Shown here one piece after another: positions 1-64,000 of a stretch of DNA of 64,000 nucleotides (position 1 is its first letter; the number at the start of each line of letters is the position of its first letter). Source of the stretch: Archangium sp. (GTDB taxonomy: Bacteria > Myxococcota > Myxococcia > Myxococcales > Myxococcaceae); the NCBI GenBank assembly GCA_030695565.1, contig JAUYRZ010000029.1:1-64000 (forward strand), given 5' to 3'. Both the position numbers and the translations under genes were made by a program. The notes below the pieces were generated by a model, which saw only the letters and a program-made list of their open reading frames with translations, did not search any database and was not told where the DNA came from.

Positions 1-158
1 AAGGCGCGCAGGTAGACCTCATCGACCGGGTAACTGAGGCCCGCTCTCTCCACGAGGGCCTTCACGTCAGCTGCGCGCCGGGTGCGAACTTCTTTGACCT
101 TGTCCTTGGCGAGCGCGGTGGTCGCGACCAGGGGCAGAAGCAGGAGGAGGAGCCGCAT
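1..158 (-). CDS. Secreted protein, N-terminal part only (possible L,D-transpeptidase)
   Basis: The gene runs off the left edge; only about 52 N-terminal residues are visible. It starts at ATG 158-156 and opens with a strong signal peptide (MRLLLLLLPLVATTALA, then KDK). The mature start reads as charged residues followed by LSYPVDEVYLRAF. That pattern resembles the entry into the YkuD-type L,D-transpeptidase domain of YafK-like proteins, where an exported leader is followed by a strand with an RxFK-like motif. No catalytic residue is in view, so export is well supported but the enzyme call is a guess from a short stretch. Confidence 0.5.
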   Translation of the reverse strand, partial: MRLLLLLLPLVATTALAKDKVKEVRTRRAADVKALVERAGLSYPVDEVYLRA

Positions 159-215
159 GCGAACGCTCAGACGCTTGCGATGGGGTGGCCGTTCCATTCC
201 TTCATGCTCTCCACG

Positions 216-249
216 AAAAAGAGGGGCGGCCCGTTGAAGGCCGCCCCTC
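216..249 (-). terminator. Intrinsic terminator after the decaheme cytochrome gene
   Basis: A perfect 11-bp stem (221-231 pairs with 239-249) with a 7-nt loop is followed, reading the minus strand, by five T residues (216-220). It lies 28 bases past the stop codon of the minus-strand decaheme gene. Confidence 0.85.
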
Positions 250-276
250 GACGACTCGAATCAAGACGCCATCACG

Positions 277-3066
277 TCACGGCGTGAGCGCGATCTCGCT
301 GACCAGAATGATGCCGCGCGTCGAGTGTTTGTTCTCGAGGTCGCGGTGGCAGCCGGCGCACTGTTCGGTCGGCCCGCCTGAGCCCGGGTTCGCCGCCGCG
401 TCGAGCAGCGCTTGCCGGCCCTGGCCCGCGAACACCGACGGCGGGAAGCCGAAGTTGAAGGCGTGCGAGCGGCGGTAGTACTGCTGCAGCGGGTCACCCG
501 ACTGGTGGCAGCTCATGCACGAAGCGGCCGACGGGCCGATCAGCGTGTCGTCGAGCAGGTTGCTCCAGGCCGTGCCGGGCCCTGCGCCGGGGTCGACGGT
601 CAGACCGACGGCCTGGCGCGGATCCGGAGGGGCACTGACGCTGCCGGGGAGGTGGCACGAGTTGCAGTCCGCCAGATCGCGCGGGTAGTGCACCTCGACG
701 AAGTTGTGCTTCTGGGCGTACGGCGTGGTGCAGCCGCTCCAGCGGGGAATGCCGCCGTCCGCCAGGATCGCCGTGGCCCCATTCACCGGGCGGCAACCGA
801 CGCCATCACCCACCGCGTCGGTGGTGGGCCAGGTGGTGGTGCGCGCGAGCGCGGCTTTGCTGCCGAAGAAGTAGATGCCGTTCGAGCGGTAGAACACGAT
901 CGGCATGCCCGTCTCACCCGACGAGTGGATGGCGTGGACCATGTTGCGCAGGTCGAACGACTCACCCGACTTGCCGTCGTAGGTCACCCCGGCGTTGACG
1001 CCGAAGAGATCGACGCGGTTGTGTTTCTCGTTGGCAGCCGGGTTGTGGCACATCTCGCACAGGTCGATGCTGTCGATGCGGTTGCCGCCGTGCTGGTACA
1101 TGCTGCCCTCGTGGCAGGTGGAGCAGCGGGCCATGTCGGCGACGTCGCGGCGCTTGAGTGAGGCGGCGGCCTCGACGCCCGTGGTGGGCACGAACTCCCA
1201 CACCGGTGACGGCGACCGAACCTGGATGATCTCTGCGTTGGTGCCCGCGCCGGGAGCGAACCGAACCTGCGGCTTGCCCTGGATCGCCACGATGCCGAGC
1301 GTGGCGGTGGTCACGTGGGCCGGCACCGTGGTGGTGGCGAGGTCGCCCACACAGGTGGTGTTCGTGCCAGTCACGTTCACCGCGGCCGCCGGCTGACCGG
1401 GCGCCGTGCCCTGGCCGACGTTGACCCAGTCGTTGCCCTGCGCATACGCGCGAAGGATCGACAGGTTGCTGGCCACCGCGCCGGTGGTGGCGTTCGCCGC
1501 AGCCCCGAAGAACACCGGGCCCGTCGCGAAGGTCGTGTTGCACGGGTTGACCGGTGCCCAACCACCGTCGGCCTGGCGCTGGTCGCCGCCCCAGGTGATG
1601 GCCAGGTTGATGCCGCCGTCAGACCCGGTGGCGATCGACGTGCCGGTGATGCCCATGCGCACGGTCTTTCCGAGCTCGACCGACTGGTCATCGCCGTCCC
1701 AGATGAGACCTGCACGCCCGGTGCGCGCCCCGTTGTGGAAGGAGGCGACGGTGGTTCGGTTCGGCGCGACGCTGCCGGCCGCGTGACAGTTCGTGCAGTT
1801 CGAGGTGGCCGAGGCCGCGGTGATGTTCACGTGAAAGGCGCGGGTGCCCGTCTCCATGGTGAAGCCGTCCCAGTTCTGGTGACACGACATGCACAGCCCC
1901 CACGACGGCGGGGCGTCGTTCACGCGGGTGAGCGCCTCGGCGGTGTTGTGGCAGGTGCTGCAGTTGTTCATGTAGCTGGGGAAGCCAACCGAGAAGGTGC
2001 TGGTGGGCAACACGCCGCCGTCGAGGAAAGCCGAGGCCGCCCGCACGTAGGTGCGGGCCGGCGCGGGCACGTTGACCCACTGCTCGGGCAGCGGGCCGTT
2101 GTTGGTGGCGCTGAAGCGGTCGGGGTCGACGCGCATCGCGAAGGTGCCGCCGGGCATGTTGTGCGAGTTGTGAATGCCGTGCACGTAGCCCATCAGGCGC
2201 GTGCCACCGCCGGTGCCGGCGTCAGCAGCGCCGAGCCCCGGGCCGATGGTGTCGAAGCGGTTGTGACACACCACGCAGGCCTGCACGCCGCGCGGGCTGA
2301 CGCCGTGGTGCTCGCTGGCCTCCGGGCCTTCCGGCTCGCGGAAGACCCTGGCGCCATGGCAGTTCACGCATGACTGGTCGGTCACCACCGGGCGATCAGG
2401 CGCCCCCACGTGTGCGACGACGCTCGAGGCCTCGTTGGCGTTGCCGGTGTTCACGGTGATGAGAAAGGTGGTGCCCGCGTCGACCGTGCGCAGGGTCGAG
2501 CCGAAACCGGCGATCAACGCGTCGTAGTCGCCGTTGCCTTTGGGCGTGATGGTGACGGGGTTGGTGGTGGTGTTGATCGACGTCCGCACGCCGGCACCCG
2601 CTGCGTTGCGCTGCCAGGAGTAGGCGTTCGCCACCCGGGTGAAGCGGTTGTCATTGACGCCGTCGAGCTTCACGTTGAACGAGAGCTTGAGGAAGTCGCC
2701 CGGCGAACCGCCGTCGACGACAGCCGGAAGCCCCACGCTCGTTCCGTCGGTGCAGGTCAGCAGTCGGCCACCTCCGTCAGCGGTGGTGAGGGAGCACGAC
2801 GTGCCGTTGGTGCCGTTCGTACCATTGGTACCATTGGTGCCGTTGGTGCCGTTGGTGCCGTTTGAACCGTTGGTGCCGTCGGTACCATCAGTGCCGTCGG
2901 GGCCGTTCTTGACGGTCACCGTCGTGCCGTCGGGGCAGGTGATGGTGGCCGTCGAGTCACCGTTGTCCGTCACGGTGCAGGGCTCGCCGTTTTGACCGGC
3001 AGGGCCAGCGCAGGCAGCGATCAGGGTGCAACCAACCGTCAGGAAAATTCGACCCGGTCTCATCAT
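277..3066 (-). CDS. OmcA/MtrC-like decaheme c-type cytochrome lipoprotein
   Basis: Exported multiheme cytochrome, 929 aa. The start is ATG 3066-3064: GGAGG lies 7 nt upstream and a lipoprotein signal follows directly (CTLIAAC, lipobox IAAC, lipidated Cys near residue 19). Ten CxxCH heme motifs are visible (CVNCH, CVVCH, CSTCH, CMSCH, CTNCH, CSTCH, CEMCH, CNSCH, CMSCH, CAGCH), matching the decaheme OmcA/MtrC family that carries electrons at the outer surface. The family fit is from heme count and layout; the substrate is unknown. Between the lipid anchor and the heme domains sits a collagen-like Gly-X-Y run of about 35 residues (mostly GTN), which is unusual for the family and could act as a spacer. 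The gene is monocistronic, with its own terminator and a long upstream gap. No porin or periplasmic partner (MtrA/B-like) is beside it. Confidence 0.88.
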   Translation of the reverse strand: MMRPGRIFLTVGCTLIAACAGPAGQNGEPCTVTDNGDSTATITCPDGTTVTVKNGPDGTDGTDGTNGSNGTNGTNGTNGTNGTNGTNGTSCSLTTADGGGRLLTCTDGTSVGLPAVVDGGSPGDFLKLSFNVKLDGVNDNRFTRVANAYSWQRNAAGAGVRTSINTTTNPVTITPKGNGDYDALIAGFGSTLRTVDAGTTFLITVNTGNANEASSVVAHVGAPDRPVVTDQSCVNCHGARVFREPEGPEASEHHGVSPRGVQACVVCHNRFDTIGPGLGAADAGTGGGTRLMGYVHGIHNSHNMPGGTFAMRVDPDRFSATNNGPLPEQWVNVPAPARTYVRAASAFLDGGVLPTSTFSVGFPSYMNNCSTCHNTAEALTRVNDAPPSWGLCMSCHQNWDGFTMETGTRAFHVNITAASATSNCTNCHAAGSVAPNRTTVASFHNGARTGRAGLIWDGDDQSVELGKTVRMGITGTSIATGSDGGINLAITWGGDQRQADGGWAPVNPCNTTFATGPVFFGAAANATTGAVASNLSILRAYAQGNDWVNVGQGTAPGQPAAAVNVTGTNTTCVGDLATTTVPAHVTTATLGIVAIQGKPQVRFAPGAGTNAEIIQVRSPSPVWEFVPTTGVEAAASLKRRDVADMARCSTCHEGSMYQHGGNRIDSIDLCEMCHNPAANEKHNRVDLFGVNAGVTYDGKSGESFDLRNMVHAIHSSGETGMPIVFYRSNGIYFFGSKAALARTTTWPTTDAVGDGVGCRPVNGATAILADGGIPRWSGCTTPYAQKHNFVEVHYPRDLADCNSCHLPGSVSAPPDPRQAVGLTVDPGAGPGTAWSNLLDDTLIGPSAASCMSCHQSGDPLQQYYRRSHAFNFGFPPSVFAGQGRQALLDAAANPGSGGPTEQCAGCHRDLENKHSTRGIILVSEIALTP
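2801..2909 (-). repeat. 9-bp tandem repeats encoding a collagen-like GTN/GTD linker
   Basis: Degenerate 9-bp units (TGCCGTTGG type on the plus strand) repeat about 12 times inside the decaheme gene and encode Gly-Thr-Asn/Asp-Gly triplets. Synonymous differences between units suggest selection on the peptide as well as repeat slippage. Confidence 0.8.
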
Positions 3067-3420
3067 GTGTGAGCCTCCACGGCGTCGGTCACCAATGGCC
3101 GACAAAGAAGCCCGTACAGATCAAACACCAAATAGTCGAGCATGGTCTTGACATGAGTCCATGAACACCCCACCGCGCTGGATGTCCATTTGCAATCACA
3201 TCTACTTTATTCATTGTTCTGCTTCAGCAGAACTCATCAAATACCCGTCGTGAGGCGCTAAGTTTGCGCGGCGGCCCCTGCGAGGGCTTCATCGCGGGGC
3301 CGCTCGGGCCACCACGAGAATCGCGGGCGCGGGCCTCTAATCCGTGTCGCACTTCAGAAGCCTCATCTCAAAAGAGACACCAGGGAGCGCGAAATTTGCG
3401 CGAATTGCACCTGTGAGGCT
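3067..3420. other. 354-bp intergenic region upstream of the decaheme gene
   Basis: No convincing gene. It holds an 18-bp perfect palindrome (3216-3233) and a stem-loop with an 8-bp GC stem (3271-3278 with 3296-3303). The stretch 3106-3250 is clearly AT-richer than its surroundings, as expected of a promoter region for the minus-strand decaheme gene. I could not fix a -35/-10 or -24/-12 pair with confidence. Confidence 0.5.
3216..3233. promoter_or_regulatory. 18-bp palindrome, candidate operator
   Basis: GTTCTGCTTCAGCAGAAC is a perfect inverted repeat (8-bp arms, 2-nt centre) in the AT-rich leader about 150 bp upstream of the decaheme start. Its size suits a dimeric repressor or activator site. 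The binding protein is unknown and the role is inference. Confidence 0.4.
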
Positions 3421-4605
3421 TCATCCCGGCGTTTTTTGCGCCACCACGAGCGAACGGCGGGCGAGCGCCTCAGACGAAATCGCCAGCTGCTCCACCTGGA
3501 AGCCCGAGAGGCCGTGAAAGAGCAGGTACTCGCCGCTCTCGAGCCGCGCCTTGACGAGCTGGCCCGTGTCGCGGTCACGCAGGCCCAGCGGCGACGGCTC
3601 GTGCGATGCGACGGTGAACTGAACCTTCGCCTGCACACCACCATCGAGCTGTGTGAGCGCACGGACGTGGGTCGACTCATCGGTCAAGAAGACCTGCGAA
3701 CCCGACTCGATGCGGCCATACGAATTGTCAGCGAGCACCAACTCGAACGCACCGTCACGCAGGATCGCAGGGCAATCGCCGCTCGGCGTGTGGCCCACGA
3801 CCACGCGCCGGATGCCCTCGGCCAGGAGGCGCTCGACGATCTCACGCGGAGGCAGGTGCGGGTTGCCGCGCTCATCCGTCGGGCGCGCGTAGACCAGGCT
3901 CCCCTGGTTGAGCTTGTCGGGGCCTTGCGCCTGGTACCTGAGCAGGGCGTCGGGCCGTTTGCCGGCGTCGAAGGCCGCCAGTTCCGCGCGGTAGAAGCCA
4001 TCCATCGTCTCGAGCCAACCCGCCACCTCTCCCGCGGGCCCGGCGTGAGGCGTTTGCAGGAAGTTTTCGGGGGTGATCCCGCCGTGCACGAACAGCGTCG
4101 AGCCCGCGCGAAAGGCGAGCCTGCTCGCGTTCAGGTAGTCCCGCAGGTCGCCGCCGGGTGCGAGGTCCATCAGGTAGCTCTCGACCACGGCGTCGTCGTC
4201 GGCTGGAGCGCCTGACTCGTGCAGCTCGGTCGCGCGATGTTCGAACGCTTTGCCAGCGCCCATCGTGTTGGCGAGGGTCCAGCGGAGCAACTCCCCTCGG
4301 GTCGAAGTCGCCGGTGCGAGCCGGTGCGGTTGCCCCCCGAGCTCGGTGACCAGCCGCACCTTGTTGATGTCGCGGTTGCCCACGAGAAGAATCACGCGCT
4401 CGCCGTAGCGGCGCTTCGCCGAGAGCAGGAGCGCGACGAACCGGCGACCGTGCGCGCCTCGATCGATCGCATCACCGCCGAAGACGAAGGTGACCCCCTC
4501 GGCGAGCCGCAGCGCTCCGTCGACGAGCGACACGTGCGGATTGCCGGTGGTGAACGACACCAGCTTGTCCCAGCGGCCCTCGACGTCTGTGAGATAGGCG
4601 ATCAT
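3421..4605 (-). CDS. Calcineurin-like metallophosphoesterase
   Basis: 394 aa, cytoplasmic (no signal). The metal-site motifs of the calcineurin-like fold appear in order: D7 (TDVEGRWDK), GGDAIDRG (D45), GNRD (N77), a VHGG motif and a late GHTPSG motif. The D-G(G)D..DRG-GN..D-GH pattern is that of Ser/Thr phosphatase or ApaH-like enzymes; the substrate cannot be named. The start is ATG 4605-4603. An in-frame extension upstream is compositionally odd and would overlap the divergent gene's start, so it was rejected. The gene is divergent from the Lon-like gene, with a 65-bp shared promoter gap. Confidence 0.78.
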   Translation of the reverse strand: MIAYLTDVEGRWDKLVSFTTGNPHVSLVDGALRLAEGVTFVFGGDAIDRGAHGRRFVALLLSAKRRYGERVILLVGNRDINKVRLVTELGGQPHRLAPATSTRGELLRWTLANTMGAGKAFEHRATELHESGAPADDDAVVESYLMDLAPGGDLRDYLNASRLAFRAGSTLFVHGGITPENFLQTPHAGPAGEVAGWLETMDGFYRAELAAFDAGKRPDALLRYQAQGPDKLNQGSLVYARPTDERGNPHLPPREIVERLLAEGIRRVVVGHTPSGDCPAILRDGAFELVLADNSYGRIESGSQVFLTDESTHVRALTQLDGGVQAKVQFTVASHEPSPLGLRDRDTGQLVKARLESGEYLLFHGLSGFQVEQLAISSEALARRSLVVAQKTPG

Positions 4606-4670
4606 GTGAAGGCGAGGCAACCCAAGCAGAAGAGACGTGCGCGCGCGAGGGACGCGGTAACTTCGAGCGC

Positions 4671-6455
4671 ATGGTGCGATTTGGCATGACTGCGCTGTGG
4701 TGCGTTCTGGCGATGAGCGCGCGCGCGGCGCCTGTTCAGCGGGAAGCAACCGTTCAGGCTGTCGCGCTCACGATGGACGCCGCGCCCACGGTCGAGGTCA
4801 CCGTGCGCATCGCGCCCAACCGCGCTCGCGTGCCATCGGTGGGGATCATGGAGCTGGCGAGCGGCACGGGAGATCAATGGCTCACCACGCTCTGGCAGGC
4901 CGCGTTCATCGCGACGCAGGCCACCAACTCCAGCCTGCTCGACTTCGAGTTCACCCTGCGCGTCGCAGGCGCGATCGACGGTCCCTCGGCGGGGCTGCTC
5001 ACGACCTCGACGCTGGCGGCGCTCATCAAGGGCAAGAAGGTGCTGCCCCACACGACCCTCACCGGCTCGATCAACCCCGACGGCAGCGTGGGACCGGTCG
5101 GCGGTGTCCTCCAGAGGCTGCGAGGGGCCGCCGCGGGTGGCGTGAAACGTTTCGGGTTTCCGTTGGGCGGGCGGCAGCAGGTCGACGCGTCGGGAGAGGT
5201 GACGGACTTGCTGGTCGAGGGGAAGAAGTTGGGGGTCGAGGTCAAGGAGCTCGGCGGCCTCGACGATGCCTTCCTCTTCCTGACGGGTCAGGCGTTGCCT
5301 CGGCCTGCCCCGGTCAGCGAAGCAGAGATGGAGCTCTGGCCGGTGGAGCTTGCCGGGCTCACGCGACTCACGAGTCAGGTACGGCGTGACTTCACAGCTG
5401 AGCAGCCCCAGCTCGACGAGGCGCTCACGAGCGTGGAACCGAAACGCGCGGCGGTCTGGAGAGAACGCCTCGCGCGATCCACGCAAGGAGCCGACGACTT
5501 CGCGAAGAATGGCGACACCGTGCGCGCGATGGTCGTGTGGAGCTCGACGCTGACGACCCAGCGCGTCGCGACCCAGGACGCCCGCCTCGTGCGATCGCTC
5601 GACGCGCGAGATACGGCGGCGGTCTTCGCGGCGCTCGAGACGCAGGAGGCAGCGGTCTCCCTCGAGCGCAAGGCGCTGCGGGCCACCATCGATGCGCAGT
5701 TCCCCAACACCACGCGGGCCAATGACGTCTACGCGATGGACCTCCTCGAGAGTGTCGTCACGCAGGGGCTCTCGCTGCGGGCCGAAGCAACCGCGAAGGA
5801 GCTCCGGGTGCTCTCGACCTCCGAGGAGGGCGCGCAGGCCTTCAAGCGACTCGCGCGGCAGCACGCCGAGGACCTGCTGCGGGTCAGGGAGGAGCTCGAG
5901 AACGGCCGGCGCTTCGTCGCCCTGTACGCGTCTCTTCCCCCGCTGAAGAAGTCGATCCGCGCGGTCGATGCCGCGCGGCTGGCGCCCTGGTACGTCTCCG
6001 CGGGTGCAGCCTCGCGCGCGGCCCTCGAGGCGCGGGCGGTGAAGAACGCCTTCGAGCAAGACAGCACCTGGCTCGATCTCGTGGGCTACGCAGCGCTGCT
6101 GGGCAAGGAGACCGATGCGCGGGCTCGCCTGGTCCTCGCGGCGCGGCAGACGATCTATTCGGCCTATCTGGTCAACACGTACGACGCGCTCGGAGGGCAG
6201 CTCGACGAAAAAGGGACGCTCTCGATTCGCAACGCACGCGCGCTCTCCGCGCAGCTCGACCTGGCGCGACTTCGGGTCCTCCAGTCGTGCGGGCAGGCGA
6301 AGCGCGAGCTGGGCATCATTCCGTTCCCAGCGCGCATGCGGTTTCTGAACGCGCGCGCGGCTCGCGAGGGAAGCGACCGACAGAAGGCCGATGCACTCGC
6401 CGATCTCTGGGTGAGCAACTGGTGGTGCGAGTTCGCCGTTCGCGATCGGAAGTAA
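4671..6455 (+). CDS. Secreted Lon-like S16-domain protein with altered catalytic dyad
   Basis: 594 aa. An N-terminal signal peptide (MTALWCVLAMSARAA) is followed by a Lon proteolytic-domain-like segment at about residues 40-175, with the hallmark DGPSAG (Ser106) and the later PVGG..RLRGAAAGGVKRFGFP block. In E. coli Lon the catalytic Ser679 and Lys722 are 43 residues apart; here position 106+43 is Arg149 (GGVLQR in place of GGLKEK), so the Lys of the Ser-Lys dyad is replaced. There is no AAA+ ATPase domain. The rest (about 180-594) is long, charged and probably helical, with no family I recognise. It could be an inactive peptide-binding relative of Lon or a protease using another base. An alternative ATG at 4686 is possible. 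Confidence 0.72.
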   Translation: MVRFGMTALWCVLAMSARAAPVQREATVQAVALTMDAAPTVEVTVRIAPNRARVPSVGIMELASGTGDQWLTTLWQAAFIATQATNSSLLDFEFTLRVAGAIDGPSAGLLTTSTLAALIKGKKVLPHTTLTGSINPDGSVGPVGGVLQRLRGAAAGGVKRFGFPLGGRQQVDASGEVTDLLVEGKKLGVEVKELGGLDDAFLFLTGQALPRPAPVSEAEMELWPVELAGLTRLTSQVRRDFTAEQPQLDEALTSVEPKRAAVWRERLARSTQGADDFAKNGDTVRAMVVWSSTLTTQRVATQDARLVRSLDARDTAAVFAALETQEAAVSLERKALRATIDAQFPNTTRANDVYAMDLLESVVTQGLSLRAEATAKELRVLSTSEEGAQAFKRLARQHAEDLLRVREELENGRRFVALYASLPPLKKSIRAVDAARLAPWYVSAGAASRAALEARAVKNAFEQDSTWLDLVGYAALLGKETDARARLVLAARQTIYSAYLVNTYDALGGQLDEKGTLSIRNARALSAQLDLARLRVLQSCGQAKRELGIIPFPARMRFLNARAAREGSDRQKADALADLWVSNWWCEFAVRDRK

Positions 6456-6503
6456 GTCGAAGACTTTCAAAAAATCGTGAGCAGCGCCGCGCGCACTGGC
6501 ACA

Positions 6504-7817
6504 TCACCTTCGTCGCTGGCTCATTCGGGCAGGTTCCTCACACGCAAGTCCGCCCGGCGAAATGCGCAGCGTTGATGCTCTCTCATTGGCCGTCGAACTC
6601 AGACGACTGCTGGAGCAGGCCCGGCTTCCGTACGCGATCAGAGGGGCGAGCCCCTTTAAACTGCGCGGCGATGAACCTGCATCAGCCGGCGCTTCGAGTG
6701 GTGCGAGCAACGGCTTGCGCAACAAGAACAAGACGACGGCCGAGCCAACGCCGAGCAGCAGCAGCGACGCCGCGCAGACCTGGATCAGCACCGGTGGCAG
6801 TGACGACACGCCTCCGGTCACGATGCCTGCGAAGCTGAAGCACGCAAGCGTGAGAGGCGCGAGACGCGGAGGAACGAGCGCGAGGCAGGTTCCCATCACC
6901 ATCGCCACGAGGCTCGCCTCGGCGACAGCTGCGACCAGCAGGAGTCCTACGCACTCGCCCAATGAGTGCGACTGCCCCACTACCGTCCCCGCAACCACGA
7001 TGGCGACTGCCCCGGTGCCCACCAGCATGGAACTCAAGGCCAACTTCCACAGCCACCCCGCAGCTGACATCACCACCCCTGCCGCCAGACCCAAGCAAAG
7101 GCACGCGAGGCCCGCGCTGTTCAGGAGGAAGCTCCACGGAGGGGCCTTCTGCATGACAGGTGTGGAATACACGATTTGAATCGCTACCCAGAGCGCGCAC
7201 ATGGCGGGAAGGGTCAGCACGGCCACTCCGATCGCGTTCTTCAGGCTCGTCGCGAGCGGAGGCGCTGGTTCGACGCCTCGAACGGCGAGTGCAGTGGACG
7301 CCGCGATCGCGAGAAGCAAAGCGAGCCCGCAAACGAACAGGGCGCTCAGGCGCGTGCCTTCGTGACCCGTCAGGGAGGTGCCGAGCATTGAGCCGAGATT
7401 CATCACTGCATACGCGGTGATGAGGAGACCGACCTTGAGGCGCTGGCTCGAAGCGAACTCGACGCAAAGCGACAGACTCACCGCTTTGAAGACACCGCTA
7501 CCTGCCAACGCCAGCCACAAGCCCTTCTCGACGGTCGATGCATCGCCCAAGAAGCACAACGCCATTCCTGCTGAGGCCAACAGCAAGCCGAGCACAGCGA
7601 TCGCGATGCGTGGAACCGCCACTGCGACGAGCGCGAAGAGCAACGTCAGGATCGTTGGCGCGGGCGCCATCGAGCGACGAAGTGCTTCGGCCGCGTCGAG
7701 CTCGAGGCCTCGCTCCGAGAGCAGAGAAAGGACCTCTCCACGTAGTGCGTAGTGGGCGAAGCGCTCGAGACCGAGCAAGGCCAGAGCGGCGATTGAAACG
7801 AGCACGCCGCGTGGCAC
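6504..7817 (-). CDS. MFS/POT-like multi-pass membrane transporter
   Basis: 437 aa with about 12 hydrophobic segments. The N-terminus contains ERFAHYALRGEV, reminiscent of the first-helix ERFxYY motif of proton-dependent oligopeptide (POT/PTR) transporters, so a peptide or small-solute symporter is the best guess. The start is GTG 7817-7815 (a second GTG is four codons downstream). It begins only 6 bp after the prfB stop on the same strand, so it is probably co-transcribed with prfB. The last 60 residues are polar, Ser/Arg-rich and not membrane-like, and may be a non-conserved tail. Confidence 0.6.
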   Translation of the reverse strand: MPRGVLVSIAALALLGLERFAHYALRGEVLSLLSERGLELDAAEALRRSMAPAPTILTLLFALVAVAVPRIAIAVLGLLLASAGMALCFLGDASTVEKGLWLALAGSGVFKAVSLSLCVEFASSQRLKVGLLITAYAVMNLGSMLGTSLTGHEGTRLSALFVCGLALLLAIAASTALAVRGVEPAPPLATSLKNAIGVAVLTLPAMCALWVAIQIVYSTPVMQKAPPWSFLLNSAGLACLCLGLAAGVVMSAAGWLWKLALSSMLVGTGAVAIVVAGTVVGQSHSLGECVGLLLVAAVAEASLVAMVMGTCLALVPPRLAPLTLACFSFAGIVTGGVSSLPPVLIQVCAASLLLLGVGSAVVLFLLRKPLLAPLEAPADAGSSPRSLKGLAPLIAYGSRACSSSRLSSTANERASTLRISPGGLACEEPARMSQRRR

Positions 7818-7823
7818 GAGTGA

Positions 7824-8946
7824 TTACTCCGGCAACGCCTTCGCCGGGTTCTTCACGCCCATCAACTGCGCGGTGATGAACTCTTCGAGATCACCATCGA
7901 GCACCTTGTCGGGCTGACCCGACTCGACGCCGGTGCGCAGGTCTTTGACCATGCGGTACGGCGCGAGCACGTAGCTGCGGATCTGCGAGCCGAAGCTGAT
8001 GTCGGCCTTGTTGCCTTCACGCGAGGCAGACTCGGCTTCGCGCTTCTTGATCTCGAGGTCGTACAGACGCGAGCGCAGAATCTGAAACGCCATGTCCTTG
8101 TTCGCGCTCTGGCTGCGTTCGGTCTGCACCGTGAGCACGATGTTCGTGGGGATGTGGCGCAGCTGCGCGGTGGAGCTGGTCTTGTTGACCTTCTGACCGC
8201 CGGCGCCCGAGCCGCGGATGAACTTGAGCTCGTAGTCCTTCTCGGGGATGTCGATCTTGATGGTGTCGTCGACCTCCGGGTACACGTCGACGGAGGCGAA
8301 CGAGGTGTGACGACGCGCGTTCGAGTCGTACGGCGAGATGCGCACCAGGCGGTGCACGCCCATCTCGGCCTTCATGTAGCCGTAGGCGTTGTCGCCCACG
8401 ATGCGCAGCGAGGCGTTCTTGATGCCCGCTTCTTCGCCTGCGTTGTAGTCACTGACCTCGACGGTCCACCCGCGGCGTTCGCAGTAGCGCGTGTACATGC
8501 GGTACAGCATCGAGGCCCAGTCCATCGACTCGGTGCCGCCGGCGCCCGCGTTGATGTCGACGTAGCAGTTCAAGTGATCGTTGGGCCCCGAGAGCATCTT
8601 CTGCAGCTCGAGCACCTTGAGTTGATCTTCGACCCCCGGAAGCAGGGCCAGACCCTCCTGCTTACTGGCGGCGTCGCCCATCTCCTCACCGAGATCGAGG
8701 AGCGTCTTGGCGTCATCGAAGCGGCGCTGGGTGGTCTCGAAGTGCGACAGCTGCTTTTCCAGCGTCGTCTTTTCCTTCAACATGCCCTGCGCTTTGACGT
8801 TGTCGTTCCAGAAGTCGGGCAACGTCGAATCACGTTCGATCAGCGCGATGCGGCTCTTCTTGCGGTCGACGTCAAAGCGACCCCCGGAGGCTCGCGAGCC
8901 TCGCCTGGAGGGAAGTCAGCTGCTCAGTGAGGATGTCGTTCGCCAT
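7824..8946 (-). CDS. prfB: Peptide chain release factor 2 with programmed +1 frameshift
   Basis: RF2 releases the finished peptide at UGA/UAA codons. Translation from ATG 8946-8944 gives 24 codons (MANDILTEQL...) ending CTT, followed by an in-frame TGA at 8874-8872. Reading +1 from CTT (next codon GAC) continues into the 349-residue main frame, for about 373 aa, close to the usual RF2 length. This is the autoregulatory CTT-TGA-C frameshift known in most bacterial prfB genes. The GGQ peptidyl-transferase motif is present (GSGAGGQKVN). The stop-reading tripeptide is SPY (RISPYDSNARRHTSF) rather than the textbook SPF, a variant I recall from other proteobacterial RF2s. The MFS-like gene follows 6 bp downstream; sodB is divergent. 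Confidence 0.96.
8871..8889 (-). promoter_or_regulatory. RF2 autoregulatory +1 recoding site
   Basis: On the minus strand the sequence reads CGGGGGTCGCTTTGAC: a G-rich Shine-Dalgarno-like tract, slippery CTT codon, TGA stop and a following C. This is the conserved layout of the RF2 shift site, in which low RF2 lets ribosomes pause at TGA and slip +1. Confidence 0.93.
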
Positions 8947-9074
8947 GGGGATATCCGTACGATGTTGGGTCGGCGTGACGCAAGCAGCATTCCCCTGCTG
9001 ACAACCGCGAGCGGGGCCATTAACTCAGCGGCCACATCTTTAGTTCAGTCCCACCCGAACGCAGGAGTCACCCC

Positions 9075-9653
9075 ATGAAGTTCGAGCTGGATCCTCTCCC
9101 CTACGCGAAGAACGCCCTGGTCCCTCACCTCTCCGAGGAGACGTTCTCGTTTCACTACGAGAAGCACCACCAGGCGTACATGACCAACTTGAAGAAGCTG
9201 CTCGAGGGCAAGCCGGAAGCCGAGAAGAGCCTCGAGGAGATCGTGAAGACCTCGTCGGGCGGCGTGTTCAACAACGCGGCACAGGTGTGGAACCACACCT
9301 TCTACTGGAACTCGATGAAGCCGGCCGGCGGCAACGAGCCCACGGGCGCGCTGGCTGACGCGATCAAGAAAGACTTCGGCAGCTTCGCCGACTTCAAGAG
9401 CCAGTTCTCCACCGCCTGCATCGGCCAGTTCGGCTCGGGCTGGGGTTGGCTGGTGAAGGACGCCGACAAGCTGAAGATCGTCACCACCGGCAACGCGGAG
9501 ACCCCCATCACCAAGGGTCAGAAGCCGCTCATCACCTGCGACGTCTGGGAGCACGCGTACTACATCGACTACCGCAACCTCCGCGCGAAGTACGTCGAGA
9601 CGTTCCTCAACAATCTCGTGAACTGGGATTTCGCGGCCGCGAACTTCAAGTGA
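9075..9653 (+). CDS. sodB: Superoxide dismutase, Fe type
   Basis: 192 aa, the standard length for Fe/Mn SOD; cytoplasmic, with no signal peptide. It dismutes superoxide to O2 and H2O2. Metal ligands are in the expected places: His27 (SFHYEKHH), His74 (VWNHTFYW), Asp156 and His160 (DVWEHAYY). Gln70 in NNAAQVWNH is the position that typically marks the iron enzyme. AGGAG lies 8 nt before ATG 9075. It is divergent from prfB over 128 bp and followed by a palindromic repeat and a probable terminator, so it is likely monocistronic. Confidence 0.96.
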   Translation: MKFELDPLPYAKNALVPHLSEETFSFHYEKHHQAYMTNLKKLLEGKPEAEKSLEEIVKTSSGGVFNNAAQVWNHTFYWNSMKPAGGNEPTGALADAIKKDFGSFADFKSQFSTACIGQFGSGWGWLVKDADKLKIVTTGNAETPITKGQKPLITCDVWEHAYYIDYRNLRAKYVETFLNNLVNWDFAAANFK

Positions 9654-9659
9654 TTCTCT

Positions 9660-9703
9660 TTCCCTCTCCCGCTGGGAGAGGGTCAGGGTGGTCAGGGTGA
9701 GGG
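9660..9703 (+). repeat. Dispersed GC-rich palindromic repeat, copy 1
   Basis: CCCTCTCCC GCT GGGAGAGGG followed by GGTCAGGGT (duplicated here) and GAGGG. It is the same family as copies at 39231, 39403 (inverted), 42808, 60342 (inverted), 63503 and 63564, always between genes. Confidence 0.7.
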
Positions 9704-9740
9704 CCTCGCTTGGGTAACCAAGCGGGGCTTCATCATTTTC
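9704..9740 (+). terminator. Probable intrinsic terminator after sodB
   Basis: A 10-bp stem (9704-9713 with 9718-9727, one G-T pair) and GTAA tetraloop is followed by a T-rich but interrupted run (CTTCATCATTTT). It lies about 50 bp past the sodB stop. Confidence 0.6.
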
Positions 9741-9762
9741 AGGCCGAGGCGCTGCGCAGGCC

Positions 9763-9900
9763 GTGATCAACCACCACCTGGAGAAGCGCATGCCGGGCGA
9801 CTTCGTGGGCATGGGTGTGCTCCTGGTCGGTATCGGCATCGGACCACTGTTCATTTACGAAGCCAGAAACCTCATGCGCCAGGCGGCGAATCGGGGCTGA
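9763..9900 (+). CDS. Possible small single-span membrane protein (45 aa)
   Basis: GTG 9763 opens a 45-codon frame (MINHHLEKRMPGDFVG...) with one hydrophobic helix of about 20 residues (VGMGVLLVGIGIGPLFIY) and a basic C-terminus. An internal ATG at 9790 gives a 36-aa version. The ribosome-binding site is weak and there is no homology I can name. The membrane-like composition and correct positive-inside tail make it worth listing, but it may be spurious. Confidence 0.35.
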   Translation: MINHHLEKRMPGDFVGMGVLLVGIGIGPLFIYEARNLMRQAANRG

Positions 9901-9946
9901 GCTGGAAAACTTTTGCCAGGCAGCGTTCACATGAGATGAGACCGCC

Positions 9947-11968
9947 ATGTCCCGATTCGCACTGGCGTCGGCGTTGCTCGTTCTCTCATTCTCTTCGTGT
10001 CACGGCCCCGAGCGGTGCTCGACGGACAACGGCGGGTGCGATCCGCGCGTGACGTGTTCCGATACCGGGAGCGGCGTCATTTGCGGCGCGTGTCCCGACG
10101 GATTCAGCGGCGACGGCACCCGTTGCGAGGACATCGACGAGTGTCCCCAGGGTTGTGATGCCCGCACCACCTGCACCAACACCGAAGGCAGCTTTACCTG
10201 CTCGGCGTGCCCCGAGGGCTTCTCAGGCAAGGGCCGCGATGGATGCGTCGACGTCAACGAGTGTGAAGCCGACGCGGGCGTCTGCGATCCGCTGACGCCC
10301 TGCGCGAACACCGTCGGCAGCTTCAGCTGCGGCAATTGCCCGGCGGGGTACTCCGGCACCGACGCCGGCGCGTGTGTCGACGTCGACGAGTGCGCTACCA
10401 ACAACGGAGGCTGCTCGCCGCTGGTGACCTGCACCAACACCGTCGGCAGCTTCGCCTGCGGCACGTGCCCGAGCGGCTACCTCGCCGGAAACGACGGGAC
10501 CTGCGTGGACATCGACGAGTGCCTCACCGCCACCGCCTGCGACGCGCGCACCACTTGCAGCAACACGCCCGGCGACTACGTCTGCTCTGCATGCCCGACC
10601 GGCTTCACCGGCACCGGGAAGACGAGTTGTATGGACATCGACGAGTGTCTGAACGCCAGCTCCTGTGACCCGCTGACGGTCTGCATGAACACGCCGGGCG
10701 CCTTCACCTGCTCGGCCTGTCCCAGCGGATACAGCGGCACTGGCGTCACCGGGTGCATGGACGTCGACGAGTGCGCGGCCCCGAGCGCGTGCGACCCGCT
10801 CACCACCTGCAACAACACGCCCGGCAACTACACCTGCACGGCCTGCCCCTCGGGCTACACCGGCGCGGGCAAGACCGGCTGCATGGACGTCAATGAGTGC
10901 ATGAGCGCCAGCGCCTGCGACGCGCTCACCACCTGCAACAACACGCCAGGCAACTACACCTGCACGGCCTGCCCTGCTGGCTACACGGGCACGGGGAAGA
11001 CCACGTGCGTGGTGATTCCCTCCGTGGTCACCGTCTCGGTCAGCGACGCAGCGATGGCCGAGCCTTCCAACACCGCGACCCTTCGGGTCGATCGCGGCGC
11101 CGCGCGCGTGGGCGCCATCACGGTGACGCTGGCACGCCAGAGCAGCTCGACCCTGCGCCTCGTGGCGGCCTCACCCTTCCCCGCGGATGTGACCACCAGC
11201 GCGGGCACGCTCACCGCGAACGCGCTGACCGTCACCATTCCCAACGGCAGCGGCTTCGTCGACGTCGTGCTCAGCCCCGTCGACAACACCCACGCCGAGG
11301 CGTCCGAGACCCTCGCACTCGTGGCGCAGGCAGGCACTGGCTTCACGCTCGGCGGCAGCACCACGGCCAACCTGACGATCGACGCGACCGGGGGATCCGT
11401 GCTGCACGACGGGGACTCGACCTCGAACTACGCCGTGCTCGAGGGCTCGCTGCGCCAGGGCTTTCTCAACTTGAACTCGGGCGCGACGACGCTGGTGCGC
11501 ACCAGTGCCGCGCTGAGCATCATTCTCGTCGCGGGGCTTCCGCTGCTCACGGCCAGCAACGTCACCGTGGAGAACACGGGCGCGGGACTCACCCAGCTCA
11601 ACGGCAACGGCACGTTCCGACTGCTCGAGAACCGCGGCAACAGCGTCGTCTTCAGGAAGCTGCAGTTCCGCCTGGGCTTCGACCCGGCCCTGGGGGGGGC
11701 GATCCTCAATCGGGGCGCGCTCACTCTCGACCAGTGCACCTTGAGCGAGAACGTGTCGCCACGAGGGTCGGCGTTGAACAACTTCGCCACCAGCCCTCCG
11801 AGCGTCGCGTTCACGGGCTGCATCGTGCGAGACAACACCGGATCTCAAGCCCTGGAGAACGCCGGCGGCACCATGACCATCACGAACAGCGCCTTCTCCG
11901 GGAACACGTCCGGCAACACCGTGGGCGGCTACACCAACGGCGGCGGCAACACGCCAGCCAACCCCTGA
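9947..11968 (+). CDS. Exported multi-EGF / Calx-beta / beta-helix surface protein
   Basis: 673 aa. An N-terminal export signal ends LSFSSC, a borderline lipobox. Eight consecutive six-Cys EGF-like modules follow (about residues 23-355); seven begin D(I/V)(D/N)EC, the calcium-binding EGF signature, with NTxGxFxC and CPxGYxGTG blocks. Next comes a Calx-beta-like domain (about 358-475, NTATLRVDRG to ETLALVAQ) and a C-terminal right-handed beta-helix-like part (about 485-670) with repeating GGAILNRGALTLDQCTLSENV strands. The EGF modules repeat at about 126 bp in the DNA and the last two are nearly identical, a sign of recent tandem duplication. Such proteins are usually surface-exposed and bind calcium; the partner is unknown. 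It stands alone between sodB and a convergent gene. Confidence 0.8.
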   Translation: MSRFALASALLVLSFSSCHGPERCSTDNGGCDPRVTCSDTGSGVICGACPDGFSGDGTRCEDIDECPQGCDARTTCTNTEGSFTCSACPEGFSGKGRDGCVDVNECEADAGVCDPLTPCANTVGSFSCGNCPAGYSGTDAGACVDVDECATNNGGCSPLVTCTNTVGSFACGTCPSGYLAGNDGTCVDIDECLTATACDARTTCSNTPGDYVCSACPTGFTGTGKTSCMDIDECLNASSCDPLTVCMNTPGAFTCSACPSGYSGTGVTGCMDVDECAAPSACDPLTTCNNTPGNYTCTACPSGYTGAGKTGCMDVNECMSASACDALTTCNNTPGNYTCTACPAGYTGTGKTTCVVIPSVVTVSVSDAAMAEPSNTATLRVDRGAARVGAITVTLARQSSSTLRLVAASPFPADVTTSAGTLTANALTVTIPNGSGFVDVVLSPVDNTHAEASETLALVAQAGTGFTLGGSTTANLTIDATGGSVLHDGDSTSNYAVLEGSLRQGFLNLNSGATTLVRTSAALSIILVAGLPLLTASNVTVENTGAGLTQLNGNGTFRLLENRGNSVVFRKLQFRLGFDPALGGAILNRGALTLDQCTLSENVSPRGSALNNFATSPPSVAFTGCIVRDNTGSQALENAGGTMTITNSAFSGNTSGNTVGGYTNGGGNTPANP

Positions 11969-12074
11969 AGGAGCGAGGCTCATGTCCTTCTCGAAGGAGG
12001 CCTCTTCGGTGTGGCAATCGACGGCGAGGGAGACGCGCCGCTCCGCTCCGAGCGCCGAGCAAGCGAGCAGGACC

Positions 12075-13352
12075 TCAAGCGGCCTTCGCGAGCGGCACCG
12101 ACACGGGCTTCGCCGCCTTGTGACGCGCCTCGAGCCACCAGAGCGCTGCGAAGCCCACGTTGAGCGGCACCAGGATCGCGAGGATGTTGCCGTTGGCCTG
12201 ATCAGCTGACGGCAGCACCTTGATCAACACGCCGAGCACCGAGATCGCCGCGAGCACGGTCCACACCGCGCGGTTCCACTTCACCGCTCGTTTCGCGCCC
12301 CACATCAACATCAGCCCCAGCGGGAACAGCGCGAACGTCAGCGGGTTCGCCTGGAAGATGTTCTCGTTTCCGAAGGTCACGTCGTGATCCGTCGCGGTCA
12401 TCAGGAAGCCGAGCGCGAGCCCAAGAATGCCGAGCACGAGGCCGATGAGCGAGGTGTAGAGCCCGAGCAGCACGCGCGGCAGCTTCTTGCCGTCACGGCC
12501 CCAGTGACCGAGCCCGTGCGCGATGCCTGCGAGGAAGAGACCCACCAGCAGCTCGTAGAGAATCCAGTTCGGTGCAGTTGCGGGCGGCGGCGTGCGATCA
12601 CTCTTGAACCAGTTGCGCTGCGTCTTCACCAACGGCCTCGTCGTGCCGTCTGCTCTCTTCACCTGCAGCGCTTGCAGCTGGGCTTCCAACTCATCGGGCA
12701 GATACGCGTCTTGAAGACCCGTGATCGGTTTGTCGAGTGAGTCGGCCTGCAGGTAATCGAGCACCAGCGACATCGGCGGATTCACCATCGAGTACCGCAG
12801 CGTGTGCTGACGCAGGGTCATGCGCGAGGTGCCTGAGGTGGCGGCTTTGAGCTGACCTCCGATCGCCGCGTCGATGATGTCGCGCGGCCTCGTGGAGCAG
12901 TTGTCGTTGTAGTGGTGGTACCGGTACATCCGGTTTTCCGGCAACACGTTGGTGCCCAGCGATTTTGCGACGGCCATCGCTTCGTCGGGCTCCAGATCGA
13001 GCTCCTGCAACCGCACGTCTCGCTTGAGCTGGTTCTTGTAGAAACTGAACGTGCCCTGCGCGGAGTCGTCGGCCACCCAGAAGATCAACCGCCCTTTCGC
13101 GAAGTCCTTCACGAAGCCGACCGTGTCGCCTTCCTTCGGGCCGAACATGCCGAAGTTGTAGAGACGCGCGTGGTTGAGGCGTCTGTCTTCGACCACGAAC
13201 GACGTGTGGCCCCACCACTCCACGAGCGAGTCGCCGGGGCTGAAGGTGACCAGCGTGATGGAGAGATCGGCTGGTTGAGTCTGGCCCGTCATCCACGGCG
13301 GGAGAGATTGACCGGCGGTGAGCGCGAGCACGACTGGGAGGACCTGAAGCAC
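12075..13352 (-). CDS. DUF4105 (Lnb N-terminal-like) membrane protein
   Basis: 425 aa. After an N-terminal signal-like segment there is a periplasmic domain of about 220 residues matching DUF4105, now linked to the N-terminal domain of Lnb lipoprotein N-acyltransferases. His49 (VEWWGHTSF) and Cys152 (YNDNCSTRPRDII) are the conserved residues expected for a papain/NlpC-like thiol active site. Five or so transmembrane helices follow (about 270-415). The visible order, thiol domain then membrane domain, fits an enzyme working on lipid or lipoprotein substrates at the outer face of the inner membrane; that role is inference. The start is GTG 13352 with no clear Shine-Dalgarno. It is divergent from the anchor-V protein over 190 bp. 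Confidence 0.72.
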   Translation of the reverse strand: MLQVLPVVLALTAGQSLPPWMTGQTQPADLSITLVTFSPGDSLVEWWGHTSFVVEDRRLNHARLYNFGMFGPKEGDTVGFVKDFAKGRLIFWVADDSAQGTFSFYKNQLKRDVRLQELDLEPDEAMAVAKSLGTNVLPENRMYRYHHYNDNCSTRPRDIIDAAIGGQLKAATSGTSRMTLRQHTLRYSMVNPPMSLVLDYLQADSLDKPITGLQDAYLPDELEAQLQALQVKRADGTTRPLVKTQRNWFKSDRTPPPATAPNWILYELLVGLFLAGIAHGLGHWGRDGKKLPRVLLGLYTSLIGLVLGILGLALGFLMTATDHDVTFGNENIFQANPLTFALFPLGLMLMWGAKRAVKWNRAVWTVLAAISVLGVLIKVLPSADQANGNILAILVPLNVGFAALWWLEARHKAAKPVSVPLAKAA

Positions 13353-13490
13353 GAGGACGGGTCTAACTCAGTCCTCCGGATTTTTGGCCCTCACCCTGAG
13401 CGCGAGCGCAGGACCGCACTGCCCACTCCAGTTCTCACCTCTCCGCAGAGCCCTTCGAGCAACTCCAGGCGGATGGACGCGCCCCGCTCT

Positions 13491-13506
13491 TGGCACTCCC
13501 GGTGCT
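13491..13506 (+). promoter_or_regulatory. Sigma-54 (-24/-12) promoter match
   Basis: TGGCAC-TCCCG-GTGCT matches TGGCAC-N5-TTGCW with one mismatch and exact GG-N10-GC spacing. It predicts a transcript start near 13517, a leader of about 27 nt, then AAGGAG at 13530 and the TTG start at 13544. The arrangement is internally consistent. Confidence 0.6.
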
Positions 13507-13543
13507 TTGGCGAACCCGCGCCACCGTCGAAGGAGAAACGCCC

Positions 13544-16054
13544 TTGTCCAAGCACCTCGTCATCGCCTGCCTCGGCCTGCTCTTCCCCCTTCACGCGTGG
13601 GCGTACGGCGGGGGCATCGTGGGTTACTCGGGCAAGGTCGCCTCGCAGACCTGCACGTCCTGCCACGGCGTCGGCGCCGGCGCGGCGCCCACCGTCACGC
13701 TCACCGGCCCGGCCACCCTCAACCCCGGCCAGCCCGGCAGCTACACCCTCACCCTCGCCGGCGGTCCGGGCGTGCGCGGGGGTATGAACGTGGCCACCAG
13801 CACCGCGGCCGCGGTGCTCACCGCCGGCCCGGGCAGCGCCAAGGAAGGCGCCGAGCTGCGCCACGCCTCTCCGCTGGCCTTCAGCGCCGGGCAGGTGAGC
13901 TGGACCTTCACCGTCACCGCGCCCACCACCGGCGGGTCGTTCACCCTCTACGGGGCGGGCAACTCGTGCAACGGCTCGGGCACCGGCGGCGATCGCAGCG
14001 CCACCGCCACCAAGGTGATCACCGTGAACGTGGTGAACCTGCCGCCCTCGGTCACCGTGGCCGCCGGCGCCGCCGCCACCAGCCCCACCACCCAGGCGCT
14101 CTCGGTGGGCGCCACCGACGACGGCGGCGAGGCCAACCTCACCTACACCTGGGCCGCCACCACCGCGCCCGCGCCGGTCACCTTCTCGGCGAACGGAACC
14201 AACGCCGCGAAGAACACCACCGCCACCTTCACCCGCGCGGGCAGCTACACCCTCGCCGTCACCATCCGCGACGCCCAGAACCTCACCACCACCAGCACCA
14301 CCACCGTCAACGTCGCCCCGCAGGTGATGAGCGTCACCGTGGCCCCGCCCTCGGTGGGCCTGGCCACCGGCCGCACCCAGCAGTTCACCGCCAGCGGCGT
14401 GGACCAGTTCGGCGCCGCCATCAGCCCCGCGCCTTCGTGGGCCTGGAGCGCCACCGGAGGCTCCATCAACCCCGCGAGCGGGCTGTTCACCGCGGGGAGC
14501 ACCGCCGGCGGGCCCTTCACGGTCACCGCGGCGTCGGGTGGAAAAACGGGCACCGCGCAGGTCACCGTCTCCGTGGGCTCGCCGCCCACCGTGGCCACCG
14601 CCGCCACCAGCAGCGCGCTGACCGGCACCACCCTCACCCTCACCGCGCTCGGCGCCGACGATGGTGGCGAAGGCAACCTCACGTACACCTGGCTCGTCGA
14701 GGGCGGGGCAGCGGTGGCCTTCAGCGTCAACGGCACCAACGAGGCGAAGCGCACGGTGGCCACCTTCGCGGCTGCCGGCAGCTTCACCTTCACCGTCGTC
14801 ATCCGCGACCTGGCCAACCTCACCGCCACCAGCTCGGTGCCGGTGGTGATCACCGCACAGCTGCAGGCCGTCGTGGTGAGCCCGGCCACCGCGGTGGTGC
14901 CGCCCGGAGGCACCCGGCAGCTCAGCGCCCGCGTGGAGGACCAGTTCGGCAACCCGCTGTCGCCCGCACCCACCGTCGCGTGGGCGGTGGCCAGCGCGGC
15001 CGGCACCATCAGCACCAGCGGGCTCTTCCGCGCCGCCGCCACGCCCGGCGGGCCGTACACCGTGACCGCCACCGCCGGCGGCCAGGCGGGCAATGCGGTG
15101 CTCAGCGTCAACACCGGCGGCGCGCCGCAGGTGTCCATGGCGCCCAGCGCCTCGCCCTCCACGGTCCTGGGCAAGTCCACCGCGCTGCGCGTGCTGGGCA
15201 GCGACGAGGGCGGCGAGGCGGGCCTGGTCTACACCTGGGTGGCCCTCGGCCCTTCGACGGTGAACTTCTCGGAGAACGGCTCCAACGCGGCGAAGAACAC
15301 CACCGCCCACTTCACGCGCGCGGGCAGCTACACCCTCACCGTCACCCTGACCGATCCCTCCGGCATGGCCACCGACGCGGTGGTGGACGTCACCGTGGCC
15401 CAGACGCTCATGACCATCACCGTCTCGCCCTCGGCCATCAACGTGTCGCCCAGCGGCACGCAGATCTTCGCCGCGGTGGCGAACGACCAGTTCGGCGCGC
15501 CGGCTGACGCCGTGCCGCAGGTGAGCTGGACGGTGAGCGGCGGGGGCTCCATCGACAGCCAGGGCCTGTTCACCGCGCGCGACACCGAAGGTGGCCCCTT
15601 CACCGTCACCGCCGCCGCCGGGCCGGTGCGCGGCACGGCGATCACCCGGGTGGGCGAGGGCCCCAGCGATCTCGAGGCCCCGTCCGTCACCCTGGGCGAG
15701 CTCGCGGCGACGCTCTCGGGAACGGTGAAGCTCACCGTGATGGCCCAGGACAACGTGGGCGTCACCCAGGTCACCTGGGTGCTCGACGGCAAGCCGCTGG
15801 GCACCGTCACCACCGCGCCCTGGGACTTCGTGCTGCGCACCCGCACGCTGGAGAACGGCGAGCATCGGCTCGAGGCCATCGCGCAAGACGCCGCGCTCAA
15901 CAGCGCGCGCAGCCCGCAGGTCGCCTTCGTGGTCGCCAACGACGTGCTGCAGGAGCTGGAGCCCGTCGTGGGCCTGGGCTGCAGCAGCATCGGGAGCGCG
16001 CCCTTCGCGCTGCTGGCGCTGCTGTGCGGCCTGCGGCTCCGCGCCCGGCGCTGA
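13544..16054 (+). CDS. Choice-of-anchor V / Ig-repeat surface protein with CxxCH and MYXO-CTERM-like anchor
   Basis: 836 aa from TTG 13544, chosen because AAGGAG lies 8 nt upstream and a clean signal peptide follows (LVIACLGLLFPLHAWA, cleavage before YGGG). The mature N-terminus has one CxxCH (Cys37, Cys40, His41: QTCTSCHG) and a reelin-like 'choice-of-anchor V' domain to about residue 165. Three alternating pairs of PKD-like (ATDDGGEANLTYTW type) and Big-2-like (VDQFGAAISPAPSW type) modules follow, then a final Ig-like domain. The C-terminus (GLGCSSIGSAPFALLALLCG then RLRARR) is Cys + hydrophobic helix + Arg tail, the MYXO-CTERM layout used for surface attachment by myxosortase. It is likely a surface-anchored, possibly heme-bearing protein under sigma-54 control. 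Confidence 0.8.
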   Translation: MSKHLVIACLGLLFPLHAWAYGGGIVGYSGKVASQTCTSCHGVGAGAAPTVTLTGPATLNPGQPGSYTLTLAGGPGVRGGMNVATSTAAAVLTAGPGSAKEGAELRHASPLAFSAGQVSWTFTVTAPTTGGSFTLYGAGNSCNGSGTGGDRSATATKVITVNVVNLPPSVTVAAGAAATSPTTQALSVGATDDGGEANLTYTWAATTAPAPVTFSANGTNAAKNTTATFTRAGSYTLAVTIRDAQNLTTTSTTTVNVAPQVMSVTVAPPSVGLATGRTQQFTASGVDQFGAAISPAPSWAWSATGGSINPASGLFTAGSTAGGPFTVTAASGGKTGTAQVTVSVGSPPTVATAATSSALTGTTLTLTALGADDGGEGNLTYTWLVEGGAAVAFSVNGTNEAKRTVATFAAAGSFTFTVVIRDLANLTATSSVPVVITAQLQAVVVSPATAVVPPGGTRQLSARVEDQFGNPLSPAPTVAWAVASAAGTISTSGLFRAAATPGGPYTVTATAGGQAGNAVLSVNTGGAPQVSMAPSASPSTVLGKSTALRVLGSDEGGEAGLVYTWVALGPSTVNFSENGSNAAKNTTAHFTRAGSYTLTVTLTDPSGMATDAVVDVTVAQTLMTITVSPSAINVSPSGTQIFAAVANDQFGAPADAVPQVSWTVSGGGSIDSQGLFTARDTEGGPFTVTAAAGPVRGTAITRVGEGPSDLEAPSVTLGELAATLSGTVKLTVMAQDNVGVTQVTWVLDGKPLGTVTTAPWDFVLRTRTLENGEHRLEAIAQDAALNSARSPQVAFVVANDVLQELEPVVGLGCSSIGSAPFALLALLCGLRLRARR

Positions 16055-16331
16055 AACAAGCCGAAAATTCTCCCTCGAAGGTGTCCCCTGCCAGAGGGAG
16101 CGCGCGCTTCGCGCAAGTCGAATTCTCCCTCGATGGCGTCCCCTGCCAGGGGGAGCGCTCGCTTCGCGCTGCGGTGCGGCCTGCGGCTCCGCGCCCGGCG
16201 CTGAAACAAGCCGAAATCCCTCGAAGGTGTCCTCTGCCAGGGGACAGTGCCCTGTGTGGTGCACAGGTGGTCTGCGCGCGCTCCACCGCCCGGCCCGCCT
16301 GACGGCGCTGAAGTGTCCCCTGCCAGAGGAC
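16025..16331 (+). repeat. Repeat-rich spacer: 150-bp-period duplication of the gene end plus short GTGTCCCCTGCCAG units
   Basis: The 42 bases 16025-16066 (final codons, stop and start of the spacer) recur exactly at 16175-16216, and similarity continues to about 16240 apart from a 4-base gap. Between them a 51-bp unit (16070-16117, 16121-16168) is nearly duplicated, and the core GTGTCCCCTGCCAGAGG recurs near 16081, 16136, 16227 and 16313. CTCCCTC..GAGGGAG arms make each unit a potential hairpin. The remainder to 16424 shows no gene. Confidence 0.75.
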
Positions 16332-16424
16332 TTGCCCTCGGCCGTGGTCACCTGGCGTCTCCTCGCTCCAGCAGACGGCCCGCGGTGCAGCGCGCTCCCC
16401 CAGCAAAGTGCAGCGGATCGGTGC

Positions 16425-16440
16425 TGGCACGACGCGTGCG
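16425..16440 (+). promoter_or_regulatory. Second sigma-54 (-24/-12) promoter match
   Basis: TGGCAC-GACGC-GTGCG has the same -24 element, the same one-base difference in the -12 element and the same GG-N10-GC spacing as the site at 13491. The predicted start near 16451 leaves a leader of about 34 nt to the ATG at 16485. Confidence 0.6.
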
Positions 16441-16484
16441 TAGGAGGCCCGGCGCAACCCAACCCGGTTTGGCAGAGGTGGCCG

Positions 16485-17417
16485 ATGCTGAAGACGACGC
16501 CCATGAAAGTCTCCCCGCTGATCCTCGGCGCCCTGCTCGCCTCCGGCGTAGCCCTGGGCCAGACCGCCGAGTCGCGCGCGCGCTGCGCCACCCGACTGTC
16601 CGCCACCCTGCTGGGTCAGACGCCCACGGCGGCGCTGCTGGGCTCGGCGAACCCGCAGGACAACGTCGACGCGATGATCGCCACCGCGGTCTTCCAGGAG
16701 AAGTTCGCGCGCTTCATCAACGCCAAGTTCAACGGCGACCCGGGCGCCACGCCCGCGGAGGACGCCAGCTACTACCTGGCCAGGCACGTGCTGGCGAACA
16801 ACCGCCCCTGGGCAGACCTCTTTCTGGGCCAGTTCCGGGTCGACCCGGGCGCCACCGCCAACGCCGACGCGGTGGTGGTCGCCGACCCGCAGGGCCTGGG
16901 CTACTTCCGCAGCCGCGCGTGGATGGTGCGGTACGCGGGCAACGAGCTCGACGGCTACCGCATCAACGCCGCCTACCGGCTGATGAACAACGTGCTGGGG
17001 CTCGAGCTGGTGGCCGCGGTCAACACCAACGGGGTCAACGCCTCGGGCCGCATGCAGGCCGCCTGCGCCGGCTGCCACTACAACCAGACCTTCGGCCTCG
17101 ACTACGTGGCGAAGATCCTCTCCCGCCGGGTGGGCACCAACGCCAACACCATGACCTTCGCCGCGCCCAACGAGGGCCCCCAGCCGGTGCTGGGCGGGCA
17201 GATGCTCTCGAATGATCAGCAGTTCGTCACCACCATGGTGAGCTCTGCCGACTTCCGCTTCAACGCCTGCCGCACCGCGATGGAGTTCCTCTACAACCGC
17301 GCCGAGTTCAAGTGCGAGGGCCCGGTGTTCGACGCGTGCATGACCGCGTTCGCCGCCAGCCGCACCATCCAGTCCGCCGTCTCCGCCATCGCCAGGGATC
17401 CTGGCTTCTGCCAGTGA
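16485..17417 (+). CDS. Exported CxxCH (c-type heme) protein of the DUF1501 cluster
   Basis: 310 aa. A signal peptide (VSPLILGALLASGVALG, cleavage near QT) is followed by a mostly helical, Ala/Asn-rich domain with a single heme motif, Cys194-Ala-Gly-Cys197-His198 (QAACAGCHYNQTFGLDYVAK). I do not recognise the family. ATG 16485 has AGAGGTGG just upstream; ATG 16503 is an alternative. It is followed after 14 bp by a CARDB-like lipoprotein gene and then a DUF1501 gene on the same strand. Cytochrome-type proteins next to DUF1501 genes are also common in planctomycetes and other myxobacteria, which suggests a functional unit; the reaction is unknown. Confidence 0.7.
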   Translation: MLKTTPMKVSPLILGALLASGVALGQTAESRARCATRLSATLLGQTPTAALLGSANPQDNVDAMIATAVFQEKFARFINAKFNGDPGATPAEDASYYLARHVLANNRPWADLFLGQFRVDPGATANADAVVVADPQGLGYFRSRAWMVRYAGNELDGYRINAAYRLMNNVLGLELVAAVNTNGVNASGRMQAACAGCHYNQTFGLDYVAKILSRRVGTNANTMTFAAPNEGPQPVLGGQMLSNDQQFVTTMVSSADFRFNACRTAMEFLYNRAEFKCEGPVFDACMTAFAASRTIQSAVSAIARDPGFCQ

Positions 17418-17431
17418 AGAAAAGGACGACC

Positions 17432-20107
17432 ATGAAGACGACTCGAACGTTCCTGGTGTCGACGTGCGTGCTGCTCTGCGGCTGCGTGGGCGAGGTGGTG
17501 GAGGTCAGAGAGCTGATGCCCCCCGCCGAGATCTCCACCCGCGCTCCTGCAGTGCTCACCCTCACCACCTCGGCCAGCCCGGCGATGATCAGCGTGGGGC
17601 AGCAGCTGCTGCTCGAGGTGACGGTGCGCAACGGCGGTGAGACCACCGCCTCGGCCGTGGTGCCGCGCACCCCCGTGCAGACCGGCAGCGGCCTGGCCGC
17701 CATCGACAGCTCGCCCAACCCGGTGGACATCGAAGGCGGGCAGTCCCACGTCTTCACCTTCGTCTACACGGCGACCGACCCCGGCTCGATCTCCTTCGAG
17801 GTGGGCGCCGACGGGGTCGATATGGAGCACGACCGCAGCGTCACCGCGATGCCCGCCACCACCTCGGTCATCGTGCAGAGCGCGGCCATGCTCACGCTGG
17901 AGGCCCTCACCACCCCCACCCACGTGGTGCTGGGCGCCGAGTTCACCGTCACCATGACGGTGCTCAACGGCGGCCAGTCGCCCGCCACCGCCGTCACCCC
18001 CGACCTGCTGACCTCGAGGGGCGAGGGCGCCGCGACGCTGGTCTCCGGCCCCACCCCCGCCTTCACCGACGTGCCGCGCGGCGGCGCCGTGACCTTCGCG
18101 TGGACCTTCCGGGCCACCCAGCTCGGCAGGCTCACCTTCACCGGCGGCGCCTCGGGGCTCGATGGCAACAGCAACGCCCCGGTGCTGGCGGAGCCGGTGA
18201 GCTCGCCGGCCATCACCCTGGACACCCCGGCGCAGCTCGAGGCCCTGTTCTCGGTGCCCGCCCACCTCACCGTGGGCCAGCCCTTCACCGCCACCCTGGT
18301 GGTGAAGAACAGCGGGAGCGCGCTGGCGAAGAACGTGCTGCCCAACCCGCCGGCCACCACGGGCGGGGCCGCCACCACCACCACCGTGGCCACCCCGGTG
18401 GATCTCCCCGGCGGCGCCACCGCCGTCTTCACCTGGAGCTACACCGCCACCGGCACCGGGAACCTCTCGCTGGCCACCGTGGCGAGCGGGGTCGATCAGG
18501 CGCAGGGCCTCACCATCCACTCCAACCCGGCCACCTCGAACACCGCGACGGTGCAGGCGCCCTCCGCGCTGGTGGTGACGGCCCTCACCGTGCCCTCGCT
18601 CATCACCCGCGGCCAGACCTTCGACGTCACCCTGGTGGTGAAGAACACCGGCACCACGGCGGCCAACAACGTGGTCCCCAACCCCAACCCGGCCACCCTC
18701 ACGGTGACGGGGGGCGCGGGCGCCACCACCAGCAGCCAGCCCGCGGCGCAGAACCTCGCCGCCGGCGCGAGCGCCACCTTCACCTGGGCCTACACGGAGA
18801 ACGGCGCCGCGGCCGGCACCCTCGCCTTCACCGGCGGCGCGCGCAACGGCACGCTCACCAGCAGCCTCAGCGCGTCGAACCTGGCGGTGGTGGTGCCCGC
18901 GCCCACGCTGCTGATCGAGTCCATCACCCTGCCTCCGAAGGTGTCTCGTGGGCAGGCCTTCGACGCCACGGTGGTGGTGCGGAACACCGGCGGCGCGGCG
19001 GCGAGCGGGGTGGCCCCCAGCGTGAGCCTGACGGTGACGGGCGGCGTGCAGGCGAGCACCAGCGCGGCCGCGCCGGTCACCATCGGGGGCGGGGGGCGCG
19101 CCACCTTCGTCTTTCCGATGACGGAGCGCGGCACCGGCCCCGGCACCCTGCGCGTGCAGGCCACCGCCAGCGGCACCGGCGGGGCCACCGGTGAGGTGCT
19201 CAGCTCGGTGCCGCTGCAGTCACTGACCACCACCGTGGAGTCGGCCGCGCAGCTGAGCATCACCGCCTTCACCATCCCCGCCGCCGTCGACCGCGGCGGT
19301 GGCTTCACGCTCTCCATGACGGTGAACAACGAAGGCCAGGCCGCGGCGATGAACGTGACGCCCATCCCCGCGCCGCCCTCGGCGATGCTGACGGGCGGGG
19401 TGCGGGTCGCCACCACCAGCGTGCCCACGCCGGTCACCATCCCCGGCAACTCCAGCCAGACCTTCACCTGGACCTATGCCGAGTCGGGCACCGCGGCCGG
19501 CACCCTGGCCTTCTCGGGCGGAGTGCAGGGCCTCGACGCCAACAGTGGCCAGGCGCTGGTGGTGCCGGCGCGGCTGTCGAACGCGGCGCCGGTGGCCACG
19601 CCCACGGGCTGCAACGGGAGCTTGCTCTACGCCGGCTTCGGCGGGCGCAGCCTCGACGGCGATCGCCTCGACCGGCTGGTGGGCACGGATCGCCTTCGGG
19701 TCAAGCCGTACCCGATGCTGGTGACGGACTACAACCGGGTGCTGGGCAGCACGCCCTCGGCGATTCAGAACCAGGCGCAGACCTTCAACCAGCCCCCGGG
19801 GCGTTGGGCCGAAGAGCAGGAGCTCAGCGCGGTCAGCCTGTACCAGTCGTTCCAGGCGTCGTTCCAGGGCTGCCTGGGCTTCACCAACGCCGGCACGGCG
19901 TACGCGGCGAACCCCACGGCGGCCACGGCCAACACCGAGTGCGCAAACTTTCAGCGGCGCTTCTGGTCACGGGTGCCCAGCGCGGCGGAGACGGCGGCCT
20001 GCGTGAGCTTCGCCACCTCGGCGGTGAACAACGATACCAACCCGCGGCGGCGCTGGGCCTACGCCTGTGCCGCGGTGCTGACCTCGACCGGTTTCCTCGC
20101 GCAGTAG
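17432..20107 (+). CDS. Large lipoprotein with CARDB/DUF11-like repeats
   Basis: 891 aa. It starts at ATG 17432 with AAAGGA 8 nt upstream; a lipoprotein signal follows (TRTFLVSTCVLLCGC, lipobox LCGC). The body is about six repeats of 110-120 residues, each with a GQ.F..T(L/M)VV.N.G..AA..V.P core and a (T/V)F.W.Y closing strand, typical of CARDB/DUF11 beta-sandwich adhesion-type modules. After a Cys near GCNGSLLYAG the last 160 residues (GRSLDGDRLDRLVG to the end, with FQRRFWSRVPSAAETAACV) form a different, helical domain. That ending resembles the helical segments of DUF1592-type proteins that accompany DUF1501 proteins, a weak resemblance. It is probably a surface scaffold in the same operon as the CxxCH protein and the DUF1501 gene. 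Confidence 0.72.
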   Translation: MKTTRTFLVSTCVLLCGCVGEVVEVRELMPPAEISTRAPAVLTLTTSASPAMISVGQQLLLEVTVRNGGETTASAVVPRTPVQTGSGLAAIDSSPNPVDIEGGQSHVFTFVYTATDPGSISFEVGADGVDMEHDRSVTAMPATTSVIVQSAAMLTLEALTTPTHVVLGAEFTVTMTVLNGGQSPATAVTPDLLTSRGEGAATLVSGPTPAFTDVPRGGAVTFAWTFRATQLGRLTFTGGASGLDGNSNAPVLAEPVSSPAITLDTPAQLEALFSVPAHLTVGQPFTATLVVKNSGSALAKNVLPNPPATTGGAATTTTVATPVDLPGGATAVFTWSYTATGTGNLSLATVASGVDQAQGLTIHSNPATSNTATVQAPSALVVTALTVPSLITRGQTFDVTLVVKNTGTTAANNVVPNPNPATLTVTGGAGATTSSQPAAQNLAAGASATFTWAYTENGAAAGTLAFTGGARNGTLTSSLSASNLAVVVPAPTLLIESITLPPKVSRGQAFDATVVVRNTGGAAASGVAPSVSLTVTGGVQASTSAAAPVTIGGGGRATFVFPMTERGTGPGTLRVQATASGTGGATGEVLSSVPLQSLTTTVESAAQLSITAFTIPAAVDRGGGFTLSMTVNNEGQAAAMNVTPIPAPPSAMLTGGVRVATTSVPTPVTIPGNSSQTFTWTYAESGTAAGTLAFSGGVQGLDANSGQALVVPARLSNAAPVATPTGCNGSLLYAGFGGRSLDGDRLDRLVGTDRLRVKPYPMLVTDYNRVLGSTPSAIQNQAQTFNQPPGRWAEEQELSAVSLYQSFQASFQGCLGFTNAGTAYAANPTAATANTECANFQRRFWSRVPSAAETAACVSFATSAVNNDTNPRRRWAYACAAVLTSTGFLAQ

Positions 20108-20122
20108 GAAGGACACACCACC

Positions 20123-21335
20123 ATGAACTTCTCTCGACGCAGCCTGCTCAAAGGTGCCGCTGGTCTCGCTGGAGCCGGGCTGTTCGCCGGCCCCTCGGGG
20201 CTCATTCCTTCCGCGTGGGGCCAGGCGGCGCCCCAGAAGTCGGCGGTGCTGATGGTGTTTTTTGCGGGGCGGCTACAACGCGCTCTTCTCGAACGCCGAC
20301 TCCTTCGCGCCCGCGGGCACCTTCGGGGTGACGGGCTCGAACACCAGGAACCTGGGCTCGGGCCTGGTGATCGACGCGCCCACCTACGGCACGTTGCCGG
20401 CGCTGGCGCTCTCGAACATGGCGGCCATCGGGGTGAACCACGGCATCTCGAGCCACGATCCGGCGCGCATGGCCGACTGGTCGAACGGCACCAAGAGCTA
20501 CGCGCTGATGCTGGCCAACGCGCTGGGCGGCACCGCGGCCATCAAGTGCGCGGTGGTGGGCGGCAACTTCCCCGACGGGCCCAGGCCCGCTGAGAACGGG
20601 GTGTCGATGCAGAGCATCACCGACATGACCACCACCATCAACGCGCTGGGGGGCGGCACCACCGACCCCACCATTCCGGATCGCGCCAAGGCGGCGGCGG
20701 CGCTGGGCGCGGCGCGCACCATGTCGGCGGCGCAGCTGAGCGGCAACGAGAGCTCGCTGGCCTCGGTGAAGGACGCCTACGACTCGTCGATCGCCGTGCT
20801 GCAGAGCAACAACACCCTGGCCTTCAACCCGGCCACGGTGGCGGCGGCGTACGGGCTGCCCACCAACACCCGGGCGGTCAACTCCTTCACCGCGCAGATG
20901 ATGGCGGCAGAGCTGATGGTGCTCGCCGGCACCAACGTGGTGTGCGCGGTGAACAACGGCTGGGACACCCACGGCGATCGCACGGGCTCGGTGGTGCGGC
21001 AGCGCATGACCGACGTCATCCTCCCCGGGTTGCGCACCTTCACGCAGCGCATGATGAGCCAGGGGACCCGCAACATCACGGTGGCGGTGTTCGGCGACTT
21101 CTCGCGCAGCCTCCCCGGCTCGGATCACGCGCGCTGCCTGGGCGCCACGGTGTGGGGCACCAAGGTGAGGCTGGGCGTCTCGGGCAAGGTGGCGGCGAAC
21201 GTGGGCATGCCCACGGCCAACCCCGCGGGCCAGGCGTACAGCGCGGCGGGCTTCTGGTCGTACCTGGCCGCCACCTCGAAGGCGCCCACCAACCCGTTCG
21301 GTGCCAACCCACACTCGGCGCTCGTGCTGCCCTGA
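20123..21335 (+). pseudogene. DUF1501-family Tat-exported protein, frameshifted at a T6 tract
   Basis: The 5' part (ATG 20123, GAAGGA upstream) encodes a twin-arginine leader (FSRRSLLKGAAGLAGAGLF...SAWGQ) and then KSAVLMVF, where the DUF1501 fold begins. The frame then breaks: after GTG, six T residues (20258-20263) precede GCGGGGC. Removing one T restores FLRGGYNALFSNAD and an uninterrupted DUF1501-like protein to 21335, about 403 aa in all. The downstream part keeps family features (ISSHDPARM, NNGWDTHGDRTG, FGDFSRSLPGSDHA). The break may be a sequencing error in the homopolymer, a real mutation, or slippage. DUF1501 proteins resemble sulfatase/phosphatase-fold enzymes exported folded by Tat. 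It is last in the cluster after the CARDB lipoprotein. Confidence 0.75.
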
Positions 21336-21377
21336 CCTGAAGGCCGGCGAAGAGCGACCTCCTGCGGGTGGCGGCGG

Positions 21378-22445
21378 CTACTCCGAGCCGCGCGCCTGGG
21401 CGATCGTCTCGTCGGCCTTTGCGTGGGCGGCGTCGTCGGCTTCGGGCGCCTCCTGCTGGGCGGCGGCGCCCGGCTCGAGGTGCAGGCAGACGTACACCGG
21501 AAAGTGATCAGAGCCGACGTCCGGCAGTCGCCGGAGCGAGACCAGGCGGAAGTCGTCGCTGAAGAAGACGTGATCCAGCGGCCACCGGATCACCGGCCAG
21601 TGCGCGTGAAAGGTGCTGAACATGCCGCGGCCCTTGCGCGGGTCCAGCAGGCGGCTGATCTTCTGGAACAGCCTGGTGGTGCTCGACCACGCCACGTCGT
21701 TCAGGTCGCCGCAGAGGATCACCGGACCGGTCGCCTCGCCGACGCGCTTGCCCACCAGCAGCAGCTCGGCATCGCGTGGCAACGAGTCATCGCTCTCGCT
21801 GGGCGCGGGCGGGCGGGGGTGAACGCAGTTGAGCCACACCACCTCGCCCGAACCCAACCGCACCCGCGCCTGAATGGAAGGAATGTCGTCCTGAACCAGG
21901 TGCTCCACCTGCACCTCGGAGAGCGGCAGGCGCGAGTAGAGCAGCATGCCGTAGGTGTTCGGCAGCGGTACGCGCACGGCGTGCGGGTGCGTCTCGGACA
22001 ACGCATCGAGGCGCTCGCGCCACCACTCGTCGGTCTCCACGCAGAGCACGAGATCAGCATCGGCGCCGCGCACCACGGAGATCAGTCGATCGGCGTCCCT
22101 GTTTTTCTCCAGCACGTTGCAGACCACCAGCGAGATCGTGCGCCCCGGATCGCGGCCGGCGCCCCTGGTGTCCTGCACCTCCTTCGGCGCGAAGGGCGTG
22201 TAACGCCAGACCTTCGCCAACTGATAGGCGAGGGCCAGGGCGGTGAGCGCGCCGAGCGCCGGGTGCCAGGCCCCACCGTCGCCCCACGTGCCGGCGCCGA
22301 GGAGGAGCGCGAGCGCCGCCAGCGCGGCGAGCTGCAAGCGCGGAAAGTCCCAGATGCGCACCCACCACACCCGCACGCGAAGGAGCGGAAGCGCCGTCGC
22401 GACGACGACGAAGAGGGCGAGGCCGACGGCGATGCCGCTGCGCAT
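21378..22445 (-). CDS. Endonuclease/exonuclease/phosphatase-fold membrane protein
   Basis: 355 aa from ATG 22445; a GTG at 22505 would add 20 residues and neither start has a good Shine-Dalgarno. Three N-terminal transmembrane helices (about 4-80) are followed by an EEP domain with the family's catalytic landmarks in order: Asn (VVCNVLEKNRD), Glu (CVETDEWW), GDLND (CGDLNDVAWS) and the late SDH (VGSDHFPV). The three-helix plus EEP layout is common among putative membrane-bound phosphodiesterases of unknown substrate. The gene is convergent with the DUF1501 gene, with a 42-bp gap. Confidence 0.78.
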   Translation of the reverse strand: MRSGIAVGLALFVVVATALPLLRVRVWWVRIWDFPRLQLAALAALALLLGAGTWGDGGAWHPALGALTALALAYQLAKVWRYTPFAPKEVQDTRGAGRDPGRTISLVVCNVLEKNRDADRLISVVRGADADLVLCVETDEWWRERLDALSETHPHAVRVPLPNTYGMLLYSRLPLSEVQVEHLVQDDIPSIQARVRLGSGEVVWLNCVHPRPPAPSESDDSLPRDAELLLVGKRVGEATGPVILCGDLNDVAWSSTTRLFQKISRLLDPRKGRGMFSTFHAHWPVIRWPLDHVFFSDDFRLVSLRRLPDVGSDHFPVYVCLHLEPGAAAQQEAPEADDAAHAKADETIAQARGSE

Positions 22446-22646
22446 GGAGGGCACGGGTTGCACGACGCGAGCCAGATGGCGCACGGCGACGCCCAGCGGG
22501 AGCACCAGGCCCGCGCTCGCGCAGGTCTTTCGCCCCTCGAGAGCGCGAGTCGAATTTTCCGCGCGGTCGCCCCCTGGTCATGCGCCGGTGGCGGCTTGCG
22601 GCCCGTCAGCTCAGGCCCGAAGGGGCGCGGGGGCGCTTCACTTCGC

Positions 22647-23216
22647 CTACTGCTTGAACCAGCGCTGCTCGGAGCCGTCGGGCTCGCCGGGGGCGGCGGG
22701 TGCGGCGGCCTTGCGCTGGGTGAGCTCGAGCGGATCGACCCCCGCAGCCTTCAGCGCACCAGGGCCTGCGATGACGGCGGGCGGTTCGACGATCACCTTG
22801 GGCAGCTCCTCCGAGGTGGTGCTGGTCGGCATCGCCGCGCGCACCGTCTCTTCGCTGCGCGGCGGCGACGTGAGCTGCACCGGCGCGGGCTGCTGCTGCT
22901 GCGACGCCATCGGGTCGGAGTTCGCGTCCGTGATGTACTGCGTGACCGCTTCACGAATGACGCCGCCGACTGACTGCCCCAGGCGGGTGGCCAGCGCGGT
23001 GAGCGCATCAGCGAGCTCAGGCGTGGAACGGAACGCCATGGTGCGGACGCCCATCATCATCTGGGTGAGCTCTTGAAGCGCCATCGACGGCCGGGCCACG
23101 TTGAAGTCACCCGAGTCGAGCATCGCGCGAATGCGCCGCGACAGGTCTTCGCGCGTGTACCAGCCGCCGTCGAGGAAGATGGCTTCTGCATCGACGTCGA
23201 TCGGGAATTGGCTCAT
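22647..23216 (-). CDS. Ribbon-helix-helix domain protein divergent from the Bat operon
   Basis: 189 aa. Residues about 58-96 (RTMAFRSTPELADALTALAT..GGVIREAVTQYI) fit a CopG/Arc-type ribbon-helix-helix DNA-binding fold: a short beta-strand, then two helices. The N-terminal 55 residues are an uncharacterised helical region and the C-terminal 90 are Pro/Ala/Gln-rich and probably disordered. The start is ATG 23216, with no clear Shine-Dalgarno. It is transcribed away from the Bat operon across a 54-bp gap, the usual position for a local regulator; the regulatory role is inference. Confidence 0.55.
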   Translation of the reverse strand: MSQFPIDVDAEAIFLDGGWYTREDLSRRIRAMLDSGDFNVARPSMALQELTQMMMGVRTMAFRSTPELADALTALATRLGQSVGGVIREAVTQYITDANSDPMASQQQQPAPVQLTSPPRSEETVRAAMPTSTTSEELPKVIVEPPAVIAGPGALKAAGVDPLELTQRKAAAPAAPGEPDGSEQRWFKQ

Positions 23217-23270
23217 GAACACGAACACTATCCCGGAAGTTCCCTTGCGTCCCCGCGTGTTCTCGGGAAA

Positions 23271-24230
23271 GTGTCCAGCGCCTTGTCCCGCCTCTGCTCG
23301 CTCGTCTGTTTGCTGCTGGCCGCCATGGCTCCCGCCGCGGAGCTGGATGGAGGCGTGTCGCCTCCGGAGCAGCTGCGGGTGCGTGTGACCCCAGACCGGG
23401 CCAAGCTGGGCGAACCGGTCACGCTCGAGATCGTCGTCACCCACGATTCCGCACAGCGGTACGAACTCAAAACGCCCAGCGATCTCGGAGACTTCGACTA
23501 CCTGGGCCAGGAGCGCAAACGCGTCGACGGGGCTGATCAGTCGACCACCACCATTCAGGTGAAGGTGGCCGCCTTCAAGCTGGGCGAGCTCGACACGCCT
23601 GACCTCGAGCTCGAAGTGAGCGCGCCCGAAGGCAACGTCACCCTGCCCGTTCCCCGCGCGCGGGTGAACATCGACTCCGTCTTGCCGCCCGACGCCCAGA
23701 GCAAGGGTGAGAACCTGTACGACGTGAAGCCACCCGAGGAGCTGCCCATTCGCAGCTGGTTGGTCCTCTACGTGCTGGCCGGTCTGCTCGCGCTCTCGGG
23801 AATTGCCTACGCGGTGGTGCGCTACCTGAACCGGCCGAAGGTCGCGGCCGCTGCCTACGTGCCGCCGCCCGAGCCGCTCCACGTTCGCACGACGAAAGCC
23901 CTCGATGCGCTGGCGAAAGAGAACCTGCCCGCGAAGGGCGAGTTCAAGGGCTACTACTTCCGGCTCTCGGAGATCGTGCGCGGTTACCTCGGCGAGCTCT
24001 ACGGTTTCGAGGCGCTCGAGAGCACCACGCCCGAGCTGCTCAACGCGCTCCGTTCACGCGTGACGCCCGGCCTGCCCATGCCGGATCTGACGACCTTCGC
24101 CGAAGCGTCCGACTACATCCGCTACGCCCGGCAGCTGCCGACCGTCGAAGATTGCAAGACCCACCTCGAGCTCGCGTACCGGATCATTCACTCGACTCAA
24201 GCCGCGATCGTTCCGCCCAGGCCCGCGTAA
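23271..24230 (+). CDS. Bat-operon membrane protein (BatD-like ectodomain, DUF4381-like tail)
   Basis: 319 aa. From GTG 23271 a signal peptide (LCSLVCLLLAAMAPA) leads into an exported beta-rich domain (about 25-160; EPVTLEIVVTHDS..YELKTPSDLGDFD) resembling the repeats of BatD. One transmembrane helix follows (WLVLYVLAGLLALSGIAYAVV) and then a cytoplasmic helical domain (KALDALAKENLPAKGEFKGYYFRLSEIVRGYLG) like DUF4381. Its stop is immediately followed by the batA ATG, so it belongs to the same transcript. It probably takes part in the membrane VWA complex; its exact role is unknown. No MoxR ATPase or DUF58 gene lies immediately upstream. Confidence 0.66.
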   Translation: MSSALSRLCSLVCLLLAAMAPAAELDGGVSPPEQLRVRVTPDRAKLGEPVTLEIVVTHDSAQRYELKTPSDLGDFDYLGQERKRVDGADQSTTTIQVKVAAFKLGELDTPDLELEVSAPEGNVTLPVPRARVNIDSVLPPDAQSKGENLYDVKPPEELPIRSWLVLYVLAGLLALSGIAYAVVRYLNRPKVAAAAYVPPPEPLHVRTTKALDALAKENLPAKGEFKGYYFRLSEIVRGYLGELYGFEALESTTPELLNALRSRVTPGLPMPDLTTFAEASDYIRYARQLPTVEDCKTHLELAYRIIHSTQAAIVPPRPA

Positions 24231-25238
24231 ATGGACCTCTCCATTTTCCACAGCCCGCAGATGCTCTGGCTCCTGGTGCTGGTGCCGGTGTTCCTTGGGT
24301 GGACGTACGTCGAGAAGAAGAAGCGCGCGGTGTTGCGGTTCTCTGCGGCAAGTCAGCTCTTCAAGCAGGGCCGCGGCATCAGGCCGTTCATGTTGTGGAT
24401 TCTGCCCGCGCTGCGCATCGCCGCGTACGTGCTCGCGGTGATCGCGCTGGCCCGGCCGCAAGAGCGCGACAGCCGCATCAAGGATCTCTCGGTGGAGGGC
24501 ATCGACATCATGATCGCCCTCGATCTCTCCACCTCGATGGAGGCCGCCGACTTCCGCCCCAACAACCGGCTGCACGTGGCGAAAGAAGTGCTCACCGAGT
24601 TCCTCGCGGGCCGCTCGAACGATCGCATCGGCCTCGTGGTGTTCTCCGGCGCTGCGTACACGCAGGCTCCGCTCACGCTCGACTACGGCGTGCTCAAAGA
24701 GGTGATCAAGCAGCTGCGCACGCGCGTGCTCGAAGACGGCACCGCCATCGGTGACGCCGTCGCGACCGCGCTCAACCGCCTGCGTGACTCGGAAGCGAAG
24801 AGCCGCGTTGTGGTGTTGATCACCGACGGCGACAACAACGCAGGCCGGGTCTCACCGCTCGACGCCGCGGAGGCCGCGCGGGCGCTGAAGATCCCCGTGT
24901 ACAGCATCCTCGTGGGCAAGGGCGGCAAGGTCCCCTTCCCCGCCGGCCAGGACATCTTCGGCCAGACCGCGTGGCGCGACGTCGAGATCCCCATCAACCC
25001 TGAGCTGCTGACGCAGATGGCGAACATGACCGGCGGCGAGTTCTTCCGCGCGACTGATCGCGAGACGTTGAAGGAGGGTCTGCAGAAGGTCCTCGACTCG
25101 CTGGAGCGCAGCAAGTTGATGGAAGGCGGCGCGATGGCCACCTACCGCGAGCTCTTTCACGAGGTCTTGCTGCTCGCGGCCTTGCTGCTGCTCATCGAGT
25201 TCCTCCTCAAGTCGACGCTGCTGCGGGTGTTTCCGTGA
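24231..25238 (+). CDS. batA: BatA-like membrane VWA protein
   Basis: 335 aa. Two N-terminal transmembrane helices (about 10-27 and 55-75) precede a von Willebrand factor A domain (about 90-290) with an intact metal-ion-dependent adhesion site: Asp98-x-Ser100-x-Ser102 (ALDLSTSME), then a threonine loop and ITDGDNN. A C-terminal helix (ELFHEVLLLAALLLLIEFLL) closes it. The terminal-TM/VWA/TM plan and the neighbours identify BatA of the Bacteroides aerotolerance operon family, thought to form a periplasm-facing complex in stress survival. It starts immediately after the previous stop codon. Confidence 0.85.
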   Translation: MDLSIFHSPQMLWLLVLVPVFLGWTYVEKKKRAVLRFSAASQLFKQGRGIRPFMLWILPALRIAAYVLAVIALARPQERDSRIKDLSVEGIDIMIALDLSTSMEAADFRPNNRLHVAKEVLTEFLAGRSNDRIGLVVFSGAAYTQAPLTLDYGVLKEVIKQLRTRVLEDGTAIGDAVATALNRLRDSEAKSRVVVLITDGDNNAGRVSPLDAAEAARALKIPVYSILVGKGGKVPFPAGQDIFGQTAWRDVEIPINPELLTQMANMTGGEFFRATDRETLKEGLQKVLDSLERSKLMEGGAMATYRELFHEVLLLAALLLLIEFLLKSTLLRVFP

Positions 25239-25406
25239 TCCAGGTCGCCCTCCCTCGGCCAGATTTTCGCTTCGCTGCACTCTGTCTCGCGCAGCGTTCC
25301 GCCGCTGCCGGGAGGGCTCCGTGATCCGGGTCGCCCTCCCTCGGCCAGATTTCCGCTTCGCTGCAATCTGTCTCGCGCAGCGTTCCGCCGCTGCCGGGAG
25401 GGCTCC
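25235..25406 (+). repeat. Two tandem 86-bp structured repeats between batA and batB
   Basis: 25235-25320 and 25321-25406 are almost identical; each begins GTGATC, which recurs a third time as the batB start. Inside each copy, GCCCTCCC pairs with GGGAGGGC, and AGATT..AATCT can form an inner stem (imperfect in copy 1). The first copy overlaps the batA stop and the second ends exactly at the batB GTG, so the repeat makes up the whole intergenic spacer. An attenuator or processing role is possible but inferred. Confidence 0.85.
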
Positions 25407-27404
25407 GTGATCAGTTCGACGCCCTGGCGCTTCACGCTGCTCGGCTATAAGGCCGGCTTCGCGCAACCCTGGTTCCTCCTGGGAATCTTCGTGGCGCTGC
25501 TGCTCGGGGTGATCGCGATCGTGGTCTCCGTGCGCCGCAGCACCCGGCTCTCGAAGGCGGTGCCCAACCGGCTGGCCGACGTGCTCGCGCCGGGCGTCTC
25601 GGTGCTGCTGCCGTCACTGCAGAGCTCGGCCTACACGGTGGCGCTCGTCTTCTTCTCCCTCGCGCTCGCGCAGCCGCAGTGTGGTGAGAAAGCCGAAGTC
25701 GCCAAACGCCGCGGCATCGACGTGGTGGTGGCGCTCGATGCGTCGAAGTCGATGTACGCGCGTGACGTCACGCCTTCGCGACTGGAGCGCGCGAAGCTCG
25801 AGCTCACCTCGCTGCTCGACTCGCTCAAAGGCGACCGCGTGGGCCTGGTGGTCTTCGCCGGTGACGCGTTCATTCAGTGCCCGCTCACCTCCGACTACGC
25901 AGCGGCCAAGCTCTTTCTCCGCGCGGTCGACCCCGAGACGATGCCGCAAGGGGGCACCAACATCGGAGCAGCGCTGCTCCTCTCGCGCCAGGTGCTGGAG
26001 AACGCCGATCGCGGCGCGAAGGACCGGGTGGTGGTGCTGCTGTCGGACGGTGAAGACGTCACCGGCGACGTGGGTGAAGGCATCGACGGCCTCAAGGAGT
26101 TCGGCGCGCGCGTGCTGGCCATCGGCATCGGCAGCGACTCCGGTGAGCCGATCCCCATCCTCAACAAGGGCGGCGATGTCGTCGGCTACAAGAAGACCGA
26201 AGACGGCGTGACGGTGATCAGCCGACTCGATCGCGCGGGCCTCACCCGCATCGCGTCAGCCACCGGCGGCGAGTTCTTCTACCAACCCCGCGGCGTGGCC
26301 ATGGGCGAGGTCGTGAAGATCATCGACACGCTGCAGAAGAGCGAGCTCGAGAGCCGCGTCACCATGAAGTACGGCGAGTCGTACCAACCGTTCCTCGCCA
26401 TCGGCATCGCCTTCTTGATCCTCGGCATGCTCATTCTGCCTTCGTGGCGCCGGAAGGCCTCGAAGCTCGCGGTGTTGATGGTCGCGCTGCTCGCAGGTCA
26501 GTCGCAGGCCGCGGGACCGCTGGAAAAGAATCACCCCGAGATCGAGCTCGGCACCCAGGCCTACGAAGCGCAGAAGTTCGAAGAGGCGCTCACCCACTAC
26601 GACGCCGCCTTGAAGGACAAGCCGTCTGATCCGCGCGTGCAATACAACCGCGGCCTCGCGCTCCATAAACTCGGCCGCAACGACGAGGCGAAGTCGGCCT
26701 TCCAGTCGGCGCTCGATCTCGATCGAGCCGGAGAGCTGGCCTCGAAGCTCCACTACAACCTCGGCAACGTCGCCGCGGCCACCGGAGACAAGCAGCAGGC
26801 CGTGAAGGAATACCGCGCCGCGCTGCGCAGGAACCCCGAAGACGAGCTCGCGCGCCACAACATGGAGGTGCTGCTCAAGAACCTCCCGCCCGAAAAATCG
26901 AAGGGCAGCGACGGCGGTACCCCCGATGGTGGCGGCCACGACGGCGGCAAGCCCGACGCAGGCCAGGACGGCGGCGTCACCGATGGTGGTTCAGACGCGG
27001 GCCGCCCTGACGGTGGCAAGCCGGATGGCGGGGATGGTGATGCGGGCCCCAGCGACGCCGGTGCCGATGGTGGAACCGACGGAGGCGACGGCCAGGGCGA
27101 CGGTGGCCAGGGTGATGGCGGCTCAGGCGACGGCGGTCAGGGCGAGAAGGAAGAGAAAGGCGATGGCGGCAGTTCCGACCAGGCCGAGCCCGGAGATGGG
27201 GGCGCCGACGGCGGCAATGAAGAGCAGGATGGCGGCGCCGCGCAGGAAGGGAAGCCTCAGCTCCTCCCCGATGGCGGCATTGACGTGAGCCGCAAGGACG
27301 CCGAAAAACTGCTCGACTCGCTCAAGAGCAACGAGAAGAACCTTCAGCTGTGGCGTTTCAAACAGAAGACTCCGAAGAGTGAACCCAATGGCAAGGACTG
27401 GTAG
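25407..27404 (+). CDS. batB: BatB-BatC fusion: membrane VWA protein with TPR and acidic tail
   Basis: 665 aa from GTG 25407. Two N-terminal transmembrane helices precede a VWA domain (about 100-320) with Asp111-x-Ser113-x-Ser115 (ALDASKSMY) and LLSDGEDVTGD. A transmembrane helix follows (FLAIGIAFLILGMLILPSW), a second signal-like hydrophobic stretch (LAVLMVALLAGQSQAA), then TPR-type helices (about 375-495: GTQAYEAQKFEEALTHYDAA, NRGLALHKLGRNDEAKSAF). A Gly/Asp-rich low-complexity segment (repeated DGG) leads to a basic C-terminal helix. In many bacteria BatB and BatC are separate; the internal signal-like segment marks the join. It overlaps batD by 17 bp. Confidence 0.83.
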   Translation: MISSTPWRFTLLGYKAGFAQPWFLLGIFVALLLGVIAIVVSVRRSTRLSKAVPNRLADVLAPGVSVLLPSLQSSAYTVALVFFSLALAQPQCGEKAEVAKRRGIDVVVALDASKSMYARDVTPSRLERAKLELTSLLDSLKGDRVGLVVFAGDAFIQCPLTSDYAAAKLFLRAVDPETMPQGGTNIGAALLLSRQVLENADRGAKDRVVVLLSDGEDVTGDVGEGIDGLKEFGARVLAIGIGSDSGEPIPILNKGGDVVGYKKTEDGVTVISRLDRAGLTRIASATGGEFFYQPRGVAMGEVVKIIDTLQKSELESRVTMKYGESYQPFLAIGIAFLILGMLILPSWRRKASKLAVLMVALLAGQSQAAGPLEKNHPEIELGTQAYEAQKFEEALTHYDAALKDKPSDPRVQYNRGLALHKLGRNDEAKSAFQSALDLDRAGELASKLHYNLGNVAAATGDKQQAVKEYRAALRRNPEDELARHNMEVLLKNLPPEKSKGSDGGTPDGGGHDGGKPDAGQDGGVTDGGSDAGRPDGGKPDGGDGDAGPSDAGADGGTDGGDGQGDGGQGDGGSGDGGQGEKEEKGDGGSSDQAEPGDGGADGGNEEQDGGAAQEGKPQLLPDGGIDVSRKDAEKLLDSLKSNEKNLQLWRFKQKTPKSEPNGKDW

Positions 27405-29247
27405 CGCCCTCTTTGTCGCCCTCTTCCTCGCTGCGGCCCCTGCGGTAGCGGCGGAGATCGAGGTCACCATGCAGGCCGACCGCGAGAAGGTCGGCACTGA
27501 AGACACGTTCCGTCTGGAGATCGTGGTGGCCAACGCACCGGAGAGCTCGGTGCTGCAGCTCCCCGTGGCGGAAGACTTCGAAGTGCTCGGCCGCAGCCAG
27601 TCGACGCAGATGAGCTACTCGCTGGGGCCGGGTGGAGCCGGGGTGATCACCCAGGTGCAGAAGCACACGCTCACCATGCGCGCCAATCGCACCGGCCACC
27701 TCACCATTCCCGCGGCCGCGGTGCAGACCGCCTCGAAGCTCTACAAGACGAGGCCGGTGAGCATCGAGGTGGTGCGCGGCCGGCTCGCGCCCGATCGCAC
27801 GGTGAGGCGGCAACCTCCGACCAACCCGTTCGGCTTTCCCGGCGGTCTTCCGCCCGGGTTCGGCGGCATGGATGACGACGGCGATCCGCTCGGTGGCCAG
27901 CCAAGGCTCGACGATGAACCGGCGGTTCCGCGCGGTGACTCCGATCTCTTCTTGCGCATGTCGCTCGACAAGAGCGAGGCCTACGTGGGCGAGCAGGTGA
28001 TGGTGAACATCCACCTCTACTCGCGGGTCGACCTCTCCTCCGTCGACACCGTGACCGCGCCCAAGCTCGATGGCTTCTTGAGCCTCGACTTCAAGACGCC
28101 CAGCCAGCTCACCTCGGAGCAGCGCCTCATCGGCGGCGTGCCCTACCGCGAGTACCTGCTGCGCCAGCGCGCCGTCTTCCCGCTCAAGGCCGGCACCGTC
28201 ACCATCGAGGCGCCCGAAGCCGACATCACCACCGGCATCTTCTACGCAGGCCGCCGCGTTCACCGCAAAGGCAACGAGAGCAAGCTGGTGGTGCGCCCCC
28301 TGCCGCCCGGTCCCTCCACCACGTTGGTGGGGCGCTGGCGTCTTTCGCGCGAGGTCTCGCAGACCGAAGTGGCGCTGGGCGAGCCGGTGCAGGTGAAGTT
28401 CATCTTCGAAGGCCGCGGCAACCTGCAGACCATTCCCATGCCCGCGCTCGGGGCCCCGGCCGCCTTCAAGGTGTTCGACCCGGAGACCAACGACCAGGCC
28501 AAGAACACCAGGACGCACGTCGGCGGTACGCGGGTGATCGAGTTCACGCTGGTGCCGCAGCAGACGGGCACTTTCGTGCTGCCCGCGCTGAGCGTTCCGT
28601 ACTTCGATCCCGAAGGCCGCAAGTACGAAGACCTGCGCGTCGATGAGATCACCATCACCGTGAAGCCCGGCGTGGGCGGGGCGACGGCCGGGCCCAACCT
28701 CAGCGCGACCACAGGCCTCGACGGCCCCAAGAATCAGCTGATCGCCGGCGGCCTCAAGTCGTTGCGCCACACCGCGCGGTTCTCAGCGCCCCGCGCTGCG
28801 CTCACCACCCGCCCGTGGTTTCTCCCGTTGGCGGTCGCGCCCTTCGCCTTCACCCTGCTCGCCGGCGCGTTCTTCTTCGCACGCGGCGCCCTGGGCTCTG
28901 AGTCGGCCGAGTCGATCAAGCAGAAGCAGGCCCGCGCGGCCCGGAAGCGCCTGGCTGCCGCGGAGAAGCTGCTCAGCAAGGGCTCCACGCCCGAGTTCTA
29001 CGCCGAGGTCGAACGCGCGCTCACCAGCTTCATGAGCGCCCGCCTGGGAACGCCGGTCAGCGGCCTGGCCCGGGGCGAGTTGGTGACCAGGCTCACGGAA
29101 GCCGGCATCGCCGAAGCCGATCGCGCGCGCATCATCGCGGTGCTCGAGACCTGCGACATGGGCCGTTACGCGCCGGGCATGGGCGAGGCGGCAGCGAGAA
29201 GGCGCACCATGACGGAAGCGGCCGCGGCGATGGAGGGCTGGTCATGA
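27388..29247 (+). CDS. batD: BatD-like exported protein
   Basis: 619 aa. The ATG at 27388 is chosen over a GTG at 27379 because a clean signal peptide follows (SALFVALFLAAAPAVAA). The exported part carries three tandem beta-sandwich repeats (ADREKVGTEDTFRLEIVV, DKSEAYVGEQVMVNIHLY, TEVALGEPVQVKFIFEG), the hallmark of BatD, with a Pro/Gly-rich insert at about 140-185. One transmembrane helix (FLPLAVAPFAFTLLAGAFFF, about 485-505) and a cytoplasmic helical tail with SRP-independent-looking charge follow. It overlaps batB at its start and batE at its end, so the genes are translationally coupled. Confidence 0.83.
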   Translation: MARTGSALFVALFLAAAPAVAAEIEVTMQADREKVGTEDTFRLEIVVANAPESSVLQLPVAEDFEVLGRSQSTQMSYSLGPGGAGVITQVQKHTLTMRANRTGHLTIPAAAVQTASKLYKTRPVSIEVVRGRLAPDRTVRRQPPTNPFGFPGGLPPGFGGMDDDGDPLGGQPRLDDEPAVPRGDSDLFLRMSLDKSEAYVGEQVMVNIHLYSRVDLSSVDTVTAPKLDGFLSLDFKTPSQLTSEQRLIGGVPYREYLLRQRAVFPLKAGTVTIEAPEADITTGIFYAGRRVHRKGNESKLVVRPLPPGPSTTLVGRWRLSREVSQTEVALGEPVQVKFIFEGRGNLQTIPMPALGAPAAFKVFDPETNDQAKNTRTHVGGTRVIEFTLVPQQTGTFVLPALSVPYFDPEGRKYEDLRVDEITITVKPGVGGATAGPNLSATTGLDGPKNQLIAGGLKSLRHTARFSAPRAALTTRPWFLPLAVAPFAFTLLAGAFFFARGALGSESAESIKQKQARAARKRLAAAEKLLSKGSTPEFYAEVERALTSFMSARLGTPVSGLARGELVTRLTEAGIAEADRARIIAVLETCDMGRYAPGMGEAAARRRTMTEAAAAMEGWS

Positions 29248-29965
29248 TCGCGCTCGTGCTCGCCCTCACCCTCGCGCAGTACACGCCGCAAGAATCGCAG
29301 GCGCTCTTCGTCGAGGGCAACGACGCTTATTACAAGGGTGACTACGCTGGCGCGAAGGAGCGCTACGAGAAGCTGCTCCAGGCAGGTTTCGGCGGCCCCG
29401 ACGTGCTGTTCAACCTCGGCACCACGCACCTGGCCGCGGGCGAGCTGGGCCCCGCCATCCTGTATCTGGAGCGCGCCCATCGCCTCTCCGATGACGACGA
29501 CATCGGCGCCAACCTCGCCGTGGCCCGGCAGCGTCAGGTGGATCAAGTCGTGGGCGAAGAAGGCTCGGTGCCCTTCACCCAGCGCCTGGCGGAGGCGACC
29601 GACGAGCGCATCGTGGGCATCGCCTTCTTGATCGTCTGGTGGCTGGGTTTCGCGCTGCTGTGGTTCACCGCGCGCTCCAGCTCACGCGTGGTGCTGGGCC
29701 TCATCACCGCGCTCTTTCTCGTGGTGGGCGCAGGCCTGGGCGGAACGCTCGCCGTTCACGAGTGGGTGCAGGACACCGTCATCGAAGCGGTGGTGATGCC
29801 GGAAGCCGCCAAGGTGCGCGAGTACCCGGGCGAGACGGCCAAGGTGTCGTTTGAAGTGCACGCAGGTCTCAAGCTCCGCATCATGGAGACCTCCGGCCGC
29901 TACGTGCGCGTTCGCTTGCCCAACGCCCTCGAAGGGTGGACCGAGAAGGAAGGGTTGGTTTCGTT

Positions 29966-29969
<4 letters not shown>
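29244..29969 (+). CDS. batE: BatE-like TPR/SH3 membrane protein
   Basis: 241 aa. A short signal (ALVLALTLAQ) is followed by TPR-type helices (about 15-95: ALFVEGNDAYYKGDYAGAKERYEKLL, then VLFNLGTTHLAAGELGPAI). Two transmembrane helices follow (about 125-170) and then a bacterial SH3-like domain (about 185-240: VREYPGETAKVSFEVHAGLKLRI..VRVRLPN..GW). The TPR-TM-SH3 plan and last position match BatE. Start ATG 29244 overlaps the batD stop by four bases. Confidence 0.82.
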
Positions 29970-30667
<698 letters not shown>

Positions 30668-30716
30668 CTCGTTGCGCCAGCGCGCGCGCTTCCTGTAAGA
30701 GGAAATGGTCCCGGGG

Positions 30717-30734
30717 GGGTTCTGCAAGGAACCC
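30717..30734 (+). promoter_or_regulatory. Hairpin enclosing the Shine-Dalgarno of the STAS-like gene
   Basis: GGGTTC-TGCAAG-GAACCC forms a 6-bp stem whose loop and 3' arm hold AAGGA, the apparent ribosome-binding site of the GTG start at 30739. Folding could limit translation of that gene relative to the ABC genes on either side. Confidence 0.4.
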
Positions 30735-30738
30735 AAAA

Positions 30739-31101
30739 GTGGTCCGCATCTCGCCTGACGTCGGTCGAAACAGAATCATCATCACCCTCTCGGGAGCGCC
30801 CTCCTCGGCGCAAGCCCTCGCCAGCGAACGCGAGCTGAGGGATGCGCTCTCGAGGCTCCGGGCTCCGGTCGACGTGCTCTCCGACATTCGGGAGCTGGAG
30901 ACCATGGAGGCCTTCCTGCCCGAGGACTTCCGCCGTCTGGGCGAGATCCTCCGCGCGTTCGGCGTGAGGAAGACCGTTCGGGTGGTGGGCAAACGCGCTC
31001 AGGCCGCCGTGCAGATGGAGCGGCTCTCGCGCCGCCTCACCAGCCACACCGCCCATCTGGCCTTTTCTCTCGACGAAGCCGAGCAGGTCTTCGGGAAGTA
31101 G
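30739..31101 (+). CDS. STAS/SpoIIAA-like small protein between ABC subunits
   Basis: 120 aa from GTG 30739 (AAGGA 8 nt upstream). The pattern of a short N-terminal strand pair (NRIIITLSG), helix (SERELRDALSRLR), strand (VDVLSDIRELE), helix (DFRRLGEILRAFGV) and strand (KTVRVVGK) fits the STAS/SpoIIAA-like fold. No clear phosphorylatable Ser is evident, so a partner-switch role is not supported. It is inserted between the ATPase and the permease, where it may tune the transporter. The family call is by pattern only. Confidence 0.45.
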   Translation: MVRISPDVGRNRIIITLSGAPSSAQALASERELRDALSRLRAPVDVLSDIRELETMEAFLPEDFRRLGEILRAFGVRKTVRVVGKRAQAAVQMERLSRRLTSHTAHLAFSLDEAEQVFGK

Positions 31102-31146
31102 TTTTCGCCGCCCCGGCCCGGGCCTGCCGTTAAGGTGCGCGCGCCC

Positions 31147-33711
31147 ATGTGGTCCCTGATTCGCCTCATCTCGCTGCGGCACGTCCTGGGTTCGCCGTTG
31201 CGCGCCCTGCTCACCCTGGTCGGCGTCGCGGTGGGCGTGGCCACCCTGGTGGGCATCGCGGCCATCAACCGCTCGGTGATGGAGGCGTTCCGCTCGACCA
31301 TCGACACGGTGGCCGGCAAAGCCGATCTCACGGTGGCCGCTGAGACCTCGGGCTTCCCTGAAGAGCTGCTCGAGACCGTGCGCGCCGTGCCTGGCGTGCT
31401 GCACGCGTCGGGCGGCATCTCGGTGGTCGCGCCCGTGAAAGACGCACCCGGCGAGAGCATGTACGTGCTCGGCGTCGACCTGCTCGATGACGGCTTCTTC
31501 CGCACCTACGAAGGCGTGGACACCGACGTCGGCAAGCTGGCGGACGATCTGGAGTTCCTCAACTCGACGGATCGCGTGCTGGTCACCGACACCTACGCGA
31601 CCGCGCACGGCCTCGAGACGGGTGATGCGATTCACCTGGTCACGCCCGATGGTGAGAAGCCCTTCATCATTCACGGGCTGCTGAAAGAGACGGGGCCACT
31701 CAAGGCCTTCGGTGGCTCGGTGGCGGTGATGTTCTTCGGGAGCTTGCAGGAGGCGTTCTCCAAGGGCCGCACGCTCACGCGCATCGACGTGGCCATCGAC
31801 GCGAAGGTGGGGCTCGAGGGCATGAAGGAGCGCCTGCAGAAGGCGGTGGGTTCGAACATCGAAGTGGAGTCACCCGATCGCCGCGGCCAGGCCGTGCAGA
31901 CGATGGTGCGCAGCTTTCAGCTGGGCCTCAACCTCGGCTCGGGCGTGGCGCTGCTGGTCGGCGTCTTCCTCGTCTACAACACCGTGTCGATCAGCGTGGT
32001 GCAGCGCCGCCGTGAGATCGGCACCCTGCGCGCGCTGGGCGCGACCCGGCGGCGCATCCGCGCGCTGTTCGCGTTCGAGGCCGGCGTGTTCGGGCTGGTG
32101 GGCAGCGTGCTGGGCCTGCCGATGGGACTGCTGGTGGCGAAGCTGGCCATGAGCACCGTCTCCGACAGCATCTCGGAGATCTACGTGAAGGTGAACGCCA
32201 GGAGCGTCGAGCTGGGCGCCACCGAGCTGGCGGTCGGCCTGACCATGGGCATTCTCGGGAGCGTGCTGGCGGCGTTGCGGCCCTCGTGGGTCGCCTCGGC
32301 GGTGCAGCCGGTGGAAGCGCTTCGCAAAGACGCCGCCATCGGCGCAGGCGCGGTCGCGGTGAAGTCGTGGCCCACGTACCTCGGCATTCTGCTGCTGCTG
32401 GTGGCGTACCCGGTGACGCAGATCCCGCCTCCGTTGGAGAACTTTCCCATCGGTGGCTACGCGTCGATCTTCTTCATCTTGATGGGCGTCACGCTGCTCT
32501 CGCCGCTCGTGCTGCGCTGGCTCAACTATCCGTTCCGCGGGCCGGGTCAGTTTCTCTTCGGCATCTCGGGCCGGCTGGCCGCCGACAACTTCGCACGCGC
32601 TCCGGTGCGCACGTCGGTGCCCGTGGGCGCGATGAGCATCGGCGTCACCATGGCCGTCACCCTGGCCGCGTTCATCGGCAGCTTTCAGAAGAGCGCCGAC
32701 GAGTGGATCTCCCAGGCCATCCCCGCAGACCTGTTCGTCACCTCGTCGGCCAAGCTCGCGGGCGTGCAGAACCAGCCCATGCAGGCGGCCATCGGCGACG
32801 AGATTCGCGCCATCCCCAACGTGGAGGTGGTCGACCCGGTGCGCCTGCTCCAGCACGACGCGTTGGGGCTGCGCATCTTCGTCATCTCGCTCAACCAGGA
32901 GATCTATTCGAGCCGCGGCAAGCCGCTGATCCTCGAGGGCACCTTGCCCACGCCCGAGCAGCGTGAAGCGAACTTCGTGGTGCTCAGCGAGAACCTCGCG
33001 CGCCGCCGCAACCTCGGCGTGGGCAGCACCTTCCCCATGAAGACGCCCACCGGCGAGCACACGTACACGGTGGGGGCGATCATCATCGACTACACGTCGG
33101 ATCAGGGCTCGGTGATCCTCGACCGCACCATCTTCATGAAGCAGTTTCTCACCGACCAGGTCGACACCTTCCACGTGTACCTGCGCGATCGCGCGACGCT
33201 GGAGCAGACCCGCGCCGCCATCACCGCGAAGCTCGGCCAACGCTTCGATCTCTACGTGCTCTCGAACGTCGAGCTGCGTGACGAGGCGCGCAAGCTGCTC
33301 AGCAGCGCCTTCTCCATCACCTACGCGATGGAGGCGGTCGCCGTGGCGCTCGCGCTGCTGGGCATCATCAACACCCTGCTGGCGGCCGTGCTCGATCGCA
33401 CGCGCGAGATCGGCTTGCTCCGGGCGGTCGGCGCGGATCGAAAGCAGATCATCAAGCTCTTCGCGGGCGAGGCCTTCTTCATCGGGCTGACCGGCAGCCT
33501 CATCGGGGTGATGACAGGTGGGGTCGTCGGCTACATCGTGACGAAGATCGTCGGCGTGCAGGCCACCGGCTGGAATTTTCCGTTCTCCTACCCCTGGGCC
33601 ACCGCCGTGCAGATGGTGGTGGTCGCCACCCTGGCCGCCATCATCGCCGGCCTCTACCCCGCCCGCCGGGCAGCCCGCCTCGACGTCGTCGAAGCCCTTG
33701 CCTACGAGTAG
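31147..33711 (+). CDS. ABC transporter permease, FtsX/MacB type (two FtsX domains)
   Basis: 854 aa from ATG 31147. It has an N-terminal transmembrane helix (LRALLTLVGVAVGVATLVGI), a MacB-like periplasmic domain (about 45-250), and a first FtsX block of three helices (about 255-390, with VVQRRREIGTLRALGATRRRIRALF). A middle pair of helices (about 405-450), a second periplasmic region (about 500-720) and a second FtsX block (DRTREIGLLRAVGADRKQIIKLF) end near RRAARLDVVEAL. Ten-helix duplicated permeases of this kind work with LolD-like ATPases in the YbbP/DUF214-type family, moving lipoproteins, lipids or other substrates across the envelope. Its ATPase is at 29966. Confidence 0.88.
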   Translation: MWSLIRLISLRHVLGSPLRALLTLVGVAVGVATLVGIAAINRSVMEAFRSTIDTVAGKADLTVAAETSGFPEELLETVRAVPGVLHASGGISVVAPVKDAPGESMYVLGVDLLDDGFFRTYEGVDTDVGKLADDLEFLNSTDRVLVTDTYATAHGLETGDAIHLVTPDGEKPFIIHGLLKETGPLKAFGGSVAVMFFGSLQEAFSKGRTLTRIDVAIDAKVGLEGMKERLQKAVGSNIEVESPDRRGQAVQTMVRSFQLGLNLGSGVALLVGVFLVYNTVSISVVQRRREIGTLRALGATRRRIRALFAFEAGVFGLVGSVLGLPMGLLVAKLAMSTVSDSISEIYVKVNARSVELGATELAVGLTMGILGSVLAALRPSWVASAVQPVEALRKDAAIGAGAVAVKSWPTYLGILLLLVAYPVTQIPPPLENFPIGGYASIFFILMGVTLLSPLVLRWLNYPFRGPGQFLFGISGRLAADNFARAPVRTSVPVGAMSIGVTMAVTLAAFIGSFQKSADEWISQAIPADLFVTSSAKLAGVQNQPMQAAIGDEIRAIPNVEVVDPVRLLQHDALGLRIFVISLNQEIYSSRGKPLILEGTLPTPEQREANFVVLSENLARRRNLGVGSTFPMKTPTGEHTYTVGAIIIDYTSDQGSVILDRTIFMKQFLTDQVDTFHVYLRDRATLEQTRAAITAKLGQRFDLYVLSNVELRDEARKLLSSAFSITYAMEAVAVALALLGIINTLLAAVLDRTREIGLLRAVGADRKQIIKLFAGEAFFIGLTGSLIGVMTGGVVGYIVTKIVGVQATGWNFPFSYPWATAVQMVVVATLAAIIAGLYPARRAARLDVVEALAYE

Positions 33712-33729
33712 CGGTATGGTTCCCCCCTG

Positions 33730-34134
33730 ATGGCCGGCTCTTTCCGCATCCTGGTGGTCGAAGACGAGCCGGTGATCCGCGAGCTGGTCCGCAGCCTGCT
33801 GACCGAAACCGACTGCGAAGTGGAGACCGCTTCGCACGCCGCCGACGGGCTCAAGCTGGCCAAGACGCAGACGTTCGATCTGGTGTTGCTCGACGTGGTG
33901 TTGCCGCCGGTGGGCAGCATTCAGCTCGACGGCATCGCGGTGTGCCGCATGCTGCGCGCGGATCCCCGAACGGCGAAGACGCCGATCTACATGCTGACCG
34001 CGAAGGCGAAGAAGTCAGACGTGGAGACCGCGATGAAGGCCGGAGCCAACGGGTACATCCACAAGCCCTTCCGGGGCGCCGAGCTGATGGATCTGGTGTC
34101 TCAGCTCAAGGCGCGCGCCGCGGCAGCGGGCTGA
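33730..34134 (+). CDS. Stand-alone response regulator receiver protein
   Basis: 134 aa, a single REC domain with no output domain. The acidic pocket is Glu11/Asp12 (VVEDEP), the phospho-acceptor is Asp55 (LVLLDVVLP), the switch Thr is Thr90 (YMLTAKAK) and the Lys is Lys112 (YIHKPF). A small insert (VGSIQLDG) follows the acceptor strand. Such receivers act as phosphotransfer relays or protein-interaction switches. There is no kinase nearby. ATG 33730 has no obvious Shine-Dalgarno, and it begins 18 bp after the permease stop. Confidence 0.9.
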   Translation: MAGSFRILVVEDEPVIRELVRSLLTETDCEVETASHAADGLKLAKTQTFDLVLLDVVLPPVGSIQLDGIAVCRMLRADPRTAKTPIYMLTAKAKKSDVETAMKAGANGYIHKPFRGAELMDLVSQLKARAAAAG

Positions 34135-34137
34135 AAG

Positions 34138-34464
34138 TCACTTGAGGCGCGGGTGAAGGAAACGCGCCAACGCGAACATGTCATCCCAATCGAGCTGATC
34201 GAACTCGAGCGCGAGCTCTTCTTCGCCACGGCGGCGCACCGTCGCACCGGTGACGATCTCGCGATCACCCGGAATGGGAATGCTCAGCGTCATGCGATCG
34301 TCGGCGCTGCCGAAGTCACCGATGAGCTTGAGACCGGCCATCGACAGGTCGGTCGCCTTCGCCACCACGGCACGGCCGCCCGTGAAGAGCTTCACCATGA
34401 AGCCGGCGTCGACGCGGGGATGAAAGCGGGTGGGCATCGGGGACTGCGCGGTAACGGTGAGCAT
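34138..34464 (-). CDS. PilZ-domain protein
   Basis: 108 aa; GGAG lies 8-9 nt upstream of ATG 34464. It shows the N-terminal basic RxxxR-type motif (TRFHPRVD) and the DxSxxG motif (DLSMAGLKL) that together bind cyclic di-GMP in PilZ domains, then a beta-barrel and a C-terminal helix (DMFALARFLHPRL). It is a single-domain c-di-GMP effector with unknown partner. It is convergent with the response regulator, with 3 bp between the stop codons. Confidence 0.82.
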   Translation of the reverse strand: MLTVTAQSPMPTRFHPRVDAGFMVKLFTGGRAVVAKATDLSMAGLKLIGDFGSADDRMTLSIPIPGDREIVTGATVRRRGEEELALEFDQLDWDDMFALARFLHPRLK

Positions 34465-34584
34465 GGGAACGGTCTCCAAAGGGTGAGCTGCGCTACAGAC
34501 CGGCACCAGTGTTGATCACGATGTTGCACCCGCAAGTTATTGGCGCTGGCCCAGGAGCACGATGAGCGCAACCATCGAGATCTC

Positions 34585-35802
34585 ATGAAGCCCCGCATTG
34601 GCCTGGTGTGTTCTGGCGGTGGTGCTCGCGGCGCGTACGAAGCCGGCGTCATCCGCTACTTGCGCGAAGAGCTCCCCGCGTCGACGCGCGCCGACGTGCG
34701 CTTCGACGTGCTCGCCGGAACCTCCGTGGGCGCGAGCACCGCCTGCTTCCTCGCTGCCACCATGCACATCCCCGATGAGCAGGGCCGCGCGCTCGCCAGC
34801 CTGTGGACAGGGCTCTCTCTGGAGAAGGTCTTCCGCGTCGACGGCGAGTCGCTCTACTCGGTGAGCCGGAAGATCTGGCGCGCCACCCGCGCGAATGAAC
34901 GGCCCGAAGGCTGGCGGCTCTACGATCTGTTCCACCCCGAGCCGATCGAGAACATCGTGCGCCACGCGATCGACTGGCCGCGCATCGCCGCCAACCTCGC
35001 GCGCGGGTTGTGCTCGGCGGTGTCGGTCTCGGCGACGCGCATTCGCGATGGGAAGACGGTGATCTTCATTCAGCGCCGCGAAGCAGGCCTGCCTCGCTGG
35101 AGCCGCGATCCCTACCAGCAGCCCGTCGAAGTGGTGCTGGGCCCCGAACACGCGTTGGCCAGCGGCGCGATTCCCCTTCTGTTTCGCTCGGCGCGCGTGG
35201 GCGACGAGTACTACTGCGATGGCTTCGTGCGGCAGAACACGCCGCTCTCCCCCGCCCTGCGGCTGGGCGCCGATCGCGTGTTGATCCTCTCGTTGAGGCA
35301 CAAGCCCAGGCCGAGCGTCGAACCGCCCGCGCAACACGAGCCGATGCCCACCACGACGAAGATCATCGGCAAGGTGCTCACCGCGTTGATGGTCGACCGC
35401 ACCGAGTACGACCTCGACCGCCTTCGCCGTCTGAACGAGATGCTGGAGAGTGGCCGCCGCGCTTACGGCGACGACTTCGTGGCCCGCATGAACGACACGC
35501 TCGAGCAGGTGCGCGGTCAGCCCTACCGGGTGGTGCGCGATCTGGTGGTGCGGCCCAGCCGCGATCTGGCCGAGCTGGCCCGGCCGCACCTGGAGAAGTT
35601 CGCGAAGAAAGAGAAGACCCACGCCCTGCCCACCCGGCTGCTGCACCGGCTCTCGGGATCGAACCTGTTCACCCAGGCAGAGCTCGGCAGCTACCTGCTC
35701 TTCGATGCGGGTTACGCGAACGACCTCATCGCGCTGGCGATGGAAGACGCGCACGCCCGGCGAGAACAGCTGATCGAGTTCTTCGATCCGTCATCGAAGT
35801 GA
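34585..35802 (+). CDS. Patatin-like phospholipase
   Basis: 405 aa from ATG 34585. It has the three patatin landmarks: oxyanion-hole GGGARG (11-16), nucleophile elbow GTSVG with Ser47, and the catalytic Asp212 in YCDGFVRQN. A signal peptide is absent, so it would act in the cytoplasm or be exported by another route. The C-terminal 190 residues are helical and basic and unique to this subgroup. Patatins hydrolyse acyl esters of phospholipids. Because it lies beside a type III secretion locus an effector role is conceivable, but nothing in the sequence shows this. The 3' end overlaps the convergent unknown gene by 12 bp. Confidence 0.85.
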   Translation: MKPRIGLVCSGGGARGAYEAGVIRYLREELPASTRADVRFDVLAGTSVGASTACFLAATMHIPDEQGRALASLWTGLSLEKVFRVDGESLYSVSRKIWRATRANERPEGWRLYDLFHPEPIENIVRHAIDWPRIAANLARGLCSAVSVSATRIRDGKTVIFIQRREAGLPRWSRDPYQQPVEVVLGPEHALASGAIPLLFRSARVGDEYYCDGFVRQNTPLSPALRLGADRVLILSLRHKPRPSVEPPAQHEPMPTTTKIIGKVLTALMVDRTEYDLDRLRRLNEMLESGRRAYGDDFVARMNDTLEQVRGQPYRVVRDLVVRPSRDLAELARPHLEKFAKKEKTHALPTRLLHRLSGSNLFTQAELGSYLLFDAGYANDLIALAMEDAHARREQLIEFFDPSSK

Positions 35803-36882
35803 GCGGTTGAGGTCGAGCTCCTTCTGGAGCGCGTGATCATCGTGGCCCTGGAAGAGGTGCTGTTCGCTCTTCGAGTAGATCGCGCCGCGAACCAGCATGT
35901 TCAGCCCGGGAATGTCGAAGCCAACACCCACCGCGTTCTGGTTCGACATCAACGTGGTGAGCGACCCCTTGATGGCCAGCCCCGGTTCGAGGGGGTCGCT
36001 GATCAGCTGATCGAGGTCGACCTCGCCCTCGAGCTTCTGAATCAGCGAGTAGCCGGGCGCGAAGACCGTCGTGACCTCCTCACGATGTTCACCCTCGACC
36101 ACGAGCCGGCGGGTGCACTCGCTCTCTCGAATCACGTCGCCCGCGGAGAGTTCCCCGCTGGCGATCCTCGAGAGCATGTCTCGTGGGAGCGCAGTCTCGG
36201 TGCGGAGCCGCAACGCCAGCTCACCTTCGATACCCACGCGCGCGGCGATCACCGAAGTGCGCCCAAACGCCTCGCCGGCGACGGCCTGCTCGGTCACCAA
36301 CAGGTTCTTGTTGAAGTCGACCCACGCCGTGCCCTTCGCGGCCAGGTCGAGCCCGCCGTACTTGATGGTCGACATGCCGTGCGCGCTGGGCCCGAACTCG
36401 AGCCCCACCTCGACGCGCTCGAGGCTCTGCTCGGAATAGTGAGCCAGCTTCGGCTTGTCCGCGGTGGTCAGCAGTGCGTGGAGAAGATCGGCCGCCGCCT
36501 CCGGTGTTCTCACCCGATAGGTGACGGCGCCTGAGGCAGAAAGCTCGAGGGCAACCACGGGATGGGGCGAGAAGGCGCCCTGGGCCTGGCCTTCGACGCG
36601 GATGAGGAACTCACCCGATTCGTCGCGATCGGCGGTGATCTTCGCCTTGCCTCCCTGGTGCATCACCTTCCCCTTCACCTCGAGCTCGAGCGCGCCCGGC
36701 GACGGAACTGCTGCGAACGCCTCGAACAACTTCTCTTCGGTGAACGAACGCTCACCGGCAAAGACGCGCTCTTCGACCCGTGCCTGCTCGACGCGATCGA
36801 CGCACACCTTCGGCGCGACCGGCGTGGTGAGGGGCGCTTCGGCTTCACACTGCTGCGTCTGATTCGAACTTTCGATCTTCAC
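35791..36882 (-). CDS. Unrecognised 363-aa protein divergent from the T3SS operon
   Basis: From GTG 36882, with CCGGAG 6 nt upstream, the product opens KIESSNQTQQCEAEAPL and has no signal peptide or transmembrane helix. It is mostly predicted beta-strand with repeated A(V/L)xGEA..V.ARVGIEGELALRL-type stretches, plus a small Cys set near the N-terminus. I do not recognise the fold. The reading frame extends upstream to 37071, but that part is Pro/Ser/Arg-rich and looks non-coding. It is divergent from the T3SS operon over about 205 bp with an inverted repeat, suggesting co-regulation and perhaps a secreted or accessory role; this is inference. Confidence 0.6.
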   Translation of the reverse strand: MKIESSNQTQQCEAEAPLTTPVAPKVCVDRVEQARVEERVFAGERSFTEEKLFEAFAAVPSPGALELEVKGKVMHQGGKAKITADRDESGEFLIRVEGQAQGAFSPHPVVALELSASGAVTYRVRTPEAAADLLHALLTTADKPKLAHYSEQSLERVEVGLEFGPSAHGMSTIKYGGLDLAAKGTAWVDFNKNLLVTEQAVAGEAFGRTSVIAARVGIEGELALRLRTETALPRDMLSRIASGELSAGDVIRESECTRRLVVEGEHREEVTTVFAPGYSLIQKLEGEVDLDQLISDPLEPGLAIKGSLTTLMSNQNAVGVGFDIPGLNMLVRGAIYSKSEQHLFQGHDDHALQKELDLNRSLR

Positions 36883-36978
36883 GGGTTGCTCCGGGGGGCT
36901 GCGAGGGTCCGGGCCCCCAACGCAGCAATCGTTCCAGCGCGTCGACGGCCTGCTTCCGCAGACTTCGCGTGCACTCGG

Positions 36979-36994
36979 GTCCACGTGGGTGGAC
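36979..36994. promoter_or_regulatory. Inverted repeat in the divergent T3SS promoter gap
   Basis: GTCCAC-GTGG-GTGGAC (6-bp arms, 4-nt centre) lies about midway between the divergent unknown gene and the first T3SS gene. It is a candidate operator. No confident -35/-10 or sigma-54 element was found in this gap. Confidence 0.35.
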
Positions 36995-37088
36995 GGGCGT
37001 ACCGGGTGGTCAGCCGACGAAATCCGGCCACTTCGCGTCGGCACGGGATCTGAACAGGAGCCCGCCACCACTCGCAGGAGGACACCCC

Positions 37089-37544
37089 ATGGAATCGTCG
37101 AACCGCATCTCGCTCACCCCCACCGTTTCCCGCCAGACCCCGAAGAACGAGTTCGGGAACGTGCTGAAGAACGCGATCCAGACCGCGGCCAACGTCGGTG
37201 GCTCGCTGCTCAACTCGGTGCCCGGCGTCGGCATCATCAGCGCGGCGGTGAGCAACGTGACGGCGCTGGCGGGCAAGGGAAACAGCGCGCAGGCCTCGTA
37301 CGCAGCGACCGGCATCTCTTCGGTGCAAGGAGGCGGCGGCGCGACGGCTCAGGCGATGGCGACGTCACCCGACGGCGTGCCCGGTGAGCTCACGGGGATG
37401 ATCGGCCAGATGCGAGCGGAGGCCGATCGTTCGACGATGATGCAGATGCAGATGCAGCAGGAGAGCCGTGAGTACAACACGATCTCCAACGTGCTGAAGG
37501 TGCGGCACGACTCGGCGAAGTCGGCCATCAACAACATTCGCTGA
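37089..37544 (+). CDS. First gene of the T3SS operon; candidate secreted filament/needle-type protein
   Basis: 151 aa; AGGAGG lies upstream of ATG 37089. No signal peptide or Cys. The N-terminal third is polar (SNRISLTPTVSRQTP), the middle is Gly/Ala/Val/Ser-rich (GGSLLNSVPGVGIISAAVSNV) and the C-terminal 50 residues form an amphipathic helix (MMQMQMQQESREYN, then ISNVLKVRHDSAKSAINNIR). A polar leader and a C-terminal helix ending ..NNIR are reminiscent of T3SS needle, rod and filament subunits, which lie just before sctI in many loci. The length exceeds a normal needle (about 80 aa). This is a placement-based guess. Confidence 0.55.
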   Translation: MESSNRISLTPTVSRQTPKNEFGNVLKNAIQTAANVGGSLLNSVPGVGIISAAVSNVTALAGKGNSAQASYAATGISSVQGGGGATAQAMATSPDGVPGELTGMIGQMRAEADRSTMMQMQMQQESREYNTISNVLKVRHDSAKSAINNIR

Positions 37545-37554
37545 GGGCGCGGCC

Positions 37555-37998
37555 ATGGCAATCACTCCGCTCTCGGGCGCCGGCCCCGCAGGCATCTCCG
37601 GCACAGGCAACGCACAGAAGATCGGCGAAGGTTTCGGCAAGGTGATGAAGGCGCAGCCCGCGCCCACCGGCCGCACCGAGAACGCCCCCATCCCCGTGAA
37701 GAACGAGGCGAGCTCGGTGCAGAAGGCCCAGCCCGGCAAGTGCAAGGTGGAGGGCCTCAAGCAGGCCGAACCCGGCAAGCAGGTCACCGCCACCAAAGTG
37801 CTCGACCAGGTCAATCAGGCACAGAACCGCATGGAGCAGATCCTCAAGATGGCGGAGTCGGGAAAGTCGTTCTCGCCCGCCGAGCTGCTCTCGCTGCAGA
37901 CGCACGTGTACCGCGCATCCCAGGAGCTCGACCTCGCCGGCAAGGTCGTCGAGAAGGCCACGGGCGGCGTGAAGCAGGTCCTCCAGACGCAGGTGTGA
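37555..37998 (+). CDS. sctI: T3SS inner rod protein SctI
   Basis: 147 aa from ATG 37555. The C-terminal 75 residues (VLDQVNQAQNRMEQILKMA, FSPAELLSLQTHVYRASQ, ELDLAGKVVEKATGGVKQVL) match the SctI/YscI/PrgJ inner-rod pattern: two helices with a conserved PxELLxLQ turn and a Val/Thr-rich end. The N-terminal half is Pro/Lys-rich and probably disordered, longer than in animal-pathogen rods. It joins the export gate to the needle in standard systems. It sits 10 bp after the filament candidate and 5 bp before sctJ. Confidence 0.78.
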   Translation: MAITPLSGAGPAGISGTGNAQKIGEGFGKVMKAQPAPTGRTENAPIPVKNEASSVQKAQPGKCKVEGLKQAEPGKQVTATKVLDQVNQAQNRMEQILKMAESGKSFSPAELLSLQTHVYRASQELDLAGKVVEKATGGVKQVLQTQV

Positions 37999-38003
37999 GC
38001 CCC

Positions 38004-38798
38004 ATGAACCGCTCCTTCATCGTGACTGCCGCGTTGTTCTTCTGCGCGTGCTCGACCCAGATTCAGCACGGCCTCGACGAGCGTGACGCGAACGAGATCG
38101 TCTCGGCCCTCGTCGCGCGCGGCTTCGAAGTGAAGAAGGTGGCCGAGAAGGGCAAGAAGCCCACCTGGGCCATCGAGCTCGACGACGCGCAGGCCACCGA
38201 GGCGATGCGCGTGCTCAACGAGCTGAAGTTGCCCCGCCCGGCGCGGTTGAAGACGCAGACGCTCGCGCAGAACGTGGGGCTCATCGATACACCCTCGGCC
38301 GAGCGGCTGCGGCAGCTCGAAGCACAAGAAGGCGACATCGAAGAGTCGCTCGAGACGATGGATGGAGTCGCCTCGGTCAATGTCGAGCTGGTGGTGCCGC
38401 CCGCACCTCGCCCCGGGCAGCTCGCGGTGCCTTCGAAGGCGTCGGTGCTGGTGCGGGTGCAGCCGATCGCGTTGGAGAAGCTGCAGATGCAGCGCGGGGA
38501 ACTCAGGGCCCTCGTCGCGGCGGCGGTGGAGGGGTTGAACCCCGACGACGTGGTGCTGGTGATCGATCCGGTGACCATCCCCATCGCGCCGGCGAAGGAG
38601 GAGACGAGCTCCGGCATGCGCCCGCTGGTGATCGTGCTCGGGTTGTCGTTGTCGGTGGTGGCGATGCTGGTGGTGTTCCTGTCGTGGCGGCTGCGCTCGA
38701 GCAAACGAGGGGTGCCCCCGGCGACGGCTGCTCCGGTGCAAACGCCTTCGCCGCAGCGGCCGGTGATCAACCCCTCGATCCAACGGAAGGTGGCTTGA
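38004..38798 (+). CDS. sctJ: T3SS inner-membrane ring lipoprotein SctJ
   Basis: 264 aa from ATG 38004. An export signal with Cys14/Cys16 (AALFFCACST) is a non-standard lipobox. The SctJ/FliF ring-building region follows: QHGLDERDANEIVSALVARG (YscJ-like opening), LKLPRP, GLIDTPSAERLRQLEA, DGVASVNVELVVPPA and ALVAAAVEGLNPDDVVLVID. One transmembrane helix (LVIVLGLSLSVVAMLVVFLSW) lies near residue 220, with a short basic cytoplasmic tail. It forms the inner ring of the secretion basal body. Only 1 bp separates its stop from the next ATG. Confidence 0.9.
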   Translation: MNRSFIVTAALFFCACSTQIQHGLDERDANEIVSALVARGFEVKKVAEKGKKPTWAIELDDAQATEAMRVLNELKLPRPARLKTQTLAQNVGLIDTPSAERLRQLEAQEGDIEESLETMDGVASVNVELVVPPAPRPGQLAVPSKASVLVRVQPIALEKLQMQRGELRALVAAAVEGLNPDDVVLVIDPVTIPIAPAKEETSSGMRPLVIVLGLSLSVVAMLVVFLSWRLRSSKRGVPPATAAPVQTPSPQRPVINPSIQRKVA

Positions 38799-38799
38799 G

Positions 38800-39216
38800 A
38801 TGACCAGCACGCGCGTCGAAGGCAGGAAGCATCACCAGGCGCTCAAGGTGATGGGTTTTCCCGAGCGGGTGGCGTTGTTCGTGGCGGCGATTCACCGGGC
38901 CCGGGCGGAAGAGCTGCTGTCGGGCTTTTCAAAAGGACAGCAGGAGCGCGCGAGCGCGTTCGCCGAAGACATGAAGCAGTGGGACTCGGGCCGCAGGCAG
39001 GCGCGGCTGGCGCATGAGTTCGGGGTTCGTCACGACGCGGGTGAACGGCTTCAGCAGCTGGTGGTGCGCACCAGTGGCGAGCTGCGTGCGGCGATCGTCG
39101 CGTCGTTGCCGCCGGCGGTGAGATCGCAGTTTCCGCAGTTCAAGGGCGGGTCGGAGACGTTTCCCACGGCGGTGAGGGCGGTGGCGGCACGGTTGGTCAA
39201 AGAAGCCTCGCGCTGA
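38800..39216 (+). CDS. T3SS-locus protein of unknown family (position of SctK/SctL)
   Basis: 138 aa; GGAAGG upstream of ATG 38800. Basic and helical, with no signal or transmembrane segment. Visible stretches are ALKVMGFPERVALFVAAIHRAR, AEELLSGFSKGQQERASAFA and LPPAVRSQFPQF. I recognise no family. Placed between sctJ and sctQ, it occupies the place of the sorting-platform genes sctK or sctL in other systems, so a cytoplasmic adapter is plausible, but the sequence does not show it. A repeat-filled gap of 233 bp follows. Confidence 0.55.
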   Translation: MTSTRVEGRKHHQALKVMGFPERVALFVAAIHRARAEELLSGFSKGQQERASAFAEDMKQWDSGRRQARLAHEFGVRHDAGERLQQLVVRTSGELRAAIVASLPPAVRSQFPQFKGGSETFPTAVRAVAARLVKEASR

Positions 39217-39230
39217 ATGTCTCGAGAACT

Positions 39231-39440
39231 CCCGCTCCCTTCGGGAGAGGGTTGGGGTGAGGGCGTCGCGAAGTTCGCAACCACGCGGGGGAGCGGCGTG
39301 GTCTGGGGTGGGCGGGTTGGTGAGTGTTCCCTCTCCTCTATTGCTGGAGGAGAAGTCGGGTGAGGGGTCGACGCTGGAGCTCTCCGGGAGGAGCTCGCGT
39401 TCGCCCCTCACCCCGACCCTGCCCCGAAGGGAGAGGGAGA
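39231..39440. repeat. Pair of dispersed repeats in inverted orientation inside the T3SS operon
   Basis: A direct copy (39231-39265, ending GGGGTGAGGG) and an inverted copy (39403-39440, beginning CCCCTCACCCC) flank about 137 bp with no gene. The layout looks like a miniature inverted-repeat element. The right copy ends GGGAGAGGGAGAG, just upstream of the sctQ ATG at 39450. Confidence 0.65.
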
Positions 39441-39449
39441 GCCCAGTCC

Positions 39450-40682
39450 ATGACCGTGGACGCTTCCCCGAGCACAACCTCCGGCGATTTCAGCCACTTG
39501 GCGCTGGCGCGATCCCTGAAAAGCACGCCCCCCATGCTCGACGAATCGACGCAGATCACCGAGACGGTCCCCGCCCCCTCAGCGATGCCCCGTGCGCCCC
39601 TCGCGAACCGGGTACGGCTCACCACGCTGCAGAAGCTCACCCGCGCGCATCTGGCCATCAACGCCCGCCCTGAGGCCTGCACCGCCCTCCACGAAGCGAC
39701 CCGCCGCGTCGCCGAGAAGCTCGGGCCCCAGCTCAAGACGACCCTCAGCTGCATCCCCTCGCTGCTCCCCTCGACGCTGCACCCCTTCTCGCACCTCGCA
39801 GCGCGCGCTCTCTTCATCACCTTCGAGTTCAGCGGCGAAGCGTTGGGCATCCTCGAGCTCGACCTGATGGCTGCGGGCACGCTGCTCGCGCGCATCACCG
39901 GCGGCAACGAGCCGGTCGGCATCCCGACCCGCATCTCGCACATCGAAGAAGCCGCGCTCGGCTGGGTCGCGCTCTCCACGCTCGCCGATTTGCGAAACGA
40001 AGCCGCCTTCAAGTCGCTCTGCCCGCGCCTGGTCTCGTTGACCCTGGATCGCGGTGACGTGTTGCAGCAGGTCGATGCGCGCCTTCGTCACATCGCCATT
40101 CAGCTCGAGCTTGGCATCGGCGAGACGAGATGCCTCGGCCGCTTGCTCCTGCCCGCGCTCTGGGCGCAGTCGAAGTTCGAGACGCTCCCGCAGGAAGCAA
40201 GCGCCCCACTGCTGGCTGAAGTCGCCGCCGTCACGCTCCCGGCGCGGTGCCTCATCGGCAGCGCCACGCTGCCTCTCGCCGACGCCACCTCGCTCACCTG
40301 CGGAGACGTCGTGCTCTTCGCGAACCTCACCAACCAATCGAAGGGCCTCGTGGGCAGCGGCCGGATCATCGCGGCGTCCTTCGAGCTGCGCGGCACCTTC
40401 ACCGAAGCAGGCTTCACCCTCACCCGCGCCCTCGAGCGCCCCTACCAGGAGTCTGAAATGTCCCACGCCGACCCCAGCGTCCCCGTCGAAGTCGAGATCG
40501 AGCTCACCCGCCTGCGCCTGCCGATTCACCAGCTGGGCGGCATTCGCCCGGGCAGCGTGCTCCCGCTCCACATCAACGCCGCGCAGCAGGTGATCTTGCG
40601 CATCGGTGACAAGGCGGTGGCCCGCGCCGAGCTCGTCGAGATCGAAGGCGAAATCGGCGCCCGCATCATCTCGATGTTCTGA
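39450..40682 (+). CDS. sctQ: T3SS cytoplasmic ring protein SctQ
   Basis: 410 aa from ATG 39450; GGGAGAG from the adjacent dispersed repeat serves as Shine-Dalgarno. The last 70 residues (VPVEVEIELTRLRLPIHQLGGIRPGSVLPLH..VILRIGDKAVARAELVEIEGEIGARI) are a clear SpoA/FliM-FliN C-terminal domain. A second, weaker SpoA-like block lies at about 265-345. The N-terminal half is a diverged FliM-like middle domain. SctQ builds the sorting platform on the cytoplasmic side. It is 8 bp ahead of the FliO-like gene. Confidence 0.85.
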   Translation: MTVDASPSTTSGDFSHLALARSLKSTPPMLDESTQITETVPAPSAMPRAPLANRVRLTTLQKLTRAHLAINARPEACTALHEATRRVAEKLGPQLKTTLSCIPSLLPSTLHPFSHLAARALFITFEFSGEALGILELDLMAAGTLLARITGGNEPVGIPTRISHIEEAALGWVALSTLADLRNEAAFKSLCPRLVSLTLDRGDVLQQVDARLRHIAIQLELGIGETRCLGRLLLPALWAQSKFETLPQEASAPLLAEVAAVTLPARCLIGSATLPLADATSLTCGDVVLFANLTNQSKGLVGSGRIIAASFELRGTFTEAGFTLTRALERPYQESEMSHADPSVPVEVEIELTRLRLPIHQLGGIRPGSVLPLHINAAQQVILRIGDKAVARAELVEIEGEIGARIISMF

Positions 40683-40690
40683 GGCGCGCC

Positions 40691-41071
40691 ATGAGCCTCT
40701 CTCCGCGCACCAAATTCATCGGCGCCGCGCTCCTCGCCCTGCTCGCGCCGCTCATCGCCGCCACGCAGGGTGCATCGCCGGCGACCGCGGCACGCATCCT
40801 CCTCGGGCTCGCAGCCGTGGGCGGAATCATCGCGTGGTTCGTTCACGCGCGGGGGGGCCTCAGCACCTCGAAGTTCAAGACCGCACCGCGCCTCAACGTG
40901 GTGCAGCGCGCTGGCCTCTCGCAGCGCACCGGCGTCGCGTTGATCGAAGTCGATGGCAAGCCGTACCTGGTCGTTCACGGAGACGGCTTCGCGCAGATCA
41001 CCCCGGCCCGCCGCCCCGCCCGCGTCGCGTTGCGCGCCGTACCCAACCTCTCCGAAGGAACCACGTCATGA
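40691..41071 (+). CDS. FliO-like membrane protein within the T3SS operon
   Basis: 126 aa from ATG 40691. Two hydrophobic helices (FIGAALLALLAPLIAATQ and ARILLGLAAVGGIIAWFV) precede a short domain (LNVVQRAGLSQRTGVALIEVDGKPYLVV) matching the FliO signature, where a VVQRxxL..R..LxLVEVGGxxxLL motif follows one helix. FliO assists assembly of the flagellar FliP (SctR homologue) export gate. Non-flagellar T3SS normally lack it, so a FliO-like gene directly upstream of sctR and overlapping it by 4 bp is notable. The extra helix and the family assignment rest on motif similarity. Confidence 0.68.
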   Translation: MSLSPRTKFIGAALLALLAPLIAATQGASPATAARILLGLAAVGGIIAWFVHARGGLSTSKFKTAPRLNVVQRAGLSQRTGVALIEVDGKPYLVVHGDGFAQITPARRPARVALRAVPNLSEGTTS

Positions 41072-41748
41072 TCCTCGCTTCTTCCGCGCTCCCGCCCGAC
41101 GGCTTCGCGAGCAATCAGGTGCAGATGATGGGCTTGCTCGCGCTGATGGCGATCGTGCCCTTCGCCATCATGATGCTGACCAGCTTCTCGAAGATCGTGG
41201 TGGTGCTCTCGATCGTGCGCTCCGCCCTGGGCACGCAGCAGGCGCCCCCCACCATGGTGCTCACCGGGCTCGCGGCGGTGCTCTCGGCCACGGTGATGGC
41301 GCCGACCTTCGAGAAGATGTGGGCGCAAGGCCGAACCAGCTGGGGTGAAGGCCCCGACGCGATGGCGATGATGTCGTCTGCGGGCACCGTGCTGCAGCCG
41401 CTCAAGGACTTCCTCGTCAAACATGGCAGCCCAGAAGAGCGCGCCCGTTTCGTCGACATGGCCCGCGAGCTGCGTGGTGAGAACGAAGCGGCGTCGGTGA
41501 ACGACGGCGACCTCTCGGTGATCGTTCCTGCGTTCGTGCTCACCGAGCTGAAAGAGGCCTTCATCATCGGCTTCCTGATCTTCCTGCCGTTCCTGGTGCT
41601 CGACATGTTGATCGCCAACGTGCTGCTCGCGTTGGGTATGCAGACGCTCAGCCCCAGCCAGGTGAGCCTGCCGTTCAAGATCCTCCTCTTCGTGGCGGTC
41701 GATGGGTGGGCGCTGCTCTCGCGCGGTCTCATCCTGGGGTACCGGTGA
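41068..41748 (+). CDS. sctR: T3SS export-gate protein SctR
   Basis: 226 aa from ATG 41068 (ATGA overlap with the previous stop). Matches SctR/FliP: an N-terminal helix pair (LLALMAIVPFAIMMLTSFSKIVVVLSIVRSALGTQQAPP), a central soluble loop, the conserved LTELKEAFIIGFLIFLPFLVLDM block and the final PFKILLFVAVDGW. Five SctR copies begin the helical export gate with SctS and SctT. The family's cleavable signal-like N-terminus seen in FliP is absent. Confidence 0.95.
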   Translation: MILASSALPPDGFASNQVQMMGLLALMAIVPFAIMMLTSFSKIVVVLSIVRSALGTQQAPPTMVLTGLAAVLSATVMAPTFEKMWAQGRTSWGEGPDAMAMMSSAGTVLQPLKDFLVKHGSPEERARFVDMARELRGENEAASVNDGDLSVIVPAFVLTELKEAFIIGFLIFLPFLVLDMLIANVLLALGMQTLSPSQVSLPFKILLFVAVDGWALLSRGLILGYR

Positions 41749-42017
41749 TGGACACCTCTGTGCTGCTCGGCGTCGCCCGCGAAGCCCTGATGTTGATGGT
41801 GCTGGCCTCGCTTCCCCCCATCGGCGCTTCGTTGGTGGTCGGCTTCTTGATGAGCCTCATTCAGGCCACCACCCAGGTGCAGGAGTCGACGCTCTCGGTG
41901 GTGCCCAAGCTCTGCGCCGCGGTGCTCGCGCTGGTCATCGCGGGCCCGTGGATCGGCTCGCAGCTCACCCGCTTCACCACGCAGCTCATGCTCACCTTGC
42001 CGTCGGTCGCGTCATGA
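41748..42017 (+). CDS. sctS: T3SS export-gate protein SctS
   Basis: 89 aa, the standard SctS/FliQ length, with two transmembrane helices: VAREALMLMVLASLPPIGASLVVG and LSVVPKLCAAVLALVIAGPWI. They flank the conserved SLIQATTQVQESTLS turn. Four SctS copies pack around SctR/SctT in the gate. ATG 41748 overlaps the sctR stop by one base. Confidence 0.95.
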   Translation: MDTSVLLGVAREALMLMVLASLPPIGASLVVGFLMSLIQATTQVQESTLSVVPKLCAAVLALVIAGPWIGSQLTRFTTQLMLTLPSVAS

Positions 42018-42805
42018 ACACCGAGGCGCTCACCCTCGCCATCGAGGCGCTGCAGCCGCACGTCCTGGCCGTCGCGTTGATCGGCGCCCGGCTGATTCCC
42101 GTCGCGTTTCTGTGCCCGCTCTTCGGGGGCTCGCACGCCCCGATGCACGTGAAGCTGGGAGTGGTGCTGGCCCTCGCGCTCTTTCTTCACGGGGCCGGCG
42201 GCGTGAACGCACCTGGCGGAATGCTCAGCGCCTTCGACTTCGCCGCGCTGGCCGCGCAGGAACTTCTCTTCGGCACTTCACTCGGGCTGGTCGCCGCGCT
42301 GCCCTTCGACGCCGCACGCATGGGAGGCCGCTTCATCGATCTCTTCCGGGGCTCTTCGGCCGAAGCAGCGCTGCCGATGGCAGGCTCGAAAGAAGCGGCG
42401 ACCGGTGACGCGCTGTACCACCTGCTCCTCGCGCTCGGCTCAGCGGGCATGTTGCTTCCGCTGATGCTCGCGGCGCTCACCAAGAGCTTCGGCCTCGTCG
42501 CGCCGGGCGCCTTCCATCACACCGAAGACGTGGCGCTTCACCTCGCGGGAATGGTGGGCACCGCCTTCGCGACCGGCTTCGCGATCGGGGCACCCATCGC
42601 GGGGCTCACGCTGGCCATCGACGTCTGCCTGGGCCTCGCGTCACGCGCCTCACCGAACATGAACCTGCAAGAGACCGGCGCCCCGCTGCGCATCCTCGGC
42701 GGAGGCGCGGTGGTCTGGTTGATGATCGGTCTCGTCGCCGCGCGGCTGCAAGACTTTGCGCTGAGTCACGCCGACGAGCTGGTCTCCTTGTCGCTCATGG
42801 GCTGA
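42014..42805 (+). CDS. sctT: T3SS export-gate protein SctT
   Basis: 263 aa from ATG 42014 (overlaps the sctS stop). About seven hydrophobic segments; SctT/FliR features include ALIGARLIPVAFLCPLFGG, LAAQELLFGTSLGLVAALPFDAARMGGRFIDLFRG and the C-terminal GAPLRILGGGAVVWLMIGL. One SctT closes the gate with SctR5SctS4. A dispersed repeat and a 143-bp gap separate it from sctU, so the transcription unit may be split here. Confidence 0.93.
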   Translation: MNTEALTLAIEALQPHVLAVALIGARLIPVAFLCPLFGGSHAPMHVKLGVVLALALFLHGAGGVNAPGGMLSAFDFAALAAQELLFGTSLGLVAALPFDAARMGGRFIDLFRGSSAEAALPMAGSKEAATGDALYHLLLALGSAGMLLPLMLAALTKSFGLVAPGAFHHTEDVALHLAGMVGTAFATGFAIGAPIAGLTLAIDVCLGLASRASPNMNLQETGAPLRILGGGAVVWLMIGLVAARLQDFALSHADELVSLSLMG

Positions 42806-42807
42806 GC

Positions 42808-42853
42808 CTTCCCCCCTCGCCCTGCGAAGCGGGAAGGGTCGGGGTGAGGGGCC
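42808..42853 (+). repeat. Dispersed GC-rich palindromic repeat in the sctT-sctU gap
   Basis: The core is CCCTGCGAAGCGGG, followed by AAGGGTCGGGGTGAGGGG. Same family as the copies near 9660, 39231 and 63503. The rest of the gap (42854-42948) is unstructured, with AAGGGAG ahead of sctU. Confidence 0.68.
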
Positions 42854-42948
42854 CAATCGTCTCCCAGGACGGACGGGACCACCCAGCCAAGCAACTGAAT
42901 TGACTCGAATTCGCATTGGCCCGAAGCCTGCTCAAGGGAGCTGCGCCC

Positions 42949-43983
42949 ATGAGCGAGAAGACGCAGCAACCCACCGCGAAGAAGCTCGAAGACGCCAAGA
43001 AGAAGGGGCAGCTCCCCCGGAGCAAGCTCTTCACCTCGGCCGCGGTCACCCTGGGCGGGCTGGCCGCCACGCTCGCCTTCTCAGAAGACACCAGCCGCCG
43101 GTTCCTGGGCTGGACCCGTTCGTTGCTGAGCGCCCCGCAGACTTCGCCTTCCGATGCGATCGATCAAGGCGTGCGTGTGCTGGCGCTGTGCGCGGCGCCC
43201 AGCCTCGTGGGCGCGATGGGCGCGGCGCTGATCTCAGCGGTCGCCATGTCAGGGCTGCAGTTCAACGCCGACGTGGTGAGCCCGAAGCTCGAGCGCATCG
43301 ACATCACCGAGGGCGTCAAGAAGCTCCTCTCGGTGCGACAGCTGGTCGACGTGCTCAAGGGCCTCGCGGTCGCCGCCATCATCGGGTGGATCTTCTGGAG
43401 CGCGGTGCAGTCGAACGCATCGCTCGCCTTGTCGGCGCTTCACCACGACGGGGGCCGCGCGTTCGCCGCGATGTTGATGCTGCTCAAGCCCGTGATGCTG
43501 AAAGCTGCCGTGGTGCTGCTGGTGTTGGGCGTCGCTGACTGGGCGCTCGCGCGAAAGCGGCACATCAAGGACCTGATGATGTCGCACCAGGAAGTGAAGC
43601 AGGAGCACAAGAACTCCGACGGCGACCCGCACCAGAAGGCCAAGCGAAAGTCGCTGCACAAGCAACTGGCGAACAGTGGCAACGCGCGCGGCGTGCAGAA
43701 GGCGACCGCCGTGGTGGTGAACCCGACGCACATCGCCGTGGCGCTCCGCTACGCCGAAGACGAGTGCGAGGCGCCGTACATCGTGGCTCGTGGCCGTGAG
43801 GAGGACGCTTTGAAGATCCGCAAAGAAGCCGAGGCGTTGGGCATTCCCGTGGTGCGCGACATCCCCCTGGCGCGCAGCCTCATTCACTACGACGTCGGCG
43901 AAGAGGTGCCCGAAGAGCTGTACCAGGCCGCCGCCGCCATCTTGAAGGTCGCTCTCGAAACGAAAGAAGAGGAGCAGTCATGA
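42949..43983 (+). CDS. sctU: T3SS autoprotease/substrate-switch protein SctU
   Basis: 344 aa; AAGGGAG lies before ATG 42949. Typical SctU/FlhB: N-terminal EKTQQPTAKKLEDAKKKGQLPRS, four transmembrane helices to about residue 205, then a cytoplasmic domain with the autocleavage motif NPTH (258-261) in VVVNPTHIAVALRY. Self-cleavage between Asn and Pro switches export specificity. The C-terminal region (APYIVARGREEDALKIRKEA, then IPVVRDIPLARSLIHYDVG) is complete, including the PLARSL stretch. Confidence 0.95.
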   Translation: MSEKTQQPTAKKLEDAKKKGQLPRSKLFTSAAVTLGGLAATLAFSEDTSRRFLGWTRSLLSAPQTSPSDAIDQGVRVLALCAAPSLVGAMGAALISAVAMSGLQFNADVVSPKLERIDITEGVKKLLSVRQLVDVLKGLAVAAIIGWIFWSAVQSNASLALSALHHDGGRAFAAMLMLLKPVMLKAAVVLLVLGVADWALARKRHIKDLMMSHQEVKQEHKNSDGDPHQKAKRKSLHKQLANSGNARGVQKATAVVVNPTHIAVALRYAEDECEAPYIVARGREEDALKIRKEAEALGIPVVRDIPLARSLIHYDVGEEVPEELYQAAAAILKVALETKEEEQS

Positions 43984-46031
43984 GCCGGGTGCTCGCCGTG
44001 GTCGAGAAGGTGCTGGTTCGCGCGAAGGCGTCGTCTGACGTGGTGCTGGCGATCGTGATGGCGATGATCATCGGCGCGATGATCGTGCCGCTGCCGAGCT
44101 GGCTGCTCGACGTGGGCCTGGCCATCAACCTCGCGGCGGCCGTCTCGCTGCTGGTCGCCGCGCTCTACGCGAAAGACGCGCTCAAGGTCGCCACCTTCCC
44201 CACGCTGCTCCTGATCACCACGCTGTTCCGCCTGGCGATGAACGTCTCCTCCACCCGGCTGGCTCTCTCGGAGGGTCACGCGGGCGAGATCATCCAGGCC
44301 TTCGGTGAGTTCGTGGTGCGGGGTGACTACGTGGTGGGCGCGGTCATCTTCGCCATCCTCACGCTGGTGCAGTTCCTGGTGGTCACCAAGGGCGCCGAGC
44401 GCGTGGCCGAGGTGAGCGCACGATTCACCCTCGACGCGATGCCGGGAAAGCAGATGAGCATCGACGCTGATCTGCGCGCCGGTGCGGTCACCCAGGACCA
44501 GGCGCGTTCACGACGGCGGGCCCTGGAGCGGGAGTCGCAGCTCTTCGGCTCGATGGACGGCGCGATGAAGTTCGTGAAGGGCGACGTGATCGCGGGCCTG
44601 GTGATCACCTTCATCAACCTGCTCGGCGGCATCGTCATCGGCGTGCTGCAGAACGGCATGACCGCGGCCGATGCAGCCAGCACCTACGCGCTCATCGCCA
44701 TCGGTGACGGGCTGGTCTCTCAGATCCCCTCGTTGGCCATCGCGGTCGCTGCCGGCATCGTGGTCACCCGCGTCGCGTCGGAGAAGGAAGAAGACTCGCT
44801 GGGCACCGACATCGGCGCGCAGTTCTTCGGGCAGCACAAGGCGCTCTTCGTGGTCGCAGGTCTGTGCGTCGCCTTCGCCGCCATGCCGGGCATGCCGCAC
44901 TTCACCTTCCTCTTCATCGCCGCGCTCGCCGTGGTGGTGGGGCTGGGCCTGCGCCGGATGCGTGCTGCAGAAGCCGCGGCGCCGGTGAAGAAGCCCCACG
45001 ATCGCGTCGCTCCGGCGGCGCAGCCTTCGAAGCTCGAGGAGCAGGTGCACGCCGTCGCGCCGCTGCTGCTCGATCTCGCGGCCGACCTCACGCCGCTCAT
45101 CGAAGAAGACGGCCAGGCGTTCGTGCACCTCGATCTGAACGCGGTGCGCGAGCGGCTCTTTCAGGACCTCGGCGTGCGCGTGCCCGCCTTCCGCGTTCGC
45201 ACCGGCGCTCCGTTGCAGGCGCGCTCGTACGCGCTGGCGGTCGATGAGGTCCCGGCGGGGCGTGGTCAGCTCCCCGACGGTCTGCTCTTCGTGCTCGGCA
45301 ATGCGGCCGATCTGAAGGCCGGTGGCGTCGACGCCGTCGCCGCTCAGGATGCGCTGGGCCGCACGCTCGCGTCGGTGGTCGACGAGCGGGAAGCGCTCCA
45401 CGCCAGGGGGCTGCAGACGCGTTCACGCCGCGACCTCCTGGTCGATCACCTCTCGCAGTTGCTCAAGAAGCGCGCGGCCTCGTTCCTCGGTGTTCAGGAA
45501 GTGCAGGCGGCGCTCACCTCGCTCGAGGCGCAGTCACCCGCGCTGGTGAAGGAGGCGCTGCAGAAGGTGCCGCTGCCGCTGATGACCGACGTGCTCAAGA
45601 AGCTGCTCCACGAGCAGGTGAGCATTCGCAACCTGCGCGCGATCCTCGATGCGTTGGTCTCTCCCGCGACCGAAGGTGACGCCGCGCAGCTCGCCGAGAA
45701 GTGCCGCGTCGCGCTCGCCCGGCAGATCAGCCACCAGTTCTCCAACAGCGGGCCGTTGTTCGCCTGGCTGGTGGACCCCGCGGTGGAGGAGACCTTGCGC
45801 CGGGGTGGTGCGGCCATCGATCCCGCCGAAGCCGGGGCGATCATCGAAGGGGTCAAGCGGGTGGCTCGTCAGGGGCGAGGCGTGTTGCTCTCTTCACCTG
45901 ACGTTCGTCGAATGCTGCGCCGGTTGATCGAAGGCGCCTTCCCCGACGTGGCGGTGCTCACCTTCAGTGAGCTCGACCCCGAGCTGCAGGTGCGCCCCGT
46001 GGGCCGGCTGGTCGCCGTCTCACAGGGCTGA
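43980..46031 (+). CDS. sctV: T3SS major export apparatus protein SctV
   Basis: 683 aa from ATG 43980 (ATGA overlap with sctU). Eight N-terminal transmembrane helices to about 330 include the conserved LLITTLFRLAMNVSSTRLALSEGHAGEIIQAFG segment and the FHIPEP-like region ARFTLDAMPGKQMSIDADLRAG. A cytoplasmic domain of about 330 residues (350-683) forms the nonameric ring that receives chaperone-substrate complexes. Key stretches such as LLKKRAASFLGVQEVQAAL and LPLMTDVLKKLLHEQVSIRNL are intact. It is last in the operon; its stop is 3 bp from the convergent HU-family gene, with no clear terminator. Confidence 0.95.
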   Translation: MSRVLAVVEKVLVRAKASSDVVLAIVMAMIIGAMIVPLPSWLLDVGLAINLAAAVSLLVAALYAKDALKVATFPTLLLITTLFRLAMNVSSTRLALSEGHAGEIIQAFGEFVVRGDYVVGAVIFAILTLVQFLVVTKGAERVAEVSARFTLDAMPGKQMSIDADLRAGAVTQDQARSRRRALERESQLFGSMDGAMKFVKGDVIAGLVITFINLLGGIVIGVLQNGMTAADAASTYALIAIGDGLVSQIPSLAIAVAAGIVVTRVASEKEEDSLGTDIGAQFFGQHKALFVVAGLCVAFAAMPGMPHFTFLFIAALAVVVGLGLRRMRAAEAAAPVKKPHDRVAPAAQPSKLEEQVHAVAPLLLDLAADLTPLIEEDGQAFVHLDLNAVRERLFQDLGVRVPAFRVRTGAPLQARSYALAVDEVPAGRGQLPDGLLFVLGNAADLKAGGVDAVAAQDALGRTLASVVDEREALHARGLQTRSRRDLLVDHLSQLLKKRAASFLGVQEVQAALTSLEAQSPALVKEALQKVPLPLMTDVLKKLLHEQVSIRNLRAILDALVSPATEGDAAQLAEKCRVALARQISHQFSNSGPLFAWLVDPAVEETLRRGGAAIDPAEAGAIIEGVKRVARQGRGVLLSSPDVRRMLRRLIEGAFPDVAVLTFSELDPELQVRPVGRLVAVSQG

Positions 46032-46034
46032 GAA

Positions 46035-46415
46035 TCACTGACCGGGGTTGAGCGGCGGAACCTTGCCGTCAGGGCCGGGGCGATTCACGCGGTCCTTCAG
46101 CTCCTTACCCGCGCGGAACAGCAGGCCGCGCTTGGCGCGCACCGCGATGGGCTCCCCAGTCTTGGGGTTCCGGCCCTGGTAGGCGCCGTAGTGCTTCACG
46201 TGGAAAGCACCGAGGCCACGAATCTCGATGTTTTCTCCAGCGACGAGGGCATCCTTCATCGCGCCGAAGATCATCTCGACGGTCGCCTCCGCCTGCTTCT
46301 GCGTGACGCCCTTCTTCGCGACCAGGATGTTGACGAGATCGGACTTGAGCACCTGCGTTCCCCCTGTGGTCACTGTGGACCAACGGTCCAGAATCACTGC
46401 GGATTTGGAAGTCAT
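46035..46415 (-). CDS. HU/IHF-family DNA-binding protein
   Basis: 126 aa from ATG 46415, with GGAG 5 nt upstream. The HU/IHF fold begins at LKSDLVNILVAKKGVTQKQAE, with the DNA-wrapping arm GRNPKTGEPIAV and the core RGLGAFHVKHYGAYQGRN. An additional GTG at 46352 with AGGGGG 7 nt upstream starts exactly where family members normally begin and gives 105 aa, so the 21-residue extension (MTSKSAVILDRWSTVTTGGTQ) may be optional. It bends and compacts DNA and can assist sigma-54 promoters. The C-terminal tail (RPGPDGKVPPLNPG) is Pro-rich and non-conserved. Confidence 0.88.
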   Translation of the reverse strand: MTSKSAVILDRWSTVTTGGTQVLKSDLVNILVAKKGVTQKQAEATVEMIFGAMKDALVAGENIEIRGLGAFHVKHYGAYQGRNPKTGEPIAVRAKRGLLFRAGKELKDRVNRPGPDGKVPPLNPGQ

Positions 46416-46448
46416 GGTAGCTCCATAAGAGGCAACCCTGCAAGAAAC

Positions 46449-47747
46449 CTACGGTTTTTCGACCTTGTCATCAGGGGTCTGAACAAGGTCCCGCCACGAA
46501 ATTCCCTTGAGTTTCTCAATGGTTCCCTCATCGGCGGTGGAAAACAGACGGGCCACACTTTCGAAGTGCCCGGTACTCGAAGGACGGTCTCGTTTGACGA
46601 CCCGGGCGGTGCCGCCGACCGCGGCCGAGATGTCGGCCAGGGTGAGCGTGGCGACGTCGCGGGCCGGGTGGAGCGCACCCTTCTCCATTCGAATGAGCCC
46701 GCCCAGCATGAGAACGTGAATGATCTCGCCGACTCGCTGCTGCGGCAGGCGCAGTTGCATCGCCAGGCTGCGGGCGGTGGGCGGCTTGAGCCCGTCGAGT
46801 GAAGCGCGCGCCACCTCTTCGGCGATGCGCGAGGCGATCAGCTCATGGCTTCTCGGGTGCTCCAGGAGCTCGTGGAACTCGTCGTGCAGATCGGCGTGCT
46901 CCACCGCGTAGGCGAGCCGCGCACCGGAGAGCACGATGTACCAGCCCACGTAGATCCACATGAGGAACAGCGGCGCGATGCCCAACGAGCCGTAGACCTT
47001 GTTGGCGCTGAAGAAGAGGCTGGCGATGCCGCCGTACGCATGGCGGGCGAGCTCCCAGGCGATGCCCGCCGCCGCTCCGCCCGCGAGCGCCGACTTCCAG
47101 GGCACCGGCGCGTGAGGGGCCAGCTTGTAGAGCAGCGTGAATACCGTCATGCCCGAGAGCACCGCGCCCAGGAAATACAGCTGCGCCGAGAAGGGAAACT
47201 CGAGCCAGCCGATCAGCTGCTTGACGCCCTGGGTGCCCAGCAACGAGAGCGCGATCAACAGCGGGCCGAAGATGAGCACGCCGGTGTACAGCCCGATGCT
47301 CACCAGGATCGGCCGGTGCCTGCGCACCTTCCAGATGTCGTTGAGCGAGGCGTCGAGGTGCCGGAGCATCAGCCCCGCCGAGATCATCACCACCAGGAAC
47401 GACAGGCTGCCGGCGGTGCGTGAGTTCGCCGCCGACAAGAACGTGCGAATCGTCTGCTCCGACTGCGCGCGCCCACCCGGCGAAAGAATGTCTTCGAAGA
47501 ACTTGAGCACCAGCGGGTCGATGCGCTTGGCGTTGAAGGCGTGCAGCAGCGAAAAGATCACCGCCACCATCGGCACCAACGAGGTGATGGTGATGAAGGT
47601 GAGGTTGCCCGCGCGCAACGCGAGCGCTTCACCGCGGTAGCTGAGCACCACCGAGACGAGCAGGCGCCACAGGCTCACCGCGCGTTTGCCCCAGTTCGAG
47701 AGCCGCTTGATGGGCGGAGGCGGAGGGCTGGGAGCCGGCTCTTCCAT
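46449..47747 (-). CDS. YihY/BrkB-family membrane protein
   Basis: 432 aa from ATG 47747 (AGGGGG upstream). Six or so transmembrane helices with the family blocks LRAGNLTFITITSLVPMVAV, LGIAPLFLMWIYVGWYIVLSGARLAY and a central WKSALAGGAAAGIAWELARHAYGG. The old RNase BN label for this family is incorrect; transport or lipid functions are considered. The last 110 residues form a soluble wing-like domain (ARSLAMQLRLPQQRVGEIIHVLMLGGLIRM) that resembles a winged helix. It lies 33 bp ahead of the HU-family gene on the minus strand, so the two may be co-transcribed. Confidence 0.85.
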   Translation of the reverse strand: MEEPAPSPPPPPIKRLSNWGKRAVSLWRLLVSVVLSYRGEALALRAGNLTFITITSLVPMVAVIFSLLHAFNAKRIDPLVLKFFEDILSPGGRAQSEQTIRTFLSAANSRTAGSLSFLVVMISAGLMLRHLDASLNDIWKVRRHRPILVSIGLYTGVLIFGPLLIALSLLGTQGVKQLIGWLEFPFSAQLYFLGAVLSGMTVFTLLYKLAPHAPVPWKSALAGGAAAGIAWELARHAYGGIASLFFSANKVYGSLGIAPLFLMWIYVGWYIVLSGARLAYAVEHADLHDEFHELLEHPRSHELIASRIAEEVARASLDGLKPPTARSLAMQLRLPQQRVGEIIHVLMLGGLIRMEKGALHPARDVATLTLADISAAVGGTARVVKRDRPSSTGHFESVARLFSTADEGTIEKLKGISWRDLVQTPDDKVEKP

Positions 47748-47788
47748 CAAAGCCCCCTGGGGCGACGACGTTGGGTGGGAAATCTGCG

Positions 47789-48118
47789 TCAGCGTCGAAC
47801 CAGGATGCGTTCGACCAGCTCGCGCGAGTACTGCGTGAGTTCGACGAAGACCACGCCCATGCCCGAGGTCTGCCCCGGGGTGCCAGGCTCGACGCGGCGC
47901 ACCACCTCGCCGACGCCTTCGATCGTCTCGAGATCTTGAAAGATGACCGTGAAGCGCAAGTTGACCTGGGTCCCGATGGGCAGCGGATCGTCTGACTTGA
48001 TGAAGACGCCGCTGCGGCTCAGGTTGATCACGTACTCGTTGATGAACTGCTCCACCGACGAGAACTCGTGGTTGATCGTGCGCCGAACATCGATGCGTCG
48101 GTCAACCGTTCCGGTCAT
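47789..48118 (-). CDS. PilZ-like protein of the short myxobacterial family
   Basis: 109 aa from ATG 48118 (AGGAG 9 nt upstream, within the end of the ribonuclease gene). It has an N-terminal RRIDVRR basic motif, NLSRSGVFIKSD (N/DxSxxG-type second PilZ motif), then PLPIGTQVNLRF, VVRRVEP and GMGVVFVEL. These match the TIGR02266-like PilZ domain abundant in Myxococcus. It is likely a c-di-GMP-responsive adapter and appears co-transcribed with the Rne/Rng ribonuclease, whose stop is 6 bp away. Confidence 0.8.
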   Translation of the reverse strand: MTGTVDRRIDVRRTINHEFSSVEQFINEYVINLSRSGVFIKSDDPLPIGTQVNLRFTVIFQDLETIEGVGEVVRRVEPGTPGQTSGMGVVFVELTQYSRELVERILVRR

Positions 48119-48124
48119 GTCAGT

Positions 48125-50443
<2,319 letters not shown>

Positions 50444-50782
50444 GGATGAATCCGATCTGTGCAGCATGACCTCGTGCTCCCCACGGACGGGACGCAGGAC
50501 TCACACGGGTCAACGGCTGCAACAATAGGCAGAGGGCGGCGCCACTCGCAGGAAGCTCACGCTGTGGTGTCACTCCGCGAAGGTCAACCACCAGACCCCC
50601 TGCCGGTTTGAATCGATGAACCCCGCGGCCCAACTGCCCGCGAAGCCGACTTCGCCCTCTACGATTTGCCCCACTGTGGGGGTCGCCCTGCTTCAGGGTC
50701 GACTCGAGAGCCCCGTCCGAAAATGTTGTCGGGCGGAGCGTTTCACGAATCGCGCGATGCGGAAAGGAAATGTCAGGAAGTT
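50444..50782 (-). other. 339-bp gap: probable promoter and leader of the ribonuclease gene
   Basis: No gene found. It contains two short hairpins, CCCCAC-T-GTGGGG (50669-50681) and CCCTG-CTT-CAGGG (50686-50698), and no T-run. Rne transcripts in other bacteria are autoregulated through long leaders, so a similar role is possible here but unproven. A tRNA-like GGTTTGAATC at 50607 has no matching stems. Confidence 0.35.
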
Positions 50783-51220
50783 TCACGCCCGGGCGGAGGG
50801 GAGCTCGGGCCGCGGGTTCTTCCCCTTCCGCTGCAGTTTCAGGGCTGTCCACGCCGGGTCGAGCATCACCTTCTTGGTGTCGGTCAGCCCCATCTCGAGG
50901 GCGGCCAGGCGCACGAAGTCTTCGGAGGGGGCCTGGGTGAGCTCGGCCGAGGTGGGAAAACAGACCCAGATGGCGCCGGTCACCGCCATGCCCCGGGTCA
51001 TCGAAGCGAGCTTCTCCACCAGGTCGGTCTTCTTCGCCGAGAAGAGCACCTGCACGTCGAGGCCGGTCTTGGCGCTGTCGATGAGCGCGGCGCCTTCGGG
51101 CAGCGGGAGCAACGCCTCCATGAAGCCGGTCGGCGCGTTGTGAATCGACACGTTCATGCCGGCGCGAATGCCGAGCATCGAGGTGAGCGGCGCGATGAGA
51201 AGGGGGCCACCAAAGCTCAC
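50783..51220 (-). CDS. DUF3052-family protein
   Basis: 145 aa from GTG 51220, overlapping the acylphosphatase stop by four bases (GTGA), with GAGG upstream: translational coupling. Visible family blocks are LTSMLGIRAGMNVSIHNAPTGF, VQVLFSAKKTDL, GAIWVCFPTSAE and the end KVMLDPAWTALKLQRK. This alpha/beta protein family has no known function, and the conserved IWV..P and D..W..LK..R motifs are intact. No transmembrane helix or signal. Confidence 0.72.
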   Translation of the reverse strand: MSFGGPLLIAPLTSMLGIRAGMNVSIHNAPTGFMEALLPLPEGAALIDSAKTGLDVQVLFSAKKTDLVEKLASMTRGMAVTGAIWVCFPTSAELTQAPSEDFVRLAALEMGLTDTKKVMLDPAWTALKLQRKGKNPRPELPSARA

Positions 51221-51495
51221 CGGCGTACCTCGAAGTGGGTGAAGAGCGCGTCGATGGGGCTGTCTTTCACGATGACCGACTTCACCCTGGCTGATCGCGG
51301 GCCCCGTTTGCACCAGGCCAGAAAGCCTTCGAGCACTTCAGGCTCGGCTTCGGCCATCGCCTCGACGTTGCCATCGGGGAGGTTGCGCACCCAGCCCTTG
51401 ACGCCCAGGCGCTGGGCCTCTTCCTGCGCGCTGGCGCGGTACGAGACACCTTGCACGAGGCCCGTGATGCGGAGATGAACGCGGCGAGGGGCCAT
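51217..51495 (-). CDS. acyP: Acylphosphatase
   Basis: 92 aa, the family's usual length. It hydrolyses carboxyl-phosphate bonds of acyl phosphates. Catalytic Arg20 (GLVQGVSYRASA) and Asn38 (GWVRNLPDGNVEA) are in place. GGGAGG lies 8 nt before ATG 51495. It starts 21 bp from the divergent methylase start, so the two promoters overlap. Confidence 0.93.
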   Translation of the reverse strand: MAPRRVHLRITGLVQGVSYRASAQEEAQRLGVKGWVRNLPDGNVEAMAEAEPEVLEGFLAWCKRGPRSARVKSVIVKDSPIDALFTHFEVRR

Positions 51496-51516
51496 GAACG
51501 GGGCCTCCCTAACACG

Positions 51517-53052
51517 ATGACCGGGTCGTTGAACGAAGAAGCACTGAGATCTCATGTGAGCGCGGAGGAGCGCTTGCAGCGTGGTGTCTTCTTCACGCCC
51601 CGCCCATTGGTGGAGCGGGTCATCGAGGCCGTCGCTCCCCATGTTCCGGGATCGCGGTTGCGCATCATCGACCCTGCGTGCGGCGCGGGCGCCTTCTTGA
51701 CCGTGGCCGCCTCGCGCTGGCCCGACGCCGAGTTGATCGGGCTCGAGCTGAACGAAGAGTCGGCGCGTATCTGCCGCGAGCGGGTGCCGCGGGCGAAGGT
51801 GGTGGTGGGTGATGCGCTGGCGGATGACGTGTTGCCGCCCGCCGATGGTGCGTTCGAGCTGTGGCTGGGCAACCCGCCCTACAACGGCACCTCTCCCCTG
51901 CTCCGCACCAAGGCGGCGTGGGCGACCGCGTGCTCGTGGATGCCGGCCCATCTTTCGTTGCCCAGGGGCACCAGCCTGCGGGAGGACTTCGTGTTCTTTC
52001 TGCTCAAGGCCTCGTTGCGGTTGCAGGAGCGCGCCGGGGCGCTCGCGTTCATCACCTCGGCCACGCTGCTCGACACGTTCGCGTATGCGCCGGTGCGGGA
52101 GGCGCTGCTCTCGCGCATGCAGCTGCGGGAGGTCATCGAGTTGGAGCGCGGCACGTTCGAGGGCACGCGCGTGGTGCCGTGCGTGACGGTGTGGACCACG
52201 CCGCTTGCAGAAGCTCCGCGCCCTCAGCTCGTACCTGGTGAGAATGGAGATCTGTTCGCCAGAGCGGCTCCGGTGGCCACGCAAGTTCAGCTGGGCGGGG
52301 TGCGCTTCACGCCGCACGCTCCGGATTGGCGCTTGAAACCACCGGCCGAGGCCGCACAGGCGCTCGAAGATGTGTGGCGCGCTCGGGGTGAAGCGCTCAC
52401 CTCGCTCGTGCCGGTGAGCTTCGCGGGGTTGAAGACGCGCTTCGATGAGCTGCTCGTCGATGATGATCGTGCGGTGCTGGAGGCGCGCGTCGAGGCATTC
52501 ATCGCGACCACTGACGTCGACGCCTTTGCTCGGAAGTTCGGTTTGGAGAAGTTCCTCTCGAAGCTCGAGCAACTCAAGGTCCACGCGAGCGAGGCGAGGT
52601 TCAGCTCCGCCTGCGTGCGTCCATTCCTGAGGTACCGCGGGCCGAATCCACGAGGGGCGAACGCATGGTGTTACGTCGATCGTGAGCTGATCCCGCGAGG
52701 CGATCACCGGCTGCGCGGCGGGTTCGATCCGCATGCGTCGAGACTGAAGCTGGTGTTCAACGTGCACGAGTTGCCGTTGGCGGCGCATGTGATCGATGAG
52801 CCTGGGTGCGTGACGATGTACCGGCACTCGCGGTTCTCCCCTGAGTTCGTGCCGCGCGCGCTGCTGACGGATCCGGGCGCGGTGCGGTTCGACCTCGACG
52901 ATCTCGTGCCGAATCTTTCGGCCCGCGGGCAGGCGTTCGGCTCGACGCGCGCGGTGTTCACGCACATCGCGGCGCACTTCATGTCGAAGGCGTTTCAGGA
53001 GGAGTGGGCGCCTGCGTTCGGCACCACGCGCACACCGGTCATCCCGCTCTGA
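51517..53052 (+). CDS. N6-adenine-type DNA methylase, unaccompanied
   Basis: 511 aa from ATG 51517. SAM-binding motif I is DPACGAGAF (52-60), and the catalytic NPPY is at 119-122 (LWLGNPPYNG), the Eco57I/TaqI gamma-type order. The C-terminal half (about 215-511) is target-recognition-like, with Cys/Arg-rich stretches such as ACVRPFLRYRGPNPRGANAW. There is no endonuclease motif I can identify and no restriction gene beside it, so it may be an orphan methylase or part of a split system. The start is poorly supported: 21 bp from acyP and no Shine-Dalgarno. It is convergent with the VWA gene, with an 80-bp gap. Confidence 0.7.
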   Translation: MTGSLNEEALRSHVSAEERLQRGVFFTPRPLVERVIEAVAPHVPGSRLRIIDPACGAGAFLTVAASRWPDAELIGLELNEESARICRERVPRAKVVVGDALADDVLPPADGAFELWLGNPPYNGTSPLLRTKAAWATACSWMPAHLSLPRGTSLREDFVFFLLKASLRLQERAGALAFITSATLLDTFAYAPVREALLSRMQLREVIELERGTFEGTRVVPCVTVWTTPLAEAPRPQLVPGENGDLFARAAPVATQVQLGGVRFTPHAPDWRLKPPAEAAQALEDVWRARGEALTSLVPVSFAGLKTRFDELLVDDDRAVLEARVEAFIATTDVDAFARKFGLEKFLSKLEQLKVHASEARFSSACVRPFLRYRGPNPRGANAWCYVDRELIPRGDHRLRGGFDPHASRLKLVFNVHELPLAAHVIDEPGCVTMYRHSRFSPEFVPRALLTDPGAVRFDLDDLVPNLSARGQAFGSTRAVFTHIAAHFMSKAFQEEWAPAFGTTRTPVIPL

Positions 53053-53132
53053 GGAGAGGGCCTCTGACTTGCGTCGAAGCCTTGCTCAATTTGATCAAAG
53101 AAAGGTCGCGCCGAGAGGCCTGTCTGGGGGAT

Positions 53133-55412
53133 TTAGATGTAGCCGAATCGCCGGCGCACGGCCCACTCGAGCCCAAGCACCACGATCAACATCGTCAGCC
53201 AGTACCAACGATCCGACAGCGGCTGATCCTTCGAGCGCCCCACCTCCACCAGCGGCGGCTCACGCAGCGGCACGTCAGACAACGAGAACGACGTCGAATC
53301 GAAGAACGCCCCCCCGGTGGTCTTCGCGATCTCCGAGAGCAGCGCGCTGTTCACCCGCGCATCGGCCAGCTCCGGCCCCACCGCACGAACGGCCACGGCG
53401 TCCGAGCTCTCACCCAACACCTTGTCGTCCTTCGTCGCCTTGCCCACCAGCTTGTACGCACCCGCTGGAGGCGGCGGAAACTCGAAGCGCATGGTGCCGT
53501 CTTCATCCGCCAGGGCGCTGTGCTGACCGACGACGTGACCATCGTCCGCGTCGATCAACTCGACGCTGATCTTCGCTCCGGGCGCAGGCTGGTAGTCAGG
53601 CTGCCGCGCGATCACCACCACGCCGACCGGCTTGCCCGGCTCGACGCTCGCGGGATCCGCGGTCACCGACAACGTCGTGAGATCTGGATCGCGCACCAAC
53701 CAACGAATCGCGTTGTTCCAGAACCGCTCGTAGTTGCGCGTCGGCGCACCGCTCGCGTGCGAGGGGAACGCCCAGTACCAGGTGCCGTCGGTGGAGATGG
53801 CCATCGAACGGCCGCGGCCGATCTCCGAGATGGTGAGCAACGGGGCCGGCGCTCCATCGACCACCGCGCTCGGGTGCGAGAGCAACACGGTCGCCCCCGG
53901 CTTCGCGCGCGTGAGGTTCATGCCGGGAATCGCAGGAAACGCACCCCACGCTGCTTCACTCGTCGCGCTGCCCGTACCCAGCGCCGTGATCGGGTGACGC
54001 TCACCGGCCGCTGTCAGCTTCGCGACGAACGGCTCGAGGCTCGCAGGCCCCGCGGTCGTGACCGGCAACACGTTCTCGAACGGGTTCTTCGACGACTGCG
54101 ATTCACCGAACGAACGATCGCCGCCCAGGTACGCGAAGGCGCCACCGTTCTGCACGTAGCGCTCGATGTCATCGCGGAAGCCGACGAGGGAGACCTGCTG
54201 ATCCTCGCTCCCGAAGTTCAAGACGATCACCACGTCGAAGGTGTCGATCTTCTTCTGGAAGATCTCCTCGCGAGGGAACGGGATCAGCGAGAGCTCGCGG
54301 GGCTCATCGAGCGCGCCGGAGTTGTCGTTGCCGTTTCGCAAGATGTAGAAGCTGATCAGCTCGACGTTCGCGTCTTGCCGGAGCACGCCGCGCAGAAAGC
54401 GCTCGTCCCAGGTCGGGCGGCCAGCGACCAGCAGCACGCGCACGCGGTCGCGGATCACCTTGAGCGCGAAGGAACGCGTGTTGTTCTCTGCCACCACCTC
54501 GGCCGGGTAGACCGGCACGGAGACCGTATAGACGAAGCGGCCGGTCTGGTCGGGCGTGAAGGTGAACTTCACGGTCTGCGTTTCATCGTCGGTCTTGAAG
54601 GTGGCGACCTTGCTGGCGACGATCTGCCCTTCGCGCTTGAGCACCACCTGCACGGCCTGGTCACCGAAGCCGCGGCCATGCAGCTCGACCTCGGCCGAGA
54701 TCGAGTTGCGCACGAACGCGAAGTCATCGACCTTCACCGCTTCGATGGCGAGGTCGGTGAGACCGCCCTTCCCCACCGCGACCGTGGTCACCGGAACGCC
54801 GAGCGCCTCCAGCATCTGCTTCGGCCTGCCGGTGAGCCCACTCGAGAGATCCGCGTTGTCGACCCCGTCACTGAAAAGGATGACGCCCGAGAGCTTGCGC
54901 GCCCCGCCGCTGTCCCCTGCTTTGATCGCCCGCAGCGCTGCGAAGAGATCGGTGCGGCTCGCTCGCGGCGGTTCGCTGAGCAACGACTCCGGAGTGGTGG
55001 GCGAGAGCTCAGGATCGAACCCCCACGTCTCGAAGGCGTAGCGATCTTCGAGCGCCTTCATGTCGGGCGCGAGTGACTCGAGGGCCTTGGCGACCGCGTC
55101 GTTGCGAGAGGGCCCGCGGCTCTCCACCGGAAAGCCCATCGAGCCCGAACGATCCACCAGCACCGCGACGCGGTTCTTCACGCGCGCGACCTGCAGCCTT
55201 CGCAGCCCCGGTTCGAGCAGGAAAAACAGAGCGGCGATGCCGGCGAGCACGCGCAGCGTCCAGAGAATCCACCGGCGCCTGCGAGTGGCTTCCGTGCGCA
55301 CGCCCCAACACGCGAACACCACGCCGAGAATCAGCGCGATGACGAGCCCTGACAACGCGGCCAGAGGCAGCGGCGAGAGGCTGACGAGCTTCCACTGGTC
55401 GAAGGCCTCCAT
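53133..55412 (-). CDS. Membrane VWA/glutamine-amidotransferase-like protein
   Basis: 759 aa from ATG 55412. Two N-terminal transmembrane helices (about 20-36, 50-66) lead to a VWA domain with Asp87-x-Ser89-x-Ser91 (VLVDRSGSMGF) and ILFSDGVDNADLS. A beta-sandwich follows, then a class I glutamine-amidotransferase-like domain (about 325-560: VRVLLVAGRPTWDERFLRGVL, YVQNGGAFAYLGGDRSFGES). A final Ig-like part and a C-terminal helix (YWLTMLIVVLGLEWAVRRRFGYI) close it. The nucleophile Cys of true amidotransferases is not evident (YLGGD), so it is probably non-catalytic. The same strand carries DUF4159 upstream, overlapping by one base, a common pairing of unknown function. Confidence 0.78.
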   Translation of the reverse strand: MEAFDQWKLVSLSPLPLAALSGLVIALILGVVFACWGVRTEATRRRRWILWTLRVLAGIAALFFLLEPGLRRLQVARVKNRVAVLVDRSGSMGFPVESRGPSRNDAVAKALESLAPDMKALEDRYAFETWGFDPELSPTTPESLLSEPPRASRTDLFAALRAIKAGDSGGARKLSGVILFSDGVDNADLSSGLTGRPKQMLEALGVPVTTVAVGKGGLTDLAIEAVKVDDFAFVRNSISAEVELHGRGFGDQAVQVVLKREGQIVASKVATFKTDDETQTVKFTFTPDQTGRFVYTVSVPVYPAEVVAENNTRSFALKVIRDRVRVLLVAGRPTWDERFLRGVLRQDANVELISFYILRNGNDNSGALDEPRELSLIPFPREEIFQKKIDTFDVVIVLNFGSEDQQVSLVGFRDDIERYVQNGGAFAYLGGDRSFGESQSSKNPFENVLPVTTAGPASLEPFVAKLTAAGERHPITALGTGSATSEAAWGAFPAIPGMNLTRAKPGATVLLSHPSAVVDGAPAPLLTISEIGRGRSMAISTDGTWYWAFPSHASGAPTRNYERFWNNAIRWLVRDPDLTTLSVTADPASVEPGKPVGVVVIARQPDYQPAPGAKISVELIDADDGHVVGQHSALADEDGTMRFEFPPPPAGAYKLVGKATKDDKVLGESSDAVAVRAVGPELADARVNSALLSEIAKTTGGAFFDSTSFSLSDVPLREPPLVEVGRSKDQPLSDRWYWLTMLIVVLGLEWAVRRRFGYI

Positions 55413-56206
55413 CACCGCCGCCGATTCATGATGACGGGCAGGTGCACGGCATCATCTTTGTAGTCGAGGCACAGGGCGTACATCGCCAGGTTGATCGCGA
55501 GCCGGGTGGCCACCTCACGTTGCCGCTGACCGCCGGGAGAAGGCTCGAACTCCCAGGTGCCGGAGACATCGCGGTTGAGCGCGCCCATCACGTCGTTCTG
55601 CGAATACACCACCGCGGCGCGCTTATTGATGAGGCACGCGTCGAGGTTGGGCTTGTTGAGGAAGCGGCCCGGCGCGCTGTCGAGCAGGAAGAACGACTTG
55701 AAGATCACGTGATTGACCGGCAGCGAGGCGGGCGGCGATTGCGGCAACACGCGCGCGATCTCGCGGCGGAACGAAGCGTCGAAACCCGCCCCATCAGACC
55801 CATCGTTCGCGTCGGCAAAGAGGAAGCCGCCGAAGGTGAGGTAGCGGCGCAGGCTCTCCACCTCAGCCTGAGAGAACGGGGGGAAGTCGCCGTCTGAAGA
55901 GAGGTAGAGGAACGGGTGCTCGAACAGGCGGGGGCTGTCGAGGGCCAGCGGGTGCGCCTCGAGCTGCACTTCGACCGAGGTGCGGCGCTGGAGCTCCCAG
56001 GCGAGGCGGCGCAGGCCTGAAGCGCGCACGTCCCACCGGCCACCGTGCTTGACGATGGCGGGAATGAAGCGGGAGGCATCACCGAAGGCGCGCGCGGAGA
56101 ACGGCAACGCACCAGCGGCGGCAAGAAACGCGCGGCGCGAGAGCATGGGAAGTCGCGGTGGAACGACCGTTGGCGCGTTGTTGTTCCCGCGGGGCACGAG
56201 GTTCAT
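55412..56206 (-). CDS. DUF4159-family Tat-exported protein
   Basis: 264 aa. ATG 56206 is preferred over 56146 because GAGGAG lies 9-10 nt upstream; 56146 has none. A twin-arginine leader is visible (LSRRAFLAAAGALPFSARA). The mature domain has ALDSPRLFEHPFLYLSSDGDFPPFSQAEVESLRRYLTFGGFLFADAND, the DUF4159 signature, and near the end LAINLAMYALCLDYKDDAVHLP. DUF4159 proteins accompany VWA membrane proteins; the function is unknown. The gene overlaps the start of the downstream VWA gene. Confidence 0.78.
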   Translation of the reverse strand: MNLVPRGNNNAPTVVPPRLPMLSRRAFLAAAGALPFSARAFGDASRFIPAIVKHGGRWDVRASGLRRLAWELQRRTSVEVQLEAHPLALDSPRLFEHPFLYLSSDGDFPPFSQAEVESLRRYLTFGGFLFADANDGSDGAGFDASFRREIARVLPQSPPASLPVNHVIFKSFFLLDSAPGRFLNKPNLDACLINKRAAVVYSQNDVMGALNRDVSGTWEFEPSPGGQRQREVATRLAINLAMYALCLDYKDDAVHLPVIMNRRR

Positions 56207-56284
56207 ATAGCCCGTCTCCTCAGGGATCGCCTTGAACTGACGCGTCCGATGCACGCGCCGGTGAAATGGGTTATCCGCAGCGCC

Positions 56285-56605
56285 ATGGCCAAGGGCAATA
56301 AGCAGGACCACAGCCGCTCCGTGCTCCACCTCTCCTATGAGGCGTTCGAGCGCGGCGATTCAGTGCAGGCACGCGCGCTCGCCAAGGCGGTGCTCGCGGG
56401 CAAGGTCGGCAAAGACGACGAGAAGGTCGCCGTCGAGCTGGCGAAGAAGCTGTCGATCGAAGGTGCCGTGGTCGCCGAGAACCCCACTGCGGTGGCCAAC
56501 GAGCTCATCAGCCGCACCATCGTGCCCCCGCGCCCGTATCTGTTCGTGGCCGCGGTCGCCGCGACGTTCATCGGGCTCGTGATCCTCGCCGCCTGGCGCT
56601 ACTGA
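56285..56605 (+). CDS. Small TM-anchored protein with TPR-like helices
   Basis: 106 aa from ATG 56285 (an upstream GTG/ATG in frame near 56250 is an alternative; neither has a good ribosome-binding site). A cytoplasmic helical part (LHLSYEAFERGDSVQARALAKAVLAG, KDDEKVAVELAKKLSI) resembles one TPR-like hairpin; a C-terminal transmembrane helix follows (YLFVAAVAATFIGLVILAAW). It is divergent from the DUF4159 gene. No recognised family. Confidence 0.55.
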   Translation: MAKGNKQDHSRSVLHLSYEAFERGDSVQARALAKAVLAGKVGKDDEKVAVELAKKLSIEGAVVAENPTAVANELISRTIVPPRPYLFVAAVAATFIGLVILAAWRY

Positions 56606-56618
56606 GCGGCGCTTCGAC

Positions 56619-57341
56619 GTGGAGCAACTCCAGAGCGCCTTCGAGCCGTATCGCCACCTCGACCCCGTCGGGTGGATCGGCGTCTTTCGTTTTCTGCCGG
56701 TGTGGGGCGGCCTCGTCGCCATCGCTGTCGGCGTGTTGATGATGCTCTTCGGCGGCCGGCAGTTGTTCCGCCTGGTGGCCGGCCCGTTGGGCGCGTTGAT
56801 CGCCACCGTCTGGGCAGGGCCGCTCGCAGCGCGCCTGGGTTTTGGCGCGAGCATTCGGCAGATCACCCTGGTCGCCACCATCGGCCTGCTGGGAGCGGGG
56901 CTGCTCTGGCCGCCCATCGTGGTGTTCTTCGCGTTCGGTGTTCCTGCCGGGCTGGTGGGTGGGCAGATCGCCGGCCCCAACGACTGGCTGCTCGGCTTCG
57001 GCCCCGGCTTCTTTCTGGGGGGCGCGGCGGGTGTGGTGATGCACCGCCTGGTCGGGTCGATCCTCTCGGCAGCGGTGGGCGCGTGGGTGCTGGTGTTGGG
57101 TCTGCTCTCCACGCTCAGCCCGTTCACCACCGGCGTGAACTGGCTGGCGAGCAACCCCGTCGCGGTGCTCTCGGTGGCGGGTGTGTTCGCGGCCGGCGGC
57201 GCGGTGTTTCAGATCTTCGTGCGCCCCTCGGAAGAGGAGGCCACTGCGCGCCGGCTGGAGAAGGCGATCGCGAAGAAGCGCGCCAAGGAGCAGAAGGCCA
57301 CCGAGGAGCGATGGGCGAAGTACAACAACAGTAAGAAGTGA
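56619..57341 (+). CDS. Multi-pass membrane protein, DUF4203-like
   Basis: 240 aa from GTG 56619, 13 bp after the preceding small gene, so probably one operon. About seven or eight hydrophobic segments with short turns (GVFRFLPVWGGLVAIAVGVLMMLFGGRQLFRLVAG, GPGFFLGGAAGVVMHRLVG) resemble the TM7S3/TM198-like DUF4203 fold. The C-terminus is a lysine-rich charged tail (RRLEKAIAKKRAKEQKATEE). Function unknown; the family call is by pattern. Confidence 0.6.
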   Translation: MEQLQSAFEPYRHLDPVGWIGVFRFLPVWGGLVAIAVGVLMMLFGGRQLFRLVAGPLGALIATVWAGPLAARLGFGASIRQITLVATIGLLGAGLLWPPIVVFFAFGVPAGLVGGQIAGPNDWLLGFGPGFFLGGAAGVVMHRLVGSILSAAVGAWVLVLGLLSTLSPFTTGVNWLASNPVAVLSVAGVFAAGGAVFQIFVRPSEEEATARRLEKAIAKKRAKEQKATEERWAKYNNSKK

Positions 57342-57405
57342 GGTCAGGGTGAGGGCATTGATAGCAGTGACGCTCTCCCGAGCTTTCTGCTAGCTGCCGG
57401 ACGTC

Positions 57406-58212
57406 ATGGCGAAGGCCCAGCGCAAGGAAGACGACGTGAAAACCGACGCGGTCACAGCCCCCGAGAGCGCGCCGGTGGACGCTGCCTGGCAGGCCCCCAC
57501 GAAGATCGGCCGCGTTTCACTGGCGGTGATCATCGGCGTGGTGGCGCTCATCAACCTGCCGATGATTCACTACTTCGTCTTCCGCTCCGCCCCCAAGGCG
57601 ACGGAGACGTTGCCCTTCCGCGACGACTACTCGAACCCGGCCACGGTCTCTGAGAAGTACTTCAGCACTGGCGGTCTGTGGCGTTCGGTCGAAGGCGCGC
57701 TGCTCTCGCCGGGCGTGAAGAACAACCCGCTCTGGCTCAAGGCGAGCCTGCCCAACGACGTGGCGGTGGAGTTCGACGTGAAGTCGATGTCTCCCGAGGG
57801 CGACATCAAGGTGGAGATCTTCGGCGACGGCACCGACCACGCGTCGGGCTACGTGCTGATTCACGGCGGGTGGAACAACTCCATCAGCATCATCGCGCGC
57901 CTCGACGAGCACGCGCCGTCGTTCACCACGCTGCAGGCGCAGGCGGCCGGGCAGGATCTGGTGGCCGCGGGGCTCTACCGCAACGACTCCCGCGTGCGCG
58001 TCGAGTCGAGCCCGTTCAAGGTGGAGATCGGCCGACAGTACCACTGGCGCATCGAGCGTCGCGGCAAGGTCATCTCGTGGTCGATCGACGGCCAGCCGTT
58101 CATGCGCTTCGAAGATCCCCTCCCGTTGACTGGCAAGGGTCACGACCGCTTCGCGTTCTCGAGCTGGGAAGCGCAGCTGTACTTCGACAACCTCACCGTC
58201 ACCGCGCTGTAA
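57406..58212 (+). CDS. Membrane-anchored concanavalin-like (DUF1080-type) protein
   Basis: 268 aa from ATG 57406. A short N-terminal cytoplasmic region and one transmembrane helix (VSLAVIIGVVALINLPMIHYFVF, about 37-58) are followed by a periplasmic jelly-roll-like domain: FRDDYSNP, WRSVEGALLSPG, VAVEFDVKSMSPEGDIKVEIFGDG, YHWRIERRGKVISWSIDGQPFMRFEDPLPL, then RFAFSSWEAQLYFDNLTV. This strand order is that of DUF1080/3-keto-glucoside hydrolase-like and laminin-G-like sandwiches; no active site is evident. A bidirectional terminator follows. Confidence 0.6.
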   Translation: MAKAQRKEDDVKTDAVTAPESAPVDAAWQAPTKIGRVSLAVIIGVVALINLPMIHYFVFRSAPKATETLPFRDDYSNPATVSEKYFSTGGLWRSVEGALLSPGVKNNPLWLKASLPNDVAVEFDVKSMSPEGDIKVEIFGDGTDHASGYVLIHGGWNNSISIIARLDEHAPSFTTLQAQAAGQDLVAAGLYRNDSRVRVESSPFKVEIGRQYHWRIERRGKVISWSIDGQPFMRFEDPLPLTGKGHDRFAFSSWEAQLYFDNLTVTAL

Positions 58213-58222
58213 CCGAGCACGA

Positions 58223-58256
58223 AAAGAGCGGCGCCCGTTTCCAGGCACCGCTCTTT
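58223..58256. terminator. Bidirectional terminator between convergent genes
   Basis: The 9-bp stem AAAGAGCGG/CCGCTCTTT (58223-58231 with 58248-58256) extends by 3 bp past one mismatch. On the minus strand it is followed by TTTTCG; on the plus strand by CACTTCATT. It separates the stop codons of the DUF1080-like and lipoprotein genes. Confidence 0.72.
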
Positions 58257-58280
58257 CACTTCATTCAGCTCAGCGACAAC

Positions 58281-58847
58281 TCACTCGCAGTTCGGGTCGG
58301 CCGTCGGCAGCTTGCTGATGTCGCAGTACGTGGCGTTGAAGCTACCCGTCACCTTGTCGCCCGCGCCGAAGGTGATGTCGTAGGTGCCGTTCGCGTTGCC
58401 GTTGGTCTCGGCCTTGATGCCGGTGAGCTTGATGAGGCCGCTCTTGCCCTTGGCCGCATCCGTCGCGACCGTCTGCCGGCAGTCGGAGTCATTGCGGGTG
58501 AAGTTAGAGTTGGCGAAGTTGCCGCCGTTGTTCGGCGGCGAGTCCACGACGGTGTATTCGCCCACGTCCGGAGAGAGGAACTCGGTCGCTCCGGAGTTGT
58601 AGCGGAACATCGTGAACACGATCAGCGTGGACGACTTCGTCTCGCGGTTCGCCTTGAGCGTCTCACACATCTTTGGCTTGTCGGACATCGCCACGATCGC
58701 GGCGAACGACTTGCCCGCGTCGTCCTTCAGCACCGCGAAGATCGCGTCGGCCACGTTCAGCGAGACGCCGCCGACCGTCCCGTTCATCGAGCCCGAACAA
58801 CCCACCATCGCCAGGGCAGCAACTGCCATCATCAATCGGTTCATCAT
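58281..58847 (-). CDS. Lipoprotein of unknown function
   Basis: 188 aa from ATG 58847, with GAGGAG 7 nt upstream. A lipoprotein signal (LMMAVAALAMVGC, lipobox MVGC) is followed by a small beta-rich domain with four other Cys (MCETL, DCRQT, YCDIS, PNCE), possibly two disulfides. The blocks AGKSFAAIVAMS, STLIVFTMFRYN and GTYDITFGAGDKVTGSFNATYC look like a compact sandwich. No family I recognise. It lies downstream of ftsZ but is separated from it by the ftsZ terminator, so it is probably its own unit. Confidence 0.68.
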   Translation of the reverse strand: MMNRLMMAVAALAMVGCSGSMNGTVGGVSLNVADAIFAVLKDDAGKSFAAIVAMSDKPKMCETLKANRETKSSTLIVFTMFRYNSGATEFLSPDVGEYTVVDSPPNNGGNFANSNFTRNDSDCRQTVATDAAKGKSGLIKLTGIKAETNGNANGTYDITFGAGDKVTGSFNATYCDISKLPTADPNCE

Positions 58848-58903
58848 GTGTGTGCTCCTCCGTTTCGGCCGCAAGATGTACGGCCAGAACGAGAAATTGG
58901 GGA

Positions 58904-58945
58904 GAAAAACTAAGGGCGTCACAACCCACTTCGGTCGCGACGCCC
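58904..58945 (-). terminator. Intrinsic terminator after ftsZ
   Basis: GGGCGTC..GACGCCC (58939-58945 with 58914-58920, 18-nt loop) is followed on the minus strand by TTAGTTTTTC. It lies 28 bp past the ftsZ stop and ends the cell-division operon. Confidence 0.75.
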
Positions 58946-58972
58946 TCGACTTTCCGGGGAGGGAAAGAACGA

Positions 58973-60247
58973 TTACGGCATTTCAGTCTGACCCTGGCGA
59001 CGCAGGAACGTGGGGATGTCGTACTGATCCTCGTCCAGCGTCACTTCGCGGGCTGAGGTCAGGCGAGTCGGCGGGCTGACGCGGTGTTCACCCGACAGCG
59101 TGCGCTGCGGAGGCGGCGCGAGGGTGGACTTGCCGGGAACCAGCGAGGCCATCTCCTCGCGCGCCACGTGCACGGGCAGCGCAGGCGCGGCCGTGACGGT
59201 GGGAACGTGCGAGCTCGCCGAGCGGAGCAGCGGCTGCTGCTGGGGAGCGGCGCGGGGCTGCTCCACCACGGAAGCGCGGCGGGGCGCGGTCTCGCGCGAA
59301 ACGAAGCCGGTCGCGATGACCGTGATCTTCACTTCGTCGTTGGCGTTCTCGTCGACCAGCGAGCCGAAGATGATGTTCGCCTCGGGATCCGCGGCGTCCT
59401 GCGCGATGCAGATCGCCTCGTTGATCTCCTGGAGCGTGATGTCGCGGCCCGCGGTGATGTTGATGAGCAACCCGCGCGCGCCGTCGATCGACACGTCCTC
59501 GAGAAGCGGCGAGCTGACCGCCTGCTCCATCGCGCGCAGTGCACGCTTCTCACCCGACGCCCGGCCGGTGCCCATCAGCGCGAGGCCCTGCTCGCCCATG
59601 ATGGTCTTCACGTCGGCGAAGTCGACGTTGATGTACCCGTGGTACTGGATGAGATCCGAGATGCCCTGCACTGCGTTGAGCAGCACCTCGTCGGCGCGGC
59701 GGAACGAGTCGAGCAGGGGCAAGGGCTCTGCCGACATCGTCAGCAGGCGCTGATTGGGAATGGTGATGAGCGTGTCGACGGCGGCCTTGAGCTCCTGGAG
59801 CCCCTGCTCCGCGGCCTTGCGGCGGCGGTTGCCTTCGAACATGAAAGGCTTGGTCACCACGCCGACGGTGAGGCAGCCGAGCTCGCGGGCGATGTCGGCC
59901 ACCACGGGCGCAGCGCCGGTGCCGGTGCCGCCACCCATTCCGGCGGTGACGAAGACCATGTCGCAGCCTTGGAGCAGCGCCTTGATCTCTTCACGCGACT
60001 CGGTCGCGGCCTGACGACCCATCTCGGGGTTCGCACCGGCGCCCAGACCGCGCGTCAGCTCCTTGCCGATCTGCAGGCGAATGGGCGCCTTGTTCGCGGC
60101 GAGCGCCTGCACGTCGGTGTTGAGCGCGATGAAGTCGACGCGCTCCAGACCGCTGGCGATCATCGTGTTCACGGCGTTGCAGCCGGCGCCACCGACGCCG
60201 ACCACGCGGATTTTTGCGGCCTGCTTGCTCTGTTCGAACTGGTCCAT
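58973..60247 (-). CDS. ftsZ: Cell division GTPase FtsZ
   Basis: 424 aa from ATG 60247. The tubulin-like GTP-binding signature GGGTGTG is at 105-111 ([14 protein letters not shown]) and the N-terminal [10 protein letters not shown] and T-loop blocks are intact. The C-terminal linker after about residue 320 is Pro/Ala/Arg-rich, and the extreme end ([12 protein letters not shown]) is the conserved peptide that binds FtsA. It polymerises to form the division ring. It is preceded by ftsA with a 141-bp gap containing a palindromic repeat, so it may have its own promoter, and is followed by a terminator. Confidence 0.97.
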
Positions 60248-60341
60248 GGTGAGTCCCCGGGGAAGATTTGAGAGTTTGGTGCGGATCCAGAGGCCCGCAA
60301 GTTTTCAGCTATGTGGCTGTTGCAGGTGGGGTCGAAGTAAC

Positions 60342-60384
60342 GCCCCCCACCCCGGCCCTCCCCCCGCTTCGCAGGGAGAGGGAG
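60342..60384 (-). repeat. Dispersed GC-rich palindromic repeat, inverted, in the ftsA-ftsZ gap
   Basis: CCCCCCACCCCGGCCC then CCCCCGCTTCGCAGGGAGAGGG; same family as the others, oriented so that the GGGGTGGGGG arm faces ftsZ. It sits just after the ftsA stop. Confidence 0.65.
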
Positions 60385-60388
60385 CACA

Positions 60389-61621
60389 TCAGAAGACTTC
60401 CTGGAGCCACTCGCCCATGCGGCGCTTGACCTTCTTGAACACGTTCTCCTCGCGGATGCGGAACATGGAGCGGTCCTGGTGGCGGGCGCCGTAGACGACC
60501 AGGCCCACACCCGTCGCGTAGACCGGGCTCTTCACCACGTCGACCAGGCCGCCGATGCCGCGGGGAACGCCGCGACGCACCGGCACGCCCATGATCTCTT
60601 CAGCGAGCTCCGTCATGCCGGGCAGCAGCGTCGAGCCGCCGGTGATGACCACGCCTGAGGTGAGCAGCTCGGAGAAGCCGTTACGCTCCACCTCGTGGTG
60701 CACCAGTTGGAAGATCTCCTCGACGCGCGGCTCGAGGATCTCCGAGAGGATCTGCCGGCCCATCACCCGGGGATCGCGGCCGCCCACCGAGGCGACCTCG
60801 ATCATGTCGGACTTGTCGACCATCGCCGTGAGCGAGCAGCCGTACTTCTGCTTGAGCCGCTCGGCGTGATCGATCGGCGTGCGCAGGCCCACGGCGATGT
60901 CGTTGGTGAGGTTGTGCCCACCGAGCGCGATGACCGCGGTGTGCACGATGGCGCCGTTCTGGAAGATGGCGATGTCGGTGGTGCCGCCGCCGATGTCCAC
61001 CAGGCACACGCCCAGCTCCTTCTCTTCTTCCGTCAGCACCGCTTCGCTCGACGCGAGCGGCTGCAGCACGATGTCGGAGACGTTCAGGCCCGCGCGGTTC
61101 GCACACTTGATGATGTTCTGCGCTGAGGCGACGGCGCCGGTGACGATGTGCACCTTGGCCTCGAGGCGCGCGCCCGTCATGCCCAGCGGCTCACGAATGC
61201 CACCCTGGTCATCGACGATGAACTCCTGGGGGAGCACGTGAATGACCTCACGGTCGACGGGGATGTTGACCGTCTTGGCCTGCTCGATCACGCGCGCGAC
61301 GTCGGCTTCACGCACCTCGCGATCTTTGAGCGCGACCACGCCGCGGCCACCGAAGCTCTTCACGTGGCCACCCGCGATGCCGGTGTAGACGTGGGTGATC
61401 TCCGTGCCGGCCATGGCTTCCGCTTCGTCGATGGCGCGCTGAATGGAGTTCACGGTCGTCTCGATGTTGACGACCACTCCCTTGCGCAGGCCCTTCGACG
61501 GGTGCGAGCCGATGCCGATGATGTCGATGCCCTCGTCCGTCAGCTCCCCGACGATCGCGCAGATCTTCGTGGTGCCGATGTCGAGGCCAACGATGATTTC
61601 CCCACCCTTCTTGCTTGCCAT
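60389..61621 (-). CDS. ftsA: Cell division actin-like protein FtsA
   Basis: 410 aa from ATG 61621 (AAAGG 6-7 nt upstream). The actin-like ATPase is visible: DIGTTKICAIVGE, the 1C-domain segment after about residue 80, LVDIGGGTTDIAIF and VITGGSTLLPGM. The amphipathic C-terminal helix for membrane binding is MFRIREENVFKKVKRRMGEWLQEVF. FtsA tethers FtsZ filaments to the membrane. Confidence 0.96.
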   Translation of the reverse strand: MASKKGGEIIVGLDIGTTKICAIVGELTDEGIDIIGIGSHPSKGLRKGVVVNIETTVNSIQRAIDEAEAMAGTEITHVYTGIAGGHVKSFGGRGVVALKDREVREADVARVIEQAKTVNIPVDREVIHVLPQEFIVDDQGGIREPLGMTGARLEAKVHIVTGAVASAQNIIKCANRAGLNVSDIVLQPLASSEAVLTEEEKELGVCLVDIGGGTTDIAIFQNGAIVHTAVIALGGHNLTNDIAVGLRTPIDHAERLKQKYGCSLTAMVDKSDMIEVASVGGRDPRVMGRQILSEILEPRVEEIFQLVHHEVERNGFSELLTSGVVITGGSTLLPGMTELAEEIMGVPVRRGVPRGIGGLVDVVKSPVYATGVGLVVYGARHQDRSMFRIREENVFKKVKRRMGEWLQEVF

Positions 61622-61684
61622 GTCTTGCCTTTCGCCCCGCTCTTTCGAGACGGGAGATGTTTCAAAACCGCTTCGAAGCTCTTC

Positions 61685-62533
61685 TCAGGGCTTCTTCACG
61701 GCGAGCTGCACAGCGACCCAGGAAGGACGCGTTCGGTTGTCGAGGCGAATGACCTCGGCGACCATCGAGCGGGCGTGCAATTCCTTCCGCACGCGAGCGA
61801 GCCGCCCCAACTTCGGCAGCACGTCCCCTTCCCCAAATTCGATTTCCTGCCCGGTGGCGGTGACCGCGGTGATGCCCTCGGGGTGAATGTTCACTTCTGA
61901 AAGCGGCTGCGACTCGACGCCCGGCTCGGCGGCATACGCGTCGATCAAGGTGAGCGCTTCACGCAGCGAGGCGAGCGCGCCTTCGCGGCGTTCGGTCAAC
62001 GCGTCGCGATCGAGCCCCGTGACGAGCGGGAGATCGACGGCATCACCCGGTTTGATGCGCTTGAACGGTTCGGCCTCTTCGTTGACCAGGTACAGATCGC
62101 CCAGGGTGAGCGTGGCGATCGCGCGGTGCTCCACCACTTCGATGGTCAGGTGTGACGGAAGGCGGCGGGTGACGCTGACCGACTTCACCCACGGGTGCGT
62201 GGCGATCGATCGTTCCATCGCGCGCACGTCCATCGCGAGCAGGTTCTGGCCGAGCAGCACGCCGCCCAACCGCACCAGCTCGACGTCGGTCGATTCGGAC
62301 TGGCCGGAGACCCGCACGTCGGCCAACGCGAACTGCCGCGCGGTGTGCGCCCACTTCCACGCTTCGTTGCCGCCCACCGCGATGAAGATGAAGCCGAGCG
62401 CGAGCGCACAGAGCTTGAGCGCCACCGGGCCGTGGTTCTGAGCGGCGGCTTTGAGCTCGCCAGTCTTCTTCGCCAAATCGACTCGGCGGCGGTTTTTCTT
62501 CGAACGGAACAAGGTGGCCTCGTCACGGTTCAA
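61685..62533 (-). CDS. ftsQ: Cell division protein FtsQ
   Basis: 282 aa from TTG 62533, supported by GGAGG about 9 nt upstream. A basic cytoplasmic N-terminus (FRSKKNRRRVDLAKK), one transmembrane helix (about 38-56) and a POTRA domain (VRVSGQSESTDVELVRLGG, SVTRRLPSHLTIEVVEHRAIATL) precede a C-terminal beta domain. FtsQ links early and late division proteins in the periplasm. There is no ddl gene between murB and ftsQ, unlike many proteobacterial clusters. Confidence 0.93.
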   Translation of the reverse strand: MNRDEATLFRSKKNRRRVDLAKKTGELKAAAQNHGPVALKLCALALGFIFIAVGGNEAWKWAHTARQFALADVRVSGQSESTDVELVRLGGVLLGQNLLAMDVRAMERSIATHPWVKSVSVTRRLPSHLTIEVVEHRAIATLTLGDLYLVNEEAEPFKRIKPGDAVDLPLVTGLDRDALTERREGALASLREALTLIDAYAAEPGVESQPLSEVNIHPEGITAVTATGQEIEFGEGDVLPKLGRLARVRKELHARSMVAEVIRLDNRTRPSWVAVQLAVKKP

Positions 62534-62556
62534 TCCGTGACGCCTCCATCGTGAGG

Positions 62557-62582
62557 GCGGGATCGTGGTCCCGCAATTTTTT
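62557..62582 (+). terminator. Plus-strand intrinsic terminator-like hairpin antisense to the murB-ftsQ gap
   Basis: GCGGGA-TCGTGG-TCCCGC followed by AA and six T residues (62577-62582) on the plus strand. No plus-strand gene precedes it; it would stop antisense transcripts running into murB. On the minus strand the T-run would precede the hairpin, so it does not end murB. Confidence 0.45.
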
Positions 62583-62617
62583 GACCACAGAGACGTGGCT
62601 GTAGCGGCTGCTGGCTC

Positions 62618-63502
62618 TCATGAGGTGAACCTGCCCAGGCGCTTCACTTCGGGGGTCAGGGTGACTCCGGTTTCGGCCAGCACGCGGCGTTGGGCTTCGG
62701 CCATCAAGCCGGTCACGTCGGCAGCGGTCGCCCCCCCCAGATTCACGATCCAGTTCGCGTGCAAGGTAGAGATCTGGGCGTTGCCGATGCGGTGCCCTTT
62801 GAGGCCGGTCTTTTCGATCAATGAGCCCGCGAAGTACCCGGAAGGATTGGTGAATACGCTTCCGAAGTTCGGCTGACTGAGGGGCTGGGTGCGCTTGCGG
62901 TAGCCCAGATCGGCTTCCATCTTCGCGGCCGATTCGGCGAGGTCGCCTTGGCGGAGTTGGAACCGAACCCGGCTGACCACGGCGCCGGCCGGGAGGTCGG
63001 TGTGGCGGTAGCGGAAGGTGAGGCCGGTGACCCAGCCGATACCGTCGGGCGTTACCAACTCCACCGCCTCCACGATGGTCATGCACTCGCCGTTCTTGGT
63101 TCCGGCGTTCATCGCGGTCGCTCCGCCGAGCGTTCCGGGGATGCCGGCGAGGAACTCAGCGCCCACGAGCTGCTGCTGCTTCATGATCGTGACGATGCGG
63201 GCGATCGCCGAGCCGGCGTTGAGGGTGATGCGTTCGCCTTCGATCTGCTCGGGGAAATAGTCGTTGGCGAGTTTGAGGGTGATGCCGGGCACGCCGAGAT
63301 CGCCGACGAGCGTGTTCGCGCCGCCGCCGAGAAGGCTGAGGGCGAGACCCTCTTTGTGAGCGAACTGAAGAACCTTCTGAAGCGAATCCGCCGAAGCGGG
63401 TTTCACGAGGGCTTCGGCCGCACCACCGACGCGCACACTGGTCCACGGCGCAAGCGGCGCGTCGCGCTTCACCTCAGCGGGAGTCAGGTGGTCAGGAATC
63501 AT
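62618..63502 (-). CDS. murB: UDP-N-acetylenolpyruvoylglucosamine reductase MurB
   Basis: 294 aa from ATG 63502. It reduces the enolpyruvyl group of UDP-GlcNAc-enolpyruvate with NADPH and FAD. FAD-binding type 2 blocks are LLGGGANTLVGD and LAGIPGTLGGATAMNAG; the catalytic Ser is in SQPNFGSVFTNPSGYFAGSLIEK, and YRKRTQPLSQ and HANWIVNLG are typical of type II MurB. Its Shine-Dalgarno (GGGAGAGGGAGA) comes from the adjacent dispersed repeat. Confidence 0.96.
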   Translation of the reverse strand: MIPDHLTPAEVKRDAPLAPWTSVRVGGAAEALVKPASADSLQKVLQFAHKEGLALSLLGGGANTLVGDLGVPGITLKLANDYFPEQIEGERITLNAGSAIARIVTIMKQQQLVGAEFLAGIPGTLGGATAMNAGTKNGECMTIVEAVELVTPDGIGWVTGLTFRYRHTDLPAGAVVSRVRFQLRQGDLAESAAKMEADLGYRKRTQPLSQPNFGSVFTNPSGYFAGSLIEKTGLKGHRIGNAQISTLHANWIVNLGGATAADVTGLMAEAQRRVLAETGVTLTPEVKRLGRFTS

Positions 63503-63614
63503 TCTCCCTCTCCCTGCGAAGCGGGGAGAGGGTCGGGGTGAGGGGCCCCATTGCACGCAGCAGAGCCCCACACCCGGCCTGCGGCCGACCTCTCCCCGCT
63601 GTCGCAAGGAGAGG
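63503..63614 (-). repeat. Two dispersed repeats in the murC-murB gap
   Basis: A full copy at 63503-63549 (CTCCCTGCGAAGCGGGGAG core, ending GGGGTGAGGGG on the plus strand) and a diverged copy in opposite orientation at 63564-63614 (CCCCACACCCGGCC..CTCTCC..GGAGAGG). Together they fill the gap. Confidence 0.68.
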
Positions 63615-63617
63615 TTT

Positions 63618-64000
63618 TCAAGGGGTCCCCAGTGCAGCGAGCAGATCCGGCCCGGTGTTGGTGATGTCGCCGGCACCGAGCGTGAGCACGATGTCGCCCG
63701 GCTGCAGCTTCGACTGAATCGCCTTCACCAACTCCGTTCGCTTGCCGACCCAGGTCACATCGGGATGTCCGTGAGCACGCACCGCCTCAGCCAGCTTCTC
63801 GCTCGTAATCCCGGGGATCGGCTCCTCCCCTGCCCCGTAGATGTCGGTGAGGAACACGATGTCTGCGTCGTTGAACGCGCTGCAGAAATCCTCGAACAGA
63901 TCGTGCGTGCGCGTGTAGCGGTGCGGCTGAAACGCGACGATCAATCGACGGCCGAACGCCTTGCGAGCACCGGCCAACGTCGCCCTCACCTCGGCCGGGT
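63618..64000 (-). CDS. murC: UDP-N-acetylmuramate-L-alanine ligase MurC, C-terminal part
   Basis: It runs off the right edge; about 127 residues are visible. The Mur ligase C-terminal domain shows [17 protein letters not shown], the [16 protein letters not shown] motif of MurC and the closing [12 protein letters not shown]. It adds L-alanine to UDP-MurNAc. It is upstream of murB on the minus strand. The internal ATG-like codon near 63989 is not the start. Confidence 0.94.

Follow-up and report, generated by a model that had tools for sequence, protein, structure and literature searches.

A probable split PSCyt/PSD-DUF1501 cassette of exported proteins in a myxobacterial genome

Four neighbouring genes for exported proteins on the + strand of a myxobacterial genome raised the question of whether they belong together and to which known system, if any, they are related. 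The window (the whole stretch of DNA analysed, 64,000 nucleotides long; G000:C26) had been described in a sequence-only reading as carrying an envelope apparatus composed of two CxxCH proteins, a CARDB lipoprotein and a DUF1501 Tat protein. The features considered here were the following.

13544 to 16054, + strand: gene 1, choice-of-anchor V domain (CxxCH), PKD/Ig-like repeats and MYXO-CTERM-like tail (NF041895, NF041894 and Pfam-type repeat matches; TTG start assumed)
13652 to 13666, + strand: CTSCH motif within the choice-of-anchor V domain of gene 1 (sequence reading; CxxCH conserved in relatives)
15965 to 16051, + strand: MYXO-CTERM-like tail of gene 1, GCSS...LRLRARR (sequence reading)
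16016 to 16243, + strand: direct repeats of the gene 1-gene 2 gap, containing a copy of the final 39 nt of gene 1 including its stop codon
16485 to 17417, + strand: gene 2, predicted Sec-exported CxxCH protein of 310 aa, divergent PSD4-PSCyt3-PSD2 half (hhalign; PSD2 matches in relatives)
17064 to 17078, + strand: CAGCH motif of gene 2 (both cysteines and the histidine invariant across 27 homologues)
17432 to 20107, + strand: gene 3, lipoprotein with LLCGC lipobox (sequence reading), CARDB/DUF11 repeats and conserved C-terminal domain
17522 to 19609, + strand: CARDB/Ig-like repeat insert of gene 3, missing in most homologues
19610 to 20104, + strand: C-terminal domain of gene 3, ~165 aa, probably PSD5 (DUF1595)-like (hhalign placement on PSD5)
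20123 to 21335, + strand: gene 4, Tat-signal DUF1501 protein, frameshifted, in two ORFs
20258 to 20263, + strand: T6 run whose surplus base disrupts gene 4 (frame comparison with relatives)

All components named in that reading were recovered: a CxxCH motif in each of genes 1 and 2, a lipobox with CARDB repeats (E 3.1e-14) in gene 3, and in gene 4 a Tat signal (TAT_signal_seq, 17.2 bits) with a DUF1501 domain (PF07394, 35.3 bits against a gathering cut-off of 27). Of the four routes or anchors that it named, the Sec signal of gene 2, the lipobox of gene 3 and the Tat signal of gene 4 were recovered, gene 4 being distributed over two out-of-phase ORFs; the MYXO-CTERM-like pattern at the end of gene 1 was read by eye. 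Genes 2, 3 and 4 are spaced by 14-15 bp, and genes 1 and 2 by a gap of 430 bp with direct repeats inside. A mobile or dispersed element was considered for this repeat and rejected, only one weak second match being encountered genome-wide.

The survey covered 26 named loci, to which three held-out ones (L145-L147) were added, counts being made wherever the sequence extends. The CAGCH gene, the C-terminal domain of gene 3 and DUF1501 were found together in all 26 named and all three held-out loci, including the distant L147, which displayed the permuted order tail-DUF1501-gene 2. Lack of co-occurrence, which the earlier reading had named as its refutation, was thus not what was observed, and the arrangement is more than chance. 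The four neighbouring genes are a real and repeatedly conserved set of genes for exported proteins, a point in support of that reading, in which genes 2 and 3 travel with a Tat-type DUF1501 protein of modelled alkaline-phosphatase-superfamily fold. The choice-of-anchor V gene joined this trio in seven of the 26 named loci; only two copies of it exist in the genome of the window, one of them next to the present trio, and in L063 it has a frame overlapping the stop codon of DUF1501. Apart from choice-of-anchor V and genes of local synteny, the neighbour survey uncovered nothing outside the cassette that clearly recurs.

The affinity of the cassette emerged from gene 2. Aligned by hhalign with the PSCyt/PSD (planctomycete-specific cytochrome/domain) proteins of its own genome, the gene 2 family matched over 269 columns (E 3.9e-10; score 81.1 against a null maximum of 19.4), with CAGCH in register with CKGCH of an own-genome PSCyt/PSD protein, at the PSCyt3 position. 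The gene 2-family HMM also matched one own-genome PSD protein (E 6.8e-6), and PSD2 was matched by 13 of 18 gene 2 relatives (best E 1.5e-4). The window copy itself reached none of the Pfam families, the curated scores of PSD2, PSCyt3 and PSD4 not being attained. Solved structures searched with the gene 2 sequence yielded none, nor did Foldseek with its model against the PDB at E 0.001. A phycobilisome-linker fold was rejected, as its Z of 5.5, the best obtained, fell in a range that by the tool's own account may reflect just a common arrangement. The profile alignments show gene 2 as the C-terminal, PSD4-PSCyt3-PSD2 half of such proteins, encoded as a separate, predicted Sec-exported protein. 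The view that the CxxCH motifs lie near otherwise unrelated domains was not supported: that of gene 2 belongs to this half of PSCyt/PSD and that of gene 1 to choice-of-anchor V.

Most homologues of gene 3 were short lipoproteins reduced to the C-terminal domain of ~165 aa, and the CARDB array, judged from this comparison, is a local and optional insert. The tail of gene 3 was placed by hhalign exactly on PSD5, with a score of 32.0 against a null maximum of 21.6 in 100 column shuffles, a weak match at a probability of 19%; a PSD5 match was also encountered in one relative (E 0.031). The PSD5-like part is probably the C-terminus of a separate lipoprotein, gene 3.

Ordinary PSCyt/PSD proteins of the same genome display PSD5-PSD4-PSCyt3-PSD2 on one lipoprotein. 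About 18 pairs of a PSCyt/PSD-type gene and a DUF1501/DUF1552-type neighbour were counted there, and all seven DUF1501 and all ten DUF1552 genes adjoin a CxxCH/PSD or gene-2-type gene. Gene pairing of this kind was described in Planctomycetes and Verrucomicrobia, and in the latter PSCyt2 and PSCyt3 genes adjoin two families of unknown genes (PMC5615132). The cassette resembles these pairs in the alignment of gene 2, CxxCH in register, to one half of the protein, in a gene 3 that is likewise a lipoprotein with its tail on PSD5, and in its Tat partner. It differs in being split over two genes with swapped order, in being much shorter and below Pfam thresholds, and in having a DUF1501 partner, whereas the intact PSD4-bearing proteins of the genome have DUF1552. 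In the cassettes the domains are distributed over the products of genes 2 and 3, in contrast to the single polypeptide of PSCyt/PSD proteins. With gene 2 as the PSD4-PSCyt3-PSD2 half and the gene 3 tail close to PSD5, the locus is very probably a split form of the PSCyt/PSD pairing with DUF1501/DUF1552. The apparatus, for which the earlier reading saw no described function, is therefore not wholly undescribed, as genes 1 and 2 belong to known families and the whole appears as a divergent, split variant of a known pairing (PMC5615132); it may have the redox or polymer-modifying role suggested in that reading. DUF1800-DUF1501 pairs near bacterial chitin synthases, tied to a polysaccharide synthase through conserved operon organisation (PMC5122149), likewise join a Tat-type DUF1501 protein to an uncharacterised one, but the partner family differs from that of the cassette. 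Around the present locus no chitin synthase was noticed in passing.

Gene 4 consists of ORFs 20123-20593 and 20262-21335, put out of phase by one extra base in the T6 run. All 24 full-length DUF1501 homologues examined displayed a single frame, including one 79% identical. Programmed frameshifting was rejected, the relatives being intact and the aligned ones lacking the T6 run; this copy thus reflects a sequencing error or else a recent break. The AF2 model of the L050 copy superimposed on NPP 7mw8 with a Z of 15.4 (3.8 Å over 232 residues), and among the 50 matches listed all appeared by title to be alkaline-phosphatase-superfamily enzymes. Foldseek with this model gave no match below E 0.001, and solved structures sought by sequence were rejected as weak, non-credible matches. 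According to the model, the phosphatase/sulfatase-like fold suspected earlier is that of the alkaline-phosphatase/sulfatase superfamily. Gene 4 conforms to DUF1501 (PF07394) in score, Tat signal and predicted fold, and differs in the GGYNA motif of its subfamily and in the frameshift of the window copy. The motif expected in other DUF1501 proteins is GGxDG, its GGxD Asp standing where the subfamily has Asn. Invariant positions were H105, H110, D281, H283, D/E325, H335 and H397 (L050 numbering), with S/T108 in 24 of 25 sequences and N51 where Asp is expected, as read without residue-level superposition. The invariant His and Asp positions suggest that a metal site is kept, while the change of Asp to Asn leaves catalysis not assured.

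The N-terminus of gene 1, CxxCH included, is a choice-of-anchor V domain, scoring 135.3 bits with NF041895 (cut-off 42; E 1.7e-39). It resembles the MXAN_6652 family (NF041894, 156.6 bits, E 5.9e-46) but remains under the equivalog cut-off of 200 and carries a long PKD/Ig extension (K319L-like_PKD, PKD_4, Big_7). Relatives retained the motif as CTACH, CSGCH, CNQCH, CNKCH or CNECH. The tail combines by eye a Cys motif, a hydrophobic stretch and an Arg-rich end, in line with the tripartite MYXO-CTERM rule of Cys motif, TM helix and Arg-rich tail (PMC11980579); NCBIfam reported no MYXO-CTERM model match, and similar tails were found in L051 and L056. In these two loci of one genome, genes 1 and 2 lie in a single open frame. 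Their linker displayed lower third-position GC and stops were rare in most frames, so fusion as a general rule is kept as a possibility only.

How the products might work together can be outlined conditionally. Those of genes 2 and 3 would dock and rebuild a PSCyt/PSD body, anchored to the outer membrane through the lipid of gene 3, with one c-type heme in gene 2 predicted from the CAGCH motif. The metalloprotein of gene 4, pre-folded, would bind this body and might attack phospho-, sulfo- or phosphodiester groups in a polymer of the envelope or outside the cell, while the CARDB array of gene 3 and the gene 1 PKD repeats may extend to the surface as spacers or binding arms. Formation of one complex is somewhat favoured; a metallo-esterase that has a polymer as substrate and a heme protein as partner is a tentative suggestion. 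Taken whole, as a split minimal PSCyt/PSD-DUF1501 pairing with an added choice-of-anchor V subunit and a surface metallo-esterase, the best explanation has about an even chance of being right. Decidedly speculative is a four-protein surface machine in which the split one-heme body regulates or assists an alkaline-phosphatase-fold metalloenzyme, genes 1 and 2 can be one polypeptide, and the locus provides the first minimal testable PSCyt/PSD-DUF1501 unit.

An electron-transfer device, in which the two CxxCH proteins (genes 1 and 2) would relay electrons across the outer membrane or beyond it and DUF1501 would be an inactive scaffold of alkaline-phosphatase fold, seems unlikely. Two exported CxxCH proteins at one locus, both with conserved motifs, and the Asn of the subfamily would suit it; each protein, however, has a single CxxCH, the invariant His/Asp positions suggest a kept metal site, and no recurrent porin or multiheme partner was seen among the neighbours. 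Equally doubtful is a surface adhesion or matrix module, with PKD, CARDB and choice-of-anchor V binding polymer or neighbouring cells, CxxCH holding zinc or disulphides rather than heme, and the phosphatase-fold protein only tailoring the ligand. Both genes 1 and 3 carry Ig-like repeats, and the long-repeat gene 1 and CARDB-type gene 3 co-occur in loci having either, but CxxCH is invariant where repeats vary, and most cassettes lack both CARDB and a long gene 1, which argues that adhesion repeats are not core. Unrelated neighbours or a decaying locus without joint function, evoked by the frameshift and the repeat-filled gap of this copy, are very improbable given that the trio recurs at no fewer than 29 other loci, one of which, from a distant family, has the genes permuted.

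For the split PSCyt/PSD-DUF1501 cassette, the division into three small proteins indicates which parts are essential, namely the CxxCH half, the PSD5-like lipoprotein and DUF1501. The three lend themselves to expression, mixing and assay, and such a pared-down version would make the PSCyt/PSD family of envelope proteins easier to test.

Four neighbouring genes for exported proteins are borne by the window:

13544-16054, + strand: gene 1, signal peptide, choice-of-anchor V domain with CTSCH, PKD and Big_7 repeats, MYXO-CTERM-like tail
16485-17417, + strand: gene 2, Sec protein of 310 aa with CAGCH
17432-20107, + strand: gene 3, lipoprotein with CARDB repeats
20123 onwards, + strand: gene 4, Tat signal and DUF1501

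Gene 2, the C-terminal domain (tail) of gene 3 and gene 4 form a trio. Gene 2 was patchily distributed among 60 related genomes, being present in 11, and 13 of 195 genomes were positive in a phylum-wide search. Scanning the contigs of named genomes yielded 26 loci, all from Myxococcota MAGs. Wherever the sequence reached, these displayed the same order: gene 2, then a gene with the gene 3 C-terminal domain at its end, then DUF1501. Two loci were incomplete, L056 extending only through gene 2 into the first part of CARDB and L065 truncating DUF1501. Eight further places from the phylum-wide search comprised five contigs already covered and three new loci (L145, L146 and L147), all three of which contained the trio. 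In L147 (4421-7041), from a genome of another family, the order was gene 3 tail, DUF1501, gene 2; that the trio persisted despite this rearrangement speaks more for a shared function than for synteny by descent. Homologs thus co-occurred in the named and new loci alike, the opposite of what would have refuted the sequence-only reading, and the recurring trio confirmed a real conserved module. At 6521-8130 (- strand), locus L047 contained a far-diverged gene 2 (E 9.4e-16) with a tail-like match downstream (E 7.6e-5); a Tat-like ORF lay upstream (8211-9881, - strand).

Gene 2 of the window matched no Pfam family, and its model, mostly helical (pLDDT 90.2, pTM 0.86), had no clear relative among solved structures. 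PSD2/DUF1585 was matched weakly by 13 of 18 gene 2 relatives (best 1.5e-4). The window's genome displayed 15 PSD2 matches; against a profile of nine of its own PSD2 proteins, the gene 2 family gave one 269-column alignment (E 3.9e-10) covering PSD4, the CxxCH region (PSCyt3) and PSD2, with CxxCH motifs in register and a score of 81.1 (maximum 19.4 among 60 column-shuffled controls). The gene 2 HMM also matched one PSD protein of that genome directly, across CxxCH and PSD2 (E 6.8e-6). The alignment of the gene 3 tail fell on the final part of PSD5, immediately before PSD4 of intact proteins (score 32.0; maximum of 100 shuffles 21.6), an apparent relationship weaker than that of gene 2, yet well placed. 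Given these alignments, and since intact PSCyt/PSD ("planctomycete-type") proteins mostly start as lipoproteins, like gene 3, genes 2 and 3 may be read from sequence as the two halves of such a protein, split and swapped in order. The intact order PSD5-PSD4-PSCyt3-PSD2 is assumed here as general background on the Pfam families, as are the names PSCyt3 and PSD5 given to regions outside the scans.

In the window's source (G000), an 8.5 Mb myxobacterial draft genome, all 10 DUF1552 matches adjoined a PSD4/PSD2 protein, and an eleventh PSD2 protein (contig C86, 110276-112969) was followed by a Tat-like protein scoring short of the DUF1552 model. Each of the seven DUF1501 genes likewise had a CxxCH-type neighbour: a PSD2 protein in four cases, gene 2 in the two cassettes (that of the window, on contig C26, and that of contig C50), and a 775-aa lipoprotein bearing two CxxCH motifs in the remaining one. 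Because DUF1552, Tat-like and DUF1501 genes all displayed such partners, the window represents one of ~18 separate CxxCH/PSD and Tat-type (DUF1552 or DUF1501) pairs in this genome (loci L092-L105). PSCyt2 and PSCyt3 genes of Verrucomicrobia are reported usually to adjoin two unknown gene families, with nothing known of their function (PMC5615132). DUF1501-DUF1800 pairs were linked with chitin synthase operons (PMC5122149). Rather than being new in kind, the module is a divergent and split form of a system already established, though functionally blank.

Gene 4, previously taken as one Tat DUF1501 gene, is not a single frame in the window, which had been overlooked: two ORFs share it, 20123-20593 with the Tat start and 20262-21335 with the DUF1501 body. 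DNA alignment with three homologues located a single surplus base in a T6 run at 20258-20263. A conserved programmed frameshift was excluded, since full-length homologues in the named loci were single frames in 24 of 24 cases, including that of L050 (79% identical); a draft-assembly error and a recent break both fit.

The intact L050 homologue was modelled with a pLDDT of 82.5. Foldseek matches were weak (best E 8.5e-3) and consisted of alkaline phosphatases and relatives, while structural re-alignment gave Z 15.4 to nucleotide pyrophosphatase/phosphodiesterase, the rest of the list comprising sulfatases, phosphopentomutases and other superfamily members. The phosphatase/sulfatase-like fold initially proposed was thus right. 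Invariant residues H105, H110, D281, H283, H335 and H397 (L050 numbering), with an acidic residue at 325, suggest a putative metal site. In 24 of 25 cases Ser or Thr stood at position 108, and Asn occupied the Asp position of GGxD, where Asp is presumably the rule in other DUF1501 proteins. Catalysis is plausible.

In most loci the middle gene was a short lipoprotein displaying only the conserved ~165 aa domain. The CARDB array was present in the window, L050, L051, L056 and, from a clustering hit, L032, and the long PKD-type gene 1 was found in the same loci. Gene 1 starts with its signal peptide and choice-of-anchor V domain (NF041895, E 1.7e-39) and ends with a Cys motif, a hydrophobic stretch and an Arg-rich end, a pattern like the tripartite MYXO-CTERM signal (PMC11980579). 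A short choice-of-anchor V gene lay directly 3' of DUF1501 in L057, L067, L063 and L062 (Labilithrix, Polyangiaceae and one unplaced Myxococcales locus), its frame overlapping the DUF1501 stop in L063. As only two choice-of-anchor V copies occur in the window's genome, proximity to the cassette is unlikely to be fortuitous. Similar lipoprotein-like genes of ~190 aa were located 3' of the short gene in L057 (10494-11072) and L063 (10524-11096). A single stop-free frame spanned genes 1 and 2 in L051 (4178-7849, 1224 aa) and L056 (4325-7876, 1184 aa), both from the same genome. Either a fusion or GC-rich DNA poor in stops may explain this; third-position GC was lower in the linker and stops are rare there, so the fusion is only a candidate.

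Direct repeats were observed at 16016-16243 of the window, where the final 39 nt of gene 1 plus its stop codon are duplicated ~150 bp downstream and a 27-nt unit occurs in four copies; a genome search gave no strong second copy of these repeats elsewhere. Adjoining this lipoprotein-bearing locus is an Lnb-type lipoprotein N-acyltransferase homologue (12075-13352, - strand; Lnb_N E 5.3e-21; lpactltferLnb 127.9 bits, below the equivalog cut-off of 550), and 9947-11968 (+ strand) encodes an exported protein rich in EGF-like repeats of the calcium-binding type (EGF_CA E 2.6e-53).

In the proposed mechanism, the products of genes 2 and 3 would reassemble into a lipid-anchored PSCyt/PSD body with one putative heme, onto which the Tat-exported phosphatase-fold protein would dock; such an assembly is moderately likely. 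Ig-like and CARDB segments may extend to a surface polymer, which the putative enzyme would act upon. By its small size, the module makes the established PSCyt/PSD-DUF1501 system more testable.
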